Notes under the pieces: model-generated
Told to the model about the DNA's origin: nothing
Seen by the model: the letters and a program-made list of their open reading frames with translations, nothing else
Database searches by the model: none
Program-made: the position numbers and the translations under genes
Assembly (NCBI RefSeq): GCF_003416885.1
Contig: NZ_QVPD01000012.1
Location: 1 to 64,000 of the forward strand
DNA: 64,000 nucleotides
Reading direction: 5' to 3'
From: Cognatiluteimonas weifangensis
GTDB lineage: Bacteria > Pseudomonadota > Gammaproteobacteria > Xanthomonadales > Xanthomonadaceae
Shown here: in pieces, positions 1 to 64,000 of the stretch
Position numbering within the stretch: the first letter of the stretch is position 1
Layout of the letters: each line of letters starts with the position of its first letter

Positions 1-20
1 GGGGTGCGGAGAGTGGACCA

Positions 21-480
21 TGGAGGGTCCACGACCCGACTTAAAGACAGGAGGTCGTCAGGAGGGCGCAGCACCCCCAGTCCGCCGGGCGGCGACTCCG
101 TCCGAAGCCGGTCTCACAAGAGCAGCCACGACTTGCGTCGGGCCAGACATGGCCCACGACCCGACTTAAAGACAGGAGGTCGTCAGGAGGGCGCCGCAGT
201 ACCCCCAGCCCGCCGGGCGGCGACTCCGTCCGAAGCCGATCTCACGAACGCAAGCCACCGATGGTCCACGACTCGACTTGAAAACAGGAGGTCGTCAGGA
301 GGGCGCAGCACCCCCAGCCTGCCGGGCGGCGACTCCCTCCGAAGCCGATCTCCAGAGGCAGACCCTGACGGCCCGTCAGGGCATGCATGGCCTGCGGCCC
401 GATTGGAGGACAGGACGTCGTAAGGAGAGCGCACCACCCTCAGCCCGCCGGGCGACGCCTGCGTACGAAGCCGGTCCCCG
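21..480 (+). repeat. Interspersed repeat family A, four tandem copies
   Basis: Four copies of a unit of about 90 bp lie at roughly 21-115, 141-243, 259-353 and 385-480, about 120 bp apart. The shared core runs ACTTAAAGACAGGAGGTCGT, then GGAGGGCGCAGCACCCCCAG, CCGCCGGGCGGCGAC and TCCGTCCGAAGCCG. The first three copies are close to identical and the fourth is degenerate. GCCCGCCGGGCGGC inside the unit can fold as a hairpin. The same unit recurs inverted near 18.66 kb and again at 55.7 kb. The copies read through as long open frames, but these have no protein-like features. This looks like a non-coding dispersed repeat with no transposase of its own in view. Confidence 0.85.
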
Positions 481-606
481 GAGGTCGGGACGAACTCTTG
501 TGCAAGGAAGTTGCGGGAAAACCGCGCCCATGACCCTCGGCAGTTGCCCATGCGACCCGGCTGTGGCTACTGTGCATGGTTTGTTTCCAGCCTTCGGGGT
601 AATGCC

Positions 607-2787
607 ATGCGCATCCGTTTCCTGGCCGCGGCGATCGCTGCGACCGCGTTCGCCACTGCGGCCCACGCCGACGAGGGCATGTGGCAACCCAGCCAGATGC
701 CGCAGCTGGCCGCGCAGCTCAAGGCGCGCGGGCTGCAGCTGGATCCGGCGTCGCTGTCCGACCTCGCCGGCAAGCCGCTGGACGCGGTGATCAGCCTCGG
801 CGGCTGCACCGCCAGCTTCGTCTCCCCGCAGGGCCTGGTGGTCACCAACCACCACTGCGGCTACGGCGCCATCCAGTACAACTCCACGCCCGAGCGCGAC
901 CTGCTGGCCACCGGTTTCGTCGCCGGCAGCTTCGCCGAGGAACTCCCGGCCGACCCCAACGCGCGCGTCTACGTCACCCAGGACATTCGCGACGTCACCG
1001 CGCAGATCAACGCAGGCCTGACCGCCGACATGGACGGCAAGGCCCGCTTCGACGCGATCGATGCGCGCAGCAAGGCGCTGGTGGCCGAGTGCGAACAGCC
1101 CGGCGGCCTGCGCTGCAACGTCTACAACTTCCACGGCGGCCTGCAGTTCTCGCTGATCCGGCAGCTGGAGATCAAGGACGTGCGCCTGGTGTACGCGCCG
1201 CCGGAAGCGATCGGCAAGTTCGGCGGCGACGTCGACAACTTCGAATGGCCGCGCCACACCGGCGACTGGAGCTTCCTGCGCGCCTACGTCGGCAGGGACG
1301 GCAAGCCGGCCGCGTATTCGAAGGACAACGTCCCGTACCAGCCCAGGAGCTGGCTGACGGTGTCGCAGGAACCGCTCCACGCTGGCGACTACGTGATGGT
1401 CACCGGCTACCCGGGGTCCACCAGCCGCTACCGCCTGGCCGACGAAGTGCAGCAGGCGATCCAGTGGCGCTATCCGACCCTGGTGCAGTACTTCAAGGAT
1501 TACCTCGCCACCATCGAGCGCACCACCGCCGGCGACAAGGCCGCCGAGCTCAAGTACGCCTCGACCGTGGCCGGCATCAACAACGCGCTCAAGCTCTACC
1601 AGGGCCAGCTCGACGGCTTCGCCAAGATGCAGGACCCGGTCGGCATGAAGCGTGCGCAGGAAGCCGCGCTCAAGGCCTGGCTTGGCGAGCGTGGCGCGCA
1701 GGGGGCGGCGCAGGCCCGCGCGCTCGCCGCGCTGGAGCAGGAACTGGCGGCCGACAACCGGACCCGCGAGCGCGAGCAGTGGTTCGGCGCCGCGGTCGGC
1801 GGCGGCCTGACCGGCACCGCGGTGCGCCTGTACCGCAACGCGATCGAACAGGCCAAGCCCGATGCCGAGCGCGAAGCCGGTTACCAGGACCGCGACGCGC
1901 CGCGCATCGAAGGCGGCCTGCGCGCGCTCGACAAGCGCTACGACGCCCGGGTCGACCAGGCGCTGATGGCATTGCGCCTGCAGCGCTACGCCAGCCAGGT
2001 GCCCGCCGACCAGCGGGTGCCGGAACTCGACGCCTGGCTCGGCATCGGCGCCGGCGACCAGGCGATTGCGGATCTCGACGCCAGGCTCGATGCACTGTAT
2101 GCCGGTTCCCAGCTGGGCAACGTCGATGCGCGCCTGCAGTGGCTGAAGGCCGACCAGGCCGCGATCGAGGCTTCGACCGACCCGGCGCTGCAGTTCGCGG
2201 TGCAGGTGATGCCGGCGTTGCTGCGTTTCGAACAGGACGGCAAGGCGCGCAGCGGCCGCATTTCCGCGCTGCGTCCGCAGTACATGCAGGCGATGATCGA
2301 TTTCAACCAGGCGCAGGGCAAGCCGGTGTACCCGGACGCCAACAGCTCGCTGCGCATCACCTTCGGCACCGTGCGCGGGTATTCGCCGCGCGACGGTGTG
2401 GAGATGACGCCGTTCACCACCCTGGCCGGGATCGTCGCCAAGACCACCGGCGAGGAACCGTTCGTGTCGCCCAAGGCCGAGCTCGACGCGATCGCGCAGG
2501 GCCAGGGCAGCCAGTACCGGATGCCGGAACTCGGCGACGTGCCGGTCAACTTCCTCAGCGACGTCGACACCACCGGCGGCAACTCCGGTTCGCCGACGCT
2601 GAACGCGAAGGGAGAACTCGTCGGGCTGCTGTTCGACGGCAACTACGAGAGCCTCAGCGCCGACTGGATCTTCAATCCCGCGCTGACCCGCTCGATCCAC
2701 GTCGACACCCGCTACATGCGCTGGGTGATGGACGAAGTCGACCACGCCGAGCGCCTGCTCGCGGAAATGGGGCTGTCGCATGACTGA
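607..2787 (+). CDS. S46 family dipeptidyl-peptidase (DPP7-like)
   Basis: Exported exopeptidase of the S46 family, which removes dipeptides from the N-terminus of oligopeptides in the periplasm. The ATG at 607 is preferred because it opens a clean Sec signal peptide (cleavage after AAHA, residues 18-21). An upstream in-frame ATG at 511 only adds a non-signal extension. The mature protein begins DEGMW, typical of the family. The catalytic triad is visible: His in VVTNHHCGYG (about residue 83), Asp in DNFEWPRH and Ser660 in GGNSGSP. The residue 18 places after the Ser, which sets specificity in this family, is Gly (FDG), as in DPP7 enzymes that prefer hydrophobic P1 residues. Its 726 aa match the usual family length. 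It overlaps a paralogue by 8 bp, so the two are probably translationally coupled. Confidence 0.93.
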   Translation: MRIRFLAAAIAATAFATAAHADEGMWQPSQMPQLAAQLKARGLQLDPASLSDLAGKPLDAVISLGGCTASFVSPQGLVVTNHHCGYGAIQYNSTPERDLLATGFVAGSFAEELPADPNARVYVTQDIRDVTAQINAGLTADMDGKARFDAIDARSKALVAECEQPGGLRCNVYNFHGGLQFSLIRQLEIKDVRLVYAPPEAIGKFGGDVDNFEWPRHTGDWSFLRAYVGRDGKPAAYSKDNVPYQPRSWLTVSQEPLHAGDYVMVTGYPGSTSRYRLADEVQQAIQWRYPTLVQYFKDYLATIERTTAGDKAAELKYASTVAGINNALKLYQGQLDGFAKMQDPVGMKRAQEAALKAWLGERGAQGAAQARALAALEQELAADNRTREREQWFGAAVGGGLTGTAVRLYRNAIEQAKPDAEREAGYQDRDAPRIEGGLRALDKRYDARVDQALMALRLQRYASQVPADQRVPELDAWLGIGAGDQAIADLDARLDALYAGSQLGNVDARLQWLKADQAAIEASTDPALQFAVQVMPALLRFEQDGKARSGRISALRPQYMQAMIDFNQAQGKPVYPDANSSLRITFGTVRGYSPRDGVEMTPFTTLAGIVAKTTGEEPFVSPKAELDAIAQGQGSQYRMPELGDVPVNFLSDVDTTGGNSGSPTLNAKGELVGLLFDGNYESLSADWIFNPALTRSIHVDTRYMRWVMDEVDHAERLLAEMGLSHD

Positions 2788-4957
2788 GCAGAAGGCATTG
2801 TCGAAATCCTTGCGCGTGGCCGTGCTCGCGGCCGCCGCCAGCACCGGGTTCGCGGCGCAGGCCGACGAGGGCATGTGGATGCCGTCGCAGTTGCCGGGCA
2901 TCGCCGGGCAGCTCAGGCAGGCCGGTTTCCAGGGCGATCCGGCGAGCCTGGCCGACCTCACCCGGCCGCCGATGAGCGCGGTGGTGTCGCTGGGCGGCTG
3001 CACCGCGAGCTTCGTTTCGCCCCGGGGCCTGGTGGTGACCAACCACCACTGCGCGATGGGCGCGATCCAGCTCAATTCCACCCCGCAGAACAACCTGATC
3101 GCCAACGGCTTCAACGCCGCCACCCAGGCGCAGGAAGTCTCGGCCGGGCCGGCGGCGCGGGTGTTCGTCACCACCGCCTTCGAGCGCATCACCGACCGCA
3201 TCCTCGCCGATGCGCGCGGCAAGACCGGGCGTGCCTACTACGACGTCGTGGACGCGGCCAGCAAGGCCGTGGTCGCCGAGTGCGAGCAGGAGGCCGGCTA
3301 CCGCTGCAGCGTCGCCAACATGTACTACGGCACCGACTTCTACCTGGTCAGGCAGCTGGAGCTGAAGGACATCCGGCTGGTGTACGCGCCGCCGGAAGCG
3401 ATCGGCAATTACGGCGACGAGATCGACAACTTCATGTGGCCGCGGCATAGCGGCGACTTCGCCTTCTACCGTGCCTACGTCGGCAAGGACGGCAAGCCGG
3501 CCGCGTTCTCGGCCGACAATGTGCCGTACCAGCCGCCGGCGTACCTGACGGTATCCACCGATCCGGTCGCCGAAGGCGATTTCGCCATGCTCGCCGGCTA
3601 TCCGGGCACCACCTACCGGCACCGCATGGCGATGGAATTCGCCGACCAGGTGCAGGCGGGACTGCCGTGGCGGGTGGACGTGCTCGGCGCGCTGATCGGC
3701 ACGATCGAGAGCGCCAGCGCCGCCAGCCAGGACGCGCAGGTGCGCTATGCCTCGCAGCTGGCGGGCCTGAAGAACGGGCTCAAGCGCGCCCAGGGCGAAC
3801 TCGACGGCCTGCGTCGCAGCGAGGCGGTACGGGTGCGGCGCGAAGACGAGGCCGCGATGCTGGCGTGGCTGGCGCGGCAACCCGACGCCGCCGCGACGCG
3901 CGCGGACATCGAAGCCGCGCAGGCGCTGATCGCGCAGTCGCACGCCAGCCGCGAGCGCGACCAGCTGTTCGGCCTGATGCGCTCGCAGACGCAGCTGCTC
4001 AAGAGCGCCTACCAGCTGCAGCGACTGGCGGCCGAACGCGGCAAGCCGGATCCGCAGCGCGAGCGCGGTTACCAGCAGCGCGACGAGGCGCTGATCGAAG
4101 GCGCGCTCAAGCAGGTGCAGCGTCGCTACGACCCAATGGTGGAGAAGGCGCTGCTGGCGGAACTGCTGCGCCGCTACCGCGCCTTGCCGGCCAACCAGCG
4201 CATCGCCGAGGTCGATGCGGTCTTCGGTCGCGACGCTGCCGCCACGCAGGCCGCACTCGACACGCTGTACGCGCAGACCCGGCTGGGCGAGGAGGCCGAA
4301 CGCCTGCGCCTGCTGGCCGCGGCGCCGGCCGATGTCGCGGCCGCCGCCGACCCGCTGCTGCGCGCCGCCGCGCAACTGCTGCCGGCGGTGCTGCGCGAGG
4401 AGGACGCCGACAAGGCCCGCGGCGGCGACCTGCTGCGCCTGCGGCCGGCCTACATGCGCGCGCTGATCGGCTACCGCCAGTCGCAGGGCAGGGCGGTGTA
4501 TCCGGACGCCAATTCCACACTGCGCGTGAGCTACGGCAAGGTCAGCGCCCTGGAGCCGCGCGACGGCGTGCATTACGTGCCGCTGACCACGGTGGCGGGC
4601 ATCCTCGAGAAGCACACCGGGCAGGCGCCGTTCGACGCGCCCGCGCCGCTGCGCGAGGCGATCGCCAAGGGCGATTTCGGCAGCACCGCCGACCCGGTGC
4701 TGAAGACGCAGACGGTCGACTTCATGACCAACCTGGACACCACCGGCGGCAACTCCGGCTCGCCGGTGCTGGATGCGAGGGGTCGGCTGATCGGCCTGAA
4801 CTTCGACAGCAACTGGGAAGCGGTCAGTGCCAGCTGGATGTACGACCCGCGCTACAAGCGCGCGATCCATGTCGACGTGCGCTACCTGCGCTGGCTGCTG
4901 GCCAAGGTCTATCCGGCGCCGCACCTGCTGCGGGAGATGAACCTGCCGGCGGAGTGA
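2780..4957 (+). CDS. S46 family dipeptidyl-peptidase, second paralogue
   Basis: Second S46 peptidase of 725 aa, starting 8 bp before the stop of the first. It has a signal peptide (about residues 1-28, ending FAAQA) and the same DEGMW mature start. The catalytic His lies in VVTNHHCAMG, the Asp in EIDNFMWPRH, and Ser659 in GGNSGSP. The specificity position 18 residues after the Ser is Ser677 (NFDSNWE), where DPP11-type enzymes cutting after Asp/Glu have Arg and DPP7 has Gly. The two neighbours therefore probably differ in substrate preference and together would clip a broader set of peptides. No promoter is seen between them. The function of the family is known; the specificity split is inference. 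Confidence 0.92.
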   Translation: MTEQKALSKSLRVAVLAAAASTGFAAQADEGMWMPSQLPGIAGQLRQAGFQGDPASLADLTRPPMSAVVSLGGCTASFVSPRGLVVTNHHCAMGAIQLNSTPQNNLIANGFNAATQAQEVSAGPAARVFVTTAFERITDRILADARGKTGRAYYDVVDAASKAVVAECEQEAGYRCSVANMYYGTDFYLVRQLELKDIRLVYAPPEAIGNYGDEIDNFMWPRHSGDFAFYRAYVGKDGKPAAFSADNVPYQPPAYLTVSTDPVAEGDFAMLAGYPGTTYRHRMAMEFADQVQAGLPWRVDVLGALIGTIESASAASQDAQVRYASQLAGLKNGLKRAQGELDGLRRSEAVRVRREDEAAMLAWLARQPDAAATRADIEAAQALIAQSHASRERDQLFGLMRSQTQLLKSAYQLQRLAAERGKPDPQRERGYQQRDEALIEGALKQVQRRYDPMVEKALLAELLRRYRALPANQRIAEVDAVFGRDAAATQAALDTLYAQTRLGEEAERLRLLAAAPADVAAAADPLLRAAAQLLPAVLREEDADKARGGDLLRLRPAYMRALIGYRQSQGRAVYPDANSTLRVSYGKVSALEPRDGVHYVPLTTVAGILEKHTGQAPFDAPAPLREAIAKGDFGSTADPVLKTQTVDFMTNLDTTGGNSGSPVLDARGRLIGLNFDSNWEAVSASWMYDPRYKRAIHVDVRYLRWLLAKVYPAPHLLREMNLPAE

Positions 4958-5039
4958 GCCGCTGCGGCGCGCCGCCGGGGCCGCGGGCGCGGCCGGGCGG
5001 CGCGCACCGCCCCCGGCGGGCGGGCCGGCGCGCCGCCGC

Positions 5040-5067
5040 TTGCGCCGGGGCCGGCGTCTGCTAGGCT
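5040..5067 (+). promoter_or_regulatory. serA: Candidate sigma-70 promoter for serA
   Basis: TTGCGC (5040-5045) and TAGGCT (5062-5067) are separated by 16 bp, in the otherwise very GC-rich 245-bp gap between the S46 pair and serA. Both hexamers are imperfect. Nothing else is seen in this gap. Confidence 0.35.
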
Positions 5068-5202
5068 GTCGCGATCGCGGATTCCCATGCCTGCCGGCCC
5101 CGTCTCCCGATGCGTGTTCCCCGTGCCGCAGCCGTTGCGGCCCGGATTTCCCGTCCGCCGGCGGCTTGCGTGTCCGTGGTCCCCACACCACAGGAGCATG
5201 CG

Positions 5203-6768
5203 ATGAAAGTGCTGGCTTGCGATGGCATCCACGAGGACGGTCTGGCGTTGTTCCGCGACGCCGGCTGGGAGGTCGTGGTTTCCGAACCGTTGAAGGACCC
5301 GGCCGCGTTGTCGCGGGCGCTGGCGGGCGTGGATGCGCTGCTGGTGCGCTCGGCCACGCCGGTCGGCGCGCAGGCGCTGGAACACACCGCCGCGCTGCGG
5401 GTGATCGGGCGCGCCGGCGCCGGGGTCGACACCATCGACGTGGAGACCGCCACCGCGCGCGGCATCGCGGTGATGAACGCGCCCGACGGCAACACCCTGG
5501 CCGCCGCCGAGCACGCGCTGTCGCTGCTGTTCGCGCTCGCCCGGCACGTGCCCAGCGCCGATGCCGGGATGAAGGCCGGGCAGTGGCCCAAGGCCGGGCT
5601 CACCGGCTTCGAGCTGGAAGGCAAGAAACTCGGCGTGATCGGCCTCGGCCGGATCGGCGGCACGGTCGCGCGCAAGGCGCTGGCGCTGGGCATGGACGTG
5701 GCCGCCTACGACCCGTTCCTGCCGCCGTCGGCGGCCGCGCATGGCAGCGTGCCGCTGAAGCCGCTGGAGGAACTGCTGGCCTGGGCCGACGTGGTCACCC
5801 TGCACGTGCCGCGCACCAAGGACACCACGCACCTGCTCAACGCCGACACCCTGGCGCGGATGAAGCATGGCGCGTACCTGATCAACGCCGCGCGCGGCGG
5901 CCTGGTCGACGAGGCCGCGCTGCTCGCGGCGCTGGATTCCGGGCAGATCGCCGGCGCCGCGCTCGACACCTTCGCCACCGAGCCGCTGCCGGTCGACTCG
6001 CCCCTGCGTACCCACGCCAATCTGGTGCTGACGCCGCACCTGGGCGCGTCCACCGGCGAGGCGCAGCAGGCGGTGAGCACCATCCTGGCGCGCCAGGTGC
6101 TGGATTATTTCGCCACCGGCGCGGTCGCCGGCTGCGTCAACCTGCCGCCGCTGACCGCCGAGGCCGCGCGCGAGGTCGGGCCGTGGATGCCGCTGATGTC
6201 GGCGCTGGGCAAGCTGGCCGCACGGCTGGTGCCGGCGCCGGCCCGGCTGCACATCACCTACGCCGGGCGCAGCGAGGCGCTGGATTCGCGGCCGCTGACC
6301 CGGCTGCTGGTGGCGGCGCTGCTGGGCGGCGTTTCCACCCGCGTCACCCCGGTCAACGCGCTGCAGGAAGCCGCGGCGCGCGGCCTGGTGGTGGCCGAGA
6401 CCGTCGGCGGCAACGGCAACGGCTTCGACCGCCTGCTGAAGCTGCGGATCGAGGACGAACACGGCGAGGCGCGCGAACTGGAAGCGACCCTGCACCGCGG
6501 CCCGCGGGTGGTGCGCCTGGACGGGGTGGAGATCGAGTTCGACCCGCAGGCGCATCTGCTGCTGATGCGCAACGTCGACCGCCCCGGGATCATCGGCCTG
6601 GTCGGTTCGCACCTGGGCGCGGCCGGGGTCAACATCGTCAACTTCTCGCTCGGCGCCAAGGGCGACGGCGAGGCGCTGGCCGCGATCACCGTCGACCGCC
6701 CGGTGCCCGAGGCGCAACTGGTCGCGCTGCGCGGCATCGCCGGGATGCTGTCGCTGGAGGCGCTGTGA
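5203..6768 (+). CDS. serA: D-3-phosphoglycerate dehydrogenase
   Basis: First committed enzyme of serine synthesis, oxidising 3-phosphoglycerate to 3-phosphohydroxypyruvate with NAD. The ATG at 5203 is chosen because CAGGAG lies at 5191-5196, six bases upstream. An upstream ATG at 5110 gives an unlikely N-terminus. The Rossmann motif GLGRIGG sits near residue 147, followed by the catalytic Arg in INAARGG and the His in LTPHLGAS. At 521 aa it is the long type with an intervening substrate-binding domain and a C-terminal ACT domain (NVDRPGIIG near residue 450), so feedback by serine is possible. Its TGA overlaps the ATG of the next gene by one base, which makes the two an operon. Confidence 0.95.
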   Translation: MKVLACDGIHEDGLALFRDAGWEVVVSEPLKDPAALSRALAGVDALLVRSATPVGAQALEHTAALRVIGRAGAGVDTIDVETATARGIAVMNAPDGNTLAAAEHALSLLFALARHVPSADAGMKAGQWPKAGLTGFELEGKKLGVIGLGRIGGTVARKALALGMDVAAYDPFLPPSAAAHGSVPLKPLEELLAWADVVTLHVPRTKDTTHLLNADTLARMKHGAYLINAARGGLVDEAALLAALDSGQIAGAALDTFATEPLPVDSPLRTHANLVLTPHLGASTGEAQQAVSTILARQVLDYFATGAVAGCVNLPPLTAEAAREVGPWMPLMSALGKLAARLVPAPARLHITYAGRSEALDSRPLTRLLVAALLGGVSTRVTPVNALQEAAARGLVVAETVGGNGNGFDRLLKLRIEDEHGEARELEATLHRGPRVVRLDGVEIEFDPQAHLLLMRNVDRPGIIGLVGSHLGAAGVNIVNFSLGAKGDGEALAAITVDRPVPEAQLVALRGIAGMLSLEAL

Positions 6769-7412
6769 TGCGCATCCTGCTCGCCCGCCACGGCGAAACC
6801 GCCTGGAACGCCGAGGGCCGCTACCAGGGCCAGGAGGACATCCCGCTGTCGCCGGTCGGCGAGGCGCAGGCGCGGGCGCTGGGTGCGCGCCTGCGCGAAG
6901 TGCGCATCGACCGCGCCATCGCCTCGCCGCTGGGGCGCGCGCTGCGCACCGCGGAACTGGCGCTGGGCGAGGCGCGCGCGGCGATGCTGGCCACCGATCA
7001 CGGCTTCATGGAAATCGCCCACGGCGACTGGGAAGGCCTGCTCGCCGGCGAGATCCACGCGCGCGACCCGGAGCGCGCGCGCGCCTGGCGCGAGGCGCCG
7101 CACGAGGTGCTGATGCCGCAGGGCGAATCGCTGCAGCACGTGCTCGACCGCGCCTGGCCGGCACTGCAGCGCGCCTGCGACGGCCTGGGCGACGACGACA
7201 CCCTGCTGGTGGTCGCCCACGATGCGGTCAACCGCGTGCTGCTGTGCCGCGTGCTCGGCCTGCCGCTGGCGCACCTGTGGCGCTTCCGCCAGGCGCCGAC
7301 CACGCTGAACCTGCTCGAGGGACCCGCGGTCGACCGCCTCGAGGTCGTCCGCCTCAACGACTGCAGCCACCACACCGCGCTGTTCGGCGAAGCCGTCCAT
7401 CGCGCGCTGTGA
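6768..7412 (+). CDS. Histidine phosphatase family protein; candidate phosphoserine phosphatase
   Basis: Protein of 214 aa of the phosphoglycerate mutase/histidine phosphatase superfamily, with the phosphate-accepting His in LLARHGETAWN (residue 8) and the second catalytic His in VVAHDAVNR. It starts on the last base of the serA stop codon (TGATG), so it is very probably translated with serA. Family members include metal-independent phosphoserine phosphatases (as in Hydrogenobacter), cobalamin/alpha-ribazole phosphatases and broad sugar phosphatases. Sequence alone does not separate them. The serA coupling favours a role in the last step of serine synthesis; this is inference. No serC or serB lies nearby. 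Confidence 0.85.
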   Translation: MRILLARHGETAWNAEGRYQGQEDIPLSPVGEAQARALGARLREVRIDRAIASPLGRALRTAELALGEARAAMLATDHGFMEIAHGDWEGLLAGEIHARDPERARAWREAPHEVLMPQGESLQHVLDRAWPALQRACDGLGDDDTLLVVAHDAVNRVLLCRVLGLPLAHLWRFRQAPTTLNLLEGPAVDRLEVVRLNDCSHHTALFGEAVHRAL

Positions 7413-7497
7413 CCGACCTGCGGCTCGGCGCCGCGGGGCGTCGCCCGCGGTCCCGTCGTGTCGCCCGCAATCGCGCGAGGCGGGCGCCGACCCGCCC

Positions 7498-7503
7498 TAC
7501 AAT
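7498..7503 (+). promoter_or_regulatory. folC: -10 element of folC, leaderless arrangement
   Basis: TACAAT ends exactly six bases before the folC ATG at 7510, and there is no Shine-Dalgarno sequence. Transcription would begin at or next to the start codon, giving a leaderless mRNA. The same geometry recurs at several other genes in this window. Confidence 0.5.
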
Positions 7504-7509
7504 TGGCGC

Positions 7510-8793
7510 ATGACGCGATCGCTCGCCCAATGGCTCGACTACATCGAGCGCCAGCATCCGCAATCGATCGCGCTCGGCCTGGAGCGCGTGCGCGCGGTCG
7601 CGCAGCGGATGGGCCTGCAGCATCCGGCGCGCCGGACGATCACCGTCGCCGGCACCAACGGCAAGGGCTCCACCGTCGCCTTCATCGAGGCGATCGCGCG
7701 CGCCGCCGGCTGGCGCGTGGGCGCCTACACCTCGCCGCACCTGCTCGCCTACAACGAGCGCGTGCGCATCGACGGTACGGTCGCCAGCGACGCCGAGCTG
7801 GTCGCCGGCTTCGACGCGGTGGAGGCGGCGCGCGTCCTTCGACAGGCTCAGGATGATCGGGATGTGCCGCTGACCTATTTCGAATACGGCACCCTGGCCG
7901 CGCTGTGGCTGTTCCAGCGCGCGCGGCTGGATCTGGCGGTGCTGGAGGTCGGCCTCGGCGGGCGCCTGGACGCGGTCAACCTGATCGATGCCGACGTCGC
8001 CGTGGTAACCACGGTGGACATCGACCACGTCGACTGGCTCGGCGCCGACCGCGAGGCGATCGGCAGGGAGAAGGTCGGCATCGCGCGGGCCTGGAAGCCG
8101 CTGGTGCTGGGCGAGGACGATCCGCCGTCGAGCGTGCTCGGCCATGCCTACGCGATCGGCGCGGCGACGATCCGCGCCAACTGCGATTTCTTCTTCGAGC
8201 CGGTCGATGCCGGGCACTGGCGCTGGCGCGATGTCGGCCGGTGCGACCTGCTGCCGCTGCCGCGGTTGGCGGGGCCGGCGCAGCTGCGCAACGCCGCCAC
8301 CGCGATCGCGGCGCTGCGCGCGCTCGGCAAGCCACTGTCGCGCGCGGCCGTGGCCCGCGGTGTCGCCGAGGTGCAGCTGCCCGGGCGGCTGCAGCGCTTC
8401 GAGCGCGACGGCGTCGCCGTCGTGGTCGACGTCGGCCACAACCCGCAGGCCGCGCGCGAGCTGGCCGCCTGGCTGCGGCAGGCGCCGGCCGCGGGGCGCA
8501 CGCATGCGGTGTATGCGGCGCTGGGCGACAAGGATGCCGCCGGTGTGGTCGCCGCGCTGGCCGACCGGATCGACCGCTGGTATCTGGCCGGGCTGGTCGA
8601 GGCCGGGCCGCGCGGGTTGGCGGTCGATGCGTTCGCGCAGCGCCTGGCCGGCACCGCGGCGGCGGCCGGCGAACGCCATGCCGACGTGGCCGCGGCGCTG
8701 CAGGCCGCGCTGGCGCAGGCGCGGGCGGGCGATCGCATCCTGGTGTTCGGGTCGTTCCACACCGTGACCGCGGCGCTGACGGCGCTGGGGTGA
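7510..8793 (+). CDS. folC: Bifunctional folylpolyglutamate synthase/dihydrofolate synthase
   Basis: Mur-ligase-type enzyme of 427 aa that adds glutamate to dihydropteroate and to folates. The ATP-binding loop is TVAGTNGKGST (near residue 46). YTSPHLLAYNERVRI and VVDVGHNPQAARE are standard FolC signatures. The order folC-dedD-cvpA-purF that follows is the same as in Escherichia coli. About ten residues (VLRQAQDDRD, near 109-118) between AVEAAR and VPLTYFEY do not look native. They are encoded by a dispersed palindromic-type repeat that has inserted in frame. Confidence 0.95.
   Translation: MTRSLAQWLDYIERQHPQSIALGLERVRAVAQRMGLQHPARRTITVAGTNGKGSTVAFIEAIARAAGWRVGAYTSPHLLAYNERVRIDGTVASDAELVAGFDAVEAARVLRQAQDDRDVPLTYFEYGTLAALWLFQRARLDLAVLEVGLGGRLDAVNLIDADVAVVTTVDIDHVDWLGADREAIGREKVGIARAWKPLVLGEDDPPSSVLGHAYAIGAATIRANCDFFFEPVDAGHWRWRDVGRCDLLPLPRLAGPAQLRNAATAIAALRALGKPLSRAAVARGVAEVQLPGRLQRFERDGVAVVVDVGHNPQAARELAAWLRQAPAAGRTHAVYAALGDKDAAGVVAALADRIDRWYLAGLVEAGPRGLAVDAFAQRLAGTAAAAGERHADVAAALQAALAQARAGDRILVFGSFHTVTAALTALG
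7833..7862 (+). repeat. Short dispersed repeat inserted in frame in folC
   Basis: The stretch beginning GTCCTTCGACAGGCTCAGGA is a very common intergenic repeat type in high-GC proteobacteria. Here it interrupts the coding frame of folC. It adds about ten residues (LRQAQDD when read on this strand) without a stop or frameshift. The other strand would read LSLSKD, also a familiar signature of this repeat in proteins. Its identification as a known repeat rests on memory of the motif. Confidence 0.65.
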
Positions 8794-9098
8794 ACCCGAA
8801 CGAACTTCCCCTCGCGTCCCGAGTGTCGCGGGGCGAAGGAATGCCGCTTGACGGTCTGCGAAGTGGAGACTGGCGCCTGCAACCCGCAGGCGCAGCGCGG
8901 GCCGAATGTCTCGGGAATGATCACTCCCTGCGCAGTGCCTGAGAGCCCGTGTGCGCAGGGATTCGCGCGTGCGGCGTGCACGCGCGTTCAGCTGGCGCAT
9001 GGCGACGCGTTGTCCAGCGTCGCGGGCGGGCTCGGTCCCGGCGCGGCCTGTCCCTGCACGGCTATAATCCGCGTGCCTCCCGCAGCCTGCGAGCGCCG
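8794..9098 (+). promoter_or_regulatory. folC-dedD intergenic region with hairpin and -10 box
   Basis: This 305-bp gap holds a perfect 8-bp inverted repeat (GCGCCTGC at 8873-8880, GCAGGCGC at 8886-8893, five-base loop) without a T-tract. A consensus TATAAT at 9063-9068 stands 30 bases before the dedD start. No good -35 is seen. The gap suggests that dedD-cvpA-purF has its own promoter. No coding sequence was recognised. Confidence 0.5.
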
Positions 9099-10097
9099 AT
9101 GGACCCCGGACTGAAACAGCGCCTCGTCGGCGCCGCCGTACTGGTCGCGCTGGCGGTGATCTTCCTGCCGATGCTGGTGCAGGGGCCGGCCCCGGACAGC
9201 GGCGTCGCCGACGTGCCGTTGTCCATGCCCGAGGCGCCGCCGGACCAGTACGAGACCCGCGACCTGCCGCTGGTGACACCGGCCGCCGCACCCGGCGACA
9301 GTGCGCTGGGCGTGCCGTCCGACCCGACCGCGGCCGATGCGGCCAGCACGACGGCACCGCTGCCCGAGACCGCGCCGGCCCCCGCCGTCCAGGCCCCGCC
9401 GCCGGCCGACGCGGCCCCCGCGACGACGGCGCCCGCGGTCGTCAACGGCGAGATGTTCCCCGCGCCCACCGCCGGCGGCGACTACGCGGTGAGCTTCGGC
9501 AGTTTCACCACCGCCACCGCGGCCGATGCCGTGGTCGCCTCGCTGCGCGCCTCGCAACTGCCCGGCTATCGCGAGCCGGCGCAGGTCGACGGCAAGCCGG
9601 TGCAGCGGGTGCGCATCGGCCCGTACGCGACCCGCGCGCAGGCCGAGGCCGCGCGCCTGCGCGCCGCACATGTGCGCGACGACGTCGATGCGCGCGTGGT
9701 CGCGCTGGATGCCGAGCGCGCGGCCGGCAAGGCCGCCGCCGCGCCGGCCGCGCCCAGGCCGGCGGCCACGGCAGCGAAGCCGGCGGCCCCGAAGCCGGCG
9801 ATCCCGAAGCCGGCGATCCCGAAGCCGGCGATCCCGAAGCCGGCGATCCCGGCCGCGGCCGACACCGGCTTTGCGGTGCAACTGGCCGCTTTCAGCAAAT
9901 CTGCCGATGCCGTCGCCCTGCGCGACCGCGCCCGCGCCGCCGGCTTCAGCGCCTTCACCGAAACCGTCGCCACCGACAGGGGCGCCTTGACCCGGGTGCG
10001 GATCGGCCCGGTCGCCAGCCGCGCCGACGCCGAGCGCTTGCAGGCCCAGGTCCAGGCCAAACTCGGCGTCGCCGGCATCGTCCGTCCGCACCCGTGA
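9099..10097 (+). CDS. dedD: SPOR-domain cell-division protein (DedD-like)
   Basis: Protein of 332 aa with a short cytoplasmic tail, one membrane segment (about residues 10-28, LVGAAVLVALAVIFLPML) and a long Pro/Ala-rich periplasmic linker. Two SPOR-like repeats are present: DYAVSFGSFTTATAADAV near residue 130 and GFAVQLAAFSKSADA near 260. SPOR domains bind denuded glycan strands at the division septum. The position between folC and cvpA matches dedD of E. coli, but two SPOR units make this protein longer than the E. coli one (about 220 aa). The ATG at 9099 is chosen because it directly precedes the membrane anchor. A 15-bp tandem repeat lies in the linker. Confidence 0.85.
   Translation: MDPGLKQRLVGAAVLVALAVIFLPMLVQGPAPDSGVADVPLSMPEAPPDQYETRDLPLVTPAAAPGDSALGVPSDPTAADAASTTAPLPETAPAPAVQAPPPADAAPATTAPAVVNGEMFPAPTAGGDYAVSFGSFTTATAADAVVASLRASQLPGYREPAQVDGKPVQRVRIGPYATRAQAEAARLRAAHVRDDVDARVVALDAERAAGKAAAAPAAPRPAATAAKPAAPKPAIPKPAIPKPAIPKPAIPAAADTGFAVQLAAFSKSADAVALRDRARAAGFSAFTETVATDRGALTRVRIGPVASRADAERLQAQVQAKLGVAGIVRPHP
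9792..9851 (+). repeat. Four tandem copies of a 15-bp unit in dedD
   Basis: AAGCCGGCGATCCCG is repeated exactly four times and encodes KPAIP repeats in the linker between the two SPOR domains. An imperfect fifth copy lies just upstream (9777-9791). Because the unit is 15 bp, changes in copy number would alter linker length without shifting the frame. Confidence 0.95.
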
Positions 10098-10125
10098 GCG
10101 CTCGCCACGCCCGCACCGGCCCGCC

Positions 10126-10677
10126 ATGACCGCCACCGACCTGCTGCTGCTCGCGGTGATCGGCGCCTCCACGCTGCTGGGGCTGCTGCGCGGCTTCGTC
10201 GGCGTGCTCGCCTCGCTGCTGGCCTGGGTGCTCGCGGGCTGGGCGGCGTTCCGCTTCGGCGCACGGGTGGCGCTGGCCCTGGCCGGCGGCGCGGAACCCG
10301 GCGCCGGGCAGTTGCTGGCGGGCTACGGACTGAGCTTCCTCGGCGTGCTGCTGTTCGTCGGCGCGGTCGGCTGGGCGCTGCGCAAGCTGCTGCATTCGGT
10401 CGGCCTGTCGGGCATGGACCGCGCGCTCGGCTTCGCCCTGGGGCTGGTGCGCGGCGGCTTCGTCGCCTGCGTGCTGGTGCTGCTGATGGGTTTCACCACG
10501 TTGCCGCGCGAGCCCGGCTGGCACGCCTCGCAGGTGGTCCCGGTGCTGCTGCCCGGCGCGCAATGGCTGCGCGGCTGGTTGCCGGCGTGGGCCGCGCAAC
10601 GGATCGATTTCGGCGGCACCCGGCCGCCTTCCCTCGACACCGGCGACGCTCCCGCGTTGCCGCAACCCGGCGTCTGA
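10126..10677 (+). CDS. cvpA: CvpA family membrane protein
   Basis: Protein of 183 aa with about four membrane helices, starting MTATDLLLLAVIG. It carries the family feature LLGLLRGFVGVLASLLAWVL near the N-terminus. CvpA is known for colicin V production in E. coli and for envelope stress tolerance; its biochemical role is unclear. It sits 28 bp after dedD and 18 bp before purF, the conserved arrangement, and is probably co-transcribed with both. Confidence 0.9.
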   Translation: MTATDLLLLAVIGASTLLGLLRGFVGVLASLLAWVLAGWAAFRFGARVALALAGGAEPGAGQLLAGYGLSFLGVLLFVGAVGWALRKLLHSVGLSGMDRALGFALGLVRGGFVACVLVLLMGFTTLPREPGWHASQVVPVLLPGAQWLRGWLPAWAAQRIDFGGTRPPSLDTGDAPALPQPGV

Positions 10678-10695
10678 CGCCCCGGAGAGCCTGAC

Positions 10696-12165
10696 ATGTG
10701 CGGCATCATCGGTATCGTGGCGACGCAGGACGTCGCGGCCCAGCTGTACGACGGCCTGACCGTGCTGCAGCACCGCGGCCAGGACGCGGCCGGGATCGCC
10801 ACCGCCGACGGCACCCACCTGCGCGTGCACAAGGGCAACGGCCTGGTGCGCGACGTGTTCGACGCCGGGTCCATGCGCCAACTCGAGGGCCGCGTCGGCA
10901 TCGCCCACTGCCGCTATCCGACCGCCGGCAGCGAAGGCCTGGACGAGGCGCAGCCGTTCTACGTCAACTCGCCCTACGGCATTGCCCTGGCGCACAACGG
11001 CAACCTGATCAACACCGACGCGCTGCGCCGCGAGGTGTTCGAGCAGGATCGCCGCAACGTCAACACCGAGTCCGACTCGGAAGTGCTGCTCAACGTGTTC
11101 GCGCACGAGCTGGACCTGCAGAAGGCGCTGACCCCGGAGGCGGTGTTCCGCGCGCTGGAGGGCGTCAACCGGCGCGCGAAAGGCGGTTACGCGGTGGTGA
11201 CCGCGGTGCTGGGGCTGGGCCTGGTCGCGTTCCGCGACCCGCACGGCATCCGCCCGCTGGTGCTGGGCAAGCGCAGCACCGCTGGCGGCGACGAATACGC
11301 GGTGGCGTCGGAGTCGGTGGCGCTGGACATCCTCGGCTTCGAGCGCCTGCGCGACGTCGCCCCCGGCGAGGCGCTGGTAGTGACCGCGCGCGGCGAGCTG
11401 TTCACCCGCCAGTGCGCGCCGCCGCAGCAACACGCGCCGTGCATCTTCGAGTTCGTGTATTTCGCGCGCCCGGACTCGATGATGGACGAGGTCTCGGTGC
11501 ACAAGGCGCGCATGCGCATGGGGGTCAAGCTGGGCGAGAAGATCCTGCGCCTGCGCCCGGACCACGATATCGACGTGGTGATCCCGATCCCGGACACCTC
11601 GCGCGACGCCGCACTGGAGATCGCCAACGTGCTCGGGGTGAAGTACCGCGAGGGCTTCATCAAGAACCGCTACGTCGGCCGCACCTTCATCATGCCGGGG
11701 CAGGGCCAGCGCGCGCAGTCGGTGAAGCGCAAGCTCAATCCGATCCCGCTGGAATTCCGCAACCGCGTGGTGCTGCTGGTCGACGACTCGATCGTGCGCG
11801 GCACCACCTCCAGGCAGATCGTGCAGATGGCGCGCGAGGCCGGTGCGCGCAAGGTGTACCTGGCCTCGGCGGCGCCGCCGGTGCGCCACCCCAACATCTA
11901 CGGCATCGACATGCCCTCGGCCGACGAGCTGATCGCGCACGGCCGCAGCGAGGAGGAAATCCAGCAGCTGCTGGGTTGCGACTGGCTGCTGTACCAGGAC
12001 CTGGCGGACCTGGAGGAGGCGGTGTCCGGGCCCAAGCAGCTGATCGCGCACTTCGACTCGTCCTGCTTCAACGGCGAGTACGTGACCGGGATCGAGCCGG
12101 GCTATTTCGAGCGCATCCGCCAGCTGCGCTCGGACGAAGCCAAGAAATCCCGTCGCGTCTCGTGA
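10696..12165 (+). CDS. purF: Amidophosphoribosyltransferase
   Basis: Catalyses the first step of purine synthesis, forming phosphoribosylamine from PRPP and glutamine. The N-terminal nucleophile is Cys2 ([10 protein letters not shown]), which needs Met removal and confirms the start at 10696. HNGNLIN and the glutamine-site Arg lie in the first 110 residues. The PRPP-binding loop [15 protein letters not shown] is near residue 360. Its 489 aa are close to the 505 aa of the E. coli enzyme. A GGAGAG stretch at 10683-10688 provides the ribosome site. Confidence 0.97.
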
Positions 12166-12193
12166 CGCCCGTGCGGCAGCGGCCGCCGGCGCC

Positions 12194-13006
12194 ATGACGC
12201 AGTCGCTGTTCGACGCCGCCCGCGCCTGTCTCGACGCCGCCACGCCCGAGGCCAAGCTCGCCGCGACCCGGGACGCGGCGGCGGCGTTCGCGCGCGGCGC
12301 GCTGGCGCTCCCGGCCGACGCGTCGCCACCGCAGCCGATCCGCATGCCCGGGCGGCCGCCGCGGCCGCGCCTGGTGCATCCGCGCGAACTGCCGCGGCGC
12401 GGCTTCGGCAGCGACGCGGGCCGGGCGGCGTTCCTGCACGCGGTCGCGCACATCGAGTTCAACGCCATCGACCTGGCCTGGGACGCGGTGTACCGCTTCC
12501 GCGGCCTGCCCGCGGCGTACTACGCCGACTGGGTCGGCGTCGCCGCCGACGAAGCGCGCCACTTCGGCCTGCTGCGCGCGCGGCTGCGCGCGTTCGGCCA
12601 CGACTACGGCGATTTCGACGCCCACAACGGCCTGTGGGAAATGGCGGAAAAGACCGCCGCCGACGGCCTGGCGCGGATGGCGCTGGTGCCGCGGGTGCTG
12701 GAGGCGCGCGGGCTCGACGTGACCCCGGGGATGATCGCCAAGCTGCGCCAGCTCGGCGACGACGCCAGCGCCGACATCCTCGCGCTGATCCTGCGCGAGG
12801 AAGTCGCGCACGTCGCCGCCGGCTCGCGCTGGTATCGCTGGCATTGCGCGCGTGCCGGCGTCGAGCCGGTGCCGCGCTTCCGCGAACTGCTGCGCGAATT
12901 CGCCGGTGGCGTGCTGCACGGGCCGTTCAACCACGCGGCGCGGACCGCGGCGGGTTTCGATGCCGCCGAGCTGGCCGCGCTGGAGCAGCTGCAGCCGCCG
13001 TCCTGA
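12194..13006 (+). CDS. DUF455 ferritin-like protein
   Basis: Protein of 270 aa matching the DUF455 (COG2833) family, which has a ferritin-like four-helix fold. Candidate di-iron ligands are visible: Glu in HIEFNAIDLAWDA, the Glu/His pair in ADEARHFGLL, and the Glu/His pair in REEVAHVAAGSRW. RELPRRGFGS is also typical of the family. Its substrate is unknown. Distant relatives such as MiaE hydroxylate modified tRNA bases, but that is not evidence of function here. It lies 28 bp after purF on the same strand. Confidence 0.8.
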   Translation: MTQSLFDAARACLDAATPEAKLAATRDAAAAFARGALALPADASPPQPIRMPGRPPRPRLVHPRELPRRGFGSDAGRAAFLHAVAHIEFNAIDLAWDAVYRFRGLPAAYYADWVGVAADEARHFGLLRARLRAFGHDYGDFDAHNGLWEMAEKTAADGLARMALVPRVLEARGLDVTPGMIAKLRQLGDDASADILALILREEVAHVAAGSRWYRWHCARAGVEPVPRFRELLREFAGGVLHGPFNHAARTAAGFDAAELAALEQLQPPS

Positions 13007-13125
13007 TGCCGGAGCGTTCCGCGGGCGCGGCGCCGGCCGCGATGACCTGTCCCCGTGCCTGCGCCGCCGCCTCCGTACCGTGCGCCAGCGCGGCCGACGC
13101 CCGTCCTGGACTCCCGGGGACGACG

Positions 13126-13845
13126 CTACAGGGTTGCCAATCGCGCGCCGTCGGCATCCACCCGCAGCACCGAGCCTTGCGTGTACCAGTCGCCGAGCAC
13201 GATGCGGGTGCCGCCGGCGTCCGCGTGCACGGCCGGGCGGTGGGTGTGGCCGTGGATCATGCGGTCGATGCCGTAGCGGGCGAAGGTCGAGGCGACCGTG
13301 GCCGCGGCCACGTCGGTGATCGTCTCCATCGTGCCGGCCGCGCGCAGGCCGGACTGGTGGGCGCGACTGGCCGCGCGCGCCTGCTGCGCATAGGCCAGGC
13401 GCGCGGCCAGCGGCTGCGCCAGGAACTGCGCCTGCCACGCCGGGTCGCGGGTCTGCGCGCGGAACTGCTGGTAGGCGACGTCGTCGGTGCACAGCAGGTC
13501 GCCGTGCAGCAGCAGCGTCGGCCGGCCGTCGAGCACGATCACCGCGGGGTCGGGCAGGATCGTCATCCCCGCGCGGCGCGCGTAGTCCTGGCCGAGCAGG
13601 AAGTCGCGGTTGCCGCGGATGAAGTACACCGGCACCCCGGCCGCGCGCAGGTCGCGCAGTTTGTCGGCGACGAAGGCGCCGATGGCGGAGGGATCGTCGT
13701 CGCCGACCCAGGCTTCGAACAGGTCGCCGAGGATGTACAGCGCATCCGCCTCGCGCGCCTGGGTGTCGATGAAGCGACCGAACAGCTCGGCGATCGCCGG
13801 GCGTTCGGCGTCCAGGTGCAGGTCGGAAATGAACAACGTCGTCAT
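13126..13845 (-). CDS. lpxH: UDP-2,3-diacylglucosamine diphosphatase
   Basis: Lipid A pathway hydrolase that cuts UDP-2,3-diacylglucosamine to lipid X and UMP at the inner membrane. The metallophosphoesterase motifs are complete: ISDLHLD near residue 6, [32 protein letters not shown] and IHGHTHRP. Its 239 aa match E. coli LpxH (240). The start at 13845 removes a long unsupported N-terminal extension and falls six bases after a TACAAT box. It faces gltX divergently. Confidence 0.95.
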
Positions 13846-13851
13846 CGCGCC

Positions 13852-13857
13852 ATTGTA
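13852..13857 (-). promoter_or_regulatory. lpxH: -10 element of lpxH, leaderless arrangement
   Basis: Read on the minus strand, TACAAT ends six bases before the lpxH ATG and there is no Shine-Dalgarno sequence. The geometry is the same as at folC. Confidence 0.5.
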
Positions 13858-13998
13858 GGGCCGGCCCGCGCCGCGCCGGGGTGCGTGCGGTGCAGCGCAG
13901 CCGTCGCGGGTGTCGGGCCCGTGCGCGGCGGGGGCGCCTGGTGCCGTGCGCCGCACCGGCACGGGTGCCGCGGACGGCCCGGGGCCGGGCAGGTCCGG

Positions 13999-14004
13999 TA
14001 AAAT
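13999..14004 (+). promoter_or_regulatory. gltX: -10 element of gltX
   Basis: TAAAAT stands out in a GC-rich stretch, 28 bases before the gltX ATG. No clear -35 hexamer is seen upstream. Confidence 0.45.
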
Positions 14005-14032
14005 CACCGGTTCCCCGCTTCCGGTCCCGCGC

Positions 14033-15433
14033 ATGTCCTGCCGCACCCGCTTCGCCCCCAGTCCCACCGGCTACCTGCACATCGGCGGCGCGCGCACCGC
14101 GCTGTATGCCTGGCTGGAGGCGCGCCGGCGCGGCGGCCAGTTCATCCTGCGGATCGAGGACACCGACCGCGAACGCAGCACCCAGGCCGCGATCGACGCG
14201 ATCCTGGAGGCGATGGACTGGCTCGGCCTGGACTACGACGAAGGCCCGATCTACCAGACCCAGCGCCTGGACCGCTACAAGGAAGTCGCCGAGCAGCTGG
14301 TCGCCGCCGGCCACGCCTACTACGCCTACGAGACCCGCGAGGAGCTGGAGGCGATGCGCGCCGCGGCGATGGCCGCGCAGGAAAAACCGCGCTACCACGG
14401 CGCCTACCGCGATGCCAACGCCGGCTGGCGCGACGACCCCAACCGCGTGATCCGCTTCAGGAACCCGCTGGACGGCGTGGTCGCCTGGGACGACAAGGTC
14501 AAGGGCCGCATCGAGATCGCCAACGCCGAGCTGGACGACCTGGTCATCTTCCGCAGCGACGGCTACGCCACCTACAACTTCGCGGTGGTGGTGGACGACA
14601 TCGACATGGCCATCACCGACGTGGTCCGCGGCGACGACCACGTCAACAACACCCCGCGCCAGATCAACATCTACCGCGCGCTGGGCGCCGACGTTCCGGC
14701 GTTCGCGCACCTGCCGATGATCCTGGACGAGCACGGCGCCAAGCTGAGCAAGCGCACCGGCGCCGCCGACGTGATGCAGTACCGCGACATGGGTTACCTG
14801 CCGCACGCGCTGCTCAACTACCTGGTGCGGCTGGGCTGGTCGCACGGCGACCAGGAAGTGTTCTCCATCGCGGAAATGCAGTCGCTGTTCGCCCTGGCCG
14901 ACGTCAACGCCAAGGCGGCGCGGCTGGACATCGCCAAGCTCGGCTGGCTCAACCAGCAGTACCTCAAGCACGACGCGCCGGAGGCGGTCGGCGAGCACCT
15001 GGCGTGGCACCTGCGCCAGGCCGGTTACGACCTCGCCCGGGGGCCGGCGCCGGCCGCGGTCGTCGTCGCCCTGCGCGAGCGCGTGCAGACGCTGCGGGAC
15101 ATGGCCGAGCGCGCCGCGGTCTGGTACCAGCCGCTGACCGTTTACGACGAGAAGGCGGTGGCCAAACATTTCACCGCGGCCGCGCGCGCGCCGCTGGCCG
15201 AAGCCCGGCGCCGGCTGGCGGCGCTGGCCGACTGGAGCGCCGAGGCGATCGACGCCGAACTGCAGGCGATCGCGCAGGCGCTGGAACTGGGCATGGGCAA
15301 GGTCGCGCAGCCGCTGCGGGTGGCGATCACCGGCACCCAGGTCAGCCCGGACATCGGCCACACGGTGGCGCTGGCGGGGCGCGAGCAGGCGCTGGCGCGG
15401 ATCGACGCGGCGCTGGCGCGGCTGCCGGCTTGA
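14033..15433 (+). CDS. gltX: Glutamyl-tRNA synthetase
   Basis: Class I aminoacyl-tRNA synthetase that charges tRNA-Glu. The HIGH-type motif is [10 protein letters not shown] near residue 17 and the KMSKS-type motif is KLSKRTGA near residue 240. TRFAPSPTG at the N-terminus is the standard family start, which supports the ATG at 14033 over upstream ATGs. Its 466 aa are typical. It is apparently a single-gene unit, with zur starting 31 bp downstream. Confidence 0.97.
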
Positions 15434-15464
15434 GTCGCGCGCGCCGCGGCACCATCATCGGGGC

Positions 15465-15965
15465 ATGCCCCGGCATGCCTGCATCGACCCCCAGCACCAC
15501 GTCCACGACGCCGAGGCGTTCGTGGCCGCGGTCGAGGCCGCCTGCCGCGAGCGCGGCCTGCGCCTGACCCCGATCCGCGCCCGCGTGCTCGGCCTGATCG
15601 CGCAGGACGGCAAGCCGGTGAAAGCCTACGACCTGCTCGACCGGATCCGCGCGGGCAACCGCGACGACGACGCCGGCGCCGGCGCCGCGGCCCCGCCTAC
15701 CGTCTATCGCGCGCTGGATTTCCTGCTCGCCAACGGTTTCATCCACAAGCTCGAATCGGTCAACGCCTTCGTCGCCTGCCACCATCCCAGCACCGCGCAG
15801 CATTCGGTGCCGTTCCTGATCTGCGATCGCTGCCACGCCGCGGTGGAGCTGGAGGACAAGCAGGTGGTCGCCGCGCTCGACGAGCGCGCGCGTGCGCTCG
15901 GCTTCGTGCCGCAGGCGCAGACCCTGGAAGTGCACGGCCTCTGCGCCAGGTGCAGCAACCTGTAG
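15465..15965 (+). CDS. zur: Fur-family regulator, probable zinc uptake regulator Zur
   Basis: Transcriptional repressor of 166 aa. The winged-helix region (RGLRLTPIRARVLGLI, residues about 26-41) is followed by a dimerisation domain with zinc-site residues: ACHHPSTAQH, LICDRCHA and GLCARCSN, two CxxC pairs that form the structural zinc site. Assignment to Zur rather than Fur rests on this layout and on the neighbour, a receptor with a His-rich loop transcribed convergently only 1 bp away. A candidate Zur operator lies in the promoter of that receptor. Confidence 0.82.
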   Translation: MPRHACIDPQHHVHDAEAFVAAVEAACRERGLRLTPIRARVLGLIAQDGKPVKAYDLLDRIRAGNRDDDAGAGAAAPPTVYRALDFLLANGFIHKLESVNAFVACHHPSTAQHSVPFLICDRCHAAVELEDKQVVAALDERARALGFVPQAQTLEVHGLCARCSNL

Positions 15966-15966
15966 A

Positions 15967-18066
15967 TCAGAAGAACATCCGCACCCCGGCCTCGATGCCG
16001 CGGCCGGGCAGTGGCGCCAGGTCCTTCAGGAACGAGGTGTGCGGGCGCGCTTCCTCGTCGAGCAGGTTGCGGCCATCCACGAACAGCTCCCAGGCGTTGC
16101 CGCCCCTGGTGTCGGAATGCCAAGCGAAGTGCGCATCCACCAGGGTGTAACCCGGGGTGACGGTCTCGAACTCCGCCACGCGGTCCTGTTCCATGTAGCG
16201 GGTCGCACCGAGCGATGCGCGCAGCGCGTCGCGCTCCCAGCGCAACTCGCCGCCCAGGCGCGCCGGCGCGATCCGCGGCAGGTTGCCGCCGTCGACCAGT
16301 TTCGCGCGGACCGCGTCGCCGAACAGGCGCAGATCCCAGCGCCCGCTGGTGTTGTCGGCCAGCGCCCACTCGAGTTCGGCCTCGCCGCCGGTGAAGCGCG
16401 CGTCGGCCTGGCGCCACTGCTGCACCGGCAGGTCCTCCTCGACGAGGCCGGTGCGCGCGAGGTAGATGAAGTCGTCGTAGGCGACGCGGTACACCGCGGC
16501 GCGCAGGGTCAGCGGGCCCAGGTGCCAGTGCGCGCCGAGTTCGGCACGGTTGGCGGTCTCCGGATCGAGCGCGGGATCGCCCTGCTCGACGCTGCCGGTG
16601 GCCACGTGCAGGCCGTTCGAATACAGCTCCTCGGCGGTGGGCGAGCGCTGCGCGCGGTCGAGGCCGAGCGCCACGTGCAGGTCCTCGCCGAGTTCCCATT
16701 CCAGCGATGCCGAGGCGCTGGTGGTATCGAACTCGCGGTCGGGGCCGATCGCCAGCGCGTCGTCCACGTCGATGCGGTTGCGGTCGTGGCGCACGCCGAG
16801 TTGCAGGCCGAGCGGGCCGAAGTCGCGGTTGCCGATCCAGAATGCGCCGATGTCGCGCGATTCCGAACCGGGCACGAACGCCTCCGCGCCCACGGCGGCG
16901 AAGTCGCGCTGCGACCACTGCAGGCCCAGTGCGCCTTCGAATCCGGCCAGCGGCCGGTGCACCAGTTCCACCCGGCCCTCGGTGCTGTCGTTGTCGAACA
17001 CGGTGCCGACCGCGCCGTCCTCCAGCTCGGTGTGGGTGTAGGCGGTGCGCGCCAGCTTCACGCGCAGGGTCTGGAACGGGCCGAGCGCGTCGAGGCCGCC
17101 GCGCACTTCGCTGCGGCGCTGGTCCATGACCACGCGCACGCCTTCGGCCGCGCCGCGCTCGTCGTGCCCCTCTTCCGCGTGCTCGTCGTGCTCCTCGCCA
17201 TGCGCATGGCCGGGGATGCCGTAGCGGGTCGAGTACAGGCTGTAGCCGGCGCCGAGGAAGCCGCGGCTGCCGATCCACGACATGCCGAGCGCGGCGCCGT
17301 CGGTGCGCAGGCCGCTGCCGGGCAGCACGCCGGCCTCGTCGGGGTCCGGCGTTTCGCCTTCTTCGGCGAGCAGGCGCGCGCTCTCGGCGAACCCGGGGAT
17401 CTCGTAGTCGCCGGTCTCGCGGTGCAGCGCGTCGAAGTGGAATGCGAAATCGCCGGCGCCGCCGTCCAGCCGCAGCATCCCGCTGCGCGCATCGTTGACG
17501 GTACCGGCGCGCAGCTCGGCGCGGCCCTGCAGCGGCTGGACCGGCTGCGCCTCCGGAATGCGGCCGTCGACCACGTTGACCGCGCCGCCGATGGCGCCGC
17601 TGCCGTAAAGCAGGGTGGCCGGACCCTTGAGCACTTCGATCTGGTCGGCCAGGAACGGCTCGATCGTCACCGCGTGGTCGGCGCTGACGGTGGAGACGTC
17701 GCCAGAACCGAGGCCGCCGCTGAGCACCTGCACCCGCGCGCCGTCCATGCCGCGCACGATCGGGCGGCCGACGCCGGGGCCGAAATACGACGACTGCACG
17801 CCGGGCAGCCGGCCCACGGTCTCGCCCAGCGAGCTGGCCTTGGCCGCGTCCAGGCGTTGCCCGGCGAGCACCTCGACCGGCTGCGCCAGGCTCTCGGCGG
17901 TGTCGGGCAGCGGGGTGGCGGTGACCTCGACCGTGTCCAGGGTCTTGGGTTCGGCATGCCGGGGGTCGGTCTGCGCGGGCGGGTCGGCGGCCCAGGCCAG
18001 GGGTGCGGCCAGGGCCAGGACGAGGGCGAGGGCCAGGGGGGCGGGGCGCAGGGGACGGGACGGCAT
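15967..18066 (-). CDS. znuD: TonB-dependent receptor, ZnuD-like, probable zinc uptake
   Basis: Outer-membrane receptor of 699 aa with a signal peptide (residues 1-27, ending LAWAA). It has a TonB box region (LDTVEVTATPLPD, about 43-55), a plug domain (GRPIVRGMDGARVQVL near 100-115) and a C-terminal beta barrel ending in GVRMFF. A His/Glu/Asp-rich extracellular loop near residues 287-301 (GHAHGEEHDEHAEEGHD) is the mark of ZnuD-type zinc receptors, where it gathers metal ions. Adjacent to a Zur-like gene and with a candidate Zur box about 30 bp upstream, it is most likely derepressed under zinc limitation. Nickel or another divalent metal cannot be excluded. Confidence 0.85.
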   Translation of the reverse strand: MPSRPLRPAPLALALVLALAAPLAWAADPPAQTDPRHAEPKTLDTVEVTATPLPDTAESLAQPVEVLAGQRLDAAKASSLGETVGRLPGVQSSYFGPGVGRPIVRGMDGARVQVLSGGLGSGDVSTVSADHAVTIEPFLADQIEVLKGPATLLYGSGAIGGAVNVVDGRIPEAQPVQPLQGRAELRAGTVNDARSGMLRLDGGAGDFAFHFDALHRETGDYEIPGFAESARLLAEEGETPDPDEAGVLPGSGLRTDGAALGMSWIGSRGFLGAGYSLYSTRYGIPGHAHGEEHDEHAEEGHDERGAAEGVRVVMDQRRSEVRGGLDALGPFQTLRVKLARTAYTHTELEDGAVGTVFDNDSTEGRVELVHRPLAGFEGALGLQWSQRDFAAVGAEAFVPGSESRDIGAFWIGNRDFGPLGLQLGVRHDRNRIDVDDALAIGPDREFDTTSASASLEWELGEDLHVALGLDRAQRSPTAEELYSNGLHVATGSVEQGDPALDPETANRAELGAHWHLGPLTLRAAVYRVAYDDFIYLARTGLVEEDLPVQQWRQADARFTGGEAELEWALADNTSGRWDLRLFGDAVRAKLVDGGNLPRIAPARLGGELRWERDALRASLGATRYMEQDRVAEFETVTPGYTLVDAHFAWHSDTRGGNAWELFVDGRNLLDEEARPHTSFLKDLAPLPGRGIEAGVRMFF

Positions 18067-18095
18067 CGGCGGGTGGACGTGACGGGCGGGATTCG

Positions 18096-18113
18096 AATGT
18101 TATATTATTACCT
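18096..18113. promoter_or_regulatory. Candidate Zur box in the divergent znuD/merC promoter
   Basis: AATGTTATATTATTACCT is the only AT-rich stretch between the two divergent genes. It resembles the gammaproteobacterial Zur operator core (TGTTATAATATAACA) with one well-kept half-site and a weaker second one. It overlaps TATTAT (18103-18108), which ends six bases before the merC ATG, so a bound repressor would block that promoter and probably the znuD promoter. Confidence 0.6.
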
Positions 18114-18114
18114 C

Positions 18115-18552
18115 ATGAGCGTTGCTCCCCCGGAAGTCATGCGTCGATCCCGTCGCGCGTTCGGCAGCGCCGACCGCTTCGGTTTCCTCGCGTCGTTCCT
18201 GTGCGCGATCCACTGCGCGCTGCTGCCGTTGCTGATCGCGGCGCTGCCCTCGCTCGGCGTCGCGGTCTGGCTGGGCGAAGGCTTCGAGGAAGGTTTCGTG
18301 GCGTTCGCGACCCTGTTCGGCCTGTTCACCCTGGTCTGGGGTTATCGCCGCCACCATCGGGTGCGGGCGTTGTGGCTGCTGCTGCCGGGGCTGCTGGCGC
18401 TGTGGCTGGGGGTGCTGTACGCGCCGCTGCACCATGCGTTGCTGGCGCACGCGGTGGTGATGACCGTCGGCGGCACCCTGGTCGGCCTCGCGCACCTGGC
18501 CAATCTGCGGCTGCACCACTGCCACGTCCACGGCGCCGGCTGCGCGCATTGA
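18115..18552 (+). CDS. MerC-domain membrane protein
   Basis: Protein of 145 aa with four hydrophobic segments and a Cys pair in FLCAIHCALLPLL (near residue 30), typical of the MerC family of inner-membrane metal transporters. It has a His/Cys-rich C-terminus (LHHCHVHGAGCAH). The ATG at 18115 is chosen; an in-frame ATG at 18097 would lie inside the putative Zur box. No other mer genes are present, so a mercury role is unlikely. Divergence from a ZnuD-like receptor suggests zinc handling. That substrate is inferred from context only. Confidence 0.78.
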   Translation: MSVAPPEVMRRSRRAFGSADRFGFLASFLCAIHCALLPLLIAALPSLGVAVWLGEGFEEGFVAFATLFGLFTLVWGYRRHHRVRALWLLLPGLLALWLGVLYAPLHHALLAHAVVMTVGGTLVGLAHLANLRLHHCHVHGAGCAH

Positions 18553-18593
18553 TTCCATGCGGCGCACGGGATCGGTCCCGGTAGGAGTCGTCG

Positions 18594-18620
18594 TCGTCCC
18601 CGCGAAGGCGGGGATCCAGC
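18594..18620 (+). repeat. Short palindromic repeat (GTCATCCCCGCGAAAGCGGGGAT type)
   Basis: TCCCCGCGAAGGCGGGGAT forms a hairpin (CCCCGC / GCGGGG) and is a widespread intergenic repeat type in proteobacteria. A second copy is at 22495-22523. Confidence 0.7.
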
Positions 18621-18654
18621 GCCTTTACGTCGGGCGCGTCCATCCGTGACCTGA

Positions 18655-18815
18655 CCTCGGGAGATCGGCTTCGGACAGAGTCGCCGTCCGGTGGGCTGGG
18701 GGTGCTGCGCCCTCCTGACGACCTCCTGTCTTTAAGTCGGGTCGTGGGCCATCCATGGCCCACTCTCCGCACCCCCAGCCCGCCGGGCGGCGACTTGGCG
18801 AGATTGGAGGTCATC
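18655..18815 (-). repeat. Family A repeat, inverted copy plus a partial copy
   Basis: 18655-18762 is the reverse complement of the unit seen at 21-480, with core GACGACCTCCTGTCTTTAAG on this strand. A 3' fragment in forward orientation follows at about 18772-18805 (CACCCCCAGCCCGCCGGGCG). Confidence 0.85.
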
Positions 18816-18852
18816 GCTTCGTGGGGCTTTTCTACAAGCGCCAACTCACTGC

Positions 18853-19330
18853 CCGGAAGCCGGTGGCCCGGCCTGTGCGGGACCGTCGGCGGCATGGATG
18901 CCGCCGAGGAGCCTACAGGGACGTATTCACGGCGTGTCCCGCACAGGCCGGGCCACCGGCTTCCCCCCACGGAAGCTTCCGCGCTTGAAGGAAGATCTAC
19001 ACGGCGTGTCCCGCACAGGCCGGGCCGCCGGCTTCCCCCACGGAAGCTTCCGCGCTTGAAGGGAAATCTACACGGCGAGTCCCGCACAGGCCGGGCTACC
19101 GGCTTCCTCCGCAGAAGCTTCCGCGCTTGATGGAGATGTTTTCGCGCCGTGTCCCGTCCCGCATAGGCCGGGCCGCCGGCTACCCGCAGAGGTCCCGCGC
19201 TTGGGAGACGAAGGAATGCTGCCGCCGAGCTTCCAGGGGGCGGATTCATGACGTGTCCCGCAATGTCACCGCGTGTCCCGCACAGGCCGGGCCACTGGCT
19301 TCCCCCAGAGGTCCCCGCGCCGGGGGCTTG
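18853..19330. repeat. REPIN-like element and REP cluster (family B)
   Basis: 18855-18965 has two inverted copies of GAAGCCGGTGGCCCGGCCTG around a spacer that includes GGCATGGATGCC, the layout of a REPIN. Further single copies of CCCGCACAGGCCGGGC, each followed by GGCTTCC and then CGGAAGCTTCCGCGCTTGA, occur near 19010, 19082, 19150 and 19280. A near-identical but inverted REPIN lies at about 55490-55598. The 881 bp between merC and the bTHX gene hold only these repeats. No RAYT-type transposase gene was recognised in the window. Confidence 0.8.
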
Positions 19331-19433
19331 AGGGCGCAGGCCGGGCGCAGGCGGCGCCGGAGCGCGTGCTAGAATTCCGACCCTCGCGCGCGTCGCGATC
19401 CCCAATCGAACACGAGAATCTCAGGAGCACGAC

Positions 19434-19622
19434 ATGGGCAAGGGCGACATCAAGACCGCCAAGGGCAAGCGCAGCAAGTCCAGCTACGGCAACGTGCGCC
19501 CTCATGCCGCAGCCAAGGCCGCCGGCGCGGTCAAGGCGCCGGTGGTGAAGAAGGCTGCGACCCGCACCGTGGCCAAGGCCCCGGCGAAGAAGGTCGTGGC
19601 CAAGAAGACCGTCGCCAAGTAA
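19434..19622 (+). CDS. 30S ribosomal protein bTHX
   Basis: Basic protein of 62 aa starting MGKGDIKTAKGKRSKSSYGN, which matches the bTHX/Thx (S31e-like) family of small-subunit proteins. The second half is an Ala/Lys/Val-rich tail, as in Xanthomonadaceae versions, much longer than the 26-residue Thermus Thx. A strong ribosome site (CAGGAG at 19422-19427) and a downstream intrinsic terminator support expression as a single gene. Confidence 0.88.
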   Translation: MGKGDIKTAKGKRSKSSYGNVRPHAAAKAAGAVKAPVVKKAATRTVAKAPAKKVVAKKTVAK

Positions 19623-19655
19623 TCGCCGCCGGCGCGGCTCCGCGCAGGCTGCAAC

Positions 19656-19685
19656 GAAGCCCCGCACTGCGGGGCTTCGTCGTTT
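19656..19685 (+). terminator. Intrinsic terminator after bTHX
   Basis: CGAAGCCCCGC and GCGGGGCTTCG form a perfect 11-bp stem with a 3-base loop (19656-19680), followed by TCGTTT. It begins 33 bases after the bTHX stop and could also serve hutI on the other strand. Confidence 0.85.
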
Positions 19686-19704
19686 GCGGGGCTGGCGAGC
19701 GCGC

Positions 19705-20934
19705 TCAGGCCACGCGCCGGCCGCCGGCGAAAACCGCCGCCGCGAGCTCGCCCCCCAGCCAGTAGCCCAGTTCCGCCGGCTGGCCGATGCGCCAGTGCAC
19801 GAAGTCCGCGCGCAGGCCCGCGCGCAGCACGCCGCGGTCGTCGCAGCCCAGTGCGCGCGCGCCGTGCAGGGTGGCGCCGCGCAGCGCTTCCTCCGGCGTC
19901 AGCCGGAAATGCGTGCACGCCAGCTGCATCGCCTGGCGCAGCGACAGCAGCGGCGAGGTGCCGGGATTGCAGTCGGTGGCCACCGCCATCGGCACGCCGT
20001 GCGCGCGCAGCTGCTGCAGCGGCGGCAGCGTGGTTTCGCGCAGCACGTGGAACGCGCCGGGCAGCAGCACCGCGACCGTGCCGGCCGCCGCCAGCGCGCG
20101 CACGCCGGCGTCCGAGGTGTGCTCGATGTGATCGGCCGACAGGCCGCCGAATTCCGCCACCAGCGCCGCGCCGCCGAGGTCGCTGAGCTGATCGGCGTGC
20201 AGCTTGACCGGCAGCCCCAGCGCACGCGCGGCTTCGAACACGCGCCGCGTCTGCGCCGGCGAAAAGCCGATGCCCTCGCAGAACGCGTCCACCGCGTCCA
20301 CCAGCCCCTCGGCGTGCAGCCGCGGCAGCCAGTCGAGCACCGCGGCGATGTAGCCGTCGCCGTCGCCGGCGTATTCCGGCGGCAGCGCGTGCGCGCCGAG
20401 GAAGGTCGCGCGCACCTCGATGCCCAACTCGGTGCCGATGCGGCGCGCCACCCGCAGCAGCTTGCGCTCGTTGTCGTAGTCCAGGCCGTAGCCGGACTTG
20501 ATCTCCAGCGTGGTGACGCCGTCGCGCAGCAACGCGTGTGCGCGCGGCAGCGATTGCGCCAGCAGCGCGTCCTCGCTGGCGGCGCGCACCGCGCGCACGG
20601 TCGAGAGGATGCCGCCGCCGGCGCGGGCGATGGCGGCGTAGTCGGCGCCCTGCAGGCGCTGCTCGAATTCGCCGGCGCGGTCGCCGGCGAACACGACGTG
20701 GGTATGGCAGTCCACCAGTCCGGGGGTGATCCAGCCGCCGTCGAACGCGAGCACCTCGCGGGCCAGCGTCGCTGGATCGCCCGGCAGGCCGGCGCGCGGG
20801 CCGACGTACGTCAGCCGGCCGTCGCGCCAGCCCAGCGCCGCGTCCGCGATCGCGCCGTAGCCGCTCGCGGCGTCCAGCGTCGCCAGCGCCATGCCCGTCG
20901 CCAGCCCGTCCCACTGCTGCCTGCCTGTCGTCAT
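19705..20934 (-). CDS. hutI: Imidazolonepropionase
   Basis: Third step of histidine degradation, opening imidazolonepropionate to formiminoglutamate. It is an amidohydrolase-fold metalloenzyme of 409 aa with the metal-binding HxH in [14 protein letters not shown] (near residue 75), EIKSGYGLD and [11 protein letters not shown]. Length matches the family. The start at 20934 follows a TAGAAT box by seven bases. It is divergent from hutF, with 78 bp between the start codons. Confidence 0.95.
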
Positions 20935-20941
20935 GGCGGCG

Positions 20942-20947
20942 ATTCTA
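20942..20947 (-). promoter_or_regulatory. hutI: -10 element of hutI
   Basis: TAGAAT on the minus strand ends seven bases before the hutI ATG, again without a Shine-Dalgarno sequence. Confidence 0.4.
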
Positions 20948-21000
20948 CAGAGGCCGGTTGCGGCGGCCGCGGGGCAGTCGCATTGCCCCGGGCGGCGGGA

Positions 21001-21006
21001 GACAAT
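21001..21006 (+). promoter_or_regulatory. hutF: -10 element of hutF, leaderless arrangement
   Basis: GACAAT ends six bases before the hutF ATG. No -35 of consensus quality is seen. The 78-bp divergent region presumably also carries any HutC or other operator, but no clear palindrome was recognised. Confidence 0.4.
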
Positions 21007-21012
21007 GGCCGC

Positions 21013-22395
21013 ATGCAGACCATCGACGCCGCGATGTTGTGGACGCCTGCGGGCTGGCGCAGCGATGCCGGGTTCGACTGCGACGGCGACGGCCGCATCC
21101 AGGCGCTGGACCGCGCCGAGCCGACCGCCGGCGCCGGCTGGATCGTGCCCGGCATCCCCAACCTGCATTCGCACGCTTTCCAGCGCGCGATGGCGGGGCT
21201 GGCCGAGCGCCGCACGCTGGACGGCCCCGCGGGCGCGGCGCCGCGCGATGCGCACGACTCGTTCTGGACTTGGCGCGAAACCATGTACCGCATGGCCGCG
21301 CGCTTCGATCCCGACACGCTGCACGCGGTCGCCGCGCAGCTGTACGTCGAGATGCTGGAAGCCGGCTACACCAGCGTCTGCGAATTCCATTACCTGCACC
21401 ACGCCCCGGATGGCAAGCCGTACGCCGACCCGGCGGCGATGTCGCGCGCGCTGATCGCCGCCGCGCGCGAGGCCGGCATCCGCCTGACATTGCTGCCGGT
21501 GCTGTACATGAGCGGCGGTTTCGACGGCCGCGCGCTGGGCGAGCGGCAGCGCCGCTTCGGCCACGATGTCGATGCCTTTCTCGCCCTGCTCGAGACCCTG
21601 CGTAGCGCCGAGGACGCCAGCCTGCGCATCGGCTGCGCGCTGCACAGCCTGCGTGCGGTTCCGGCCGACGCCATGCGCGCGCTGCTGGCGGCGTTGCCGC
21701 GCGCGCTGCCGCGGCACATCCACATCGCCGAACAGGTCGGCGAGGTCCAGGACTGCCTCGCGCTGCGCGGCGCGCGCCCGGTGGAATGGCTGCTCGCCAA
21801 CGCCGAGGTCGACGCGCGCTGGACCCTGGTGCACGCCACCCACCTGGACGAGGCGGAAGTGCAGGGCATCGCCCGCAGCGGCGCCACCGTGGCGCTGTGC
21901 CCGACCACCGAGGCCAACCTCGGCGACGGCCTGTTCCCGCTGCGCGACTACCTGGACGCCGGCGGCGCGTTCGGCATCGGCTCGGACTCGCAGATCTCGG
22001 TGTCGCCGGTGGAGGAACTGCGCTGGCTCGAGTACGGCCAGCGCCTGGCCACGCGCCACCGCAACATCGCCGTGGACGGCGTCTCCCCCAGCGTCGGCGA
22101 GACGCTGCTGCGCGGCGTGCTGGCCAGCGGCGGCCATGCCAGCGGGCAACCCGTCGGCAGGCTCGAGCCCGGCGCCTGCGCGGACTGGCTCGTGCTCGAC
22201 ACCGACGCGCCGCAATTCGCCGGCGTGCAGGCGGCCGATGCGGTGGACCGCTGGCTCTTCAGCGGCAACCGCAACCTGGTGCGCGAGGTGCACGTCGGCG
22301 GCCGCCGCGTGGTCGCCGAGGGCCGGCACCTGGCGCGCGAGGCGATCGCAGCGCGCTACCGCGAAACGCTGCGGACGCTGCTCGCGGCGGCGTAG
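21013..22395 (+). CDS. hutF: Formimidoylglutamate deiminase
   Basis: Converts N-formimidoylglutamate to N-formylglutamate and ammonia, the two-step branch of histidine degradation used by Pseudomonas and xanthomonads. It is an amidohydrolase of 460 aa with HxH in [12 protein letters not shown] (near residue 57), the metal His in [13 protein letters not shown], and the catalytic Asp in [15 protein letters not shown]. The pathway also needs an N-formylglutamate deformylase (hutG), which is not in this window. Confidence 0.95.
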
Positions 22396-22494
22396 GCGCG
22401 GCGTCGGCTGCGAATGCGGCGGTTACCGGTGGCGCGCGAAGCGCCATCTCCGCCACGGTGAACACCCTACCGGCCTGGCAGGTCCGAATATTGT

Positions 22495-22523
22495 CGTCAT
22501 CCCCGCGAAAGCGGGGATCCAGC
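22495..22523 (+). repeat. Short palindromic repeat, second copy
   Basis: CGTCATCCCCGCGAAAGCGG followed by GGATCCAGC, the same type as at 18594. It lies in the 182-bp gap between the convergent hutF and the PEP-mutase-like gene, where its hairpin could help end both transcripts. Confidence 0.75.
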
Positions 22524-22577
22524 GGCTTGAAGCGGGGTGACTTCAAGCGCGCGGCAGCAACGCCGGCCGACGCACAC

Positions 22578-23387
22578 CTACCGCGGCGTCGGCACGGCGA
22601 ACAGACGGTTCATTGTGCCGTAGTCCAGGGGCGCGGCGTACAGCGACGCGAAGTCGCCGCCCAGGCACGCCATCGCCGCCTGCTGGCCGGCAGCGTAGGC
22701 CACCTTGAACAGGCCCGGGCCGGTGCTGACGCGGCACACGCCGGCGGCCTGCAGTTCGGCCAGCGGCGCCAGCCCCGGCACCGTCATCAGGTTCAGCGCC
22801 AGCGGCACCGCCGCGGCGATCCGCGCGGCGTCCGCGGCCGCGGTCAAGCCCGGCACGAAGCCGCCGTCGGCGCCCGCGTCGCGGTACATCGTCAGGCGCT
22901 GGATCGTCGCCGCCACCGCGGCCTCGCCGCTGGCCAGGCCGCGCAGGTAGACGTCGGTGCGCGCGTTGATGAACGCCGGGGTCGGCCCCAGCGCGGCACG
23001 GATCGCGCGGATCTTGGCCGTCAGCAGCTCCGGCGCGCCGCCGCCGTCCTCCAGGTTGAAACCGACCACGCCCAGGCCGACGACCTCGGCCGCGAGCGCG
23101 GCGACCGCCGCGGGATCCTCGCTGTACCCGTCCTCCAGGTCGACCGTGACCGGCACCGAGCACACCCGCACCAGGTCCGCGCAGGAGTCCAGCAGCACCG
23201 TGCGCGGCAACGCGCCGCCGTCGGCGTAGCCGCGCGACCAGGCCACGGCCGCGCTGCTGGTGGCGACCGCGGGCGCGCCAAGTTCCTGCCACAGCCGCGC
23301 GCTGGCGGCGTCCCAGGCGTTGACCAGCAACAGCGGCGTCGCGGCGCGATGCAGGGCGACGAAGCGGGCGTGGGCGGTAGCGGTCAT
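22578..23387 (-). CDS. Isocitrate lyase/PEP mutase family protein
   Basis: Protein of 269 aa of the PEP mutase/isocitrate lyase superfamily. [13 protein letters not shown] near residue 20 and the metal-binding [10 protein letters not shown] near residue 84 are typical. The family covers C-C and P-C bond lyases (2-methylisocitrate lyase, oxaloacetate hydrolase, phosphonopyruvate hydrolase). The KKCG-type lyase signature is absent, so the reaction cannot be named. The start at 23387 has GAGG upstream. Confidence 0.8.
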
Positions 23388-23449
23388 CTTCGATCCTCGT
23401 GAGTGTGGCCAGGCCGATTCCCGGCACTGCGTGGGCGCGATGGCTGCAC

Positions 23450-23953
23450 CTACGTCGCAAACAAATCCTCGCGCGCCAGCGCGCCCTCCAGCCGCAGCAG
23501 GAAACGCTTGATCGGCAGCCCGCCGCCATAGCCGGTCAGGCTGCCGTCGGCGCCGATCACGCGGTGGCAGGGCAGCAGGATCGACAGCGGATTGCGGCCG
23601 TTGGCGGCGCCGACCGCGCGGGTCGCGCTGGGCTTGCCGATGCGCGTGGCCAGTTGCGCGTAGCTGATGGTGTGGCCGTAGGGGATGTTGGCCAGCTCCC
23701 ACCACACCTTGCGCTGGAATGCCGTGCCCTGCGGCGCCAGCGGCAGCTCGAACTCGCGGCGGGCGCCGGCGAAATACTCGTCCAGCTGCGCGCGGGTGGC
23801 GACCAGCACCGGGTCGCGCGCGTCCTGGCGCCAGTCCGCCCCGAGCGTCAGCGGGGCGAGCGGCGGGTCGAATTCCAGCAGCCGCAGGCCGTCGTCGCCG
23901 GCGGCCAGCAGCAGCCGGCCGACCGGGCTGTCGGTGTGCAGGTAGCGGATCAT
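23450..23953 (-). CDS. ogt: Methylated-DNA--protein-cysteine methyltransferase
   Basis: Suicide repair protein of 167 aa that moves O6-alkyl groups from guanine to its own Cys. The active site is LLPCHRVIG near residue 128, with the recognition-helix segment GTAFQRKVW upstream. The ATG at 23953 gives the usual short N-terminal domain ([16 protein letters not shown]). No Ada-type regulatory domain is present. It is probably co-transcribed with the PEP-mutase-like gene, 62 bp downstream. Confidence 0.94.
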
Positions 23954-23984
23954 GCGAGGGGCGTGCGCGCCGCGTGGCCGCGGC

Positions 23985-24866
23985 TCAGTCCTCCTGCGGC
24001 GTCGGCACCGTCGGCGCGTCAGGCGCGGCAGGCGTCACCGGCGCGCCGTGCTCCATGTTCTTCATGTCCTTGACGTCGGGGGTGTCGCCGGCGTGGTGCG
24101 CGTGCGCGTCGTCGGGCGCGGCCTGCGCCGCGGCCGGCTTGCGGAACTTGTAGACGAACTGGTCGGTGCGGCCGCGGATCGCGTCGTCGAACACCTTCAG
24201 CGTGTGGTCGTCGGCCGGGCTGCGCAGCACGGCGCTCTCGCCGACGTACTCGAAGCCGGCCGCCTCGACCTGCTGCCGCACCAGCGCCGGGTCGATCCGG
24301 TGCAGGGTCTCGGTGTCGCGCAGGCCGGAGCCGGCCTCGGCGACGTGGTCGATCACGAGGTAGGTGCCGCCCGGCTTGAGCGCGGCGAACACCGCCCGGT
24401 TGAGGATCGCCGGATCGGTCGGCCCCATGAACTTGTCCGGATAGTCGTGGTAGTTCTGCGCGGTGAACGCCACGTCCACCGGCGTCGGCACCGCCAGCGC
24501 GGCCGCCGGCTGCACCAGTACCCGGATGTTGGGATGGCTGTCGGGCAGCGTCATGGTTTCTTCCGAGTATTTCTGCATCGGCTCGGGCACGGCCGCGTAC
24601 AAGGTGCCTTCCGGGCCGATGATCTTGCTGAAGACCCGGCTCCAGTAGCCGCTGCCGGGCACCAGCTCCAGCACGCTGTCGCCGGGTTTCACCCCGGAGA
24701 AGGCGACGATCTCGGCGATGTGGCGGCGGCTGTCGTCCTTGGCGTCGTCGGCGCGCGCCGGATCGGCCACGGCCGCGGTCACGTAGTCGGGCAGGGCGGG
24801 GGCGTCCTGCGCGGCAACCGGCGCGGACAGGACCATGCCGATGGCGAGGGGAAGGATCCACTTCAT
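23985..24866 (-). CDS. Exported class I SAM-dependent methyltransferase
   Basis: Protein of 293 aa with a Sec signal peptide (residues 1-20, ending APVAA), then a Rossmann-type methyltransferase fold with the glycine motif [13 protein letters not shown] near residue 65 and [13 protein letters not shown] later. The C-terminus from about 245 is low-complexity and rich in Pro, Asp, His and Met ([18 protein letters not shown]), a possible metal-binding tail. A signal peptide on a SAM-dependent enzyme is odd because SAM is not known to be abundant in the periplasm, but this family is widespread in proteobacteria. The substrate is unknown. AAGGAG precedes the ATG. Confidence 0.8.
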
Positions 24867-24910
24867 GGCGGTGCTCCTTGGAGGCGGGGCGCCTACTTTA
24901 CCCCCGGTGC

Positions 24911-24916
24911 CATAAT
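24911..24916 (+). promoter_or_regulatory. hutU: -10 element of hutU
   Basis: CATAAT in the 81-bp divergent gap, 31 bases before the hutU ATG. No convincing -35 is seen. Confidence 0.4.
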
Positions 24917-24947
24917 CGCCCGGTTACCGCTTTCCAAAGGTTCCCGG

Positions 24948-26627
<1,680 letters not shown>

Positions 26628-26649
26628 TTGCAGTTGATAGGGGAAGGAA

Positions 26650-28587
26650 ATGGCTCAAGTTTCAGCGTTTGTCGCGCACAGTTTTAGTGCGCAAGACGAA
26701 GAGCATGTGAACAAATTCCTTGGCTTTCTATCGCACTTGTCGGAGATTAATTCGGGATTTTCGTGGGCGCACGCACTAGTGGCTAAGCCACAAGATTTGC
26801 GTGAAAAAGTCTTAGAGGCGATCAACGACAAAAACCTCCTGATAGCTATTTGCTCACGCCATAGCTACTCAATAAGCCCATCCGACGTGCGATCCGGATG
26901 GATAGGTTCAAACGTGAAGTTCTCGAAAGATGATCTCGTTTGGACCGCTTCCGAATGGATAATTCAAGAAATTGGGCTTGCATTTGGGCGGGGTATGAAC
27001 TTGGTTCTTCTCGTCGAGGAAGGAGTCCGAAAGCCTGGTGGACTGCAGGGAAACATTGAGTACATCGACTTCGTTCGTAAAGCCCCTGAGCGATCTTTCG
27101 TGCGGCTTATGGAGATGATCAATGCGCTGATTTCGGCGTCTCCCGATCAGGGCGTCGTGGGCGACGCAAATACTCCGGAAGAAGACTCGCAGAAGCCGCC
27201 TCAAGTATTGGGTAGTGAGGGTCCGCCACCAAGTTCCTCGCTGTCCCTAAACGAATTGGAGCATGGTTGGTTCATGGCGCTACTGCATGGTGATGAAGCT
27301 GGGCAAGTGCAATTTAAAGATGCATTTCTGACTTCGAGTCATGGTGCATCAAGCGTTCAAAGGGCCCGATGGGATTCTCGCGAAAATTGGCTTAAGCAAC
27401 TTGTTAACGGTAACGGCAGCATAGATGAGGTAAGACGCCTACGAGAGGAGTGGCCTAATGATTCAGAAATAGCTATGAATGAAGCTCGTTTATTCGAGCA
27501 AATGGAAGAATATTCGGTCGCATCTCGTTCGTTCCTGATCGCTGCAGAGAACGAATTAGACCCCAAGACCAAGGTCAAGTATTTAACTTCTGCTGCGGCT
27601 GCGTTGACTCGCTCAGACAGATTCGATCAAGCGCAGAAGACATTGCAGTCGGCAAGAGAGGTCGTTTCGTCCTCGAATGATCATGCGCTAATGATCGAAT
27701 TCATGCGAGCTTTTCCCAGTATCTATGAAGCACAGGAAAAGCTAACAAAAGTGGCCGCGCTGGAGGTGCTCCTTGAAGGCGATCCAGGAGATCACGCGAT
27801 TCGTTTTGACCTTGCTTACCTATACGGCGAACTGGAAATGCAAGAGATGGCGTTCTTTCACTATGGTCGCATTCCTCGTGCGGCCAGATCCTCTGGGGCA
27901 TGGAATAATTTTGGTGTTGCTGCCGGAGCACTGAAGCTTTCAGGCGTTTCCATCAACGCCTATACGCAAGCAGGAAATGCTGGAAATACATTGGCAATTA
28001 GTAACAAGGCAAGGCGACAGCGTGATGTGGGCCTTTATGACGAGGCTGAGGCTGCATGTCGGGCGGCGTTGATGATTGCGGATTGCGATAGCCAAGTTGC
28101 GGAAACACTTAGTTCGATCGCAACATTAAAAGAGAAGGAGCAAAAAATTGTTTCAGAAATACGAACACGGTCAGCTCCAATTTCAGAATTTATGCGCTCA
28201 CTGGGACGCGCATGTGCGACCTCGCCTATTCCCATAAGTGGCTCGTTCGACTTGCCGGAATGTAGCTGCGTGATCTCGGTGCGTGGCGAAGATTTTGAGC
28301 TGCTGGGCAGCTATAAACGCCAGGGGGGATTAGCCAGTTTGATTGGGCGGGGTCAGTCGGAAAATACACTGACGCTTAAATTTCTCGGGAAGAGATATGG
28401 AAATGCAGTGATGGGGAAAGTTACTCGTACACCGGCAGGAGTCACAAAGCCGACGATACTTGGAGATGTGATCGATGAATCAAGGTTCTGTCTGTATTTT
28501 GACGGGCGGAGCGACACGCTGCAGATTATCGAGCTCGGATCTTCCGCATCGAAGAGCAAGCGATATACCGCCACTCGTTCAAGTTGA
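26650..28587 (+). CDS. TIR-domain protein with TPR-like region; candidate immune effector
   Basis: Protein of 645 aa. Residues 1-160 look like a bacterial TIR domain: strand A with FVAHSFSAQD (7-16), a core strand LLIAICSRHS (63-72), and WIIQEIGLAFGRGMN (103-117), in which Glu107 sits where TIR NADases keep the catalytic Glu. A linker rich in Pro/Ser follows (about 170-210). Residues about 265-505 are helical and repetitive in TPR style (RSDRFDQAQKTLQSA, LAYLYGELEMQEMAF, VGLYDEAEAACRAAL). The last 130 residues have no recognised domain. Bacterial TIR proteins commonly deplete NAD or make cyclic-ADP-ribose signals during phage attack. No second component such as ThsA, a CD-NTase or a protease is adjacent. 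GGGGAAGG at 26639-26646 is a good ribosome site, 22 bp after hutU. Its AT-rich composition indicates transfer. A defence role is inference. Confidence 0.75.
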   Translation: MAQVSAFVAHSFSAQDEEHVNKFLGFLSHLSEINSGFSWAHALVAKPQDLREKVLEAINDKNLLIAICSRHSYSISPSDVRSGWIGSNVKFSKDDLVWTASEWIIQEIGLAFGRGMNLVLLVEEGVRKPGGLQGNIEYIDFVRKAPERSFVRLMEMINALISASPDQGVVGDANTPEEDSQKPPQVLGSEGPPPSSSLSLNELEHGWFMALLHGDEAGQVQFKDAFLTSSHGASSVQRARWDSRENWLKQLVNGNGSIDEVRRLREEWPNDSEIAMNEARLFEQMEEYSVASRSFLIAAENELDPKTKVKYLTSAAAALTRSDRFDQAQKTLQSAREVVSSSNDHALMIEFMRAFPSIYEAQEKLTKVAALEVLLEGDPGDHAIRFDLAYLYGELEMQEMAFFHYGRIPRAARSSGAWNNFGVAAGALKLSGVSINAYTQAGNAGNTLAISNKARRQRDVGLYDEAEAACRAALMIADCDSQVAETLSSIATLKEKEQKIVSEIRTRSAPISEFMRSLGRACATSPIPISGSFDLPECSCVISVRGEDFELLGSYKRQGGLASLIGRGQSENTLTLKFLGKRYGNAVMGKVTRTPAGVTKPTILGDVIDESRFCLYFDGRSDTLQIIELGSSASKSKRYTATRSS

Positions 28588-28678
28588 GGTTGGAGTGAAA
28601 CACGGGTCGGAACCCAAATTTTAGTAGTGCACTGAGCAAGCCAGTGTCGTCGGAAGAACAGGGGTGGGCGGAAAACGG

Positions 28679-28698
28679 GGGGTCAGAGTATATTTTTG
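28679..28698 (+). repeat. GGGGTCAGAGT repeat, copy 1
   Basis: GGGGTCAGAGTATATTTTTG lies in the 188-bp gap before the cold-shock/DUF1294 gene. A sister copy follows that gene at 29393. Motifs of this form are often found next to REP-associated tyrosine transposase genes in other proteobacteria. That link is from memory, and no such transposase is present here. Confidence 0.6.
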
Positions 28699-28775
28699 AA
28701 AGTGGATAAATCCTGATGGTTGCGATTTCCATCTCATTCCCTGCAAAAGTTCCGTGCACCTCAAGACGATTCGCG

Positions 28776-29381
28776 ATGAGACTCGTTGGCCGCATTTCCG
28801 GGTGGAATGACGACAAGGGCTATGGCTTCGTGGTGCCGAACGGCGGCGGGGATCGTGCCTTCGTGCACGTCAAGGCCTTCCAGTTCGGCTCGCGCCGGCC
28901 AGTTGGCGGCGACCTGATCTCTTACGCAGCGGGGCGCGATGCGCGCGGCCGCACCAATGCGACCGAAGTCCGGTTCGCCGGTCAAAGGATCGAGAAGAGG
29001 AAGCCCCCGCTGCCGATCCCGCGCGTGCTGCTGGGCGGCCTCGCCCTGCTGGGGATCGGGCTTGGTGCCGCATTCGGCGTCGTGCCGCTGCTGCTGGCGG
29101 CTGCCTTTGGCCTGCTCAGCCTGCTGTCCTACCTGATGTACTCGCTGGACAAGGCGGCGGCCCGAGCCGATGCGCAGCGGATTCCCGAGAACACGCTGCA
29201 CCTCGTCGACCTGCTGGGTGGCTGGCCCGGCGCACTCATCGCGCAGCAACGGCTGCGGCACAAGACCATCAAGGCATCGTTCCAGTGGGTGTTCTGGTGC
29301 AGCGTGCTGGGCAACCTTGCGATCGCGACCTGGCTGGTTCGCAGCGGCATCGCGCGTGCGGTGGAGGATGCGGTGCTGTGA
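28776..29381 (+). CDS. Cold-shock domain plus DUF1294 membrane protein
   Basis: Fusion of 201 aa. Residues 1-65 form a cold-shock nucleic-acid-binding domain (GRISGWNDDKGYGFV, then AFVHVKAF). Residues about 80-200 have three hydrophobic helices and the DUF1294 signature (YSLDKAAA, LHLVDLLGGWPGALIAQQ, RHKTIKASFQ). This fusion is known in many proteobacteria; its function is undefined. The ATG at 28776 is preferred over one 60 bp upstream because the family begins directly with the cold-shock domain. The gene is GC-rich again, unlike the TIR gene before it, and copies of GGGGTCAGAGT flank it. Confidence 0.85.
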   Translation: MRLVGRISGWNDDKGYGFVVPNGGGDRAFVHVKAFQFGSRRPVGGDLISYAAGRDARGRTNATEVRFAGQRIEKRKPPLPIPRVLLGGLALLGIGLGAAFGVVPLLLAAAFGLLSLLSYLMYSLDKAAARADAQRIPENTLHLVDLLGGWPGALIAQQRLRHKTIKASFQWVFWCSVLGNLAIATWLVRSGIARAVEDAVL

Positions 29382-29392
29382 ACGCAGGAACA

Positions 29393-29414
29393 GGGGTCAG
29401 AGTGCAATTTTTTG
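29393..29414 (+). repeat. GGGGTCAGAGT repeat, copy 2
   Basis: GGGGTCAGAGTGCAATTTTT, 12 bases after the DUF1294 stop codon. The T-run could also act in termination, but no stem precedes it. Confidence 0.6.
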
Positions 29415-29446
29415 CGGGGCATTAAGAACGTCTCGATTCCCCGCGC

Positions 29447-30103
29447 TCAGCCGCCCAGCCGGTTGATCTCCGCGTTTTCCACCACCGCGGGCGGATCGTC
29501 CTGGCGCAGCAGCGCCAGCATCGCGCGGCCGATGCGCGCGGTGGTGGTCATGGCCCGCGGCAGCAGCCGCACGCCCAGGCCCATGAACGGTCCGGTGAGG
29601 GCGTACATCCGCGCCAGCCCGGGGTGCGGGGAGCGCACGCCATCGACGGGCTGGATCGCGCCGGGGCGCAGCATCACCGTGCGGATCGGCAACGCCGCCA
29701 GGGCGCGCTCGGCTTCGCCTTTCACCCGCAGCGGCATCAGGCGGCTGTCGGGGTTGGAGGCGGCGCCCGAGATGTAGACGAAGGTCAGGGCCGGATTGCG
29801 TCGCGCCAGGGTGCGCGCCACGTTGAGCGTCAGGTCCACGGTGACGTGGCGGAAGTCGGCCTCGGTCGTGCCCAGCGGCAGCGCGCCGGCGCAGTACAGG
29901 CAGGCGTCGAACGGATGCAGGCGGTCCTCGACCGCGCGCAGGTCGGCGAAGTCCGGCACCACGATGTCTTCGAACTTCGGGTCCGGCTGGCCGCTGGGAT
30001 GCCGGCCCAGCGCCGCGACGTGGGTGACGTCGGCGGCGCGCAGGCATTCGCGCAGCACGCCCTGGCCAACCAGTCCGGTGGCGCCGGTAAGGAGGATGCG
30101 CAT
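29447..30103 (-). CDS. NAD(P)-binding epimerase/dehydratase-like protein
   Basis: Atypical short-chain dehydrogenase of 218 aa with the nucleotide-binding motif LLTGATGLVGQGVL at residues 4-17, then VTHVAALGRHP and VYISGAAS. It resembles the NAD(P)H-binding, HTATIP2/YwnB-like group. The Tyr-x-x-x-Lys catalytic pair of classical SDR enzymes is not seen. The substrate is unknown. GGAG precedes the ATG. It ends 96 bp after the start of lipA-side sequence and may follow lipA in one transcript. Confidence 0.78.
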   Translation of the reverse strand: MRILLTGATGLVGQGVLRECLRAADVTHVAALGRHPSGQPDPKFEDIVVPDFADLRAVEDRLHPFDACLYCAGALPLGTTEADFRHVTVDLTLNVARTLARRNPALTFVYISGAASNPDSRLMPLRVKGEAERALAALPIRTVMLRPGAIQPVDGVRSPHPGLARMYALTGPFMGLGVRLLPRAMTTTARIGRAMLALLRQDDPPAVVENAEINRLGG

Positions 30104-30199
30104 GGCGATCTCCGGTAGCGCGACGTGCGCAGCCTACAACCACGGTGGTGAAGACGGCGGGTGTCGGAGCCGACCTTCTGGCCGGGCGAGGGGCCGCCC

Positions 30200-31252
30200 T
30201 CAGCAGCGCAGCGACTGCATGGTCGTCGCCGACTCGCGGATGGCGTCCAGGACTTTCTGCTTGCCCTCGTCCAGGCCGACGTTGTCCTGTTCCAGCACGC
30301 GCTCGGCGCGGTAGCTGGAGCGGACCAGTGGGCCGGACACGGCTTCCAGGAAGCCCTTGGACAGGGCAAGTTCGCGGTATTCGCGGAATTGCTCGGGGCT
30401 GACGAAGCGTTCCACCGGCAGGTGGTTCCTGGTCGGCCGCATGTACTGGCCCATCGTCACCACGTCGACATCGGCCGCGCGCATGTCGTCCAGGGCCTGC
30501 GCGATCTCGTCGTCGGTTTCGCCCAGGCCCAGCATCAGGCTGGTCTTGGTGATGACCTTGGGGTCGTGCTGCTTGGCGAACTTCAGCACGTCCAGCGTCT
30601 GTTCGTAGCCGGCGCGCGGGTCGCGCACCGGGTGGGTCAGGCGCTTCACGGTCTCGAGGTTCTGGGCGAAGGTGGCGAGGCCGGCGTCCAGCACCTGGGC
30701 GACGAGGGCGTGCTTGCCCTGGAAGTCGGGCGTGAGCGCTTCCACCGCGGTGTCCGGCATGGTCAGGTGGATGGCGCGGATGCAGGCGGCGTAGTGGCCG
30801 GCGCCGAGGTCGGGCAGGTCGTCGCGGTCCACCGAGGTCAGCACCACGTACTTCAGGCCCATCAGGCGCACGGCGTCGGCGACGTGGGCCGGCTCCAGCG
30901 GATCCAGCCAGCCGTTGGGGTTGCCGGTGTTGACCGAGCAGAACTTGCAGGCGCGGGTACAGACCGAGCCCATCAGCATCAAGGTCGCGGTGCCGCGCTC
31001 CCAGCATTCGGCGATGTTGGGGCACTTGGATTCCGCGCACACGGTGGACAGCTTGTGCGAGGTCACGATGTCCATGACCTCGCGGTACTTCGCGCCGTTG
31101 GGCAGGCGCACGCGCAGCCACGGCGGCTTGGGGCCGACGTCGGGGATCTGGCTCAGCGCATTGGGCTTGATGCCGTCCAGCACGGCAGGCGTGCCTTGCG
31201 GGCTGACGATCTTGCTGCCGGAGGCGGGACGGGAAGTGGAGCTGTTGCTCAT
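30200..31252 (-). CDS. lipA: Lipoyl synthase
   Basis: Radical-SAM enzyme of 350 aa that inserts two sulfurs into protein-bound octanoyl groups. Both iron-sulfur clusters are visible: the auxiliary [12 protein letters not shown] (CX4CX5C) near residue 80 and the radical-SAM CTRACKFC (CX3CX2C) near 110. The C-terminal RSSYRAE supplies the Ser ligand. The ATG at 31252 gives the normal N-terminus. The usual partner lipB is not adjacent. Confidence 0.96.
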
Positions 31253-31283
31253 GGGGGCCGTGCGCGGACGATGGGGCCCGACC

Positions 31284-31289
31284 ATTGTA
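31284..31289 (-). promoter_or_regulatory. lipA: -10 element of lipA
   Basis: TACAAT on the minus strand, 31 bases before the lipA ATG, in the 136-bp gap shared with the divergent GST gene. Confidence 0.45.
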
Positions 31290-31388
31290 CCGGAGCGGGT
31301 TTTTCGCACCCCGTGCTTGCCGGCCGATCGCGGCCGGAGGACCATCCTTTCCAGCCGATCCGCCACGAACCCCGAGGAACAGATATCC

Positions 31389-32063
31389 ATGAAGCTCTAC
31401 TACCACCCGGCCTCGTCCGCCAGCCGCATCGTAATGCTGTTCGCCGCACAGGAAGGCATTGCGCTGGATTACGTGCTGGTCGACCTGATGGCCGGGGCGC
31501 ACCGCCAGCCGGAGTACAAGGCGGTGAATCCCAGCGCGCTGGTGCCGGTGCTGGACGACGACGGCTTCGTGCTGACCGAGAGCGGGGCGATCCTGCGCTA
31601 CCTGGCCGGCAAGACCGGCTCGCGCGCCTATCCGGCGGAGCTCAAGGCGCGGGCGCGGGTGGACGAGGCGATGGCCTGGTTCTACGGCAACTACTACAAG
31701 GACTTCGGCTACGGCCTGGTCTATCCGCAGCTGTTCCCGCACCACAAGCGCCCCACCGAGGAGGCGCATGCCGCCACCATCGAGTGGGGCCGCAAGCAGT
31801 CGCTGCGCTGGCTGGATGTGCTCGATTCGCACTTCCTCGGCCATGGCAACGCTTTCCTCTGCGGCGACGCCCCGACCCTGGCCGATTACGCCGGCATCGA
31901 GATGGTGACCGTGGGCGAGCTGGTGGGCTGCACCCTGCAGGATTACCCCAACGTCTGCGGCTGGATCGCCCGGATGAAGGCGCTGCCGCACTGGGCCGAG
32001 GTCCACGCCGCGCACGAGGGCTTCAAGGCCTCGCTGGCGGGCAAGGCGTTCGTGGCAATCTGA
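31389..32063 (+). CDS. Glutathione S-transferase family protein
   Basis: Protein of 224 aa with a thioredoxin-like N-terminal domain ([18 protein letters not shown], with Ser residues at the usual catalytic place), the conserved cis-Pro region [23 protein letters not shown], and a helical C-terminal domain ([15 protein letters not shown]). It probably conjugates or reduces electrophilic compounds in the cytoplasm. Subclass and substrate cannot be told. GAGGAAC upstream of the ATG is the ribosome site. Confidence 0.88.
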
Positions 32064-32078
32064 CGGGCCGGCGCGCGA

Positions 32079-32156
32079 AGGCAAGCCGCCACTACGGGGC
32101 TGGCGATCGCAGACCCGGATGTCCCATCCCTACGACATCCGTGACGCGGCTTGCCT
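32079..32156. repeat. Nested inverted repeat, cruciform or structured RNA
   Basis: The outer arms AGGCAAGCCGC (32079-32089) and GCGGCTTGCCT (32146-32156) are perfect 11-bp complements. Inside them, GGATGTC (32117-32123) and GACATCC (32134-32140) form a second stem. The element starts 16 bp after the GST stop. It may be a terminator, a small MITE-like element or a structured RNA. No T-tract follows. Confidence 0.65.
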
Positions 32157-32211
32157 CCAGATTCGTTCAGTTTGGCTTGGCCCACGCCTGTTCAGGCAGC
32201 CGCGCGGTTGT

Positions 32212-32217
32212 TACAAT
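32212..32217 (+). promoter_or_regulatory. -10 element upstream of the AUC-start ORF
   Basis: TACAAT, preceded by TTCAGG (32191-32196) at 15 bp. It is in an unusually AT-rich patch that continues to 32250 and points at the small ORF at 32264. Confidence 0.4.
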
Positions 32218-32263
32218 ATGGCCCGTAAATTGCTGTAAATATTGAACTTTATGGAGGCCGATC

Positions 32264-32503
32264 ATCAAGAATCCGTTGTTGTTCCTGTTCCGCCGCAAGC
32301 TCCGGGCCGAGCGCCCGCGGCCGGCAGCGCTGCCGCTGCCTCCGGACTTCCATCCCGGACTTTCCGATGCCGCTCCCGCCCCGGCTTCGGCTGCACCACG
32401 CCGTCGCCGTCAGCGTCACGTGGGCTATACCACGGCCACCTACGCGACTCGGCCGCGCCGCCCCGGCTCCGGCGTGCGGCAGACGATGTTCCGCATCGTC
32501 TGA
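32264..32503 (+). CDS. Small basic protein, possible AUC start codon
   Basis: Frame of 79 codons, nearly all ending in G or C as expected for coding DNA here. It reads KNPLLFLFRRKLRAERPRP after the first codon and ends QTMFRIV. A strong Shine-Dalgarno (GGAGG, 32253-32257) lies six bases before ATC at 32264. There is no in-frame ATG or GTG near, and the ATG at 32251 is in another frame. TTG at 32276 is the conventional alternative. The product is Arg- and Pro-rich and very basic, with no recognised domain. If real, it starts at AUC, as rare genes do, or the base is a sequencing error for ATG. Confidence 0.5.
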   Translation: MKNPLLFLFRRKLRAERPRPAALPLPPDFHPGLSDAAPAPASAAPRRRRQRHVGYTTATYATRPRRPGSGVRQTMFRIV

Positions 32504-32646
32504 GGCCCGACTTCTTCCCCGCTTCACCTTGGCGCCATGGTGTGTTCACCCGCGCGCTGCAGGCTGGCGTTGCCTCGGGATAGACGCGGCCCACAACCGG
32601 GCCGGTCGCCGCGGCCCGCGTACCCTTCACCCACGGAGGCCAGGCC

Positions 32647-33225
32647 ATGGCAGCACACACGCAAGACGATGGCGGCGCGCGCCGCGGCAACCGCTGGCGG
32701 CCGCTGATCTGGGGCGCGGCGGGAGTCGCGTTGCTGTTGCCGCTGGCGGCGATGCGATGGTTCCCGGCCAGCGGGGTGGAGTGGACGCGGTCGGATTTCG
32801 CGGTGATGGGGGCGCTGCTGTTCGCCGCCTGTGCGGCCTATGAACTGGCAGCGTGGCTGTCGGCCAGTCGCGCGTACCGGGCCGCGGCCGGCATCGCGAT
32901 CGCGACCGGATTCCTCACCGTCTGGGTCAACCTGGCCGTCGGCATGATCGGCGACGAGGGCAACCCTTGGAACCTGCTGTTTGTCGGCGTACTGGGTGTC
33001 GGCCTGGTCGGCGCGTTGGTCGCGCGCCTGCGCGCCGGCGGCATGGCGCGCGCCATGCTCGCCGTCGCGCTCGCGCAGGCTGCGGTCGCCGTGCTCGCGC
33101 TGGTCGCCGGGGCGGATCCGCGGGGTGCGATGTTCGCGCTGGGCTTTGCCGTGCCGTGGTTGCTGTCGGCGGTGCTGTTCGGCAAGGCGACGCGGGCCGC
33201 TGTGCGTGCCGACGCCAGGTCCTAG
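32647..33225 (+). CDS. Membrane protein of unknown function
   Basis: Protein of 192 aa with about five hydrophobic segments (near residues 23-40, 54-75, 82-105, 115-132 and 140-180) and a polar N-terminus. GNPWNLLFVGVL is notable, but no family was recognised. GGAGG upstream (32634-32638) supports the ATG at 32647. It converges on nudB with a 112-bp gap that holds no clear terminator. Confidence 0.7.
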   Translation: MAAHTQDDGGARRGNRWRPLIWGAAGVALLLPLAAMRWFPASGVEWTRSDFAVMGALLFAACAAYELAAWLSASRAYRAAAGIAIATGFLTVWVNLAVGMIGDEGNPWNLLFVGVLGVGLVGALVARLRAGGMARAMLAVALAQAAVAVLALVAGADPRGAMFALGFAVPWLLSAVLFGKATRAAVRADARS

Positions 33226-33337
33226 CGGGCCGCACAATTGTCGCAGGGCGTTGCGGGCGGAACTGCATTCGAAGGCTGGTGATGCAGCCGGCGCCTCGCG
33301 ACCGGGCTACTGCCGGCGCGGGCCCGCCACCGGCGGG

Positions 33338-33823
33338 TCACGGCGCCGCGTCGCGTGCGTCCGTGGCGATGCGCAACTGCGGCAGCGGCGGCCGCGCGAT
33401 GAATTCGCGCCGCACGTGCGCGAACAGTTCGCGCTGGCCGCCGAAGGGCAGCAGTTCGATCGCTTCGTCGAAGCCGACCCAGCGGAATGCGTCGTGCTCG
33501 CCGTTCAGCCGCACCGCGGCGTCGACGGCGACGAAGGCGACGAACGCGGGCACCACCTGGATGGCGTTCTCGCGCACGTCGTAGAACTGCTCGCAGCGGT
33601 CGGCCGAGTAGAGCGCGGTGGGCGCCAGCCCGGTTTCCTCGGCCAGCTCGCGCAGCGCGCAGCGCCACGCGCGTTCGCCGGGCTCGACGTGCCCGGCGAC
33701 GTAACTCCAGACGCCGTGCAGATAGGCGCCGGCGCGATGCAGCAGCAACACCTGCGCATCGGCCCCGGCACCGCGCAGCGCCAGCAGCGACACCATCGTG
33801 CAGCGGATCGGGATTTCGGACAT
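33338..33823 (-). CDS. nudB: Dihydroneopterin triphosphate diphosphatase (NUDIX)
   Basis: Protein of 161 aa with a complete NUDIX box (GHVEPGERAW, then RELAEETGL; pattern GX5EX7REUXEEXGU) near residues 44-66. The N-terminus IRCTMVSLLALRG and the length fit NudB, which removes pyrophosphate from dihydroneopterin triphosphate in folate synthesis. Other NUDIX roles are possible. The ATG at 33823 has GAGGAA upstream. folC in this window belongs to the same pathway but is distant. Confidence 0.75.
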   Translation of the reverse strand: MSEIPIRCTMVSLLALRGAGADAQVLLLHRAGAYLHGVWSYVAGHVEPGERAWRCALRELAEETGLAPTALYSADRCEQFYDVRENAIQVVPAFVAFVAVDAAVRLNGEHDAFRWVGFDEAIELLPFGGQRELFAHVRREFIARPPLPQLRIATDARDAAP

Positions 33824-34130
33824 GGCGGGGTTCCTCGCGACCTTGCCGCGCTGGCGACTCGCCGGCGTGCGACGCGCCCGCGCGACGCCCGGATCGTGCA
33901 GTTCCCGCGCGGCATGGCACTCGTCGGCCTGGCGAGCCTGGATGATAGGTCGGTTGCCCCGGGGTGCGGAGCGCCGGCCTGCCGCGCGGGGCGGCGCGCC
34001 GACCGGAATTGCGGCGCCGGGCCGAGCGCAGGCGCTGGCACGGATGGCTGCGAACGGCGGACCGGCTTGCGGATCGCGACCGGCTGCCCGGTCGCGGCGC
34101 TGATTGCCATCGATCCCCGGCGTCCCCAGA

Positions 34131-34152
34131 ATGCGCTGACATTTCAGCGCAT
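34131..34152 (+). promoter_or_regulatory. Perfect 9-bp palindrome upstream of tyrA
   Basis: ATGCGCTGA and TCAGCGCAT are exact inverted repeats around CATT, ending 14 bases before the GTG start of the chorismate mutase-prephenate dehydrogenase. It could be an operator half-site pair or an mRNA hairpin over the ribosome site. It does not match the TyrR box (TGTAAA-N6-TTTACA). Confidence 0.65.
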
Positions 34153-34166
34153 CGGCGGCGACCTGC

Positions 34167-35297
34167 GTGTCCAGCGACCTTTCCCGATTGCGTGCGCAGA
34201 TCGATCGCATCGACGACGAACTGATCCAGCTGCTGGCGCAGCGCGCGCGCCTGACCGCCGCGGTGGGCGAGCACAAGAGCGTCCATGGCCTGCCGCTGTA
34301 CGTGCCGGAACGCGAAGCGGAACTGCTGGCGGCGCGGCGGCAGGCGGCCGCTGCCGCGCAGGTCAATCCCGATCTGGTCGAGGACGTGCTGCGCCGGGTG
34401 ATGCGCGAGTCGTATGCGACCCAGGACGCGCGGTTTCCGGCGACCGGCGACCTGTCGCGGCCGGTGGTGATCGTCGGCGGCGCCGGCGCGCTGGGGCGCC
34501 GCCTGGCCACGTTCTTCGCGCGCTCGGGTTACCCCCTGCGCACGCTGGAACAGGACGACTGGCCCCGCGCCCGCGACCTGCTGGCCGATGCCGCCCTGGT
34601 GCTGGTGGCGGTGCCGATCGACCGGACCTGTGCCGTGATCCGCGCGCTGCCGGACCTGCCCGCCGATTGCGTGCTGGCCGACGTCACCAGCATCAAGGCG
34701 GCACCGCTGGCAGCGATGCTCGAGCGCCACGCGGGCCCGGTGGTCGGGCTGCACCCGATGTTCGGCCCGGATGTGAGCAGTCTGGCCAAGCAGGTGATCG
34801 TGGTCTGCCACGGCCGCGGTCAGGCGCATTACCGCTGGCTGCTCGAGCAGATGGGGCTCTGGGGCGCGGTGCTGCGGGAGGAATCGCCCGCGCAGCATGA
34901 CCGCGCGATGGTGCTGATCCAGGCCATGCGCCACTTCACCAGCATGGCCTACGGCGTGTTCCTGCAGCGCCAGAACGCCGACCTGCAGGCGCTGATGCGG
35001 CTGAGCTCGCCGATCTACCGCCTGGAGCTGGCCATGGTCGGCCGCTTGTTCGCGCAAAGCCCGGCGCTGTATGCCGACATCATCATGGCCGCGGCCTGCC
35101 TGCCCGAACTGCTGGGCGACTACCGGCAAGCGCTCGACGAGCTGCTGCAACTGGTGCGCGAGGGCCAGCGCGAGGCGCTGATCGAGCGCTTCCACCGCAC
35201 CCAGGGGTATTTCGGCGAGTTGGCCCCGGCCTTGCTGCGCGAAAGCAGCGAGCTGTTGCGCAAGGCGCACGACAGCCGCGATCCCGCCCGCGGCTGA
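34167..35297 (+). CDS. tyrA: Chorismate mutase-prephenate dehydrogenase (T-protein)
   Basis: Bifunctional enzyme of tyrosine synthesis, 376 aa, close to E. coli TyrA (373). Residues 1-90 form the AroQ chorismate mutase domain (LRAQIDRIDDELIQLLAQRA). Residues about 98-376 form the dehydrogenase with VVIVGGAGALGRRLA and the catalytic His in VGLHPMFGPDV. HDRAMVLIQAMRHF is a TyrA signature. The start is GTG at 34167, since the AroQ helix begins almost at once. A palindrome immediately upstream suggests regulation. Confidence 0.93.
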   Translation: MSSDLSRLRAQIDRIDDELIQLLAQRARLTAAVGEHKSVHGLPLYVPEREAELLAARRQAAAAAQVNPDLVEDVLRRVMRESYATQDARFPATGDLSRPVVIVGGAGALGRRLATFFARSGYPLRTLEQDDWPRARDLLADAALVLVAVPIDRTCAVIRALPDLPADCVLADVTSIKAAPLAAMLERHAGPVVGLHPMFGPDVSSLAKQVIVVCHGRGQAHYRWLLEQMGLWGAVLREESPAQHDRAMVLIQAMRHFTSMAYGVFLQRQNADLQALMRLSSPIYRLELAMVGRLFAQSPALYADIIMAAACLPELLGDYRQALDELLQLVREGQREALIERFHRTQGYFGELAPALLRESSELLRKAHDSRDPARG

Positions 35298-35522
35298 TCC
35301 GGCCTGCGCTCGCGCGTCAGCGCTGTCCGGCGGCGGGTTGCGGGCAGCCGGCGCACGGCAGCGCTTGCAGGCCGGCGGCAAGCGCTTGATCGCGTCTTCG
35401 GCGCGGCTGGCGGCGGCGCGTTCGGGATGTGCGAACCGGGCGCGTGCCGCGACGATCGACGGGCCGTGACATCGCCTTACGCGGGGGCGCGTGAGCATGC
35501 CGCGTCCTCCCGGAGCGCGAAG

Positions 35523-35903
35523 ATGATCGAGGTCCTGCCGGCGCCGGCGCACGTGGCGGCATTCCGCGTCACCGGCACGCTGACGGTGGGCGACTGCGAC
35601 CGCTGCATCACCGAGGTCGAGGCGCGGCTGGAGGCGCACGCGCGCATTGCGCTGTTCTGCGATCTCGCCGGGATGCGCCGGATCGCGCCCGCGGCGCTGA
35701 CCAGGGACCTGCGCTTCGCACTGGAGCTGTGCGGCCAGTCGCGGCGCTTCACACGCAGCGCGCTGGTCACCGAACGTGCCTGGCTGGCCCGGCTGACGCG
35801 ATTCGCGGCGCGGTTCTTTGCGCGCACCGAGGTCCGCGTCTTCGCCCCCGCGGAACGCGCCATCGCGCTGGCGTGGGCGAGCGTGGCGTTGCCGGGGAAC
35901 TGA
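35523..35903 (+). CDS. SpoIIAA/STAS-like protein
   Basis: Protein of 126 aa: MIEVLPAPAHVAAFRVTGTL, then ARIALFCDLAGMRRI and a basic stretch with ERAWLARLTRF. The layout fits the bacterial SpoIIAA-like (STAS fold) family seen in many proteobacteria, of unknown function. GGAG upstream supports the ATG at 35523. The 225 bp before it hold nothing recognised. Confidence 0.65.
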   Translation: MIEVLPAPAHVAAFRVTGTLTVGDCDRCITEVEARLEAHARIALFCDLAGMRRIAPAALTRDLRFALELCGQSRRFTRSALVTERAWLARLTRFAARFFARTEVRVFAPAERAIALAWASVALPGN

Positions 35904-36021
35904 GCGGGTCCGCCGTGGCCTGCGGAGCTTCGCGTGGCGGATTCCGCCGATGGAAAGGCCCGGGCGCAGATGCGCAAGCGAGGCCCTGTCGGCGGCCGTG
36001 GCCGGAAGGAGCGCTTGCGGA

Positions 36022-36052
36022 CACCAAAATGGCGGGGCTTGCGCCCCGCCAT
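36022..36052 (-). terminator. Intrinsic terminator of the fasciclin gene
   Basis: ATGGCGGGG and CCCCGCCAT pair perfectly around a 6-base loop (36029-36052). On the minus strand the stem is followed by TTTTGG. It lies 27 bases after the stop codon of the fasciclin gene. Confidence 0.8.
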
Positions 36053-36079
36053 GGTCTTGCTTCCCTGCAAGGGTTTGGT

Positions 36080-36550
36080 TCAGTGCCTGGTCGGGATGTT
36101 GACCTTGTCGATTCCGTGCAGGACGCCGTTGCTGGAGGCGATGTCCGGTGTGGTGAGTTCGGCATCGCCGATCCGCACCCTGGAACCGCTCATCACGATC
36201 GGCGCGGACTGGCCATTGATGGTTTTCACCGCCGTCAGCTTGCCGATCTCGGCTGCGCTGGAGCGGCCCGCCAATACGTGGTAGTTCATCACCGCCGCGA
36301 GCTCGTCCTTGTTTTCCGGCTTCAGCCAGGTGTCGAGCTGGCCGGGCGGCAATTTGCCGAAGGCCGCGTCGGTCGGTGCCAGTACGGTGAACGGACCATT
36401 GCCCTTGAGGGTGTTGGCCAGGCCGGATTGACGCAATGCGTTGCTGAAGATCTTGAACGACCCGTTGGCCGCCGCCGTGTCGACGATGTTCCTTGTGGCG
36501 GAGGACGGGGCGCTGGTGCTGGTGCTGGATGTGCTGTGCATGCTGCTCAT
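36080..36550 (-). CDS. Fasciclin (FAS1) domain protein
   Basis: Protein of 156 aa with a single FAS1 domain: NIVDTAAANGSFKIFSNAL near residue 21, GPFTVLAPTDAAFGKLP and NYHVLAGR, ending with SNGVLHGIDKVNIP. FAS1 domains act in adhesion or stress-related extracellular functions. The N-terminus is Ser/Thr-rich with no signal peptide, which is unusual because most bacterial FAS1 proteins are exported. Either export is non-classical or the true start lies elsewhere. A clear terminator follows. Confidence 0.88.
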   Translation of the reverse strand: MSSMHSTSSTSTSAPSSATRNIVDTAAANGSFKIFSNALRQSGLANTLKGNGPFTVLAPTDAAFGKLPPGQLDTWLKPENKDELAAVMNYHVLAGRSSAAEIGKLTAVKTINGQSAPIVMSGSRVRIGDAELTTPDIASSNGVLHGIDKVNIPTRH

Positions 36551-37331
36551 GGGAGTTGCCCTTGGTAATGACGCGTCGGAAGCCGGCGCGAAGCGGCCGA
36601 AGCCGTGCTTCCTGCAGGGCAGGAAGAAGATGCTCAGGGCGGGGATGGGGCGGAAGCGGCTGAGTTGCCGTTACGACATTTCATCGTAGTGCCCGCGCAC
36701 TATGCGCCTTGCATTGTTATCCGGGTGTCACGAGCCGGTTGCGGGATCACGCCTGTGGCAGGGCTTGGGTGCTAGCGTTGCGGACCGATGCATTGCATCG
36801 ATCCGGTGGCGAGCGCCATGCAGAACGCCAAGCTTCATCGCTATGTGAGCACGAACGGACCTTCCTCCACCTTTGCCGAATGCCCGTCGCGTGCCCTGGC
36901 GGTGGCCGAGGACGGGGGTGGGCCACTACCGCTGGCAGCTGGGCGCGCGCGTCGCGACGATGGCGACGCTTGTGATAGCCACGATCGTGGTCGTGACGAT
37001 CGTGATCGCGGCGATCGCGCGGGAGACGCTGCCCGCGGCAGCCAGCGCCCGCGCCTTCCGCGCAATTGATGCGGGCGGGATCGCCTGTCCGCATGCGCCA
37101 CCCGTCGGCGCGACAAAACCCGTCGAGCGCCGACGGGGGCACGCACTTGCACCGTTCGCCATCGCCCCTGCGTGAGCTGGCCTGCGGGTGCCATTGGCCG
37201 CGCAGGCGTGCGGTGCTTCATCGACGACCGCGCCAGCCCCGGTAGCAGCGCCTGCGGGCTTGGGGGTGTGACCGGGGTCGCAGACGCGTGCGGCGGGCTG
37301 GCGTTAGATCGCGGTAACGGGAGGGGTCGCC
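36551..37331. other. 780 bp without a confident gene
   Basis: No gene with recognisable homology was found. One weak open frame (36918-37175, listed separately) and two short tracts rich in GATCGTG-like repeats near 36980-37010 are all that stand out. The first 250 bp are less GC-rich than average and probably hold the fasciclin promoter. Confidence 0.5.
36918..37175 (+). CDS. Doubtful small membrane protein
   Basis: Possible frame of 85 codons from a GTG, reading VGHYRWQLGARVATMATLV, then a strongly hydrophobic run of Val, Ile and Ala (about residues 14-33) and a polar C-terminus. The hydrophobic run comes from ATCGTG-type repeats, so it may be an artefact of DNA composition. The ribosome site is weak and no family is known. 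Confidence 0.25.
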   Translation: MGHYRWQLGARVATMATLVIATIVVVTIVIAAIARETLPAAASARAFRAIDAGGIACPHAPPVGATKPVERRRGHALAPFAIAPA

Positions 37332-37463
37332 ATGAACGCAGGAGTGCCTGACCGGCCGGACCGGTTCGAACAGATCGCCCGGGGCATGCTGGTGCTCGCC
37401 CTGGTCGCCGGCATCGTCTGGGCGTTGGCCCAGGGCGGCGCGCTGCCGCTGCCGGGGGCATAG
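37332..37463 (+). CDS. Small single-span membrane protein
   Basis: Frame of 43 codons: a polar N-terminus (MNAGVPDRPDRFEQIARG) followed by one membrane helix (MLVLALVAGIVWALAQ, residues 19-34). A strong ribosome site (GGGAGGGG, 37319-37326) precedes the ATG at good distance. It is too short for family assignment and has no linked partner. Confidence 0.5.
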   Translation: MNAGVPDRPDRFEQIARGMLVLALVAGIVWALAQGGALPLPGA

Positions 37464-37679
37464 CGGCGCCGCCGGCCTGCCTCCGCACGCAACCGTGCGG
37501 ACTCACCTCGCGGCAGGGGGTTGCCGTGCGCATGCACAGGCGGCAGTGGCAGGGGCGGGCGAGCGGGAGACCGCAGGATTCATCACCGGTTGGGCTCGTC
37601 GCCGGCGCCAGCGCCTAGACTAGGCATCGACCGTCCCGCACGCCGCTCCGGCGCACGCGGCCGGCATCTGCGTTCATCG

Positions 37680-38711
37680 ATGCGAAGCATGCCCCAAGCC
37701 TGGTCAATCGCCGCCCTGTGCCTGCTGCTGGCAGCCTGCAACGGGCCGGCGCCGCCGGTTGCCCCCGCGCCGACGCAGAACTCCGCGACCAGCGCCGACA
37801 ACGGCGGCGCGATCAGCACGCCCGTGGTCGTCACCCCGCCGCTGACCGCCGACGTGCTCAAGGGCACCAAGTGGCCGCCGGCGGCGTTGACCTCCGGCGA
37901 GGCCTCGATCAGCTGCGACACCGACTACGCCACCGCCGGCGACGGCATGCCGCTGGTCAACCTGGAATTCTTCGCCGTGCTCGACGCGATGTCCGGCTGC
38001 CGCGAAAGCGGCGTGGTACGCCTGCGCTACCGCGGCAAGATCGCGGCCGACTTCACCGACCTGGTGCAGCGCGTGGTGGCGATGGCCGACCGCATGGACC
38101 TGGACAAGCGCATCCTCGACATCGATTCCACCGGCGGCCAGGTGGAGGACGGCATCCGCGCCGGCGATACCATCGCCGATTCGCACTGGACCATCTGGGT
38201 GCGCGAAGGCGACACCTGCCACAGCGCCTGCGTGTTCATCCTCGCCGCGGGCGACAACCGGCTGATCTCCGGGCAGGTCGGCATCCACCGCATCATCCGC
38301 CTGCATTCGGACGCGACCACGCGCGCGCAGCTGGACCAGGAACTGCGCGCGGTGCACGACCAGATCAAGGACTACCTCGGCCGCAACGGCGTCGACGTGG
38401 CGATCGCCGACATGATGATGACCGTGCCCAGCCGCGACCTGCGCCTGCTGAGCGCGGACGAGCTGCAGCAATACGGCCTGTCCGGCGGCAACCCGGCGCA
38501 GGCCGACCTCGACCGGATCGGTCTGGCGCGCAAGTGCGGCGCCGACTTCGTGCATCGCAAGGAAGCCTTCGTGCGCGCGTTCGAGCGCAAGTGCGCCGCG
38601 CCCGGCGACGAGGTGCAGACGATGAGCGATTGCGGCGTGGAGTTGCGCCAGCGCTACGGCTTCCCCGACCGCCGTTGCCCCGGCGAGAGCCCGCTGTCGG
38701 AATACGACTGA
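37680..38711 (+). CDS. Periplasmic ClpP/SppA-like lipoprotein
   Basis: Protein of 343 aa. A lipoprotein signal ends at LLLAAC (Cys near residue 20), followed by a Pro/Thr-rich linker. The core resembles the ClpP/crotonase-fold periplasmic family COG3904: LDIDSTGGQVEDGIRAGDTI near residue 140, the candidate nucleophile Ser182 in GDTCHSACVFILAAG, and a later His in VGIHRI. The C-terminal part holds four Cys (KCGADF, KCAAPG, DCGVEL, RRCPGE) that could form disulfides. It may be a membrane-anchored serine protease; the substrate is unknown. The ATG at 37680 puts an Arg before the hydrophobic signal. Confidence 0.75.
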   Translation: MRSMPQAWSIAALCLLLAACNGPAPPVAPAPTQNSATSADNGGAISTPVVVTPPLTADVLKGTKWPPAALTSGEASISCDTDYATAGDGMPLVNLEFFAVLDAMSGCRESGVVRLRYRGKIAADFTDLVQRVVAMADRMDLDKRILDIDSTGGQVEDGIRAGDTIADSHWTIWVREGDTCHSACVFILAAGDNRLISGQVGIHRIIRLHSDATTRAQLDQELRAVHDQIKDYLGRNGVDVAIADMMMTVPSRDLRLLSADELQQYGLSGGNPAQADLDRIGLARKCGADFVHRKEAFVRAFERKCAAPGDEVQTMSDCGVELRQRYGFPDRRCPGESPLSEYD

Positions 38712-38795
38712 GCCGGCGCGCCCGCGCGCGTGTCACGACGACGCAGTGTCGGCTCGCACGCTGCGTGCGACACGCGCGCTCCCGCACCCGCCGCG

Positions 38796-40532
38796 TCAAC
38801 GCCCGCCGCCACCCCCGCCGCCGCCGCCACCGCCGGAGGAGCCGCCGCTGCCGGAGGAACTGCCCGGCGGACTCGACGAGGCGGCGATCTGCGAGCTCAG
38901 GCTGCTGCCGATGGCGCTGGCGAAACTGCCGAGGTCGCCGCCGCGGCCGCCGCTGTACCAGGTCATCGCCGCCGTGCTCGCCGCCGCCGCGGCCGCGCCG
39001 ACGGCGAGCGTGAACTGCCGCGTCCACGCCTCCTCGACTTCCAGCGCGACGGCGTAGGGCAGCAGCCGCTGGTAGCGCTCGGCGTCCAGCGGCGGCGCCG
39101 CCTCGGGGCCGGGCAGGCGCGCGAGTTCGTCGCGTTCGGCCACGCCCAGGTAGAGCTTCAGGCCTTCGATCTGGTCCAGCAGTGCGCGCCCGGCCGGCGT
39201 CGGCGCCTTCACCAGCCGCGCGAACGCGATCACGACCGCGGTCATCAGCAGCGTGCAGGCAAGGATCGCCGGCAGCCCGGCGCCGCCGCTGGCCAGCAGC
39301 GCCAGCGCGGTGGCGACCGCGTCGATCGCCGCCGCGGCGACGACGCTGCGGCCGTTGCTGCGGAACAGCGACGGCTGGTACTGCGCCTTCAGGGCCGCGG
39401 TGTGCGCCGCTTGCGCCGCCTGCAGGGTCGTGGCGTTGCGGCTGGCCAGCGCGAGCTCGTCGCCGCCGCCGCGGAACAGCCTGTCCAGCAGTGCGCGTTG
39501 CGGGCCGGTCGCGTGCGCCGTGGCGGGCGCCTGGCGTTGCAGCGTCCAGGCGTCCTTGAGCAGCTTGTCCTGGCGCTGGATGCGCACCTCGCCGGCCACG
39601 GCCAGGGCGAGCAGGTCGGAGGAGAAGCAGCGCGTGTCGTAGCCCATGCGCCGCAGGTAGCGCAGGCCGGCCGGCGAATGTCCCGCCGGCGGCTCGTAGC
39701 GGGCGATGATGATGCCGGGACGCGGGTCGCGCCCGAGCTGGCGCCAGCGCCGCAGGCAATAGCCCGACAGGACCAGCAGGCCGAGCAATGCCAGCAGCGC
39801 GCCGCGGTTGTCGCGGAAGAACCACCGCACGCGCTGCGTCCGCGTGGGCGCGGGCACCAGGCCCTTGGGGAACGACAGCACGATGGTGAAGCCCTCGCCG
39901 GGCGCCAGCGGCTGCGTGAGCTGCCAGCGCGCGCTGCCCGGTGCCGGCAAGCTGGCCATGAACGCTTGCCCGGTGGCGCCCTGGGCGCCGGTGAACCCGC
40001 CGGCGCGCAGGGCGGCGATCGGTACCGGTTGCGGCAGGCGCAGCTGCACGGTGCCGCGCTCGATCGGGAATGCCCAGCCGGTACCGATCGCGTTCCAGTA
40101 CAGCTCGTCGTGGTCGGCGAAGAAGCCGAGCTGGCGCGTGGTGCGGTAGCGCAGGGTGTAGGTGTAGTCGGCCGGCACCGGCAGCAGCGCGTCGTTGCCG
40201 GTGTTGATGCGCACGCCGTTGGCCTTGCGCTCGGTGAACCAGGGCTCCGGGCGGCCGTCGCGGGCGACATCGAGCATTTCGAAGTCGACCACCACGCGGT
40301 TGCCGTAGCGGTCGCGGTAGCGGGTCGGGAAATCGCGGTAGATGCCGCGGCGGATCCGGTCGCCCTCGGCGCGCACGGTGATGCGCTCGGTGACCTCGAG
40401 GCTGCCGTCGGCCTGCACCGCGATTGCGCTGTCGTAGGCGAGGATGCGCTCCTGCGCGTGGATCGCTACCGGCAGCAGCAGTGCCAGCGGCCACAGCAGC
40501 GCCAGCAGCGACTTCATCGACAGGGATTTCAT
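38796..40532 (-). CDS. DUF2207 membrane protein with Gly-rich tail
   Basis: Protein of 578 aa with a signal peptide (residues 1-26, ending AIHA). A DUF2207 extracytoplasmic domain follows (YDSAIAVQADGSLEVTERI, RRGIYRDFPTRY, IGTGWAFPIERG). There is a membrane helix near 245-262, a cytoplasmic region, two further helices around 400-440 and an extreme C-terminus of Gly/Ser only. The ATG overlaps the lemA stop by 4 bp, so it is coupled to LemA, a pairing seen in many bacteria. Function is undefined. Confidence 0.88.
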   Translation of the reverse strand: MKSLSMKSLLALLWPLALLLPVAIHAQERILAYDSAIAVQADGSLEVTERITVRAEGDRIRRGIYRDFPTRYRDRYGNRVVVDFEMLDVARDGRPEPWFTERKANGVRINTGNDALLPVPADYTYTLRYRTTRQLGFFADHDELYWNAIGTGWAFPIERGTVQLRLPQPVPIAALRAGGFTGAQGATGQAFMASLPAPGSARWQLTQPLAPGEGFTIVLSFPKGLVPAPTRTQRVRWFFRDNRGALLALLGLLVLSGYCLRRWRQLGRDPRPGIIIARYEPPAGHSPAGLRYLRRMGYDTRCFSSDLLALAVAGEVRIQRQDKLLKDAWTLQRQAPATAHATGPQRALLDRLFRGGGDELALASRNATTLQAAQAAHTAALKAQYQPSLFRSNGRSVVAAAAIDAVATALALLASGGAGLPAILACTLLMTAVVIAFARLVKAPTPAGRALLDQIEGLKLYLGVAERDELARLPGPEAAPPLDAERYQRLLPYAVALEVEEAWTRQFTLAVGAAAAAASTAAMTWYSGGRGGDLGSFASAIGSSLSSQIAASSSPPGSSSGSGGSSGGGGGGGGGGGR

Positions 40533-41089
40533 CGCGACAGCTCCACCTTCACGGGCCTGCGTTCGCCCGCGCCGGCCTGGAAGAATTCCGCGCCGGCGAA
40601 ACCGCAGCCGCGCGCGATCAGGGCGTCGGGGAAACGCTGGGTGGCGTCGTTGTAGTCGCGCACCGCGCCGTTGTAGAAGCGGCGCGCGTATTGCAGCTGT
40701 TCTTCCACCGCGACCAGGTCGCGCTGCAGCTGCAGGAAGTTGTCGCTGGCCTTGAGCGCGGGATAGGCCTCCTGCAGCGCGAACAGGCGGCCGAGTCCCA
40801 GTTGCAGCGCGTTCTCCAGTTCCCCCAGTTGCGCCGGCGCGGCCTGGGTCAGCGCCTGCGCGCGCAGTGCGGTCACCGCTTCCAGCAGCGCGGACTCGTG
40901 GCCGGCGTAGGCGCGGACGGCGGCGACCAGTTGCGGCACCAGGTCGTGGCGGCGTTGCAGCTGCACGTCGATGTCGGCCCAGGCGGTGCGCACCTGGTTG
41001 CGCAGCCGCACCAGCGTGTTGAACACCAGCAGCGCCCAGGTGCCCAGGGCCAGCGCCACCAGCAGCAAGGTCGTGGTCAGCAGCGTCAT
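40529..41089 (-). CDS. lemA: LemA family protein
   Basis: Protein of 186 aa with one N-terminal membrane helix (LLTTTLLLVALALGTWALLV), then the LemA coiled helices: YNTLVRLRNQV-like FNTLVRLRNQV, DIDVQLQRRHDLVPQLV, YARRFYNGAVRDYN. The start at 41089 has GAGGGGGA upstream. LemA proteins are membrane-anchored helical bundles of unclear role, commonly next to TPM/YgcG or DUF2207 proteins. It is first in the two-gene unit with the DUF2207 gene. Confidence 0.93.
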   Translation of the reverse strand: MTLLTTTLLLVALALGTWALLVFNTLVRLRNQVRTAWADIDVQLQRRHDLVPQLVAAVRAYAGHESALLEAVTALRAQALTQAAPAQLGELENALQLGLGRLFALQEAYPALKASDNFLQLQRDLVAVEEQLQYARRFYNGAVRDYNDATQRFPDALIARGCGFAGAEFFQAGAGERRPVKVELSR

Positions 41090-41174
41090 CCGTGGTCCCC
41101 CCTCGGACCCGCGCATGTCCGCGCGGATCCTGACGTGTCGGCATTATTGCGCGAAAGGTCGGATGGCCTAACCG

Positions 41175-41463
41175 CCGCACCCCTCACCCTGCTGCGCGCC
41201 GCGCAGCGGTCCCTCTCCCCGCAAGCGGGGCGAGGGGGGCGGCAGCGCGCTCGGCGCAGCGGCTCTTCCTCGTCGAAGAGGGGAATGGTCGCAGCGCGCC
41301 CGGCGCAGCGGCCCTCTCGCGTCGAAGAGGGGATGGTCGCAGTGGCGCTCGGCGCAGCGGCCCTCTCTCGTCGAAGAGGGGGATGGTCGCAGCGGCGCTC
41401 GGCGCAGCGGCCCTCTCCCCGCTTGCGGGGAGAGGGTGTCCGCAGGACGGGTGAGGGGTGCGG
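41175..41463. repeat. 289-bp element with 15-bp terminal inverted repeats and an internal tandem array
   Basis: CCGCACCCCTCACCC (41175-41189) and GGGTGAGGGGTGCGG (41449-41463) are perfect inverted ends. Inside lie about four units of roughly 60 bp built from GGCGCAGCGGCCCTCTC, GTCGAAGAGG and GGATGGTCGCAG, bounded by CCCTCTCCCCGC hairpin halves. It fills the gap between lemA and the S4 gene and has no coding content. Confidence 0.8.
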
Positions 41464-41474
41464 CTGTTGCTGCG

Positions 41475-41693
41475 CTAGGGCGCCGCAACGCGGATTTCGG
41501 TATCGCCCAGGCGCACCACCTGGCCGGCGCGCAGCTTGCAGGTCTTGCGCAGCTCCACCGCTCCGTCCACGCGCACCGCGCCGCTGGCGACCAGCGCCTT
41601 GCCGGCGCCGCCGCTGTCGGCCAGGCCGACGAGTTTCAGCAACTGGTTGAGCTCGACATGATCGCGGTCGAGCACGAAGTCGATGCGGCGCAT
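41475..41693 (-). CDS. S4-domain RNA-binding protein (YbcJ-like)
   Basis: Protein of 72 aa made of one S4 fold: FVLDRDHVELNQLLKLVGLA, SGGAGKALVASGAVRVDGAV, then VVRLGDTEIRV. It resembles E. coli YbcJ (70 aa), a small RNA-binding protein linked to ribosomes. The start at 41693 lacks an obvious ribosome site. It lies 54 bp after the msrA stop on the same strand. Confidence 0.82.
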   Translation of the reverse strand: MRRIDFVLDRDHVELNQLLKLVGLADSGGAGKALVASGAVRVDGAVELRKTCKLRAGQVVRLGDTEIRVAAP

Positions 41694-41747
41694 GCGCGGT
41701 TCCCGACGGCGCTCCCGACCGCGGCGACGATCGCCCGGCGCTGCGCC

Positions 41748-42422
41748 TCAATCGCCACGATACAGCGCCGGCAGCAGCTGCTGCAGGTGCACGAGCTTGG
41801 GCGCGTCGTAGCGGACGATGTAGGGCGCGTCGGGGTGCCGGCGCAGATAGTCCTGGTGGTGGGCCTCGGCCGGGTAGAACCGGGTCAGCGGCTCGACCCG
41901 GGTGGCGATCGGCTGCGCGAACGCCCGCGCCGCGGTCAGCTGCGCGATGTAGGCCTCGGCGACCCGGCGCTGCTCCGCGCTGGTGGTGAAGATCTGCGAG
42001 CGGTATTGCGGGCCGACGTCGGGCGTCTGGCGGTCGCGCTGGGTGGGATCGTGCGCGACCGAGAAGAACACCTGCAGCAGCTGGCCGTAGCTGATCTGGC
42101 CCGGGTCGTACACCACCCGGACCGCTTCGGCATGGCCGGTGCGGCCGGTGGCGACCGTGCGGTAATGCGCGCTGGCCGCGTCGCCGCCGGCATAGCCGGA
42201 GACCACGTCGCGGACGCCGCGGACGTGCTCGAACACCGCTTCCACGCCCCAGAAACAACCGCCGGCGAACACCGCGACCTGCGGGCCCGCGGCCGCCTCG
42301 CGCGGCAGGTCGCGCGCGGGGGCGGGCAGCGCCACTGGCGGGTTGCCGGCGCCGGCGAAGTCGCAGCCGGCGAGCGCGACGAGCGCGACGAGCGCGGACA
42401 GACGCTGGCGCAGGGCGTTCAT
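41748..42422 (-). CDS. msrA: Exported peptide-methionine (S)-S-oxide reductase
   Basis: Repairs S-sulfoxide of methionine in proteins. It is 224 aa with a lipoprotein signal (LAGC, Cys near residue 20) so it should be membrane-anchored in the periplasm. The active site is [15 protein letters not shown] near residue 53. [18 protein letters not shown] and HHQDYL are family signatures. It starts 4 bp before the msrB stop and so is coupled to it. Confidence 0.94.
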
Positions 42423-43036
42423 GCGGCGGCTCCCGGGCGGGCCGCACGCGCGGGCGCAGGCGCGAACCGCAACGCCACGGAATTGATGCAGTAACGCAGG
42501 CCCGTCGGCGGCGGCCCGTCGTCGAACACATGGCCCAGATGCGCGTCGCAGCGCGCGCAGGACACCGCGGTACGCAGCATGCCCAGGCTGCGGTCGCGCG
42601 TCTGCACCACGTTCTCGCGCGCGATCGGTTGCCGGAAGCTCGGCCAGCCGGTGCCGGACTCGTACTTGCTCGCCGCGTCGAACAGCGCGGTATCGCAGCC
42701 GATGCAGCGGAACACGCCGGGGCGGTGCTCGGCCAGCAGCGCACCGCTGAAGGCGCGTTCGGTGCCGTGGTCGCGGGTGACGCGGTAGGCCAGCGTCGAG
42801 AGCTGCGCACGCCAAGCCGCGTCGCTCCGCACCAGCCTGGGCACGGTCCGCGTCCGCAGGCGTTCGCCGGCGTCGGAGAACTCGATGATCGTGACCGGTC
42901 CCGGCGCGACGTCGCTACCGGCGGCGGCGCGGCGGCCGCAACCCAAGGCCAGCCCGGCCGCGGCCCATACCGAGGCCACCAGGAAGCTGCGGCGCGAGGA
43001 CCGCGACACGGCAACGAGCGAACGACGACCATTCAT
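42419..43036 (-). CDS. msrB: Exported peptide-methionine (R)-S-oxide reductase
   Basis: Repairs R-sulfoxide of methionine. It is 205 aa with a twin-Arg style N-terminus ([19 protein letters not shown]), which suggests Tat or lipoprotein export (GCG near residue 33). The zinc Cys pairs are CIGC and CARC, and the catalytic Cys is in RYCINSVAL near the end. [10 protein letters not shown] is the family signature. With msrA it forms a two-gene periplasmic methionine-repair unit, similar in purpose to fused MsrAB proteins elsewhere. Confidence 0.93.
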
Positions 43037-43151
43037 GGCGGCCACGCTGGGGGAAACAGTCCCCGGCAACCTGTCGTGCCATGAGACCGCGGGCACGGGC
43101 GCGAGGTTCCAGCGCGTGCCGGGGCAACCCGCGGCGTCCGGCCTGAATGGG

Positions 43152-43215
43152 GGCAGGCCCAGTGCCTGCCGCTTGGTTGCGCGCGGTGCGACGCAGCAGG
43201 CTGCTGCGTCGCACC
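43152..43215 (-). terminator. Strong hairpins after the DoxX gene
   Basis: GGTGCGACGCAGCAG and CTGCTGCGTCGCACC (43185-43215) are perfect 15-bp complements with one base between, and start 13 bases after the DoxX stop. A second stem, GGCAGGC/GCCTGCC (43152-43170), follows. There is no U-tract on the minus strand, so this is a likely but atypical terminator. Confidence 0.55.
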
Positions 43216-43227
43216 GCCGATGTCGCC

Positions 43228-43623
43228 TCAGCGGCCGTTGATGCCGTAGCGGCCCGGGCCGAGCAGGGCGAGCGCCAGTGCGGTGCCCAGGAACATGCCC
43301 TGCAATTCCAGCGCCCAGCCGCCCTGTTCGTTGAGCAGGCCCAGCTGACCCATGTGCGCCAGCGCCAGCGCGAACAGCATGTTGACCGCGATCAGCAGCG
43401 CGCCGACGCGGGCATAGAAACCGGCGATCAGCAGCAGCGGCGCCAGCACCTCGCCGACCAGCACGCCGTAGGCGAGGACCGACGGCAGGCCGTAGGCGGC
43501 GACCATGCCTTCGATCCCCGACACGCCGCCCTTCAGCTTGGCGATGCCGTGCAGCAGCACCAGTGCGCCCAGGGTCAGGCGCAGGATCAGCTTGCCGAGA
43601 TCGGATTGCGTGTTCTGGTTCAT
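43228..43623 (-). CDS. DoxX family membrane protein
   Basis: Protein of 131 aa with four hydrophobic helices. LILRLTLGALVLLHGIAKL near residue 12 and GEVLAPLLLIAGFYARVGAL near 57 are typical DoxX features. Family members have been linked to thiol and redox stress or respiration, but the role here is unknown. GGGGAGA upstream of the ATG serves as the ribosome site. Confidence 0.88.
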   Translation of the reverse strand: MNQNTQSDLGKLILRLTLGALVLLHGIAKLKGGVSGIEGMVAAYGLPSVLAYGVLVGEVLAPLLLIAGFYARVGALLIAVNMLFALALAHMGQLGLLNEQGGWALELQGMFLGTALALALLGPGRYGINGR

Positions 43624-43785
43624 CGAGTCTGTCTCCCCATAGAGTCGGATGCGACCGTTCGCAGCGGTCGCCGGCAGCATAGTGCGACGGGCGCGGGCTG
43701 TAATGTGCGGGTGCGGCATCGCGGTGCTGGCCCGCGCAGGACGGCGCGCTGTCCCGGGTGGAAAAGCCGGCACGCGCCTTGGCGC

Positions 43786-44577
43786 TCAGGGCAGCGGCAG
43801 GCGCAAGCGGCGGCCGTTCCAGTCCAGCAGCACGCCGTCGCGGGCGATCGCGACGACGACTGCGTCGCCGATGCGGTCGCCTTCGCCCGCGCGCTGGCCG
43901 TCGAGGATCACGAAGCGTCGTGCCGGATCCGGATTCCACAGGTGCATGCTGAGTTTCAGCGGCGGCAACGCCCGGCGCTCTTCCACCGACAGGGCGGACA
44001 ACGACAGCGGGGCGTCGATGGCCGCGGCCGGGGCCGGCTGCGCAGGCGGCAATGCGGGCGGCGATGCGGGCACGGGTGACAGGGCCGTGGGCGCCGGCGC
44101 ACTGGGCAGGTCTGCGGTCGTCGCGACTGCGGGTGTGGGTGTGGGCGTGGGCGTGGGCGTGGATGTGGATGTGGATGTGGATGTGGATGTGGATGTGGAT
44201 GTGGACGGGGCGACGCCAGCGACTACGGCCGCCGCCGGCACCGCTGAGGTGGGCGACGTGCCGGACATGGCCGCTGCCGGCGGCGGGATTGCCGCAGCAA
44301 CCGTGGCGCGCGCGGACGGGGGCACATCGCGGGTCGGCGCCGGAACCGTCGCCGACAGGGGCGCAGGCGCTGCGGGGTGCGACGGTGCCGGCCACCAGCC
44401 GCGCGCGAACCACGCGGCCGCCAGCAGCAGTGCCAGCACCGCCGCGGTCCGCCGCCAGGCCGGTGCAGGCGTCGCCGGTGTGGCCGGCGCCGGCGGCAAC
44501 TCGACGCGCAGATCCGGCGCCTGGCCGCGACGGCGCTCGGCTTCGGATTTGCGCAGCGCTTCCAGGATCAGCGACAT
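43786..44577 (-). CDS. gspB: General secretion pathway protein B-like
   Basis: Protein of 263 aa. A short cytoplasmic tail (MSLILEALRKSEAERRRGQ) is the standard GspB/ExeB start, followed by a membrane helix (about 45-60), a long Pro/Ser/Thr/Ala linker and a C-terminal T2SS-B domain (PPLKLSMHLWNPDPARRFVILDG, then GVLLDWNGRRLRLPL). With GspA it helps the secretin pass the peptidoglycan. It starts 3 bp after the gspA stop. The linker contains a hexanucleotide repeat. No other gsp/xps genes are in the window. Confidence 0.88.
   Translation of the reverse strand: MSLILEALRKSEAERRRGQAPDLRVELPPAPATPATPAPAWRRTAAVLALLLAAAWFARGWWPAPSHPAAPAPLSATVPAPTRDVPPSARATVAAAIPPPAAAMSGTSPTSAVPAAAVVAGVAPSTSTSTSTSTSTSTSTPTPTPTPTPAVATTADLPSAPAPTALSPVPASPPALPPAQPAPAAAIDAPLSLSALSVEERRALPPLKLSMHLWNPDPARRFVILDGQRAGEGDRIGDAVVVAIARDGVLLDWNGRRLRLPLP
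44131..44202 (+). repeat. Twelve-unit hexanucleotide repeat in gspB
   Basis: Two GGGTGT, three GGGCGT and seven GGATGT units in a row. On the coding strand they give alternating Pro-Thr and Ser-Thr in the GspB linker. Unit gain or loss by slippage would change linker length by two residues without a frameshift. Confidence 0.95.
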
Positions 44578-44580
44578 GGC

Positions 44581-46239
44581 TCAGTCCAGCGCCGGCTGCA
44601 GGTGCGGGCCGGGTGCGGCCGCGGTCAGCGCGAACAGGGTTTGCGGGCCGATCACGCCATCGGCGGCGAGGCCGTGCGCGGCCTGGAAGCGGCGTACCGC
44701 GACATCGAGACCGGCAGCGGTTGCGTCGGCGGGCGCGGCGGCCGGATCGGCGAGCCGATGGCGCAGCCAGGCCGTGGCCGCGGCGTCGTCGGATGCGAGC
44801 GGCACGGGCAGGTCCGGTGGCGCGCGCCACAGCGCGGCATAGTCCCCGGTCCAGGCCCGTTGCAAGGCGACCCGCGGGACGTCGACCTGCACCTGGCCCA
44901 GCTGCAGCCGCACGCGCAGCGCGTCGCCGCCGAGCAGCAATCCCCACGCCGGCCCCGCGCGCGTGGGCAGGCGCAGCAGCACCGGGCGGCCGATGGCGAC
45001 CAGCGCATCCAGGTCGGCGCGTGCGCGCAGGCAGTGCACGCCCGGCGCCAGCTGCGGGGCGCAGCGCGCGGCGCGGGCGGCGTCGGCAGCCCCGGCCGGC
45101 AATTGCCACAGCGCCAGCAGCGCCTGCCACGGGGCCAGCGGCGTCGCCGCGGCGCGGGTCGCATGCTGCGCGAAAGCCTCGGCATCGGCGACCGTGGCGA
45201 CGGGTGCGCGGGCGGTTGCGGTCGCCGAGACCGGCGTCGCCGCGATGGCCGGGGCCGGCGGCGTCGCGGCCCGCGCCGGAGCCGGTGGCATTGCGATCTG
45301 TGTAGTGGTTGGTGGCGAGCGGCCCAGGCCGAACGCGGCGAACAGCAGCGCGACCACCGCGACCGCCAGCAGCGCGTGGACCGCGACGGCCACACGATGG
45401 CGACGGCGCCGCGGCGGCAGCACCTCCGCGGCGGCGAGGTCGACCAGGCGCGCGCCGGGATGGCGTTCGTCGCGGGCGTAGCCGGCCAGCAGGCTGCGCT
45501 CGGCGATCGCGTTGAGCAGCCGCGGCACGCCGCCGGAGTGCGCATGCAGGCGCGCGATCGCGGCCTTGTCGAACGGCAGCGTCCCGCCGCCGGCGACGCC
45601 GTAACGGTGGCGCAGGTAGCGTTCGCTCTCGGCTGCGTCCAGCGGCGTGAGGTGGTAGCGCGCGGTGATGCGTTGCGCCAGCTGGCGCAGTTCCGGGCGC
45701 GCCAGCAGCGTGCGCAGCTCGGGCTGGCCGAGCAGGACGACCTGCAGCAGCTTCTGGGTGGCGGTCTCCAGGTTGGTCAGCAGCCGCACCTGCTCCAGCG
45801 CCGCAATCGACAGGTCCTGCGCCTCGTCGATGATCAGCACCACGCGCAGGCCCTGCGCATAGGCCTCGAGCAGATAGGCGTTGAGCGTATCGACCAGGGC
45901 CTTGATGCTGCCGCGCGGATCGCGGCCGTCGCCGCCGCGCAGTTCCAGATGCAGTTCTTCGCAGACGGTTTGCAGCAGCTCGACAGGAGTCTGCCGCGGA
46001 TTCAGCACCAGCGCGACGCGGGTGTTTTCCGGCAACTGTTCCAGCAGCAGCCGGCACAGCGTGGTCTTGCCGGTGCCGACCTCGCCGGTCAGCTGCACGA
46101 AGCCGCCGCCGCCGCCGGTGTCGATGCCGAACAGCAGGTGCGCCAGCGCCTCCCGGTGGCGCTCGCTGAGGAACACGAAGCGCGGATCCGGGGTGATCGA
46201 GAACGGCGGCTCGGCGAGGCCGTAGTGCCGGAGATACAT
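44581..46239 (-). CDS. gspA: GspA/ExeA-like ATPase with peptidoglycan-binding domain
   Basis: Protein of 552 aa. The AAA ATPase part has Walker A GEVGTGKTT (near residue 51) and Walker B LRVVLIIDEAQD (near 130). A membrane helix lies around 285-305. The periplasmic part ends in a peptidoglycan-binding PG_binding_1 domain (DVAVRRFQAAHGL, GVIGPQTLFAL). This is the ExeA layout, which couples ATP use to assembly of the type II secretin. MYLRHYGLAEPPFSITPDP is the usual N-terminus and fixes the start. Confidence 0.92.
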   Translation of the reverse strand: MYLRHYGLAEPPFSITPDPRFVFLSERHREALAHLLFGIDTGGGGGFVQLTGEVGTGKTTLCRLLLEQLPENTRVALVLNPRQTPVELLQTVCEELHLELRGGDGRDPRGSIKALVDTLNAYLLEAYAQGLRVVLIIDEAQDLSIAALEQVRLLTNLETATQKLLQVVLLGQPELRTLLARPELRQLAQRITARYHLTPLDAAESERYLRHRYGVAGGGTLPFDKAAIARLHAHSGGVPRLLNAIAERSLLAGYARDERHPGARLVDLAAAEVLPPRRRRHRVAVAVHALLAVAVVALLFAAFGLGRSPPTTTQIAMPPAPARAATPPAPAIAATPVSATATARAPVATVADAEAFAQHATRAAATPLAPWQALLALWQLPAGAADAARAARCAPQLAPGVHCLRARADLDALVAIGRPVLLRLPTRAGPAWGLLLGGDALRVRLQLGQVQVDVPRVALQRAWTGDYAALWRAPPDLPVPLASDDAAATAWLRHRLADPAAAPADATAAGLDVAVRRFQAAHGLAADGVIGPQTLFALTAAAPGPHLQPALD

Positions 46240-46294
46240 GCGCGGGCCGGTGGCGGCGGGGGATCTAGCCTGCCACGAAACGCCGCGCGGGGAG

Positions 46295-47257
46295 CTACTC
46301 GGCCGTGCCCTTGGCCTCGGCGGTGCCGAGCATCTCCGGGTGCTGCAGCCGTCGCGGCGGCGCCAGCAGCGGATGCGCCAGCACCGCGCCGAGGATGATG
46401 GCCACGCCGACATAGAACTGCGGCGTCAGCTCGCGCTGCTCGCCCAGCAGCAGGATCGCCAGCACGATCGCGTACACCGGCTCCAGGTTGACCGCCAGCT
46501 GCGCGGCGAACGCGCTCATGTGCCGCAACGCCACCAGCGACAGCACGAACGGCAGCAGCGTGCAGGCCAGCGCCAGGGCCAGCAGGTACAGCGCGTCGCG
46601 CGCGCCGGGCAGCACCAGCAGCTCGCCGGCGAAGGCCTCCGCCGCCAGCGGCGCCAGCAGCAGCGGCAGCAGCGGCGCCAGCAGGGTCAGTGCCGCGGTG
46701 CCGGCGCCCAGTTCCAGCGCGGTCATGGTCAGCGGATCGGCATGCTCGACCAGGCGCTTGTTGAGCGAGCCGAACACGGCGACGAACAGCGCCGACACGG
46801 TACCCACCGCGATCCCCAGGCGCATGCCGTGCGGCACCCCGCCGACCACCAGCGCCACGCCCGGCAGCACCGCCAGGCCGAGCGCGAGTTCGCGCCTGGA
46901 AAACCGGCGGCCGGCGATTTTGGGTTCCAGCAGCGCGGTGAACACCGTCGCCAGCGCCATGCAGGTGGCGCCGACCGAGGCGTTGGCCAGCTTGATCGCG
47001 CCGTAGAAGGTCAGCCAGTGCAGCGCCACCAGCACGCCGATGCCGGCGTAGGCCCAGCGCAGCCGCGGCGACAGCGCCCGCAGCCCGCGCCACACCCGCG
47101 GCACGCAGGCCAGCGCGGCGACCACCAGCAGCATCCGCCACCACACCAGCGGCAGCGCCGGCAGCGTGATCAGCTTGCCGAAGATCGCGGTGAAGCCCCA
47201 CAGCAGCACGCAGACGTGGATCTGCCAGAACGCCTTGCGGGTGTCGGTCATCGGCAT
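46295..47257 (-). CDS. EamA family transporter
   Basis: Ten-helix drug/metabolite transporter of 320 aa with two EamA repeats (VLLWGFTAIFGKLITLPAL near residue 17, LEPVYAIVLAILLLGEQ near 260). The substrate is unknown; relatives export amino acids or small metabolites. The ATG at 47257 is chosen because TACAAT ends six bases upstream. A second ATG two codons on is possible. Confidence 0.9.
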   Translation of the reverse strand: MPMTDTRKAFWQIHVCVLLWGFTAIFGKLITLPALPLVWWRMLLVVAALACVPRVWRGLRALSPRLRWAYAGIGVLVALHWLTFYGAIKLANASVGATCMALATVFTALLEPKIAGRRFSRRELALGLAVLPGVALVVGGVPHGMRLGIAVGTVSALFVAVFGSLNKRLVEHADPLTMTALELGAGTAALTLLAPLLPLLLAPLAAEAFAGELLVLPGARDALYLLALALACTLLPFVLSLVALRHMSAFAAQLAVNLEPVYAIVLAILLLGEQRELTPQFYVGVAIILGAVLAHPLLAPPRRLQHPEMLGTAEAKGTAE

Positions 47258-47263
47258 CGCGAC

Positions 47264-47269
47264 ATTGTA
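47264..47269 (-). promoter_or_regulatory. -10 element of the EamA gene, leaderless arrangement
   Basis: TACAAT on the minus strand, six bases before the ATG, without a Shine-Dalgarno sequence. Confidence 0.5.
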
Positions 47270-47295
47270 GAGTGGGCCGGCGACCGCGGTGGGCC

Positions 47296-47655
47296 ATGGG
47301 CGACGATTTCCTCGACTATCTGCACGAGTTGTTCTCGGCGTTCGCGCCGGTCCGCGCGCGGGCGATGTTCGGCGGCCACGGCATCTACGCCGCGGTCGGC
47401 GGCGAGGAGCGGATCGTCGGCATCGTCATCGACGGCGCGCTGTACCTGAAGGCCGATGCCCTGAGCGCGCCGCGCTTCGCGGCCGCCGGCGGCGCGCCGT
47501 TCGTCTACCGCGGACACGGGCGGCCGGTCGCCATGAGCTACTGGTCGCTGCCCGATGCGGCGCTGGACTCGCCGCTGGCGCTGCGGCCGTGGGCGCAGCT
47601 GGCGTGGGAGGCGGCGCTGCGCAAGCCGCCGGGGCGCAAGCGGCAGCGCCGATGA
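47296..47655 (+). CDS. TfoX N-terminal domain protein
   Basis: Protein of 119 aa with the TfoX-N/Sxy fold (YLHELFSAFAPVRARAMFGG, GIYAAVGGEERIVGIVIDG, FVYRGHGRPVAMSYWSLP). Full-length TfoX/Sxy activates competence genes and has a second domain, which is absent here. Stand-alone TfoX-N proteins have no settled role. It is divergent from the EamA gene by 38 bp. Confidence 0.85.
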   Translation: MGDDFLDYLHELFSAFAPVRARAMFGGHGIYAAVGGEERIVGIVIDGALYLKADALSAPRFAAAGGAPFVYRGHGRPVAMSYWSLPDAALDSPLALRPWAQLAWEAALRKPPGRKRQRR

Positions 47656-47706
47656 GGGGCGCGGCCGCCGCCGGCACTTTCGCCGGGAGGGCGGCCTCGG
47701 GCCGCT

Positions 47707-48537
47707 TCAGCGCTCTCCCAGCAACCCCAGCAATGCCATCGCCGCGGCCGGGTTGCGCTCCTTGGCGGCGCTGATGAAGTAGACGAACACGCTGCGTGGC
47801 CCGGCGGCCACCGCGCTGGCCGGCTCGATCCGCGGCAGGTCGGCCGGCTCCTCGCCGACGGCCCACAGCCGCGCGCGTTGCGCCCAGCGCTGCAGTTCCG
47901 GCGGCGGGTAGCCGCTGGCGATGCCGGCGCGCGTGCGCATCAGCCGCGCGTAGACGAAATCCGTGGTGACATCGGCGAAGGACGGGTACTCCGGGGAATC
48001 GGTGAAGACCGTCGCCATGCCGTATCGGCGGGCGAGGGCGAGGTAGGCGGCGTCGACGAACTGCCGGTCGCGCACGTCGAGCACGTGGCGCAACGCGTAC
48101 CCGCCGACGCTGCCCGGCAGCAATGCCAGGAATGCGGCGAAATCGTCGCGGTCGATGCGCTGGCCGGCGTCGAACTGCCACACCAGCGGCCCCAGCTTGG
48201 GGCCGAGTTCGACGATGCCGCCGAGGAAATCCTCGATCTGCGGACCGGCCCTGGCGAGCACCCGCGACTGCATGATCCGTCGCGGCGCCTTGGCCGAGAA
48301 CACGAAACCCTCCGGCGTTTCGTCGCGCCATCGGGCGTAGGTCGCCGGTTTCTGCGTGCCGTACCAGGTGCCGTTGATCTCGATCGCGCTGACGTGGCGG
48401 CTGGCGTATTCCAGCTCGCGCCGCTGCACCAGGCCCTTGGGATAGAAGTTGTCGCGCCACGGCGCATAGGTCCAGCCGCCGATGCCGACGCGGATGTCGT
48501 CGCCCGCGGCCGCCGGCCGCGCGACCGGATCGCTCAT
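47707..48537 (-). CDS. DUF72 domain protein
   Basis: Protein of 276 aa of the DUF72 (YecE-like) TIM-barrel family: RVGIGGWTYAPWRDNFYPKG near residue 15, EINGTWYGTQKPATYARWRD near 52 and FSAKAPRRIMQSR near 80. Function is unknown. It lies downstream of the GGDEF-EAL gene on the same strand, 93 bp apart. Confidence 0.85.
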   Translation of the reverse strand: MSDPVARPAAAGDDIRVGIGGWTYAPWRDNFYPKGLVQRRELEYASRHVSAIEINGTWYGTQKPATYARWRDETPEGFVFSAKAPRRIMQSRVLARAGPQIEDFLGGIVELGPKLGPLVWQFDAGQRIDRDDFAAFLALLPGSVGGYALRHVLDVRDRQFVDAAYLALARRYGMATVFTDSPEYPSFADVTTDFVYARLMRTRAGIASGYPPPELQRWAQRARLWAVGEEPADLPRIEPASAVAAGPRSVFVYFISAAKERNPAAAMALLGLLGER

Positions 48538-48630
48538 GGCCGGCTACGTGCGTCGCGGGGCGCGCGACAGTGGCGGTGGCCGATGGTGTCGTGGGTGCCG
48601 GCGGTCGCGGCCATGGCGATCCCTCCGCGC

Positions 48631-51531
48631 TCAGGCGCGCACGGTCCAGTGCGCCAGCGGTTGCGCATGGTCGTACAGGAAGCCCTGGCCGTAGTGGCAA
48701 CCCATCGCCAGCAGGGCGTCGTGTTGGGCCTGGGTCTCGATGCCTTCGGCCAGCACCTCGATGTCCAGCGAGCGGGCAAGGGCGATCATCGCTCCGACCA
48801 CGGCGTGCCCGCGCGCGGCCGCGTCGCCGAGCGCGGCGATGTAGGAGCGGTCGATCTTGATCATCCGCAACGGCAGGCTGTGCAGGGACGCGAGCGAGGC
48901 GTGGCTGGTGCCGAAATCGTCCAGCGCCGATTCCACGCAGGCCGCGCGCAGCCGCTGCAGGACCCGCACGGCGGCCTCCGGGTCGCCGATCAGCGTGCTC
49001 TCGGTGATCTCGATGCGCAGCCGCTCGGGCGCCAGCCCGGCCGCCGCGGCCACGCGCAGCAGCCGGCTGTCGAAATCCTCGCGCCGGATCAGCCCGGGCG
49101 AAACGTTGAGGGTGACGAACTGGCCGTCGTCCAGCAGCGTCCGCCCCGCTTCGCAGGCGAGCTGGAAGATGCGCCAGTCGATCGCCTCGAGCTGGCCGCT
49201 GTCCTCGGCCACCTGCAGGAAATCGGCGGGTGCCAGCACGCCCCGTTGCGGGTGCTGCCAGCGCAGCAGCGCCTCGTAGCCGACCACGGCGGCATCCTGC
49301 AGCCGCACCAGCGGCTGGAACCACGGCATGAACTGGTCGTGGCGCAGGCCTTCGCGCAGTTCCCGCTCCAGCGCCAGCACGTGCATGGTGGCGTGGTGCA
49401 GCTGCTCGTCGAACATCACGAAGCAGTTGCGTCCCTGTTCCTTGGCGCGATACAGGGCGATGTCGGCGTCGCGCAGCACCTCGTCGGTGGACACGTAATT
49501 GCCGTCGCAGACGGTGACGCCGATGCTGGCGCTGGTCTCCACCTCCTGTCCGGCCACCTCCATCGGCCGCTGCAGCGCGGCGATGACCCGCTGGGCGACC
49601 CTGGAGGCGGTTTTTGGCAGGTCCACGCGCTCGAGCAGGATCGCGAACTCGTCGCCGGACAGCCGCGCGACCACGTCCGGCTCGCGCACGGCGTGCCCGA
49701 GCCGGTGCGCGACTTCCTTCAGCACGTCGTCGCCCACCAGATGGCCGAGGCTGTCGTTGATCTGCTTGAAGCGGTCGACGTCGATGTACAGCAGCGCGAA
49801 GCTGCGGCCCGGCTCGCGCCGCAACTGCGACAGCGCGCGTTCGATGCGGTCGCGCAGGTAGACGCGGTTGGGCAGTCCGGTCAGCGGATCGTGCATCACC
49901 TGGTGCTTGAGCTGGGCTTCGGCCAGTTCGCGCTGGGCGATCTGCTCGCGCAGCTCGCGGGTGCGCTGCTGCACGCGCTCCTCCAGTTGCAGGTTGGCCT
50001 GCTGCAGCGCCTCGGCGGCGCGGCGCCGCTGCAGGGTGCTGGCGATCTGGTGGGAGACGAAGGTCAGCAGCTCGGCGTCGTGCGTATCGTAATCGGCGTT
50101 GTCCTCGTAGGCGCGCACCGCGACCACGCCGATCGCCTTGCCGTCGACCAGCAGCGGCGCGCCCAGCCACGATTTGGTCGGCGAGGCGACATAGCCGGGA
50201 TCCACGTGCCCCTGTTCCACCAGCGCGTCGACCTGGGCGCGATCGACGATCAGCGGCTGCCGCGTGCGCAGCACGTATTCGGTGAGTCCGCGACCGAACG
50301 GCCGGCTGCTCCAGTCCTGCTGGTAACGGTCGGCCGCGTAGGCGAATTCGATCGTCGCGCCGTCGTCGGACAGCAGCGCGATGTAGATGTTCTGTGCATC
50401 GATCAGCTCGCCGACGATGGCGTGGACGCGGGCGTAGAAGTCGTCGCTGCTTTCCGCGCTGCCGGCGAGCGCGGCGATCTGGTAGAGCGCGGCCTGCAGG
50501 CGCTCGCCGCGCTCGCGTTCGGCCACCTCGCGGCTGAGTTCGCGGTTGGCCTGCGCCAGCTGGCAGGTGCGCTCCTCGACCCGGCGCTCCAGCTCCTCGC
50601 GCGCGCCGCGGCGTTCCAGCGCGGTGAGCACGTGTTCGGCCACGAACGCCAGCAGGCTCATGTCGGCATGCGTGTACTTGCTGCCTTCCAGGTAGCTTTG
50701 CACTACCAGCACGCCGTACACGCGGCCGTCGCGCTGCATCGGCACGCCCAGCCAGTCGCTGCTGTCGGTGCCCAGCACCGTCAGCGGGCCGGAGACCTGC
50801 TCGCGCAATTGCGCGGTGGTGCCCATCAGCGGCTGGCCGTCGCGGATCAGGTACCAGGTCAGGCAGCGTTCGAGTTGCGCCAGCGGAACGCTCTGGTCCG
50901 GATCCGGCCCGGTCTGGTCGACGGTGTCGGCGTAATAGGCGAACCGCAGGCTGTCGCCGGCGGGGTCGTACAGCGCGATGTAGAAGTTCTCCGCATACAT
51001 CAGCCCGGACACGATCCGGTGCAGCCCGCGCAGCATCTCCGGCATGTCCAGGTCGGAGGCGGCCAGGTCGCCGATCGCGAACAGCGCCCGTTGCAGGTGT
51101 TCGGCGTTTTCCAGTTGCGCGATCGTGGAATGCAGGCGCTCGCGGGTCAGCACCTCCGCCATGCGCGCGCCGGCCGCCGCGCACAGCCGCCGCAGCTGCG
51201 GCGCCGTGGTCCATGGCGATTCCAGATGCAGCAGGGCGACGCCGCCGTCGGGGTCGTCGCACAGCAGCGAGTAGCGGGGATCCGGATGCGCGCCGGCGCG
51301 CCGCGCCGAGACCTCGCGCACCGCGCGCGCGATCTCGGGACCGGAAACTCCCGGGGGATCGCTGCAGATCGATTGCGGCCAACTCGACGACCACAGCGCC
51401 TGCGCCTGCGGTGCGTCGGGCAGCGCCCGCGCCAGTGCCTGGAGGATCGCCAGCGGGGTCCTGGCGGCAAGCAACTCGGCCAGGAAGACTTCGCTTTGGG
51501 CCTGCGATCCCGGGTTGAATTTCGTCTGCAT
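48631..51531 (-). CDS. GAF-GAF-GGDEF-EAL cyclic-di-GMP signalling protein
   Basis: Cytoplasmic protein of 966 aa. Two GAF sensor domains (about 150-300 and 355-520) are each followed by a coiled-coil stretch (REELERRVEERT; LEERVQQRTRELREQ). A GGDEF domain follows (HDPLTGLPNRVYLRDRI; signature RLSGDEFAILL, where Gly1 is Ser), then an EAL domain (VVGYEALLRWQHP, LNVSPGLI, ITESTLIGD, DDFGTSHASL, MIKIDRSY, AEGIET). The EAL residues look complete, so phosphodiesterase activity is likely. SGDEF may still allow cyclase activity or only GTP binding. No membrane segments are seen. The GAF ligands are unknown. Confidence 0.93.
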   Translation of the reverse strand: MQTKFNPGSQAQSEVFLAELLAARTPLAILQALARALPDAPQAQALWSSSWPQSICSDPPGVSGPEIARAVREVSARRAGAHPDPRYSLLCDDPDGGVALLHLESPWTTAPQLRRLCAAAGARMAEVLTRERLHSTIAQLENAEHLQRALFAIGDLAASDLDMPEMLRGLHRIVSGLMYAENFYIALYDPAGDSLRFAYYADTVDQTGPDPDQSVPLAQLERCLTWYLIRDGQPLMGTTAQLREQVSGPLTVLGTDSSDWLGVPMQRDGRVYGVLVVQSYLEGSKYTHADMSLLAFVAEHVLTALERRGAREELERRVEERTCQLAQANRELSREVAERERGERLQAALYQIAALAGSAESSDDFYARVHAIVGELIDAQNIYIALLSDDGATIEFAYAADRYQQDWSSRPFGRGLTEYVLRTRQPLIVDRAQVDALVEQGHVDPGYVASPTKSWLGAPLLVDGKAIGVVAVRAYEDNADYDTHDAELLTFVSHQIASTLQRRRAAEALQQANLQLEERVQQRTRELREQIAQRELAEAQLKHQVMHDPLTGLPNRVYLRDRIERALSQLRREPGRSFALLYIDVDRFKQINDSLGHLVGDDVLKEVAHRLGHAVREPDVVARLSGDEFAILLERVDLPKTASRVAQRVIAALQRPMEVAGQEVETSASIGVTVCDGNYVSTDEVLRDADIALYRAKEQGRNCFVMFDEQLHHATMHVLALERELREGLRHDQFMPWFQPLVRLQDAAVVGYEALLRWQHPQRGVLAPADFLQVAEDSGQLEAIDWRIFQLACEAGRTLLDDGQFVTLNVSPGLIRREDFDSRLLRVAAAAGLAPERLRIEITESTLIGDPEAAVRVLQRLRAACVESALDDFGTSHASLASLHSLPLRMIKIDRSYIAALGDAAARGHAVVGAMIALARSLDIEVLAEGIETQAQHDALLAMGCHYGQGFLYDHAQPLAHWTVRA

Positions 51532-51694
51532 GCGGGGCCCCCCGTTCGACGCCAGAATAGCGCGACAAAGGGACTGTATCGTGAACCCGGTCACAGGCGC
51601 TGCCGCGGCGCAGGCGGCACGCCGCAGGAGCCCGGGGGGCCGCCAGCGTGCCGGCGGCGCCGACCGCACCGCCTGCCAGCCGCGTTGCGCGCGC

Positions 51695-52633
51695 TCAGAC
51701 CGGCAGCGGTGCGTGCGCGGGCGAGGCGTCCGGCTTCGCTGCCGGCAGCGGCTGCGCCATCCGTTCCGCCGCCAGCCCGGCCATGCCGTACAGGCGCGCG
51801 ATCCGGCCCCAGGCCAGCATCGCCACGATCGCCTGCGCAAGCAGGAACGACAGCGCGAACGCGCCCGGGCCGACGCCGTCCGCGCGCACCCGCAGCCACG
51901 CGAACAAGAGCGCCAGGCCGTAGCCGACGAGGCTGGCGACCAGGTACACCAGCAGCGTGGCCAGCGGCCGCTGCAGCAGCAGTTTCACCCCGTGCCACCA
52001 GGCCACCACCGCCGAATGCCGGTTGCGGTCGGCGCCGAGCCAGCCGCGCCCGGCTTCCACGGTGGCGTGCGCGAGCACGAACACGAGCGCCGCGACGGCC
52101 AGGCCGATGCGCGAGGCGCGGTCGGCGTCCGAGGCCAGGATCGCCTGTTCGGCGCTCTTGCCCAGCGCGCCGATCGCGCCGCCGCCGATCGCCGCCGCGA
52201 TCCCGAGCGGAATCACGGACCACAGCAGCATCCGCAGCAGCCGCCCGTATTCGCTCAGCCCGCCGTGGACGAGTTCGCCCAGACCCAGCCGGCGTCCGGC
52301 GCGCAGCGAGGCCACCACCATCCCGCTCAGCCACGGCGACAGCAGCAGCGTCAGTACCGTGGCCGCGCCCAGGCCGGCGCCGAGCCAGCCCAGGTGTTCG
52401 CCGACCTGCATCAGGCCCTGGATCAGCAGCGGCAGGTTGCGGCCGGCGGCGATGGCTGCCGCGTCCGGCGCGTGGCCGAACTGCGCCTGCAGCGTGACCC
52501 ACAGCGGCGTGGCCACCAGCAGGGTCGGCAACAGCGTGGCGAGGAGCCACAACAGCAGCAGCCGCCACTGCAGCGCGGCCTTCAAGGCGGCGAGGGCGAC
52601 GGTCATGCCGCCGCGACGAGGCATGCGGTTCAT
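51695..52633 (-). CDS. Multi-pass membrane protein coupled to the M1 peptidase
   Basis: Protein of 312 aa with about six hydrophobic segments (near residues 22-45, 70-105, 135-160, 185-205, 230-255 and 262-280) and an Ala/Pro tail. Its ATG overlaps the stop of the M1 peptidase gene by 4 bp, so it is translationally coupled. No known family was recognised; similar proteins next to M1 peptidases occur in xanthomonads to my knowledge. An in-frame ATG nine codons on is a possible alternative start. Confidence 0.72.
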   Translation of the reverse strand: MNRMPRRGGMTVALAALKAALQWRLLLLWLLATLLPTLLVATPLWVTLQAQFGHAPDAAAIAAGRNLPLLIQGLMQVGEHLGWLGAGLGAATVLTLLLSPWLSGMVVASLRAGRRLGLGELVHGGLSEYGRLLRMLLWSVIPLGIAAAIGGGAIGALGKSAEQAILASDADRASRIGLAVAALVFVLAHATVEAGRGWLGADRNRHSAVVAWWHGVKLLLQRPLATLLVYLVASLVGYGLALLFAWLRVRADGVGPGAFALSFLLAQAIVAMLAWGRIARLYGMAGLAAERMAQPLPAAKPDASPAHAPLPV

Positions 52634-54810
52634 AGGCTCACCAGGAAGGAGAAGAGGGTCTGCAGCGCGGAAGCGAACTGGCCGGTCAGGCGCTGCGCGA
52701 CGGAGCCGTCGTTTTCGAGCGTGCGGGCGTCGTCGAACTTGCTGGCGTCCAGGTACACCTTGTGCTGCGGATCCAGCTGCACCGAGACCGCCTTGCCGTG
52801 CTTGGTCCAGGTGAAGCGCTGCCATGGCCGCGTGCCGGAAAAATGCGCGGTCGCGCGGCTGCCGTCGGCGAAGGTCACGGTCACGGTCTGCGGCACGTCG
52901 GCGCCGGCGCGGCGCACCAGCACGCTGGTGCGGTACGGGAACGGCCCCTCGCCGGGCTTGGCTTCGGGGTGCGCCTTTTTCCACGCCGCGCGCTTGTCGG
53001 CGATGGCCTTGTCGATCGCGGCCGAGGTCAGTTCGATGCGCCGGCCCCGGTATTGCACGTAACCCGGCTGCGGCAGCACCTCGTTGCTGCTGAAGGCGGC
53101 AATGCGGTCGTCGACCGGCTGCACGCCGTAGACCTGCTGCGCGAAGATCCGCTCCACCGTCGCGCGCTGGCCGGTGCCCTCGATCAGCGCCTGGCGCAGG
53201 TCGGCGATGCTGGGGTGGCGGAACTTCCAGCGCGCGTAGTACAGCTTGAACGCGCGCTCCAGCGCCGGCGTGCCGACCGCGGCTTCCAGGTCGCGCATCG
53301 CGGTGGCGGTGCGCGAGTACACGGTGCCGTAGCTGCCGCCGGACATCCGTTTCCAGGAGTTCTGGCCAAGCGGGTCGGCCGGGTGCTCGGTCATCGCGCC
53401 GAGCCGTTCGTAGTCGAACACCGGCAGCCGCAGGTCGATCCCGAGCGTCTTCATCAACGGCGTGCCGAGGTGGATGTCGCGTCCGGCGGCGCGCAGCATG
53501 CGCTGGTCCCAGTACTCGTTCAGACCCTCGTCGAGCATCGGCTCCTCGAATTCGTTGGAGGCGAGGATGCCGTAGAAATAGCCGTGGCCGAACTCGTGGA
53601 TGGTGACGAAGTCGAGCAGGTCGCGGGTCAGGGTGCCCGGGTCGACCTTGGCGAAGCTGGAGGCGGTGAAGAAGGTCGGGTATTCCATGCCGCCGGCTTC
53701 GCCCGCGTTGTGCGGCGGAATCACCACGGTCACGGTGCGGTACGGATACGGGCCGAGCGTGCGCGAGAAGAACTCCAGCGATTGCAGCGTCGCATCCAGC
53801 GCCGGTTGGGCGTTGTGCGCGTACTCGGGCGTGTACAGCACGCGCACCGTCACCTGCGGGCTGCCGGCGCCGTTGTAGTGGCCCACCAGCGGCCTGGCAT
53901 AGCGCTTGTCGGCGGTCCAGGCGAAGTCGTGCACGTCGCCCTGGACGAAGCGGTGGGTGACCTTGCCGTCCTTTTCGACCGGGGCGCCGGTCTGTTCGCC
54001 GGTGGCGCCGACGGTGTAGCCCTTGGGCACGGTGATGCGCACGTCGTATTCGCCGAAGTCGGCGTAGAACTCGCTGTGCGCATGGAACTCGTGCGCGTTC
54101 CAGCGCGGTGCGGTAGCGCCGCGCTCGCCAGGCAGTTCGAGCACGCCGACCTTCGGGAACCATTGCGCGACCAGGTGGAAGCTGCCGAAGTAACCGGTGC
54201 GCGCGATCACCCGCGGCAGCTGGTCGAAGAAGTCGATGTCCAGGGTGGTGCTGGCGCCGGGTGCGACCGGCTGCGGCAGGTCCAGCCGCACCACGGTGCG
54301 GTCGGTCTTCGGGCCGCCGTCGGGTTGCACGAAACGCCACTGCACCGGCGCGCCGCCCTGCGCCACCTTGCGCAACTGCATGTAGCCCCAGTCGCCGTCC
54401 TTGACGTCCACGCCGCTGCGGAACTTGTCATTGCCCTCGCGCAGCTCGGTCATGAAGGTGCTGCCCGGGCCCTCGAACGCATTGAGGTACAGGTGCAGGT
54501 AGACGCTGCAGACCGGCTGCGCGCTGCGGTTGCGCCAGGTCAGCTGCTGCTTGCCGGTCACGGTGTGCTTGACCGGGTCCAGGGTGGCGTCGATCGAGTA
54601 GCGGACCACGCGGTCGGACAGCGTGGCCTCGTTGCCGCGGCGCGGCCCGCCCCAGGCATCGGCTGCGCTGGGGGTGGCGACGGCGGCGGCATTGCCACCG
54701 GCCAACGGGATCGGCGCGCAAGCGGCAGGCGCGGCCGGCGCGGCGGCCAGCGCAGCCAGCGGCGACCCGGCGGTCAGCGCCCAGGCCAGAAGGATTCGCA
54801 GGTGCAACAT
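52630..54810 (-). CDS. Exported M1 family aminopeptidase
   Basis: Zinc metallopeptidase of 726 aa with a signal peptide (residues 1-23). The aminopeptidase recognition motif is EAGGMEYPTFF (GAMEN type) near residue 374. The zinc site HEFGH near residue 404 is followed 18 residues later by Glu in LDEGLNEYWD, the HEXXH-X18-E pattern. A beta-domain at the C-terminus ends LFSFLVSL. It removes N-terminal residues from periplasmic peptides and so complements the two S46 peptidases at the left end of the window. It is the first gene of a two-gene unit. Confidence 0.93.
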   Translation of the reverse strand: MLHLRILLAWALTAGSPLAALAAAPAAPAACAPIPLAGGNAAAVATPSAADAWGGPRRGNEATLSDRVVRYSIDATLDPVKHTVTGKQQLTWRNRSAQPVCSVYLHLYLNAFEGPGSTFMTELREGNDKFRSGVDVKDGDWGYMQLRKVAQGGAPVQWRFVQPDGGPKTDRTVVRLDLPQPVAPGASTTLDIDFFDQLPRVIARTGYFGSFHLVAQWFPKVGVLELPGERGATAPRWNAHEFHAHSEFYADFGEYDVRITVPKGYTVGATGEQTGAPVEKDGKVTHRFVQGDVHDFAWTADKRYARPLVGHYNGAGSPQVTVRVLYTPEYAHNAQPALDATLQSLEFFSRTLGPYPYRTVTVVIPPHNAGEAGGMEYPTFFTASSFAKVDPGTLTRDLLDFVTIHEFGHGYFYGILASNEFEEPMLDEGLNEYWDQRMLRAAGRDIHLGTPLMKTLGIDLRLPVFDYERLGAMTEHPADPLGQNSWKRMSGGSYGTVYSRTATAMRDLEAAVGTPALERAFKLYYARWKFRHPSIADLRQALIEGTGQRATVERIFAQQVYGVQPVDDRIAAFSSNEVLPQPGYVQYRGRRIELTSAAIDKAIADKRAAWKKAHPEAKPGEGPFPYRTSVLVRRAGADVPQTVTVTFADGSRATAHFSGTRPWQRFTWTKHGKAVSVQLDPQHKVYLDASKFDDARTLENDGSVAQRLTGQFASALQTLFSFLVSL

Positions 54811-54941
54811 CGGCCATTCCCCGGAGACACGAAGCTTGCAGCGTGCAACGCCCCTGCCGCGGCGGCAATCCCACTCCCGGCGGATGCGCGGCGTGCCGCG
54901 ACGGGTTAAGGTTCCCGGTCCCATCGGCCCGGAGCCGCGCC

Positions 54942-55292
54942 ATGACCCACGCCGGCAGCTGCCATTGCGGCAGGATCGCCTTCACCCTGGAAGGCGAGAT
55001 CCACGAGGCGATCGACTGCAACTGTTCGCTGTGCCGGCGCCGTGGCGCGCTGCTGGCGTTCTTTCCGCGCGCGGCGCTGACGCTGACCTCGCAGGAAGGC
55101 GACTGCGGCACCTATCGCTTCAATACCGAAAGGATCGCGCACCATTTCTGCCCGACCTGCGGCATCGCGCCGTTCAGCGAAGCGGTCCACCCCAAGACCG
55201 GCGCGCCGATGGTCGCGGTCAACGTGCGCTGCCTGCCGGACGTGGACCTGGCGACGCTGCAGGTAAAGCAGGTCGACGGCGCCAGCCTGTAG
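54942..55292 (+). CDS. GFA-domain (CENP-V/GFA) zinc protein
   Basis: Protein of 116 aa with the GFA fold: GSCHCGRIAFTLEG near residue 6, DCNCSLCRRRGALLAFF, then HHFCPTCGIAPFSEA. The seven Cys positions match the zinc-binding pattern of the family. Some members act on S-hydroxymethylglutathione; most have no known reaction. The ATG at 54942 follows GGAGCC and gives the usual N-terminus. Confidence 0.88.
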   Translation: MTHAGSCHCGRIAFTLEGEIHEAIDCNCSLCRRRGALLAFFPRAALTLTSQEGDCGTYRFNTERIAHHFCPTCGIAPFSEAVHPKTGAPMVAVNVRCLPDVDLATLQVKQVDGASL

Positions 55293-55487
55293 CCGCGCGC
55301 CCGGGTGCCGAGCGCATGGCGCGCGGCGAGTTGTGGTCTCTCGTGATCATCCGGAATGATCCCGGGAAGGCCGTGCAGGTGCAGAGCCCCGGATGGGCCA
55401 GCGCGGAACCCTCTGCAGGGAAGCCGGCGGCCTGGGCTGTGCGGGGTGCGCCGTGAAAACATACTTTCAAGCGCGGAAATTCTGCGG

Positions 55488-55600
55488 AAGAAGCCGGTGG
55501 CCCGGCCTGTGCGGGACACGCCGTGAATACGTCCCTGTAGGCTCCTCGGCGGCATCCATGCCGCCGACGGTCCCGCACAGGCCGGGCCACCGGCTTCCGG
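55488..55600. repeat. REPIN-like element (family B), second copy
   Basis: Inverted arms GCCGGTGGCCCGGCCTGTGC and GCACAGGCCGGGCCACCGGC surround a spacer with GGCATCCATGCC. It is the reverse complement of the element at 18855-18965, almost base for base. A single related arm lies just upstream near 55425-55460. Confidence 0.85.
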
Positions 55601-55674
55601 GCAAGTGAGTCGGCGTGCGTGGGAACAACCAGCCGAAGCCGATTTCCCGAGTCCAGGCCATGACTCGACGTCAG

Positions 55675-55870
55675 GCCAGGTATCACCCGCGCCCAGACTA
55701 AAAGACAGGAGGTCGTCAGGAGGGCGCAGCACCCCCGGCCCGCCGGGCGGCGACTCCGTCCGAAGCCGATTTTCCAAGCGCAAGCCATCGATGGCTTGCG
55801 CCCCAACTTGAAGACAGGATGTCGTCAAGAGGGCGCAGCACCGCCAATCTCGCGTAGCGAACAGCGTGGG
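55675..55870 (+). repeat. Family A repeat, one full and one partial copy
   Basis: 55690-55775 repeats the unit of 21-480 (AAAGACAGGAGGTCGTCAGG, GGAGGGCGCAGCACCCC, TCCGTCCGAAGCCG). 55800-55850 is a second, degenerate copy cut off after the GCAGCACC block. The 589 bp from the GFA stop to the next gene hold only family A and B repeats. Confidence 0.85.
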
Positions 55871-55881
55871 GGGGCGTGCGC

Positions 55882-56175
55882 CTAGTCTTCCTCTTCCTCG
55901 AACTCGACCAGCGCGTCGAGGTCGAACGCCAGCGCCTCGACCGCCTCGCGCACCTTGCGTGCGGTGGCTTCGTTCGGCGCCTCGACTTCGAGCTCGTGCG
56001 CATCGGGCCCGCGGATGTCGCTCAGACCCGCGGAACTGGAGTCGGCGTCGTCCATGCGGTCCATCATGTCCGCGACTTCCTCGACGTGCTCGATCCCCTC
56101 CAGGCTCTGCAGCAGATTGATCACGGCGCGGACATCATCTTCGCTCCCGGTCAGGCGCAGGCGCAGGGTCGGCAT
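55882..56175 (-). CDS. Small acidic protein of unknown function
   Basis: Protein of 97 aa starting [20 protein letters not shown], with an alternating pattern suggesting an ACT/ferredoxin-like alpha-beta fold, an Asp/Glu-rich middle ([13 protein letters not shown]) and an acidic end (VEFEEEED). No function is recognised. The ATG at 56175 is 45 bp inside the longest frame and starts the conserved-looking strand. Confidence 0.65.
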
Positions 56176-56280
56176 GGAGGCATCTCGCGGTGGAATGCGG
56201 GGCAGCCTAGGCAGGCGCAAGCTAATGCGGCGTGACGGACGCGGCGCCTTGCCGCGCGCTGCGCGCCCGGATGCGCGCGT

Positions 56281-57243
56281 TCATTCCGCGGCGGCGGCCG
56301 GCGGCGGCGCACGCACCGGCAGCGGCACGTTGCACAGGTCGATGTGGCCGGCCGGAACCTTGTACCAGTCGTCGCGACGGTTGCGGCGCATCTCCACCAG
56401 TTGCGCGAACAGCGCGGTATCGGTGCGCAGCAGCTGCAGCGGCGTGCGTTGCGCTTCGGGCAGGTCGGCGGCCAGCGCGATCGATCGGATCGGCGTGCGC
56501 TGCTCGGGGTGCGCGTAGAAGCCCATCGGTGCCGGTCCGCGCGGGATCACGCTCAGCAGCTCCATGCCCTGCACGACGCGGCCGACGACGGTGATGTTGC
56601 GGTCCAGCTGCCGCGGCGACTGGCCGTCGACCACGTACAGCTCGGTACCGTTGCTGGAATCGGCGGCGACGTCGCGGCCGGCGCCCAGGGTGCCGTAGCA
56701 GTGCGCCAGCCAGGCCTGGCCGGAAGCCGGGTCGCGCGCGGCCGGGAAGCCGTCGGCGAAGCCCACTTCCGGCGCCCAGCCGTCGCGGTCGGGCAATCGG
56801 TCGAAGGCGAGGCCCTCGGAGGTGCGGGTGAATTCGGCCGGCAACTGCGGCCTGGCGCTGCCGATCGGCTTGCGCGCGGCGGCGTCCTCGGTCGGGTCGC
56901 CGAACTGGACCACGAAGTTGTCCTGCGAACGGTAGATGCTCAACCCGTCCCAGTAGCGTTCCCGCGCCAGCGTGCGGATGTTGGCCACGTGCGCGGGGGC
57001 GAACCCGGGCGCCAGCTCGATCACCACGCGGCCGGCCGCCAGGTCCATGTACAGCGTGTTGGCCGGGTCCGGCGTGCGCCAGTCCGACGGGCTGGAGGCA
57101 TCGAGCAGCTCCTGCGCCGATCTGGGCTGCGGCACGGCTGTCGCGGCTTCGGGCGATTGCTGCGTCGCCGCCGCGCTCGGCGACAACGCCATCGCTGCCA
57201 GCGCGAGCGGCAGGGCGGACCACAGCGGGCGCAGGTTCGGCAC
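56281..57243 (-). CDS. Exported cyclophilin-type peptidyl-prolyl isomerase
   Basis: Protein of 320 aa with a signal peptide (residues 1-26), then a cyclophilin-like fold: [20 protein letters not shown] near residue 73, [21 protein letters not shown] near 97 and [12 protein letters not shown]. It is longer and more divergent than PpiA, with a C-terminal extension of about 70 residues. It should help periplasmic protein folding. The start is GTG at 57243, supported by AAGGAG six bases upstream. Confidence 0.87.
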
Positions 57244-57306
57244 GGGCGACTCCTTGGGCGGCGATGCACCGATTCTGGCGCAGCGCCGCCACTGTCGCCA
57301 TCGCCG

Positions 57307-57510
57307 TCAGTGTCGGGTCTGCGATTTGTCGCTGCCCGATTTGCGTCCGGAGCCGGACTGCTTGCCGCCGCCGTCGCGCTTGTTGACCGTGGCCCAGGCG
57401 ATGCGCTCGGCGTCTTCCCTGGAACGGCCTTCCTTCATTTCGCTCTGCTCGATGTGCCGGGCCTGGCGTTTCTGCTTGTCGGTGTAGCTGGATTTCTCGC
57501 CGCGTGGCAT
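57307..57510 (-). CDS. Small basic stress-type protein
   Basis: Hydrophilic protein of 67 aa: [20 protein letters not shown], then [20 protein letters not shown] and a Ser/Gly/Lys tail. This is a common small family often labelled plasmid stabilisation or KGG-like, without a demonstrated function. The ATG at 57510 has GGAG upstream. Confidence 0.75.
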
Positions 57511-57700
57511 CTGTTTTCTCCGCGGCCGCGTGGGGGGAGCGGCCGGCGCCATCCTGGCCGCTCCGCCGTCAACCGGCGGCGATGAAACCGTAAAGCCGGT
57601 GTGGGTCGTGCCGATCGAATGCCAAGCGGGCATGACTAGCGGCACATTCGCTATACCGAAGTTAGCAATAGCATCCCTGCAACCTGTTCGGGAGCCCGTC

Positions 57701-58120
57701 GTGGCCGCTTCCCCCGCATCGTCAGCCGCTGCCCCGGACGACCCCGACGTCGCCGGGCAGCAGCTGCGCAAGTTCCAGAAGGAGCTCAGCGCCGGCACCG
57801 TGTCGCTGGCGCTGCTGGGGGTGCTGGCTGCCGCTGCCGAGCCGATGTACGGCTATCAGATCGCCAAGCGCCTGGAGTCGGTCGGCGAGGGCGTGCTTGC
57901 CGGCAAGCAGAGCGCGCTGTATCCGGTGCTGCGCAACCTGGAGGGGGCCGGCCTGCTGCAGAGCTTCGTCGAGCCGTCGGTTGCCGGGCCGCCGCGCCGC
58001 TACTACCGCATCACCGCCGTCGGGCGGGACGTCCTTCACGCCTGGACCCGGGCCTGGTGCGCCACCCGCGATTCCGTCGATTCCGTCCTCGATTCCGTCT
58101 CTCAGGGCCCTTCCGCATGA
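57701..58120 (+). CDS. PadR family transcriptional regulator
   Basis: Winged-helix regulator of 139 aa: LGVLAAAAEPMYGYQIAKRL near residue 41, GKQSALYPVLRNLEGAGLL near 68 and RRYYRITAVGRDVL near 98. The start is GTG at 57701 because GGGAG lies six bases upstream at 57690-57694. An in-frame ATG at 57632 adds an unstructured extension. The AT-rich promoter patch near 57650-57676 contains GCTA/TAGC half-sites, a possible own operator. It overlaps the next gene by 4 bp. Confidence 0.87.
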   Translation: MAASPASSAAAPDDPDVAGQQLRKFQKELSAGTVSLALLGVLAAAAEPMYGYQIAKRLESVGEGVLAGKQSALYPVLRNLEGAGLLQSFVEPSVAGPPRRYYRITAVGRDVLHAWTRAWCATRDSVDSVLDSVSQGPSA

Positions 58121-59040
58121 ACGCCATGCCCGATCCGCCGTTGCCGACCTCCATCCCCGAGTACCTGGCACGCCTGCGCGCGGCGCTGGCCGGCGCCGAT
58201 CCGGCCCTGGTCCAGGACGCGCTGTACGACGCCGAGGAATACCTGCGCTCGGAGCTGGCCGAGCATCCGGAGCAGTCCGAGGCCGAAGTCATCGCCGCGG
58301 TCGCCGGCAGCTACGGCGCGCCGGACGAGGTCGCCGACATCTACCGCGACACCGAGGTCAAGGTGCAGACCGCCTTGCGCGCGCCGCCACCGCCGCCGCG
58401 CAGCTCGGCCATCGGCCGCTTCTTCGGCGTCGCCGCGGACCCGCGCACCTACGGCGCGCTGTTCTATTCGCTGCTGGCACTGGCCACCGGCATCTTCTAT
58501 TTCACCTGGACGGTGACCGGGATCGCGCTGTCGCTCGGGTTGTCGGTGATCATCATCGGCATCCCGTTCGTGATCCTGTTTCTGGGTTCGGTGCGGCTGC
58601 TGGCTTTGGTCGAGGGCCGGGTCGTGGAGGTGATGCTCGGCGAACGGATGCCGCGACGGCCGCTGTACGCCGACCGCGAGCGGCCGGTGCTGGCGCGGAT
58701 CGGCGGGATGTTCACCGACCCGCGCACCTGGTCCACGCTGCTGTACCTGCTGGCGATGCTGCCGCTGGGCGTCGCCTACTTCACCATCGCGGTGACGCTG
58801 CTGGCGACCGCGCTGGGGCTGGTGGTCGCGCCGCTGCTGATCGTCTTGGGCGCCTTCGACGGCTGGTCGCTCTCCGGCGGCTGGATCGGTTACTGGGAAC
58901 CGGCGACGACCCTGGGCGCATGGGAGCTGCCGATCGCCTTCGCCTGCGGCGTGCTGCTGCTGTTCGCGACCTTGCATCTGCTGCGCGGGATCGGGCGCCT
59001 GCACGGGGCGATCGCCAAGCAGTTGCTGGTGAAGGCGTAA
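58117..59040 (+). CDS. HAAS/DUF1700 membrane protein, partner of PadR
   Basis: Protein of 307 aa. An N-terminal HAAS-type cytoplasmic domain (PEYLARLRAALAGADPALVQ, EEYLRSELAEHPEQSEAEVI, residues about 11-75) is followed by two copies of a two-helix sensor-like module (AADPRTYGALFYSLLALATG near 110; FTDPRTWSTLLYLLAMLPLG near 205). PadR-HAAS pairs are common; the membrane protein is thought to sense envelope state or modulate the regulator. The ATGA overlap shows tight coupling. Confidence 0.87.
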   Translation: MNAMPDPPLPTSIPEYLARLRAALAGADPALVQDALYDAEEYLRSELAEHPEQSEAEVIAAVAGSYGAPDEVADIYRDTEVKVQTALRAPPPPPRSSAIGRFFGVAADPRTYGALFYSLLALATGIFYFTWTVTGIALSLGLSVIIIGIPFVILFLGSVRLLALVEGRVVEVMLGERMPRRPLYADRERPVLARIGGMFTDPRTWSTLLYLLAMLPLGVAYFTIAVTLLATALGLVVAPLLIVLGAFDGWSLSGGWIGYWEPATTLGAWELPIAFACGVLLLFATLHLLRGIGRLHGAIAKQLLVKA

Positions 59041-59067
59041 CCGCCGGCCGCCTCCGGCGCGATGTGG

Positions 59068-59093
59068 CCCTTCTCCCGCAGGCGGGGGAAGGG
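59068..59093 (+). terminator. Hairpin after the HAAS gene
   Basis: CCCTTCTCCCGC pairs with GCGGGGGAAGGG with one G-U mismatch and a short loop, 27 bases after the stop. There is no T-run. It also resembles the CCCTCTCCCCGC repeat halves in the 41.2-kb element, so it may be a single repeat copy working as a terminator. Confidence 0.45.
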
Positions 59094-59214
59094 CGCTGCA
59101 GCGGGAGGCCTTCACGCCGCCCGCGGGGCGCTCGGGCTGCGGAGCGTGGCGACGACCGGGGCGACGGATGCGGCCCGGACGGCTTTCCCACGCAAGCGCG
59201 GAGCCGGGCAGCGA

Positions 59215-61305
59215 TCAGTCCGGGCGCCACTCCAGCCCGACATACAGCGCACGCCCGTCGCCGGGCAGGAAGTTGCGGCCGTCCACGCCGCGGGCATCGG
59301 CGACCACGTTGGTGCTGGCGATCCAGCGGCGGTCGCCCAGGTTGCGCAGGTCGGCGAACCACTGCCAGTGGGCGCCCGCATCGCCGCCGAGCCTGAGTCC
59401 GATGGTGGCGAAGCCGGGTGCGCGGAACGTGTTGGCGTGGTCGACGTAGCCGCCGTGCGGCACCCATTCCAGGCTCGGCTCGACATGCCAGCGCGCCCCG
59501 CGCGCCCAGCGCAACGCGGCGCGCAACTGCTGCGGCGGGACGCCGGCCAGCCGGTTGTCGCCGTAGACCGGGTCGCGCTGGAAGCGGAAGTCGTTGTAGA
59601 GGTAGCTGGCCGACAGCCGCCAGGCGGGCGCGGGTGTCCACTCCACGCCGAACTCGAGGCCCTGGTGCAGGCTGCGGTCGGCGTTGACCGTGCCCAGCGG
59701 GTTGCCCTGGCCGTCGCTGAGCGCCAGCAGCTCGCCGTCGATCCGCGCGCGGTACAGCGCCAGGTCCAGCGACAGCGTTTCGCGGTGCAGGCGCAGGCCG
59801 AGTTCGGCGCTGGTCGCGCGCTGCTGGTCGACCGGGGTGACGCCCGGTCCGCCGCTGAGTTCGCCAAAGCTCGGCGGCTCGGCGCTGCGGCTGAGGTTGG
59901 CGAACAGCTGGGTGCCCTCGCCGGGCAGCCAGCGCAGCCCGAGCTTGGGACTGACGGCCGTGTAATCGACCTCGAAACTCTCGTCGCGGCCGCCGCTGAT
60001 GAGCAGGTCGCGCGAGCGCCGCTCCGCGCGCAGCGCCTGCGCGCCCAGCGCCAGCGCCCAGCGTGGCGTCAGCCACAGCTGCTCCTCGACGAAGGCGCTG
60101 GTGTTGGCCGCGTGCTGGTCGAAGCGGTTGCTGGGCGCGCCGGCGCGTCCGCCGACATTGACGAAGCGTTCGTCGTCGAGGCGACCGCGCACGTGCGACA
60201 TGCCCGCGACGAGGATGTGGCGCCTGCCCCCCAGCATGCCTTCGCTGCGCCAGCGCAGGTCCAGGCCGTCGTCGCGCGAGGCCTGCTCCAGCACCTGGAA
60301 GATCGGATGGTGCAGCGACTTGTCGGAATGGAACAGCGAGAGCGTGATGCTGCCGGCGTCCGTCGGTGCCCAGGCGAGCTTGCCGGCGACGCGGTCCAGG
60401 CGGAAGTCGCGGCGCTGGTCCAGCGCGAGGTTGGCGGGCGCCGCCAGCGCCGGATCCTGCAGTGCCTCGGCCAGGGTGAGGTTGCCGGGCAGCTGCGAGC
60501 GGGTGTCGACATGGGTCAGGTACAGCCGCCCGTCGAGGCGGTCGCCGAACTGGAAGCCGGCATTGCCGGACAGGCGGTAGTTCTCCTGCACCGCGTGCGC
60601 GCGGTAGCCGTCCTGGCGCGCGCCGGTCAGGCTGAGGTAGGCGTCGGCGCGGCCGCTGCTGCCGGCCAATGCCACTTGCGCGCGGCGGCTGCCGAAGCTG
60701 CCGGCTTCCAGCCGCAGCGTGCGCGGCGCGGCGTCGTAGCCGGCGGGGGAGACGAAGTCGATCGCGCCGCCGAGGGTGGCGGCGCCGGCTTCCAGCGCGT
60801 TGGCGCCGCGCCAGATCTGGATGTAGCGCGCGGCCAGCGGCTCGATCGCCTGGAAGTCGAAACTGCCGTCGGCCAGGTTGAGCGGCACGCCATCCTGCAG
60901 CAGCGCGATGCCGCGACCGTGGAAGGTGCGTTGCAGGCCGGAACCGCGGATCGACAGCCGCGCCTCCTCGGCGCCGAAACGCGGCTGCACGAACACGCCG
61001 GCGGCGTAGCCGAGGGCGTCGGCGAGGGTGCCGACGCGGCCGTCGCGGTAGCGTTCCGCGTCGACCAGCGCGGTGGCGCCGGCGCGCTCGTCCAGGCGTG
61101 CGCGCGCCTGCGCGAGGTCGGGGACGCTCTGCGCCAGCGGCCGCTGGCCGCGCACCTCGACGCGCTCCAGGGTGACGGCTTGTTCGGAATCGGGATCGGA
61201 TGCGGGGAGAGGGTCGGCGGCCAGCGCCGCGGACGGCGGCAGCGCCAGCAGCAGCGCAACGGCCAGGCGCGACGCACGCGGCGCCGCGGGGGAGGAAAAC
61301 GACAT
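59215..61305 (-). CDS. TonB-dependent receptor, possibly for copper
   Basis: Outer-membrane receptor of 696 aa with a signal peptide (residues 1-29), TonB box region VTLERVEVRGQRPL near 44, plug motifs LSIRGSGLQRTFHGRGIALLQ-like stretch near 117-135 and GAATLGGAIDFVSP, and a barrel ending YVGLEWRPD. The substrate is not evident. The gene directly upstream encodes a DUF2946 protein, a family often found with copper receptors, so copper uptake is a guess from context. It lacks a His-rich loop like the ZnuD-like receptor. GGAG lies upstream of the ATG. Confidence 0.88.
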   Translation of the reverse strand: MSFSSPAAPRASRLAVALLLALPPSAALAADPLPASDPDSEQAVTLERVEVRGQRPLAQSVPDLAQARARLDERAGATALVDAERYRDGRVGTLADALGYAAGVFVQPRFGAEEARLSIRGSGLQRTFHGRGIALLQDGVPLNLADGSFDFQAIEPLAARYIQIWRGANALEAGAATLGGAIDFVSPAGYDAAPRTLRLEAGSFGSRRAQVALAGSSGRADAYLSLTGARQDGYRAHAVQENYRLSGNAGFQFGDRLDGRLYLTHVDTRSQLPGNLTLAEALQDPALAAPANLALDQRRDFRLDRVAGKLAWAPTDAGSITLSLFHSDKSLHHPIFQVLEQASRDDGLDLRWRSEGMLGGRRHILVAGMSHVRGRLDDERFVNVGGRAGAPSNRFDQHAANTSAFVEEQLWLTPRWALALGAQALRAERRSRDLLISGGRDESFEVDYTAVSPKLGLRWLPGEGTQLFANLSRSAEPPSFGELSGGPGVTPVDQQRATSAELGLRLHRETLSLDLALYRARIDGELLALSDGQGNPLGTVNADRSLHQGLEFGVEWTPAPAWRLSASYLYNDFRFQRDPVYGDNRLAGVPPQQLRAALRWARGARWHVEPSLEWVPHGGYVDHANTFRAPGFATIGLRLGGDAGAHWQWFADLRNLGDRRWIASTNVVADARGVDGRNFLPGDGRALYVGLEWRPD

Positions 61306-61369
61306 GGCAAAGGCTCCGGAAACGGCACAAGGACGCGCGATGGCAGCGCGCGCAGGCAGGGCTTGTGGT

Positions 61370-61795
61370 TCAGGACGCCAGGGGCGGGCCGCGCGAACCC
61401 AGGCCGCAAGGGTGCGGAGCCTTGCGGCCGGGCGCCGATTTTCCTGTGCCAAACGCCGGTTGCGGACGCGGCAGGACGCCGGTCAGGCCGCCGGCCACCG
61501 TCAGTACGACCGCCGCCAGCAGCGGGCAGTAGGCGCACTCGTCGCCGGCATGGCCGGCGGGCGCGGGCGCGGGGTCGCCGTGGGCGCCATGTCCCCAGGA
61601 CGCCGGCAGGGCGACCGTGCGCAGGCCCGCGACCGTGCACAGGGCGCTCCAAGCCGGCGACGCCAGCGCGGGGGCGGTGTCGGCGCGCGCGCCCAGCAGG
61701 CGACCGAAAGTCGGCAGCGTCGCCAGCAGCAGCATGGCGACCAGCGCCAGCCGCGCCAGCGGGCGCTGCCAGGCCCGGGAGCGGAAGCGGATCAT
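61370..61795 (-). CDS. DUF2946 family protein
   Basis: Protein of 141 aa with a hydrophobic N-terminus (LARLALVAMLLLATLPTFG, residues 14-32), a His/Asp-rich middle (GHGAHGD) and the family motif DECAYCPLLAAVVLTVAGG near residue 84. DUF2946 genes commonly sit beside TonB-dependent copper receptors and copper stress genes. It is 64 bp upstream of the receptor on the same strand. GATACT ends six bases before its ATG, a weak leaderless-type promoter. Confidence 0.8.
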   Translation of the reverse strand: MIRFRSRAWQRPLARLALVAMLLLATLPTFGRLLGARADTAPALASPAWSALCTVAGLRTVALPASWGHGAHGDPAPAPAGHAGDECAYCPLLAAVVLTVAGGLTGVLPRPQPAFGTGKSAPGRKAPHPCGLGSRGPPLAS

Positions 61796-61874
61796 GCGGG
61801 GAGTATCCCGGCGGCCCGCGGCGGCCGCCAGTATTGGATGTGCAAAGGCCGGAGGGCGCGGTCTGCCATCGGCT

Positions 61875-63137
61875 TCAGGCGGTATGGCCGGCGATGAAAT
61901 CGCGGACCTGCGGATACACCTGCTCGCGCCAGCGGCGGCCGCTGAAGATGCCGTAGTGGCCGGCGCCCGCCACCGTCAGTTGCTGGCGGTCGGCCGCGGC
62001 GATGCCGCTGCACAGCGCGTGCGCGGCGTGGGTCTGGCCGGCGCCGGAGATGTCGTCGAGTTCGCCCTCGACGGTCAGCAGCGCGGTGCCGCCGCCCTTG
62101 TACGAGCGGATCGCCGCCGGATCCACGCGCGCGCCGGCCACGTCCCACAGCCCGCGCGGCAGCAATTGCTGCTGGAACACGATGCGCACGGTGTCGAGGT
62201 AGTACCTGGCCGGCATGTCGAGCACGGCGTTGTATTCGTCGTAGAAGCGGCGGTGCGCGGCGGCATCCTCCAGGTCGCCCTTGACCAGGTCCTGGTAGAA
62301 GTCCCAGTGCGACATGAAGTGCCGCTCCGGATTCATCGCCATGAACCCGGCGTGCTGCAGGAAGCCCGGATACACGCGGCGGCCGCGGCCGGGATAGTTG
62401 GCCGGCACGATCTGGATGAGGTTGCTCTCGAACCACCACAGCGGTTTCTGCATGGCCATGGCGTTGACCGCGGTCGGCGACTGCCGGGTATCGATCGGCC
62501 CGCCCATCATCACCAGCGAGCGCGGGGTGGTCTCGCCGCGGGCGGCCATCAGCGACACCGCGGCCAGCACCGGCACGGTCGGCTGGCAGACGCTGATCAC
62601 GTGCAGCTCGCGCGCGCCGATGTGGCGGATGAAGTCCTGGATGTAGGCCACGTAGTCGTCCAGCGAAAACGCGCCCTCGGCGGCCGGCACCATGCGCGCG
62701 TCGAGCCAGTCGGTGACATAGACCTTGTGGTCGCGCAGCAGCGTGCGCACGGTATCGCGCAGCAGGGTGGCGTGGTGGCCGGACAGCGGCGCCACCACCA
62801 GTACCGACGGGTCGCCCTTGAGCGTGCGCAGGTTGCCGGCGTCGTCGCTGTAGCGCTTGAAGCGCAGCAGCCGGCAGAACGGCTTGCGCGCCACCTCCTG
62901 CTCGACCACCGGGCAATGCTGGCCGTCGATCTCCACGGCGTGCAGGCCGAATTCCGGTTTCTCGTAGTCCTTGCCGACCCGGTACAGCAGCTCGCAGCCG
63001 GCGGCGATGCGCGAAGCCTCGGGGATGCCGGCGAGCCAGCTACCCGGTGCCGAGAACATCTTCGCGCCGGCCTCGGCCCAGTAGGTCAGCGGCGCCGCGC
63101 CGGCGCGCCAGAGTTCGTGCATCTGATACAGCAACAT
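61875..63137 (-). CDS. phaZ: Intracellular polyhydroxybutyrate depolymerase
   Basis: Protein of 420 aa of the PhaZ1 type (COG4553), which breaks down amorphous PHB granules inside the cell. The nucleophile is Cys184 in HVISVCQPTVPV, where classical lipases have Ser; Cys at this place is the mark of Ralstonia-type PhaZ1 (Cys183). LLYQMHELWRAGAAPLTYWAE is the family N-terminus, and the catalytic His is in VAGAGHYGIFSG. No phaC, phaA, phaB or phasin gene is in the window. Confidence 0.93.
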   Translation of the reverse strand: MLLYQMHELWRAGAAPLTYWAEAGAKMFSAPGSWLAGIPEASRIAAGCELLYRVGKDYEKPEFGLHAVEIDGQHCPVVEQEVARKPFCRLLRFKRYSDDAGNLRTLKGDPSVLVVAPLSGHHATLLRDTVRTLLRDHKVYVTDWLDARMVPAAEGAFSLDDYVAYIQDFIRHIGARELHVISVCQPTVPVLAAVSLMAARGETTPRSLVMMGGPIDTRQSPTAVNAMAMQKPLWWFESNLIQIVPANYPGRGRRVYPGFLQHAGFMAMNPERHFMSHWDFYQDLVKGDLEDAAAHRRFYDEYNAVLDMPARYYLDTVRIVFQQQLLPRGLWDVAGARVDPAAIRSYKGGGTALLTVEGELDDISGAGQTHAAHALCSGIAAADRQQLTVAGAGHYGIFSGRRWREQVYPQVRDFIAGHTA

Positions 63138-63233
63138 CGGTCCCCGTGCCCTTGCCGGCGTTGGTGCTGCGCCGCAGCATACTCCATGCCGGGCGCACGC
63201 CGCGGCCGCGCCGGTGTGACGCGGGCCGCAATC

Positions 63234-63827
63234 TCAGCCCGGCAATTCCAGCGCCGTCGCGCGGGCGCGCAGGCCCGGCGCCAGCCAGCAGTGCGAGCCG
63301 AGCGCGGCCAGGCCCAGGCGTTCGAAGCGCTGCCGGTAGAAGTGCGCCGGACGCGCCTGGAACTCCTCCTCGTCGCCCTCGGCGCTGTCCTCGCGGACGA
63401 AGACCTCCAGGAACGCCACCCCGCCGCACAGCGCGGCCAGGCCGGGCAAGCCGCGGTCGAGTTCGCGCGTGGACAGGTAGTGCAGCACGTCGCTGCATAC
63501 CAGCAGGTCCACCGGCGGGCACGGGCGCAGCAGGGCGAAGTCGGCGAAGCGCGCCAGGTGCAGGTTGCGCGTGCGGCCGTAGCGCGCGACCGCATACGGG
63601 CTGGCATCGAAGCCGAGGTAGCGCGCCTGCGGCCGCAACCGCAGCAGCGGCGCGCGCCAGGCGCCTTCGCCGCAGCCGATGTCCAGCACCGTGCGCAGCG
63701 GCCGCTCCAGGTGGTACTCGGCGGTCGCGACCGCAAGCGCGACCTTGCGCGCGAGCCGCCGCGCGCCGCCGATGCCGCGGCGGCGATACCAGCGGTCGAA
63801 GTAGTCGCGGTCGTATTGCTTGGTCAC
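63234..63827 (-). CDS. Class I SAM-dependent methyltransferase
   Basis: Cytoplasmic-type methyltransferase of about 197 aa: YDRDYFDRWYRRRG at the N-terminus, the SAM motif VLDIGCGEGAWRAPLL near residue 49, YLGFDASPYAVARYG, and LLVCSDVLHYLS. The substrate is unknown. The start is GTG at 63827, chosen because the longer frame to 63938 would run into the next gene. The ribosome site is weak, so the start is uncertain. Confidence 0.78.
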   Translation of the reverse strand: MTKQYDRDYFDRWYRRRGIGGARRLARKVALAVATAEYHLERPLRTVLDIGCGEGAWRAPLLRLRPQARYLGFDASPYAVARYGRTRNLHLARFADFALLRPCPPVDLLVCSDVLHYLSTRELDRGLPGLAALCGGVAFLEVFVREDSAEGDEEEFQARPAHFYRQRFERLGLAALGSHCWLAPGLRARATALELPG

Positions 63828-63908
63828 GGGAGTCGGGCCACGGCAGGCAGGCGGGGACGGGAAGCGCGCGCGTCGTATGATCGCATCCCTCGTTACGGAG
63901 CAGCCCGC

Positions 63909-64000
63909 ATGGCCTACCTGTGGACCAAGACCGCGCACCTGGTGTTCGTGATCGCGTGGATGGCGAGCGTGTTCTACCTGCCGCGGATCCTGGTCAACCT
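63909..64000 (+). CDS. hemJ: HemJ/CopD-like membrane protein, 5' part only
   Basis: The window ends after 30 complete codons. The visible part, MAYLWTKTAHLVFVIAWMAS then VFYLPRILVN, matches the first helix of the HemJ (UPF0093) family of protoporphyrinogen oxidases, including the conserved His10 (KTAHLVFV) and FYLPRI. GGAG lies nine bases before the ATG. It is divergent from the methyltransferase gene. Confidence 0.72.
   Translation, partial: MAYLWTKTAHLVFVIAWMASVFYLPRILVN

Follow-up and report, generated by a model that had tools for sequence, protein, structure and literature searches.

A dispersed YPAL-related element of Cognatiluteimonas weifangensis with candidate RsmA/CsrA-binding hairpins 3' of genes

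Introduction

The palindromic repeat YPAL, or RU-2, is an intergenic palindrome for which filled and empty sites have both been described, and its Yersinia pestis unit has been printed as 168 nt (PMC2759123). In the accessible part of another report YPAL is described as mobile, with target duplications that vary from 3 to 26 bp and a preference for dyad-symmetric targets (PMC2229807). A related entry, Rfam RF02770 Ysr224 (Yersinia sRNA 224), is, as far as the accessible portions of the sources go, temperature-responsive (PMC9029176) and represented by multi-copy transcripts in Y. ruckeri (PMC12112432). By sequence likeness, the class of hairpin head treated here is one that has already been named, as YPAL/RU-2 and as Ysr224. 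The accessible parts of the YPAL literature yielded no mention of a link between YPAL/RU-2 and CsrA or RsmA. REP and REPIN palindromes with their RAYT transposases are also intergenic, form inverted pairs and lie mostly 3' of genes, according to the accessible text of a survey that describes in addition the self-complementary TIR repeats of S. maltophilia TIRYT ORF 1152 (PMC3733652), a close known system that we compared by description only.

Results

We analysed a stretch of 64,000 nt of C. weifangensis (the window; positions 1 to 64,000 of contig NZ_QVPD01000012.1, assembly GCF_003416885.1), together with the genome it comes from (G000; 2.76 Mb in 45 contigs). A sequence-only reading of the window had described a dispersed, strongly conserved 90-bp repeat, family A, in seven copies, and we recovered all seven at the sites it named: 18-115, 143-240, 255-352 and 381-478 on the plus strand, 18655-18759 on the minus strand, and 55676-55773 and 55785-55846 on the plus strand, the last being partial. 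The copies are dispersed and conserved as described, and they do lie in gaps with no convincing gene at all three window sites (outside the window, gene-free flanks were judged by a coding heuristic only). The 90-bp unit is a real repeat but does not stand alone; it is the right part of a hairpin of ~115 bp with 26-bp arms, which we call hp2. Nor could the separation of family A from a second family, B, be upheld, as both are halves of one composite element. The reading had noted A beside B at two sites, and the association turned out to be stronger than that, with at least one B unit on the left in 58 of the 59 arrays of G000 that have more than 500 bp upstream (the exception is L099); B is missing at the window start because the contig end cuts the element there.

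In full, the element consists of tandem B units, a hairpin hp1 with 28-bp arms, a spacer of ~60 bp, hp2, and tandem A units, with median unit spacings of 69 bp (B) and 113 bp (A). The two hairpins, of ~108-115 bp, are mirror images of each other. An alignment of 51 of 61 lead copies (the other 10 were too near a contig end) showed conservation extending far upstream from family A into family B. The tail units are halves: A tails have no left arm and B tails end in the hp1 head (by eye), and as half-hairpins they probably cannot fold as hp1 and hp2 do. Very probably, A and B form one element that is related through its head to YPAL/Ysr224. Its parts in the window are as follows.

1-97, plus strand: lead A hairpin hp2 of the first array; left arm lost to the contig start, the contig (C4) beginning inside the arm
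~143-240, 255-352 and 381-478, plus strand: three tail A units of the first array; right halves only, the outermost most diverged
18680-18794, minus strand: A hairpin hp2 of the second array; 26-bp arms at 18680-18705 and 18769-18794
18795-18855, minus strand: spacer between hp2 and hp1, second array
18856-18963, minus strand: B hairpin hp1 of the second array; 28-bp arms at 18856-18883 and 18936-18963 flanking a YPAL/Ysr224-type head
18964-19310, minus strand: tail B units of the second array, ~70-bp period
55412-55480, plus strand: tail B unit of the third array
55490-55597, plus strand: B hairpin hp1 of the third array; 28-bp arms at 55490-55517 and 55570-55597, 27-nt head at 55518-55544
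55598-55675, plus strand: damaged centre of the third array; spacer partly kept, hp2 left arm and cap absent
55676-55850, plus strand: two A units of the third array, 55676-55773 plus a partial one at 55785-55850

Conserved RNA folding had been suggested as a check, and window 18641-18830 does fold as RNA (z = -5.7); folded as DNA, 18641-18990 gave z = -10.4. The hp2 at 18680-18794 carries an apical CATGGATG loop and a GAC-AGGAG-GTC loop, and the adjoining hp1 has CANGGANG loops on the opposite (plus) strand, at 18893 and 18916. A search of the third array's centre (55598-55675) for an hp2 cap found none. Elsewhere in the window we observed two adjacent paralogous ORFs of 758 and 725 aa directly after the first array (511-4957), which we take to be peptidase-like, another dispersed repeat, GTCGTCGTCCCCGCGAAGGCGGGGATCCAGCG, in two copies of 84% identity (18590-18634 and 22493-22537), and a 49-50 bp repeat in four tandem copies (41247-41444). 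A fused form, in which the left half of hp1 is joined to the right half of hp2 via the apical palindrome and the centre is lost, was seen in the congener G003 (L129, ~1025-1150).

The element is abundant in its own genome. Allowing up to 3 mismatches, the 24-nt core GACAGGAGGTCGTCAGGAGGGCGC occurs at 153 places in G000, 145 of which are covered by the loci analysed, and the same pattern read backwards occurs at none. When the lead unit was used as a DNA query against G000, 120 matches were obtained, with 40 of the 99 candidate places scored. G000 has 72 hp1 tips, of which 70 are identical over 34 nt. Contig ends fall within 100 bp of 16 of these tips, and the palindromes therefore probably interrupt the assembly. 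Among the other 59 of 60 genomes searched for the core, only G002, of the same genus, has it (14 sites), and the exact core had no match in a collection of genome contigs. Two further congeners, G003 and G004, carry their own two-hairpin elements (by eye), in which hp1 keeps the same head on different arms. In G004, REP-like sequences (GTAGGAGCGCGCC or similar) lie just upstream of the two-hairpin element at L130, L131, L132 and L133 (by eye).

The head is far more widely distributed. A 40-nt head pattern matched 43 of 247 genomes of the family (G000 included) in 15 of 54 genera, and the reversed pattern matched none of the same 247. Of 121 genomes of the order, 33 have the head according to a covariance model, again counting G000 and some genomes that had supplied sequences for the model. 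The exact 27-mer ACGCCGTRAAYMCRTCCMTGKRGGCTC was present in at least 120 stretches of GTDB genomes, which are not a random sample, and in one stretch among viral contigs. Among 80 record titles, those that name a genus are from gammaproteobacteria (Yersinia, Sodalis, Rheinheimera, Marinobacter, Microbulbifer, Alteromonas, Cellvibrio, Stenotrophomonas, Xanthomonas and others), and two say only 'Proteobacteria'. By eye, our own heads fit one 27-nt pattern that also fits RU-2 as printed, and the printed RU-2 holds the exact reverse complement of a family head, ACGCCGTAAATACATCCATGTAGGCTC (PMC2759123). The likeness stops at the head: the printed ~168-bp unit is a single hairpin whose stem is unrelated to that of G000, whereas the G000 element has two mirror hairpins, a spacer and polar arrays of decaying half-elements. 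The Rfam Ysr224 model likewise recognises the head on a hairpin, scoring 126.5 bits in Yersinia similis (L285), 36.5 bits in G003 (L123) and only 23.8 bits for a G000 hp1 (L054) against a gathering cut-off of 70; every scanned locus except that of Y. similis was below the cut-off, and an Rfam scan of the window at gathering gave no match. In two genera a single head hairpin stands before apparently the same gene, kbl-like by eye (L165 in g26 and L173 in g65), and the arms of this locus-conserved copy have diverged yet are still complementary. Heads are also translated in spurious-looking frames (HAVNPSLGAR..) at L253, L273 and other GTDB loci, including Xanthomonas, and are a likely source of false gene calls.

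The stems around this constant head are free in sequence and constrained in pairing. Of 118 distinct cases, 93 have arms that pair at no fewer than 13 of 18 positions, whereas arms exchanged between loci do so in 1.5% (5 of 128 occurrences, with short flanks, were left out). The stems themselves are unrelated, left arms from separate loci being identical at a median of 6 of 18 bases. The 25 heads that pair at fewer than 13 positions in this ungapped test include the Yersinia-arm heads L285 and L337, which have imperfect stems. In an alignment of 23 heads, hand-picked from 52, the covariation score was 0.650 against 0.131 in shuffles, of which 0 of 500 reached it, and slid registers gave at most 0.131; the outer pairs changed on both sides in 15 of 15. 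Compensatory double changes were also in excess among young copies, with 5 observed against 0.22 expected for hp2 (59 elements), 3 against 0.10 for hp1 (48 elements) and 9 against 0.33 for the hp1 of G002 (8 elements), an excess to which arm-to-arm copying as well as selection may have contributed.

If the palindrome were used as double-stranded DNA, G-T and A-C mispairs would be expected equally on both strands. Among 55 distinct outer stems (here and for the apical loops below, heads with at least 13 of 18 arm matches), the strand reading ACGCCGT has 6 G-U and 38 A-C mispairs (p = 9e-7), or 3 and 24 when counted by locus (p = 5e-5), and this excess of A-C indicates that the other strand is the one that folds. 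The same asymmetry is seen within G000, with 3 G-U against 28 A-C in hp1 and 26 against 4 in hp2, opposite signs that fit the mirror-image arrangement of the hairpins. One inherited variant supplies 15 of the hp1 counts; by kind of site the direction is kept (hp1, 2 G-U and 9 A-C; hp2, 10 G-U and 4 A-C). We consider it highly probable that one strand is used in folded form. The Ysr224 model in Rfam is on the strand opposite to that indicated by the wobble pairs and the GGA loops.

The loops of the folded strand are constant in a particular way. Of 94 heads, 92 have GGA in the apical loop (all but L283 and L331) and 78 have A-N-GGA; the other loop bases vary (UGGA 33, GGGA 21, AUGGAC 6, AGGAC 6, AGGA 5, others). 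When six positions of the second loop were left free, TCC, which is GGA on the folded strand, stood there in 148 of 150 among the matches listed (exceptions, G186:C29:251482 and G077:C1:1586095), and in 118 of 121 heads both variable pairs of this loop's short stem are complementary. The minimum-free-energy fold forms the second loop hairpin in some heads only, and not in the window's own hp1. At its apex hp2 has CAUGGAUG or CAUGGAGG in most leads, plus a GAC-AGGAN-GUC hairpin, and hp2-type hairpins in other genera (L166, L170) have stems that are changed but paired (by eye). In the accessible text of two reports the RsmE/CsrA consensus is A/U-CANGGANG-U/A (PMC6849547, PMC5864733), and our hairpin loops match it, with the GGA in the loop. 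Across 59 arrays of G000, CANGGANG occurs in hp1 0 times on the plus strand and 117 times on the minus strand, and in hp2 58 times on the plus strand and 0 times on the minus strand, at densities of 13.2 (hp1) and 8.1 (hp2) per kb, compared with 0.14-0.45 for the flanks and 0.2 for the remainder of the window. Wobble bias and loop motif are two signals that agree on the strand. Conservation in the A tails is slightly higher at the GGA positions (0.913) than in the rest of the same 34-nt stretch (0.842). The CsrA family (PF02599) was found in 10 of 10 genomes searched, with two copies in G000, the second a weaker match; CsrA is common in gammaproteobacteria, and its presence is therefore weak evidence. 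The divergent second gene (C44:23094-23231) lies ~2.3 kb from an hp1 tip at C44:20788.

The arrays are strictly polar. We located ~70 through the core and defined them by the hp2 cap, a procedure that partly misses old arrays without a centre; 67 have the cap and a lead, and 59 of these make up the set with more than 500 bp upstream (arrays without the cap, namely W55, L339, L341, L343, L344 and several at contig ends, are outside it). Within 900 bp, the 59 arrays have 0 A units left of the centre and 0 B units right of it, and among units that span at least 40 model positions 0 are inverted. The centre is the most conserved part and the units decay outward: by rank from the centre, A units average 79.8, 62.5, 55.6 and 53.1 bits (67 arrays) and B units 56.2, 36.1, 35.2 and 38.1 bits (59 arrays), and of 119 neighbouring A pairs and 91 B pairs in the same arrays, the inner unit outscores the outer one in 104 and 77, respectively. 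With the lead unit excluded the tendency is weaker (A, 44 of 58; B, 28 of 41).

How the arrays grew can be approached through the best matches of their tails, partial units excluded. The best match of most tails is a unit at another locus (60 of 74 A tails, 47 of 56 B tails), and this suggests growth mainly by arrivals with some local duplication, as the same-array best matches (14 of 74 and 9 of 56) are above every label shuffle (means 1.7% and 2.2%, highest 9.5% and 10.7%, for A and B). We do not favour pure local tandem duplication as the main process, since only this minority of tails matches its own array best; old local duplications may nevertheless have diverged beyond recognition. Simple nested insertion, one B plus one A per event, was rejected as the whole story, because A and B numbers per array are uncorrelated (rho 0.05, p 0.69) and one insertion therefore does not simply add one of each. 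Lead units score almost the same in all 67 arrays (79.8 bits, sd 2.4), a uniformity that suggests insertion of newcomers into older copies, or overwriting of these. The layered growth that we infer from these patterns would be a mechanism of this kind.

Comparison with congeners showed both filled and empty orthologous sites at the two sites examined, as for YPAL/RU-2. The 18.6-kb site is empty in five (G001, G003, G004, G006 and G007), with 22-92 bp between aligned flanks against ~870 bp in the window; G008 has ~270 bp between the flanks, and G002 has a solo hp2 in the opposite direction. The distance between the flanks of the 55.5-kb site is 25 bp in G002, 6 bp in G004 and 1.5 kb in G003. 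The intergenic parts of the empty sites are so diverged that target duplications could not be discerned. With flanking genes assigned by a GC3 heuristic, 32 of the 59 arrays lie between convergent genes, 27 between co-directional genes and none between divergent ones. The left ends of the arrays at L007, L017, L021 and L082 come directly after a U-tract terminator (by eye).

Discussion

We read these repeats as a dispersed YPAL-related element that presents candidate RsmA/CsrA-binding RNA hairpins 3' of genes, and give this reading a probability of roughly 0.57. Because the hairpins mirror each other, hp1 would fold on the minus strand of the element and hp2 on the plus strand, and each folded strand would form a long stem of free sequence with small loops of CANGGANG or CAGGAN, the RsmA/CsrA recognition sequence. 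Transcripts of flanking genes would read through the element at their 3' side and expose the putative RsmA-binding loops, which might be a decoy, or a signal that acts locally on 3' ends or stability. The element would spread by insertion, later copies landing in or overwriting the centre of older ones, so that old B halves would come to lie farther out to the left and old A halves farther out to the right. A preference for dyad targets like that of YPAL would explain such self-insertion into old palindromes. Several observations weigh against this reading: Rfam places Ysr224 on the other strand and its model gives hp1 of G000 only 23.8 bits, the second loop hairpin is absent from some minimum-free-energy folds, 25 of 118 heads fall below 13 paired positions, and tail units probably do not fold like hp1 and hp2. 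Like the decoy RNAs CsrB, RsmY and RsmZ, the element has multiple hairpins whose GGA loops fit the RsmE/CsrA consensus. Those RNAs are single genes under Gac/UvrY control, whereas in G000 the hairpins belong to a dispersed repeat at 3' ends, their stems are very long and their binding is putative.

The main rival to RsmA/CsrA is a transposase that reads folded DNA. Here hp1 and hp2 would be the ends of a non-autonomous transposon whose loops are read by a single-strand DNA transposase, as in IS200/IS605 or RAYT, and RNA would play no role; the loop constraint could then serve a DNA-processing enzyme acting on folded single strands. Mirror-image ends, spread and empty sites all agree with this, as do the mobility, variable target duplications and dyad-symmetric targets reported for YPAL in the accessible part of PMC2229807, and even the strand asymmetry fits, as G-T pairs are tolerated in single-stranded DNA hairpins too. 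The enzyme itself is what we did not find beside the heads. Y1_Tnp, the RAYT domain, had no match at E <= 0.001 in G000, G001, G003 or G255; the other 13 of 17 genomes searched gave 34 matches, and at the 30 loci examined there were 0 heads within ~1.5 kb, so that we rejected a RAYT/IS200-type origin. REPs moreover are 20-40 bp long with a GTAG or CGTC tag in the accessible text of PMC3733652, in contrast to the 26-28 bp arms and constant 27-nt head seen here. In looking for an autonomous parent we clustered 3442 stop-to-stop frames of at least 100 residues around 120 heads, and no transposase was recognised by eye in the 40 clusters examined (clusters above 75% identity were left out); those that could be named by eye were of housekeeping type, e.g., ABC ATPase, response regulator, ribosomal and sigma-factor proteins, and several were spurious frames. 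At L286 two inverted heads 1.6 kb apart were considered as a parent and dismissed, as they enclose ordinary-looking genes. The possibility left by the sequence-only reading, that the copies are remnants of a known insertion sequence or a degenerate gene family, gained no support from the same material, the 30 Y1 loci having no head within ~1.5 kb and the 40 clusters no transposase recognised by eye. Reading by a transposase does not in itself predict A-N-GGA in both loops with the other bases free, and we regard this explanation as unlikely, though it is the leading alternative.

We consider it less likely still that the hairpins are palindromes of transcript ends that protect or terminate flanking transcripts, the loop sequence being incidental. 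Such a role was proposed for YPAL, in the accessible part of PMC2229807, and it suits the position 3' of at least one gene, with 0 of 59 arrays between divergent genes, and the several left ends that directly follow a U-tract terminator; it has no need, however, of a constant 27-nt head with GGA loops, and in our element it is the stem that is free and the head that is constant. The sequence-only reading had raised an association with chromosome architecture proteins, and ~70 arrays dispersed over 2.76 Mb are what a double-stranded site for gyrase, IHF or a nucleoid protein might look like. Nothing was found for that role. Double-stranded DNA has no preferred strand, yet the wobble pairs are strongly strand-biased and of opposite sign in hp1 and hp2, which argues for a folded single strand, and the stem sequence is free between species; a site of this kind seems very improbable.

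More tentatively, and with slightly less than even odds, we would extend the RsmA/CsrA reading to a gammaproteobacteria-wide class of dispersed decoy hairpins that would include YPAL and Ysr224, having a constant two-loop head with CANGGANG and a stem that is free because it is re-copied arm to arm; in this Lysobacteraceae genome the ~70 self-overwriting arrays would amount to well over 100, perhaps several hundred, putative global-regulator sites. The features that look new are the two-hairpin form, the polarity of the arrays, the occurrence of the head in many gammaproteobacteria on free stems, the test for the folded strand and the proposed tie to RsmA/CsrA: we found no earlier account of them in literature searched largely without full texts, nor of these features in a search of the Xanthomonas literature with CATCCATGG. 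Literature matches listed for 10-11-letter strings of the head were unrelated by title, and a query joining RsmA/CsrA with YPAL, Ysr224, REP and sponge gave no match at 4 of 6 terms.

If the loops do bind RsmA/CsrA, the 'junk' palindromes of many gammaproteobacteria would be a distributed layer of the Csr/Rsm network. That would explain why the anonymous Yersinia sRNA Ysr224 is both multi-copy and widespread, and it would clearly exemplify repeats whose spread goes together with titration of a global regulator. In addition, each polar array may preserve the order in which copies arrived at its site, so that the turnover of a small mobile element could be followed layer by layer, as in strata.
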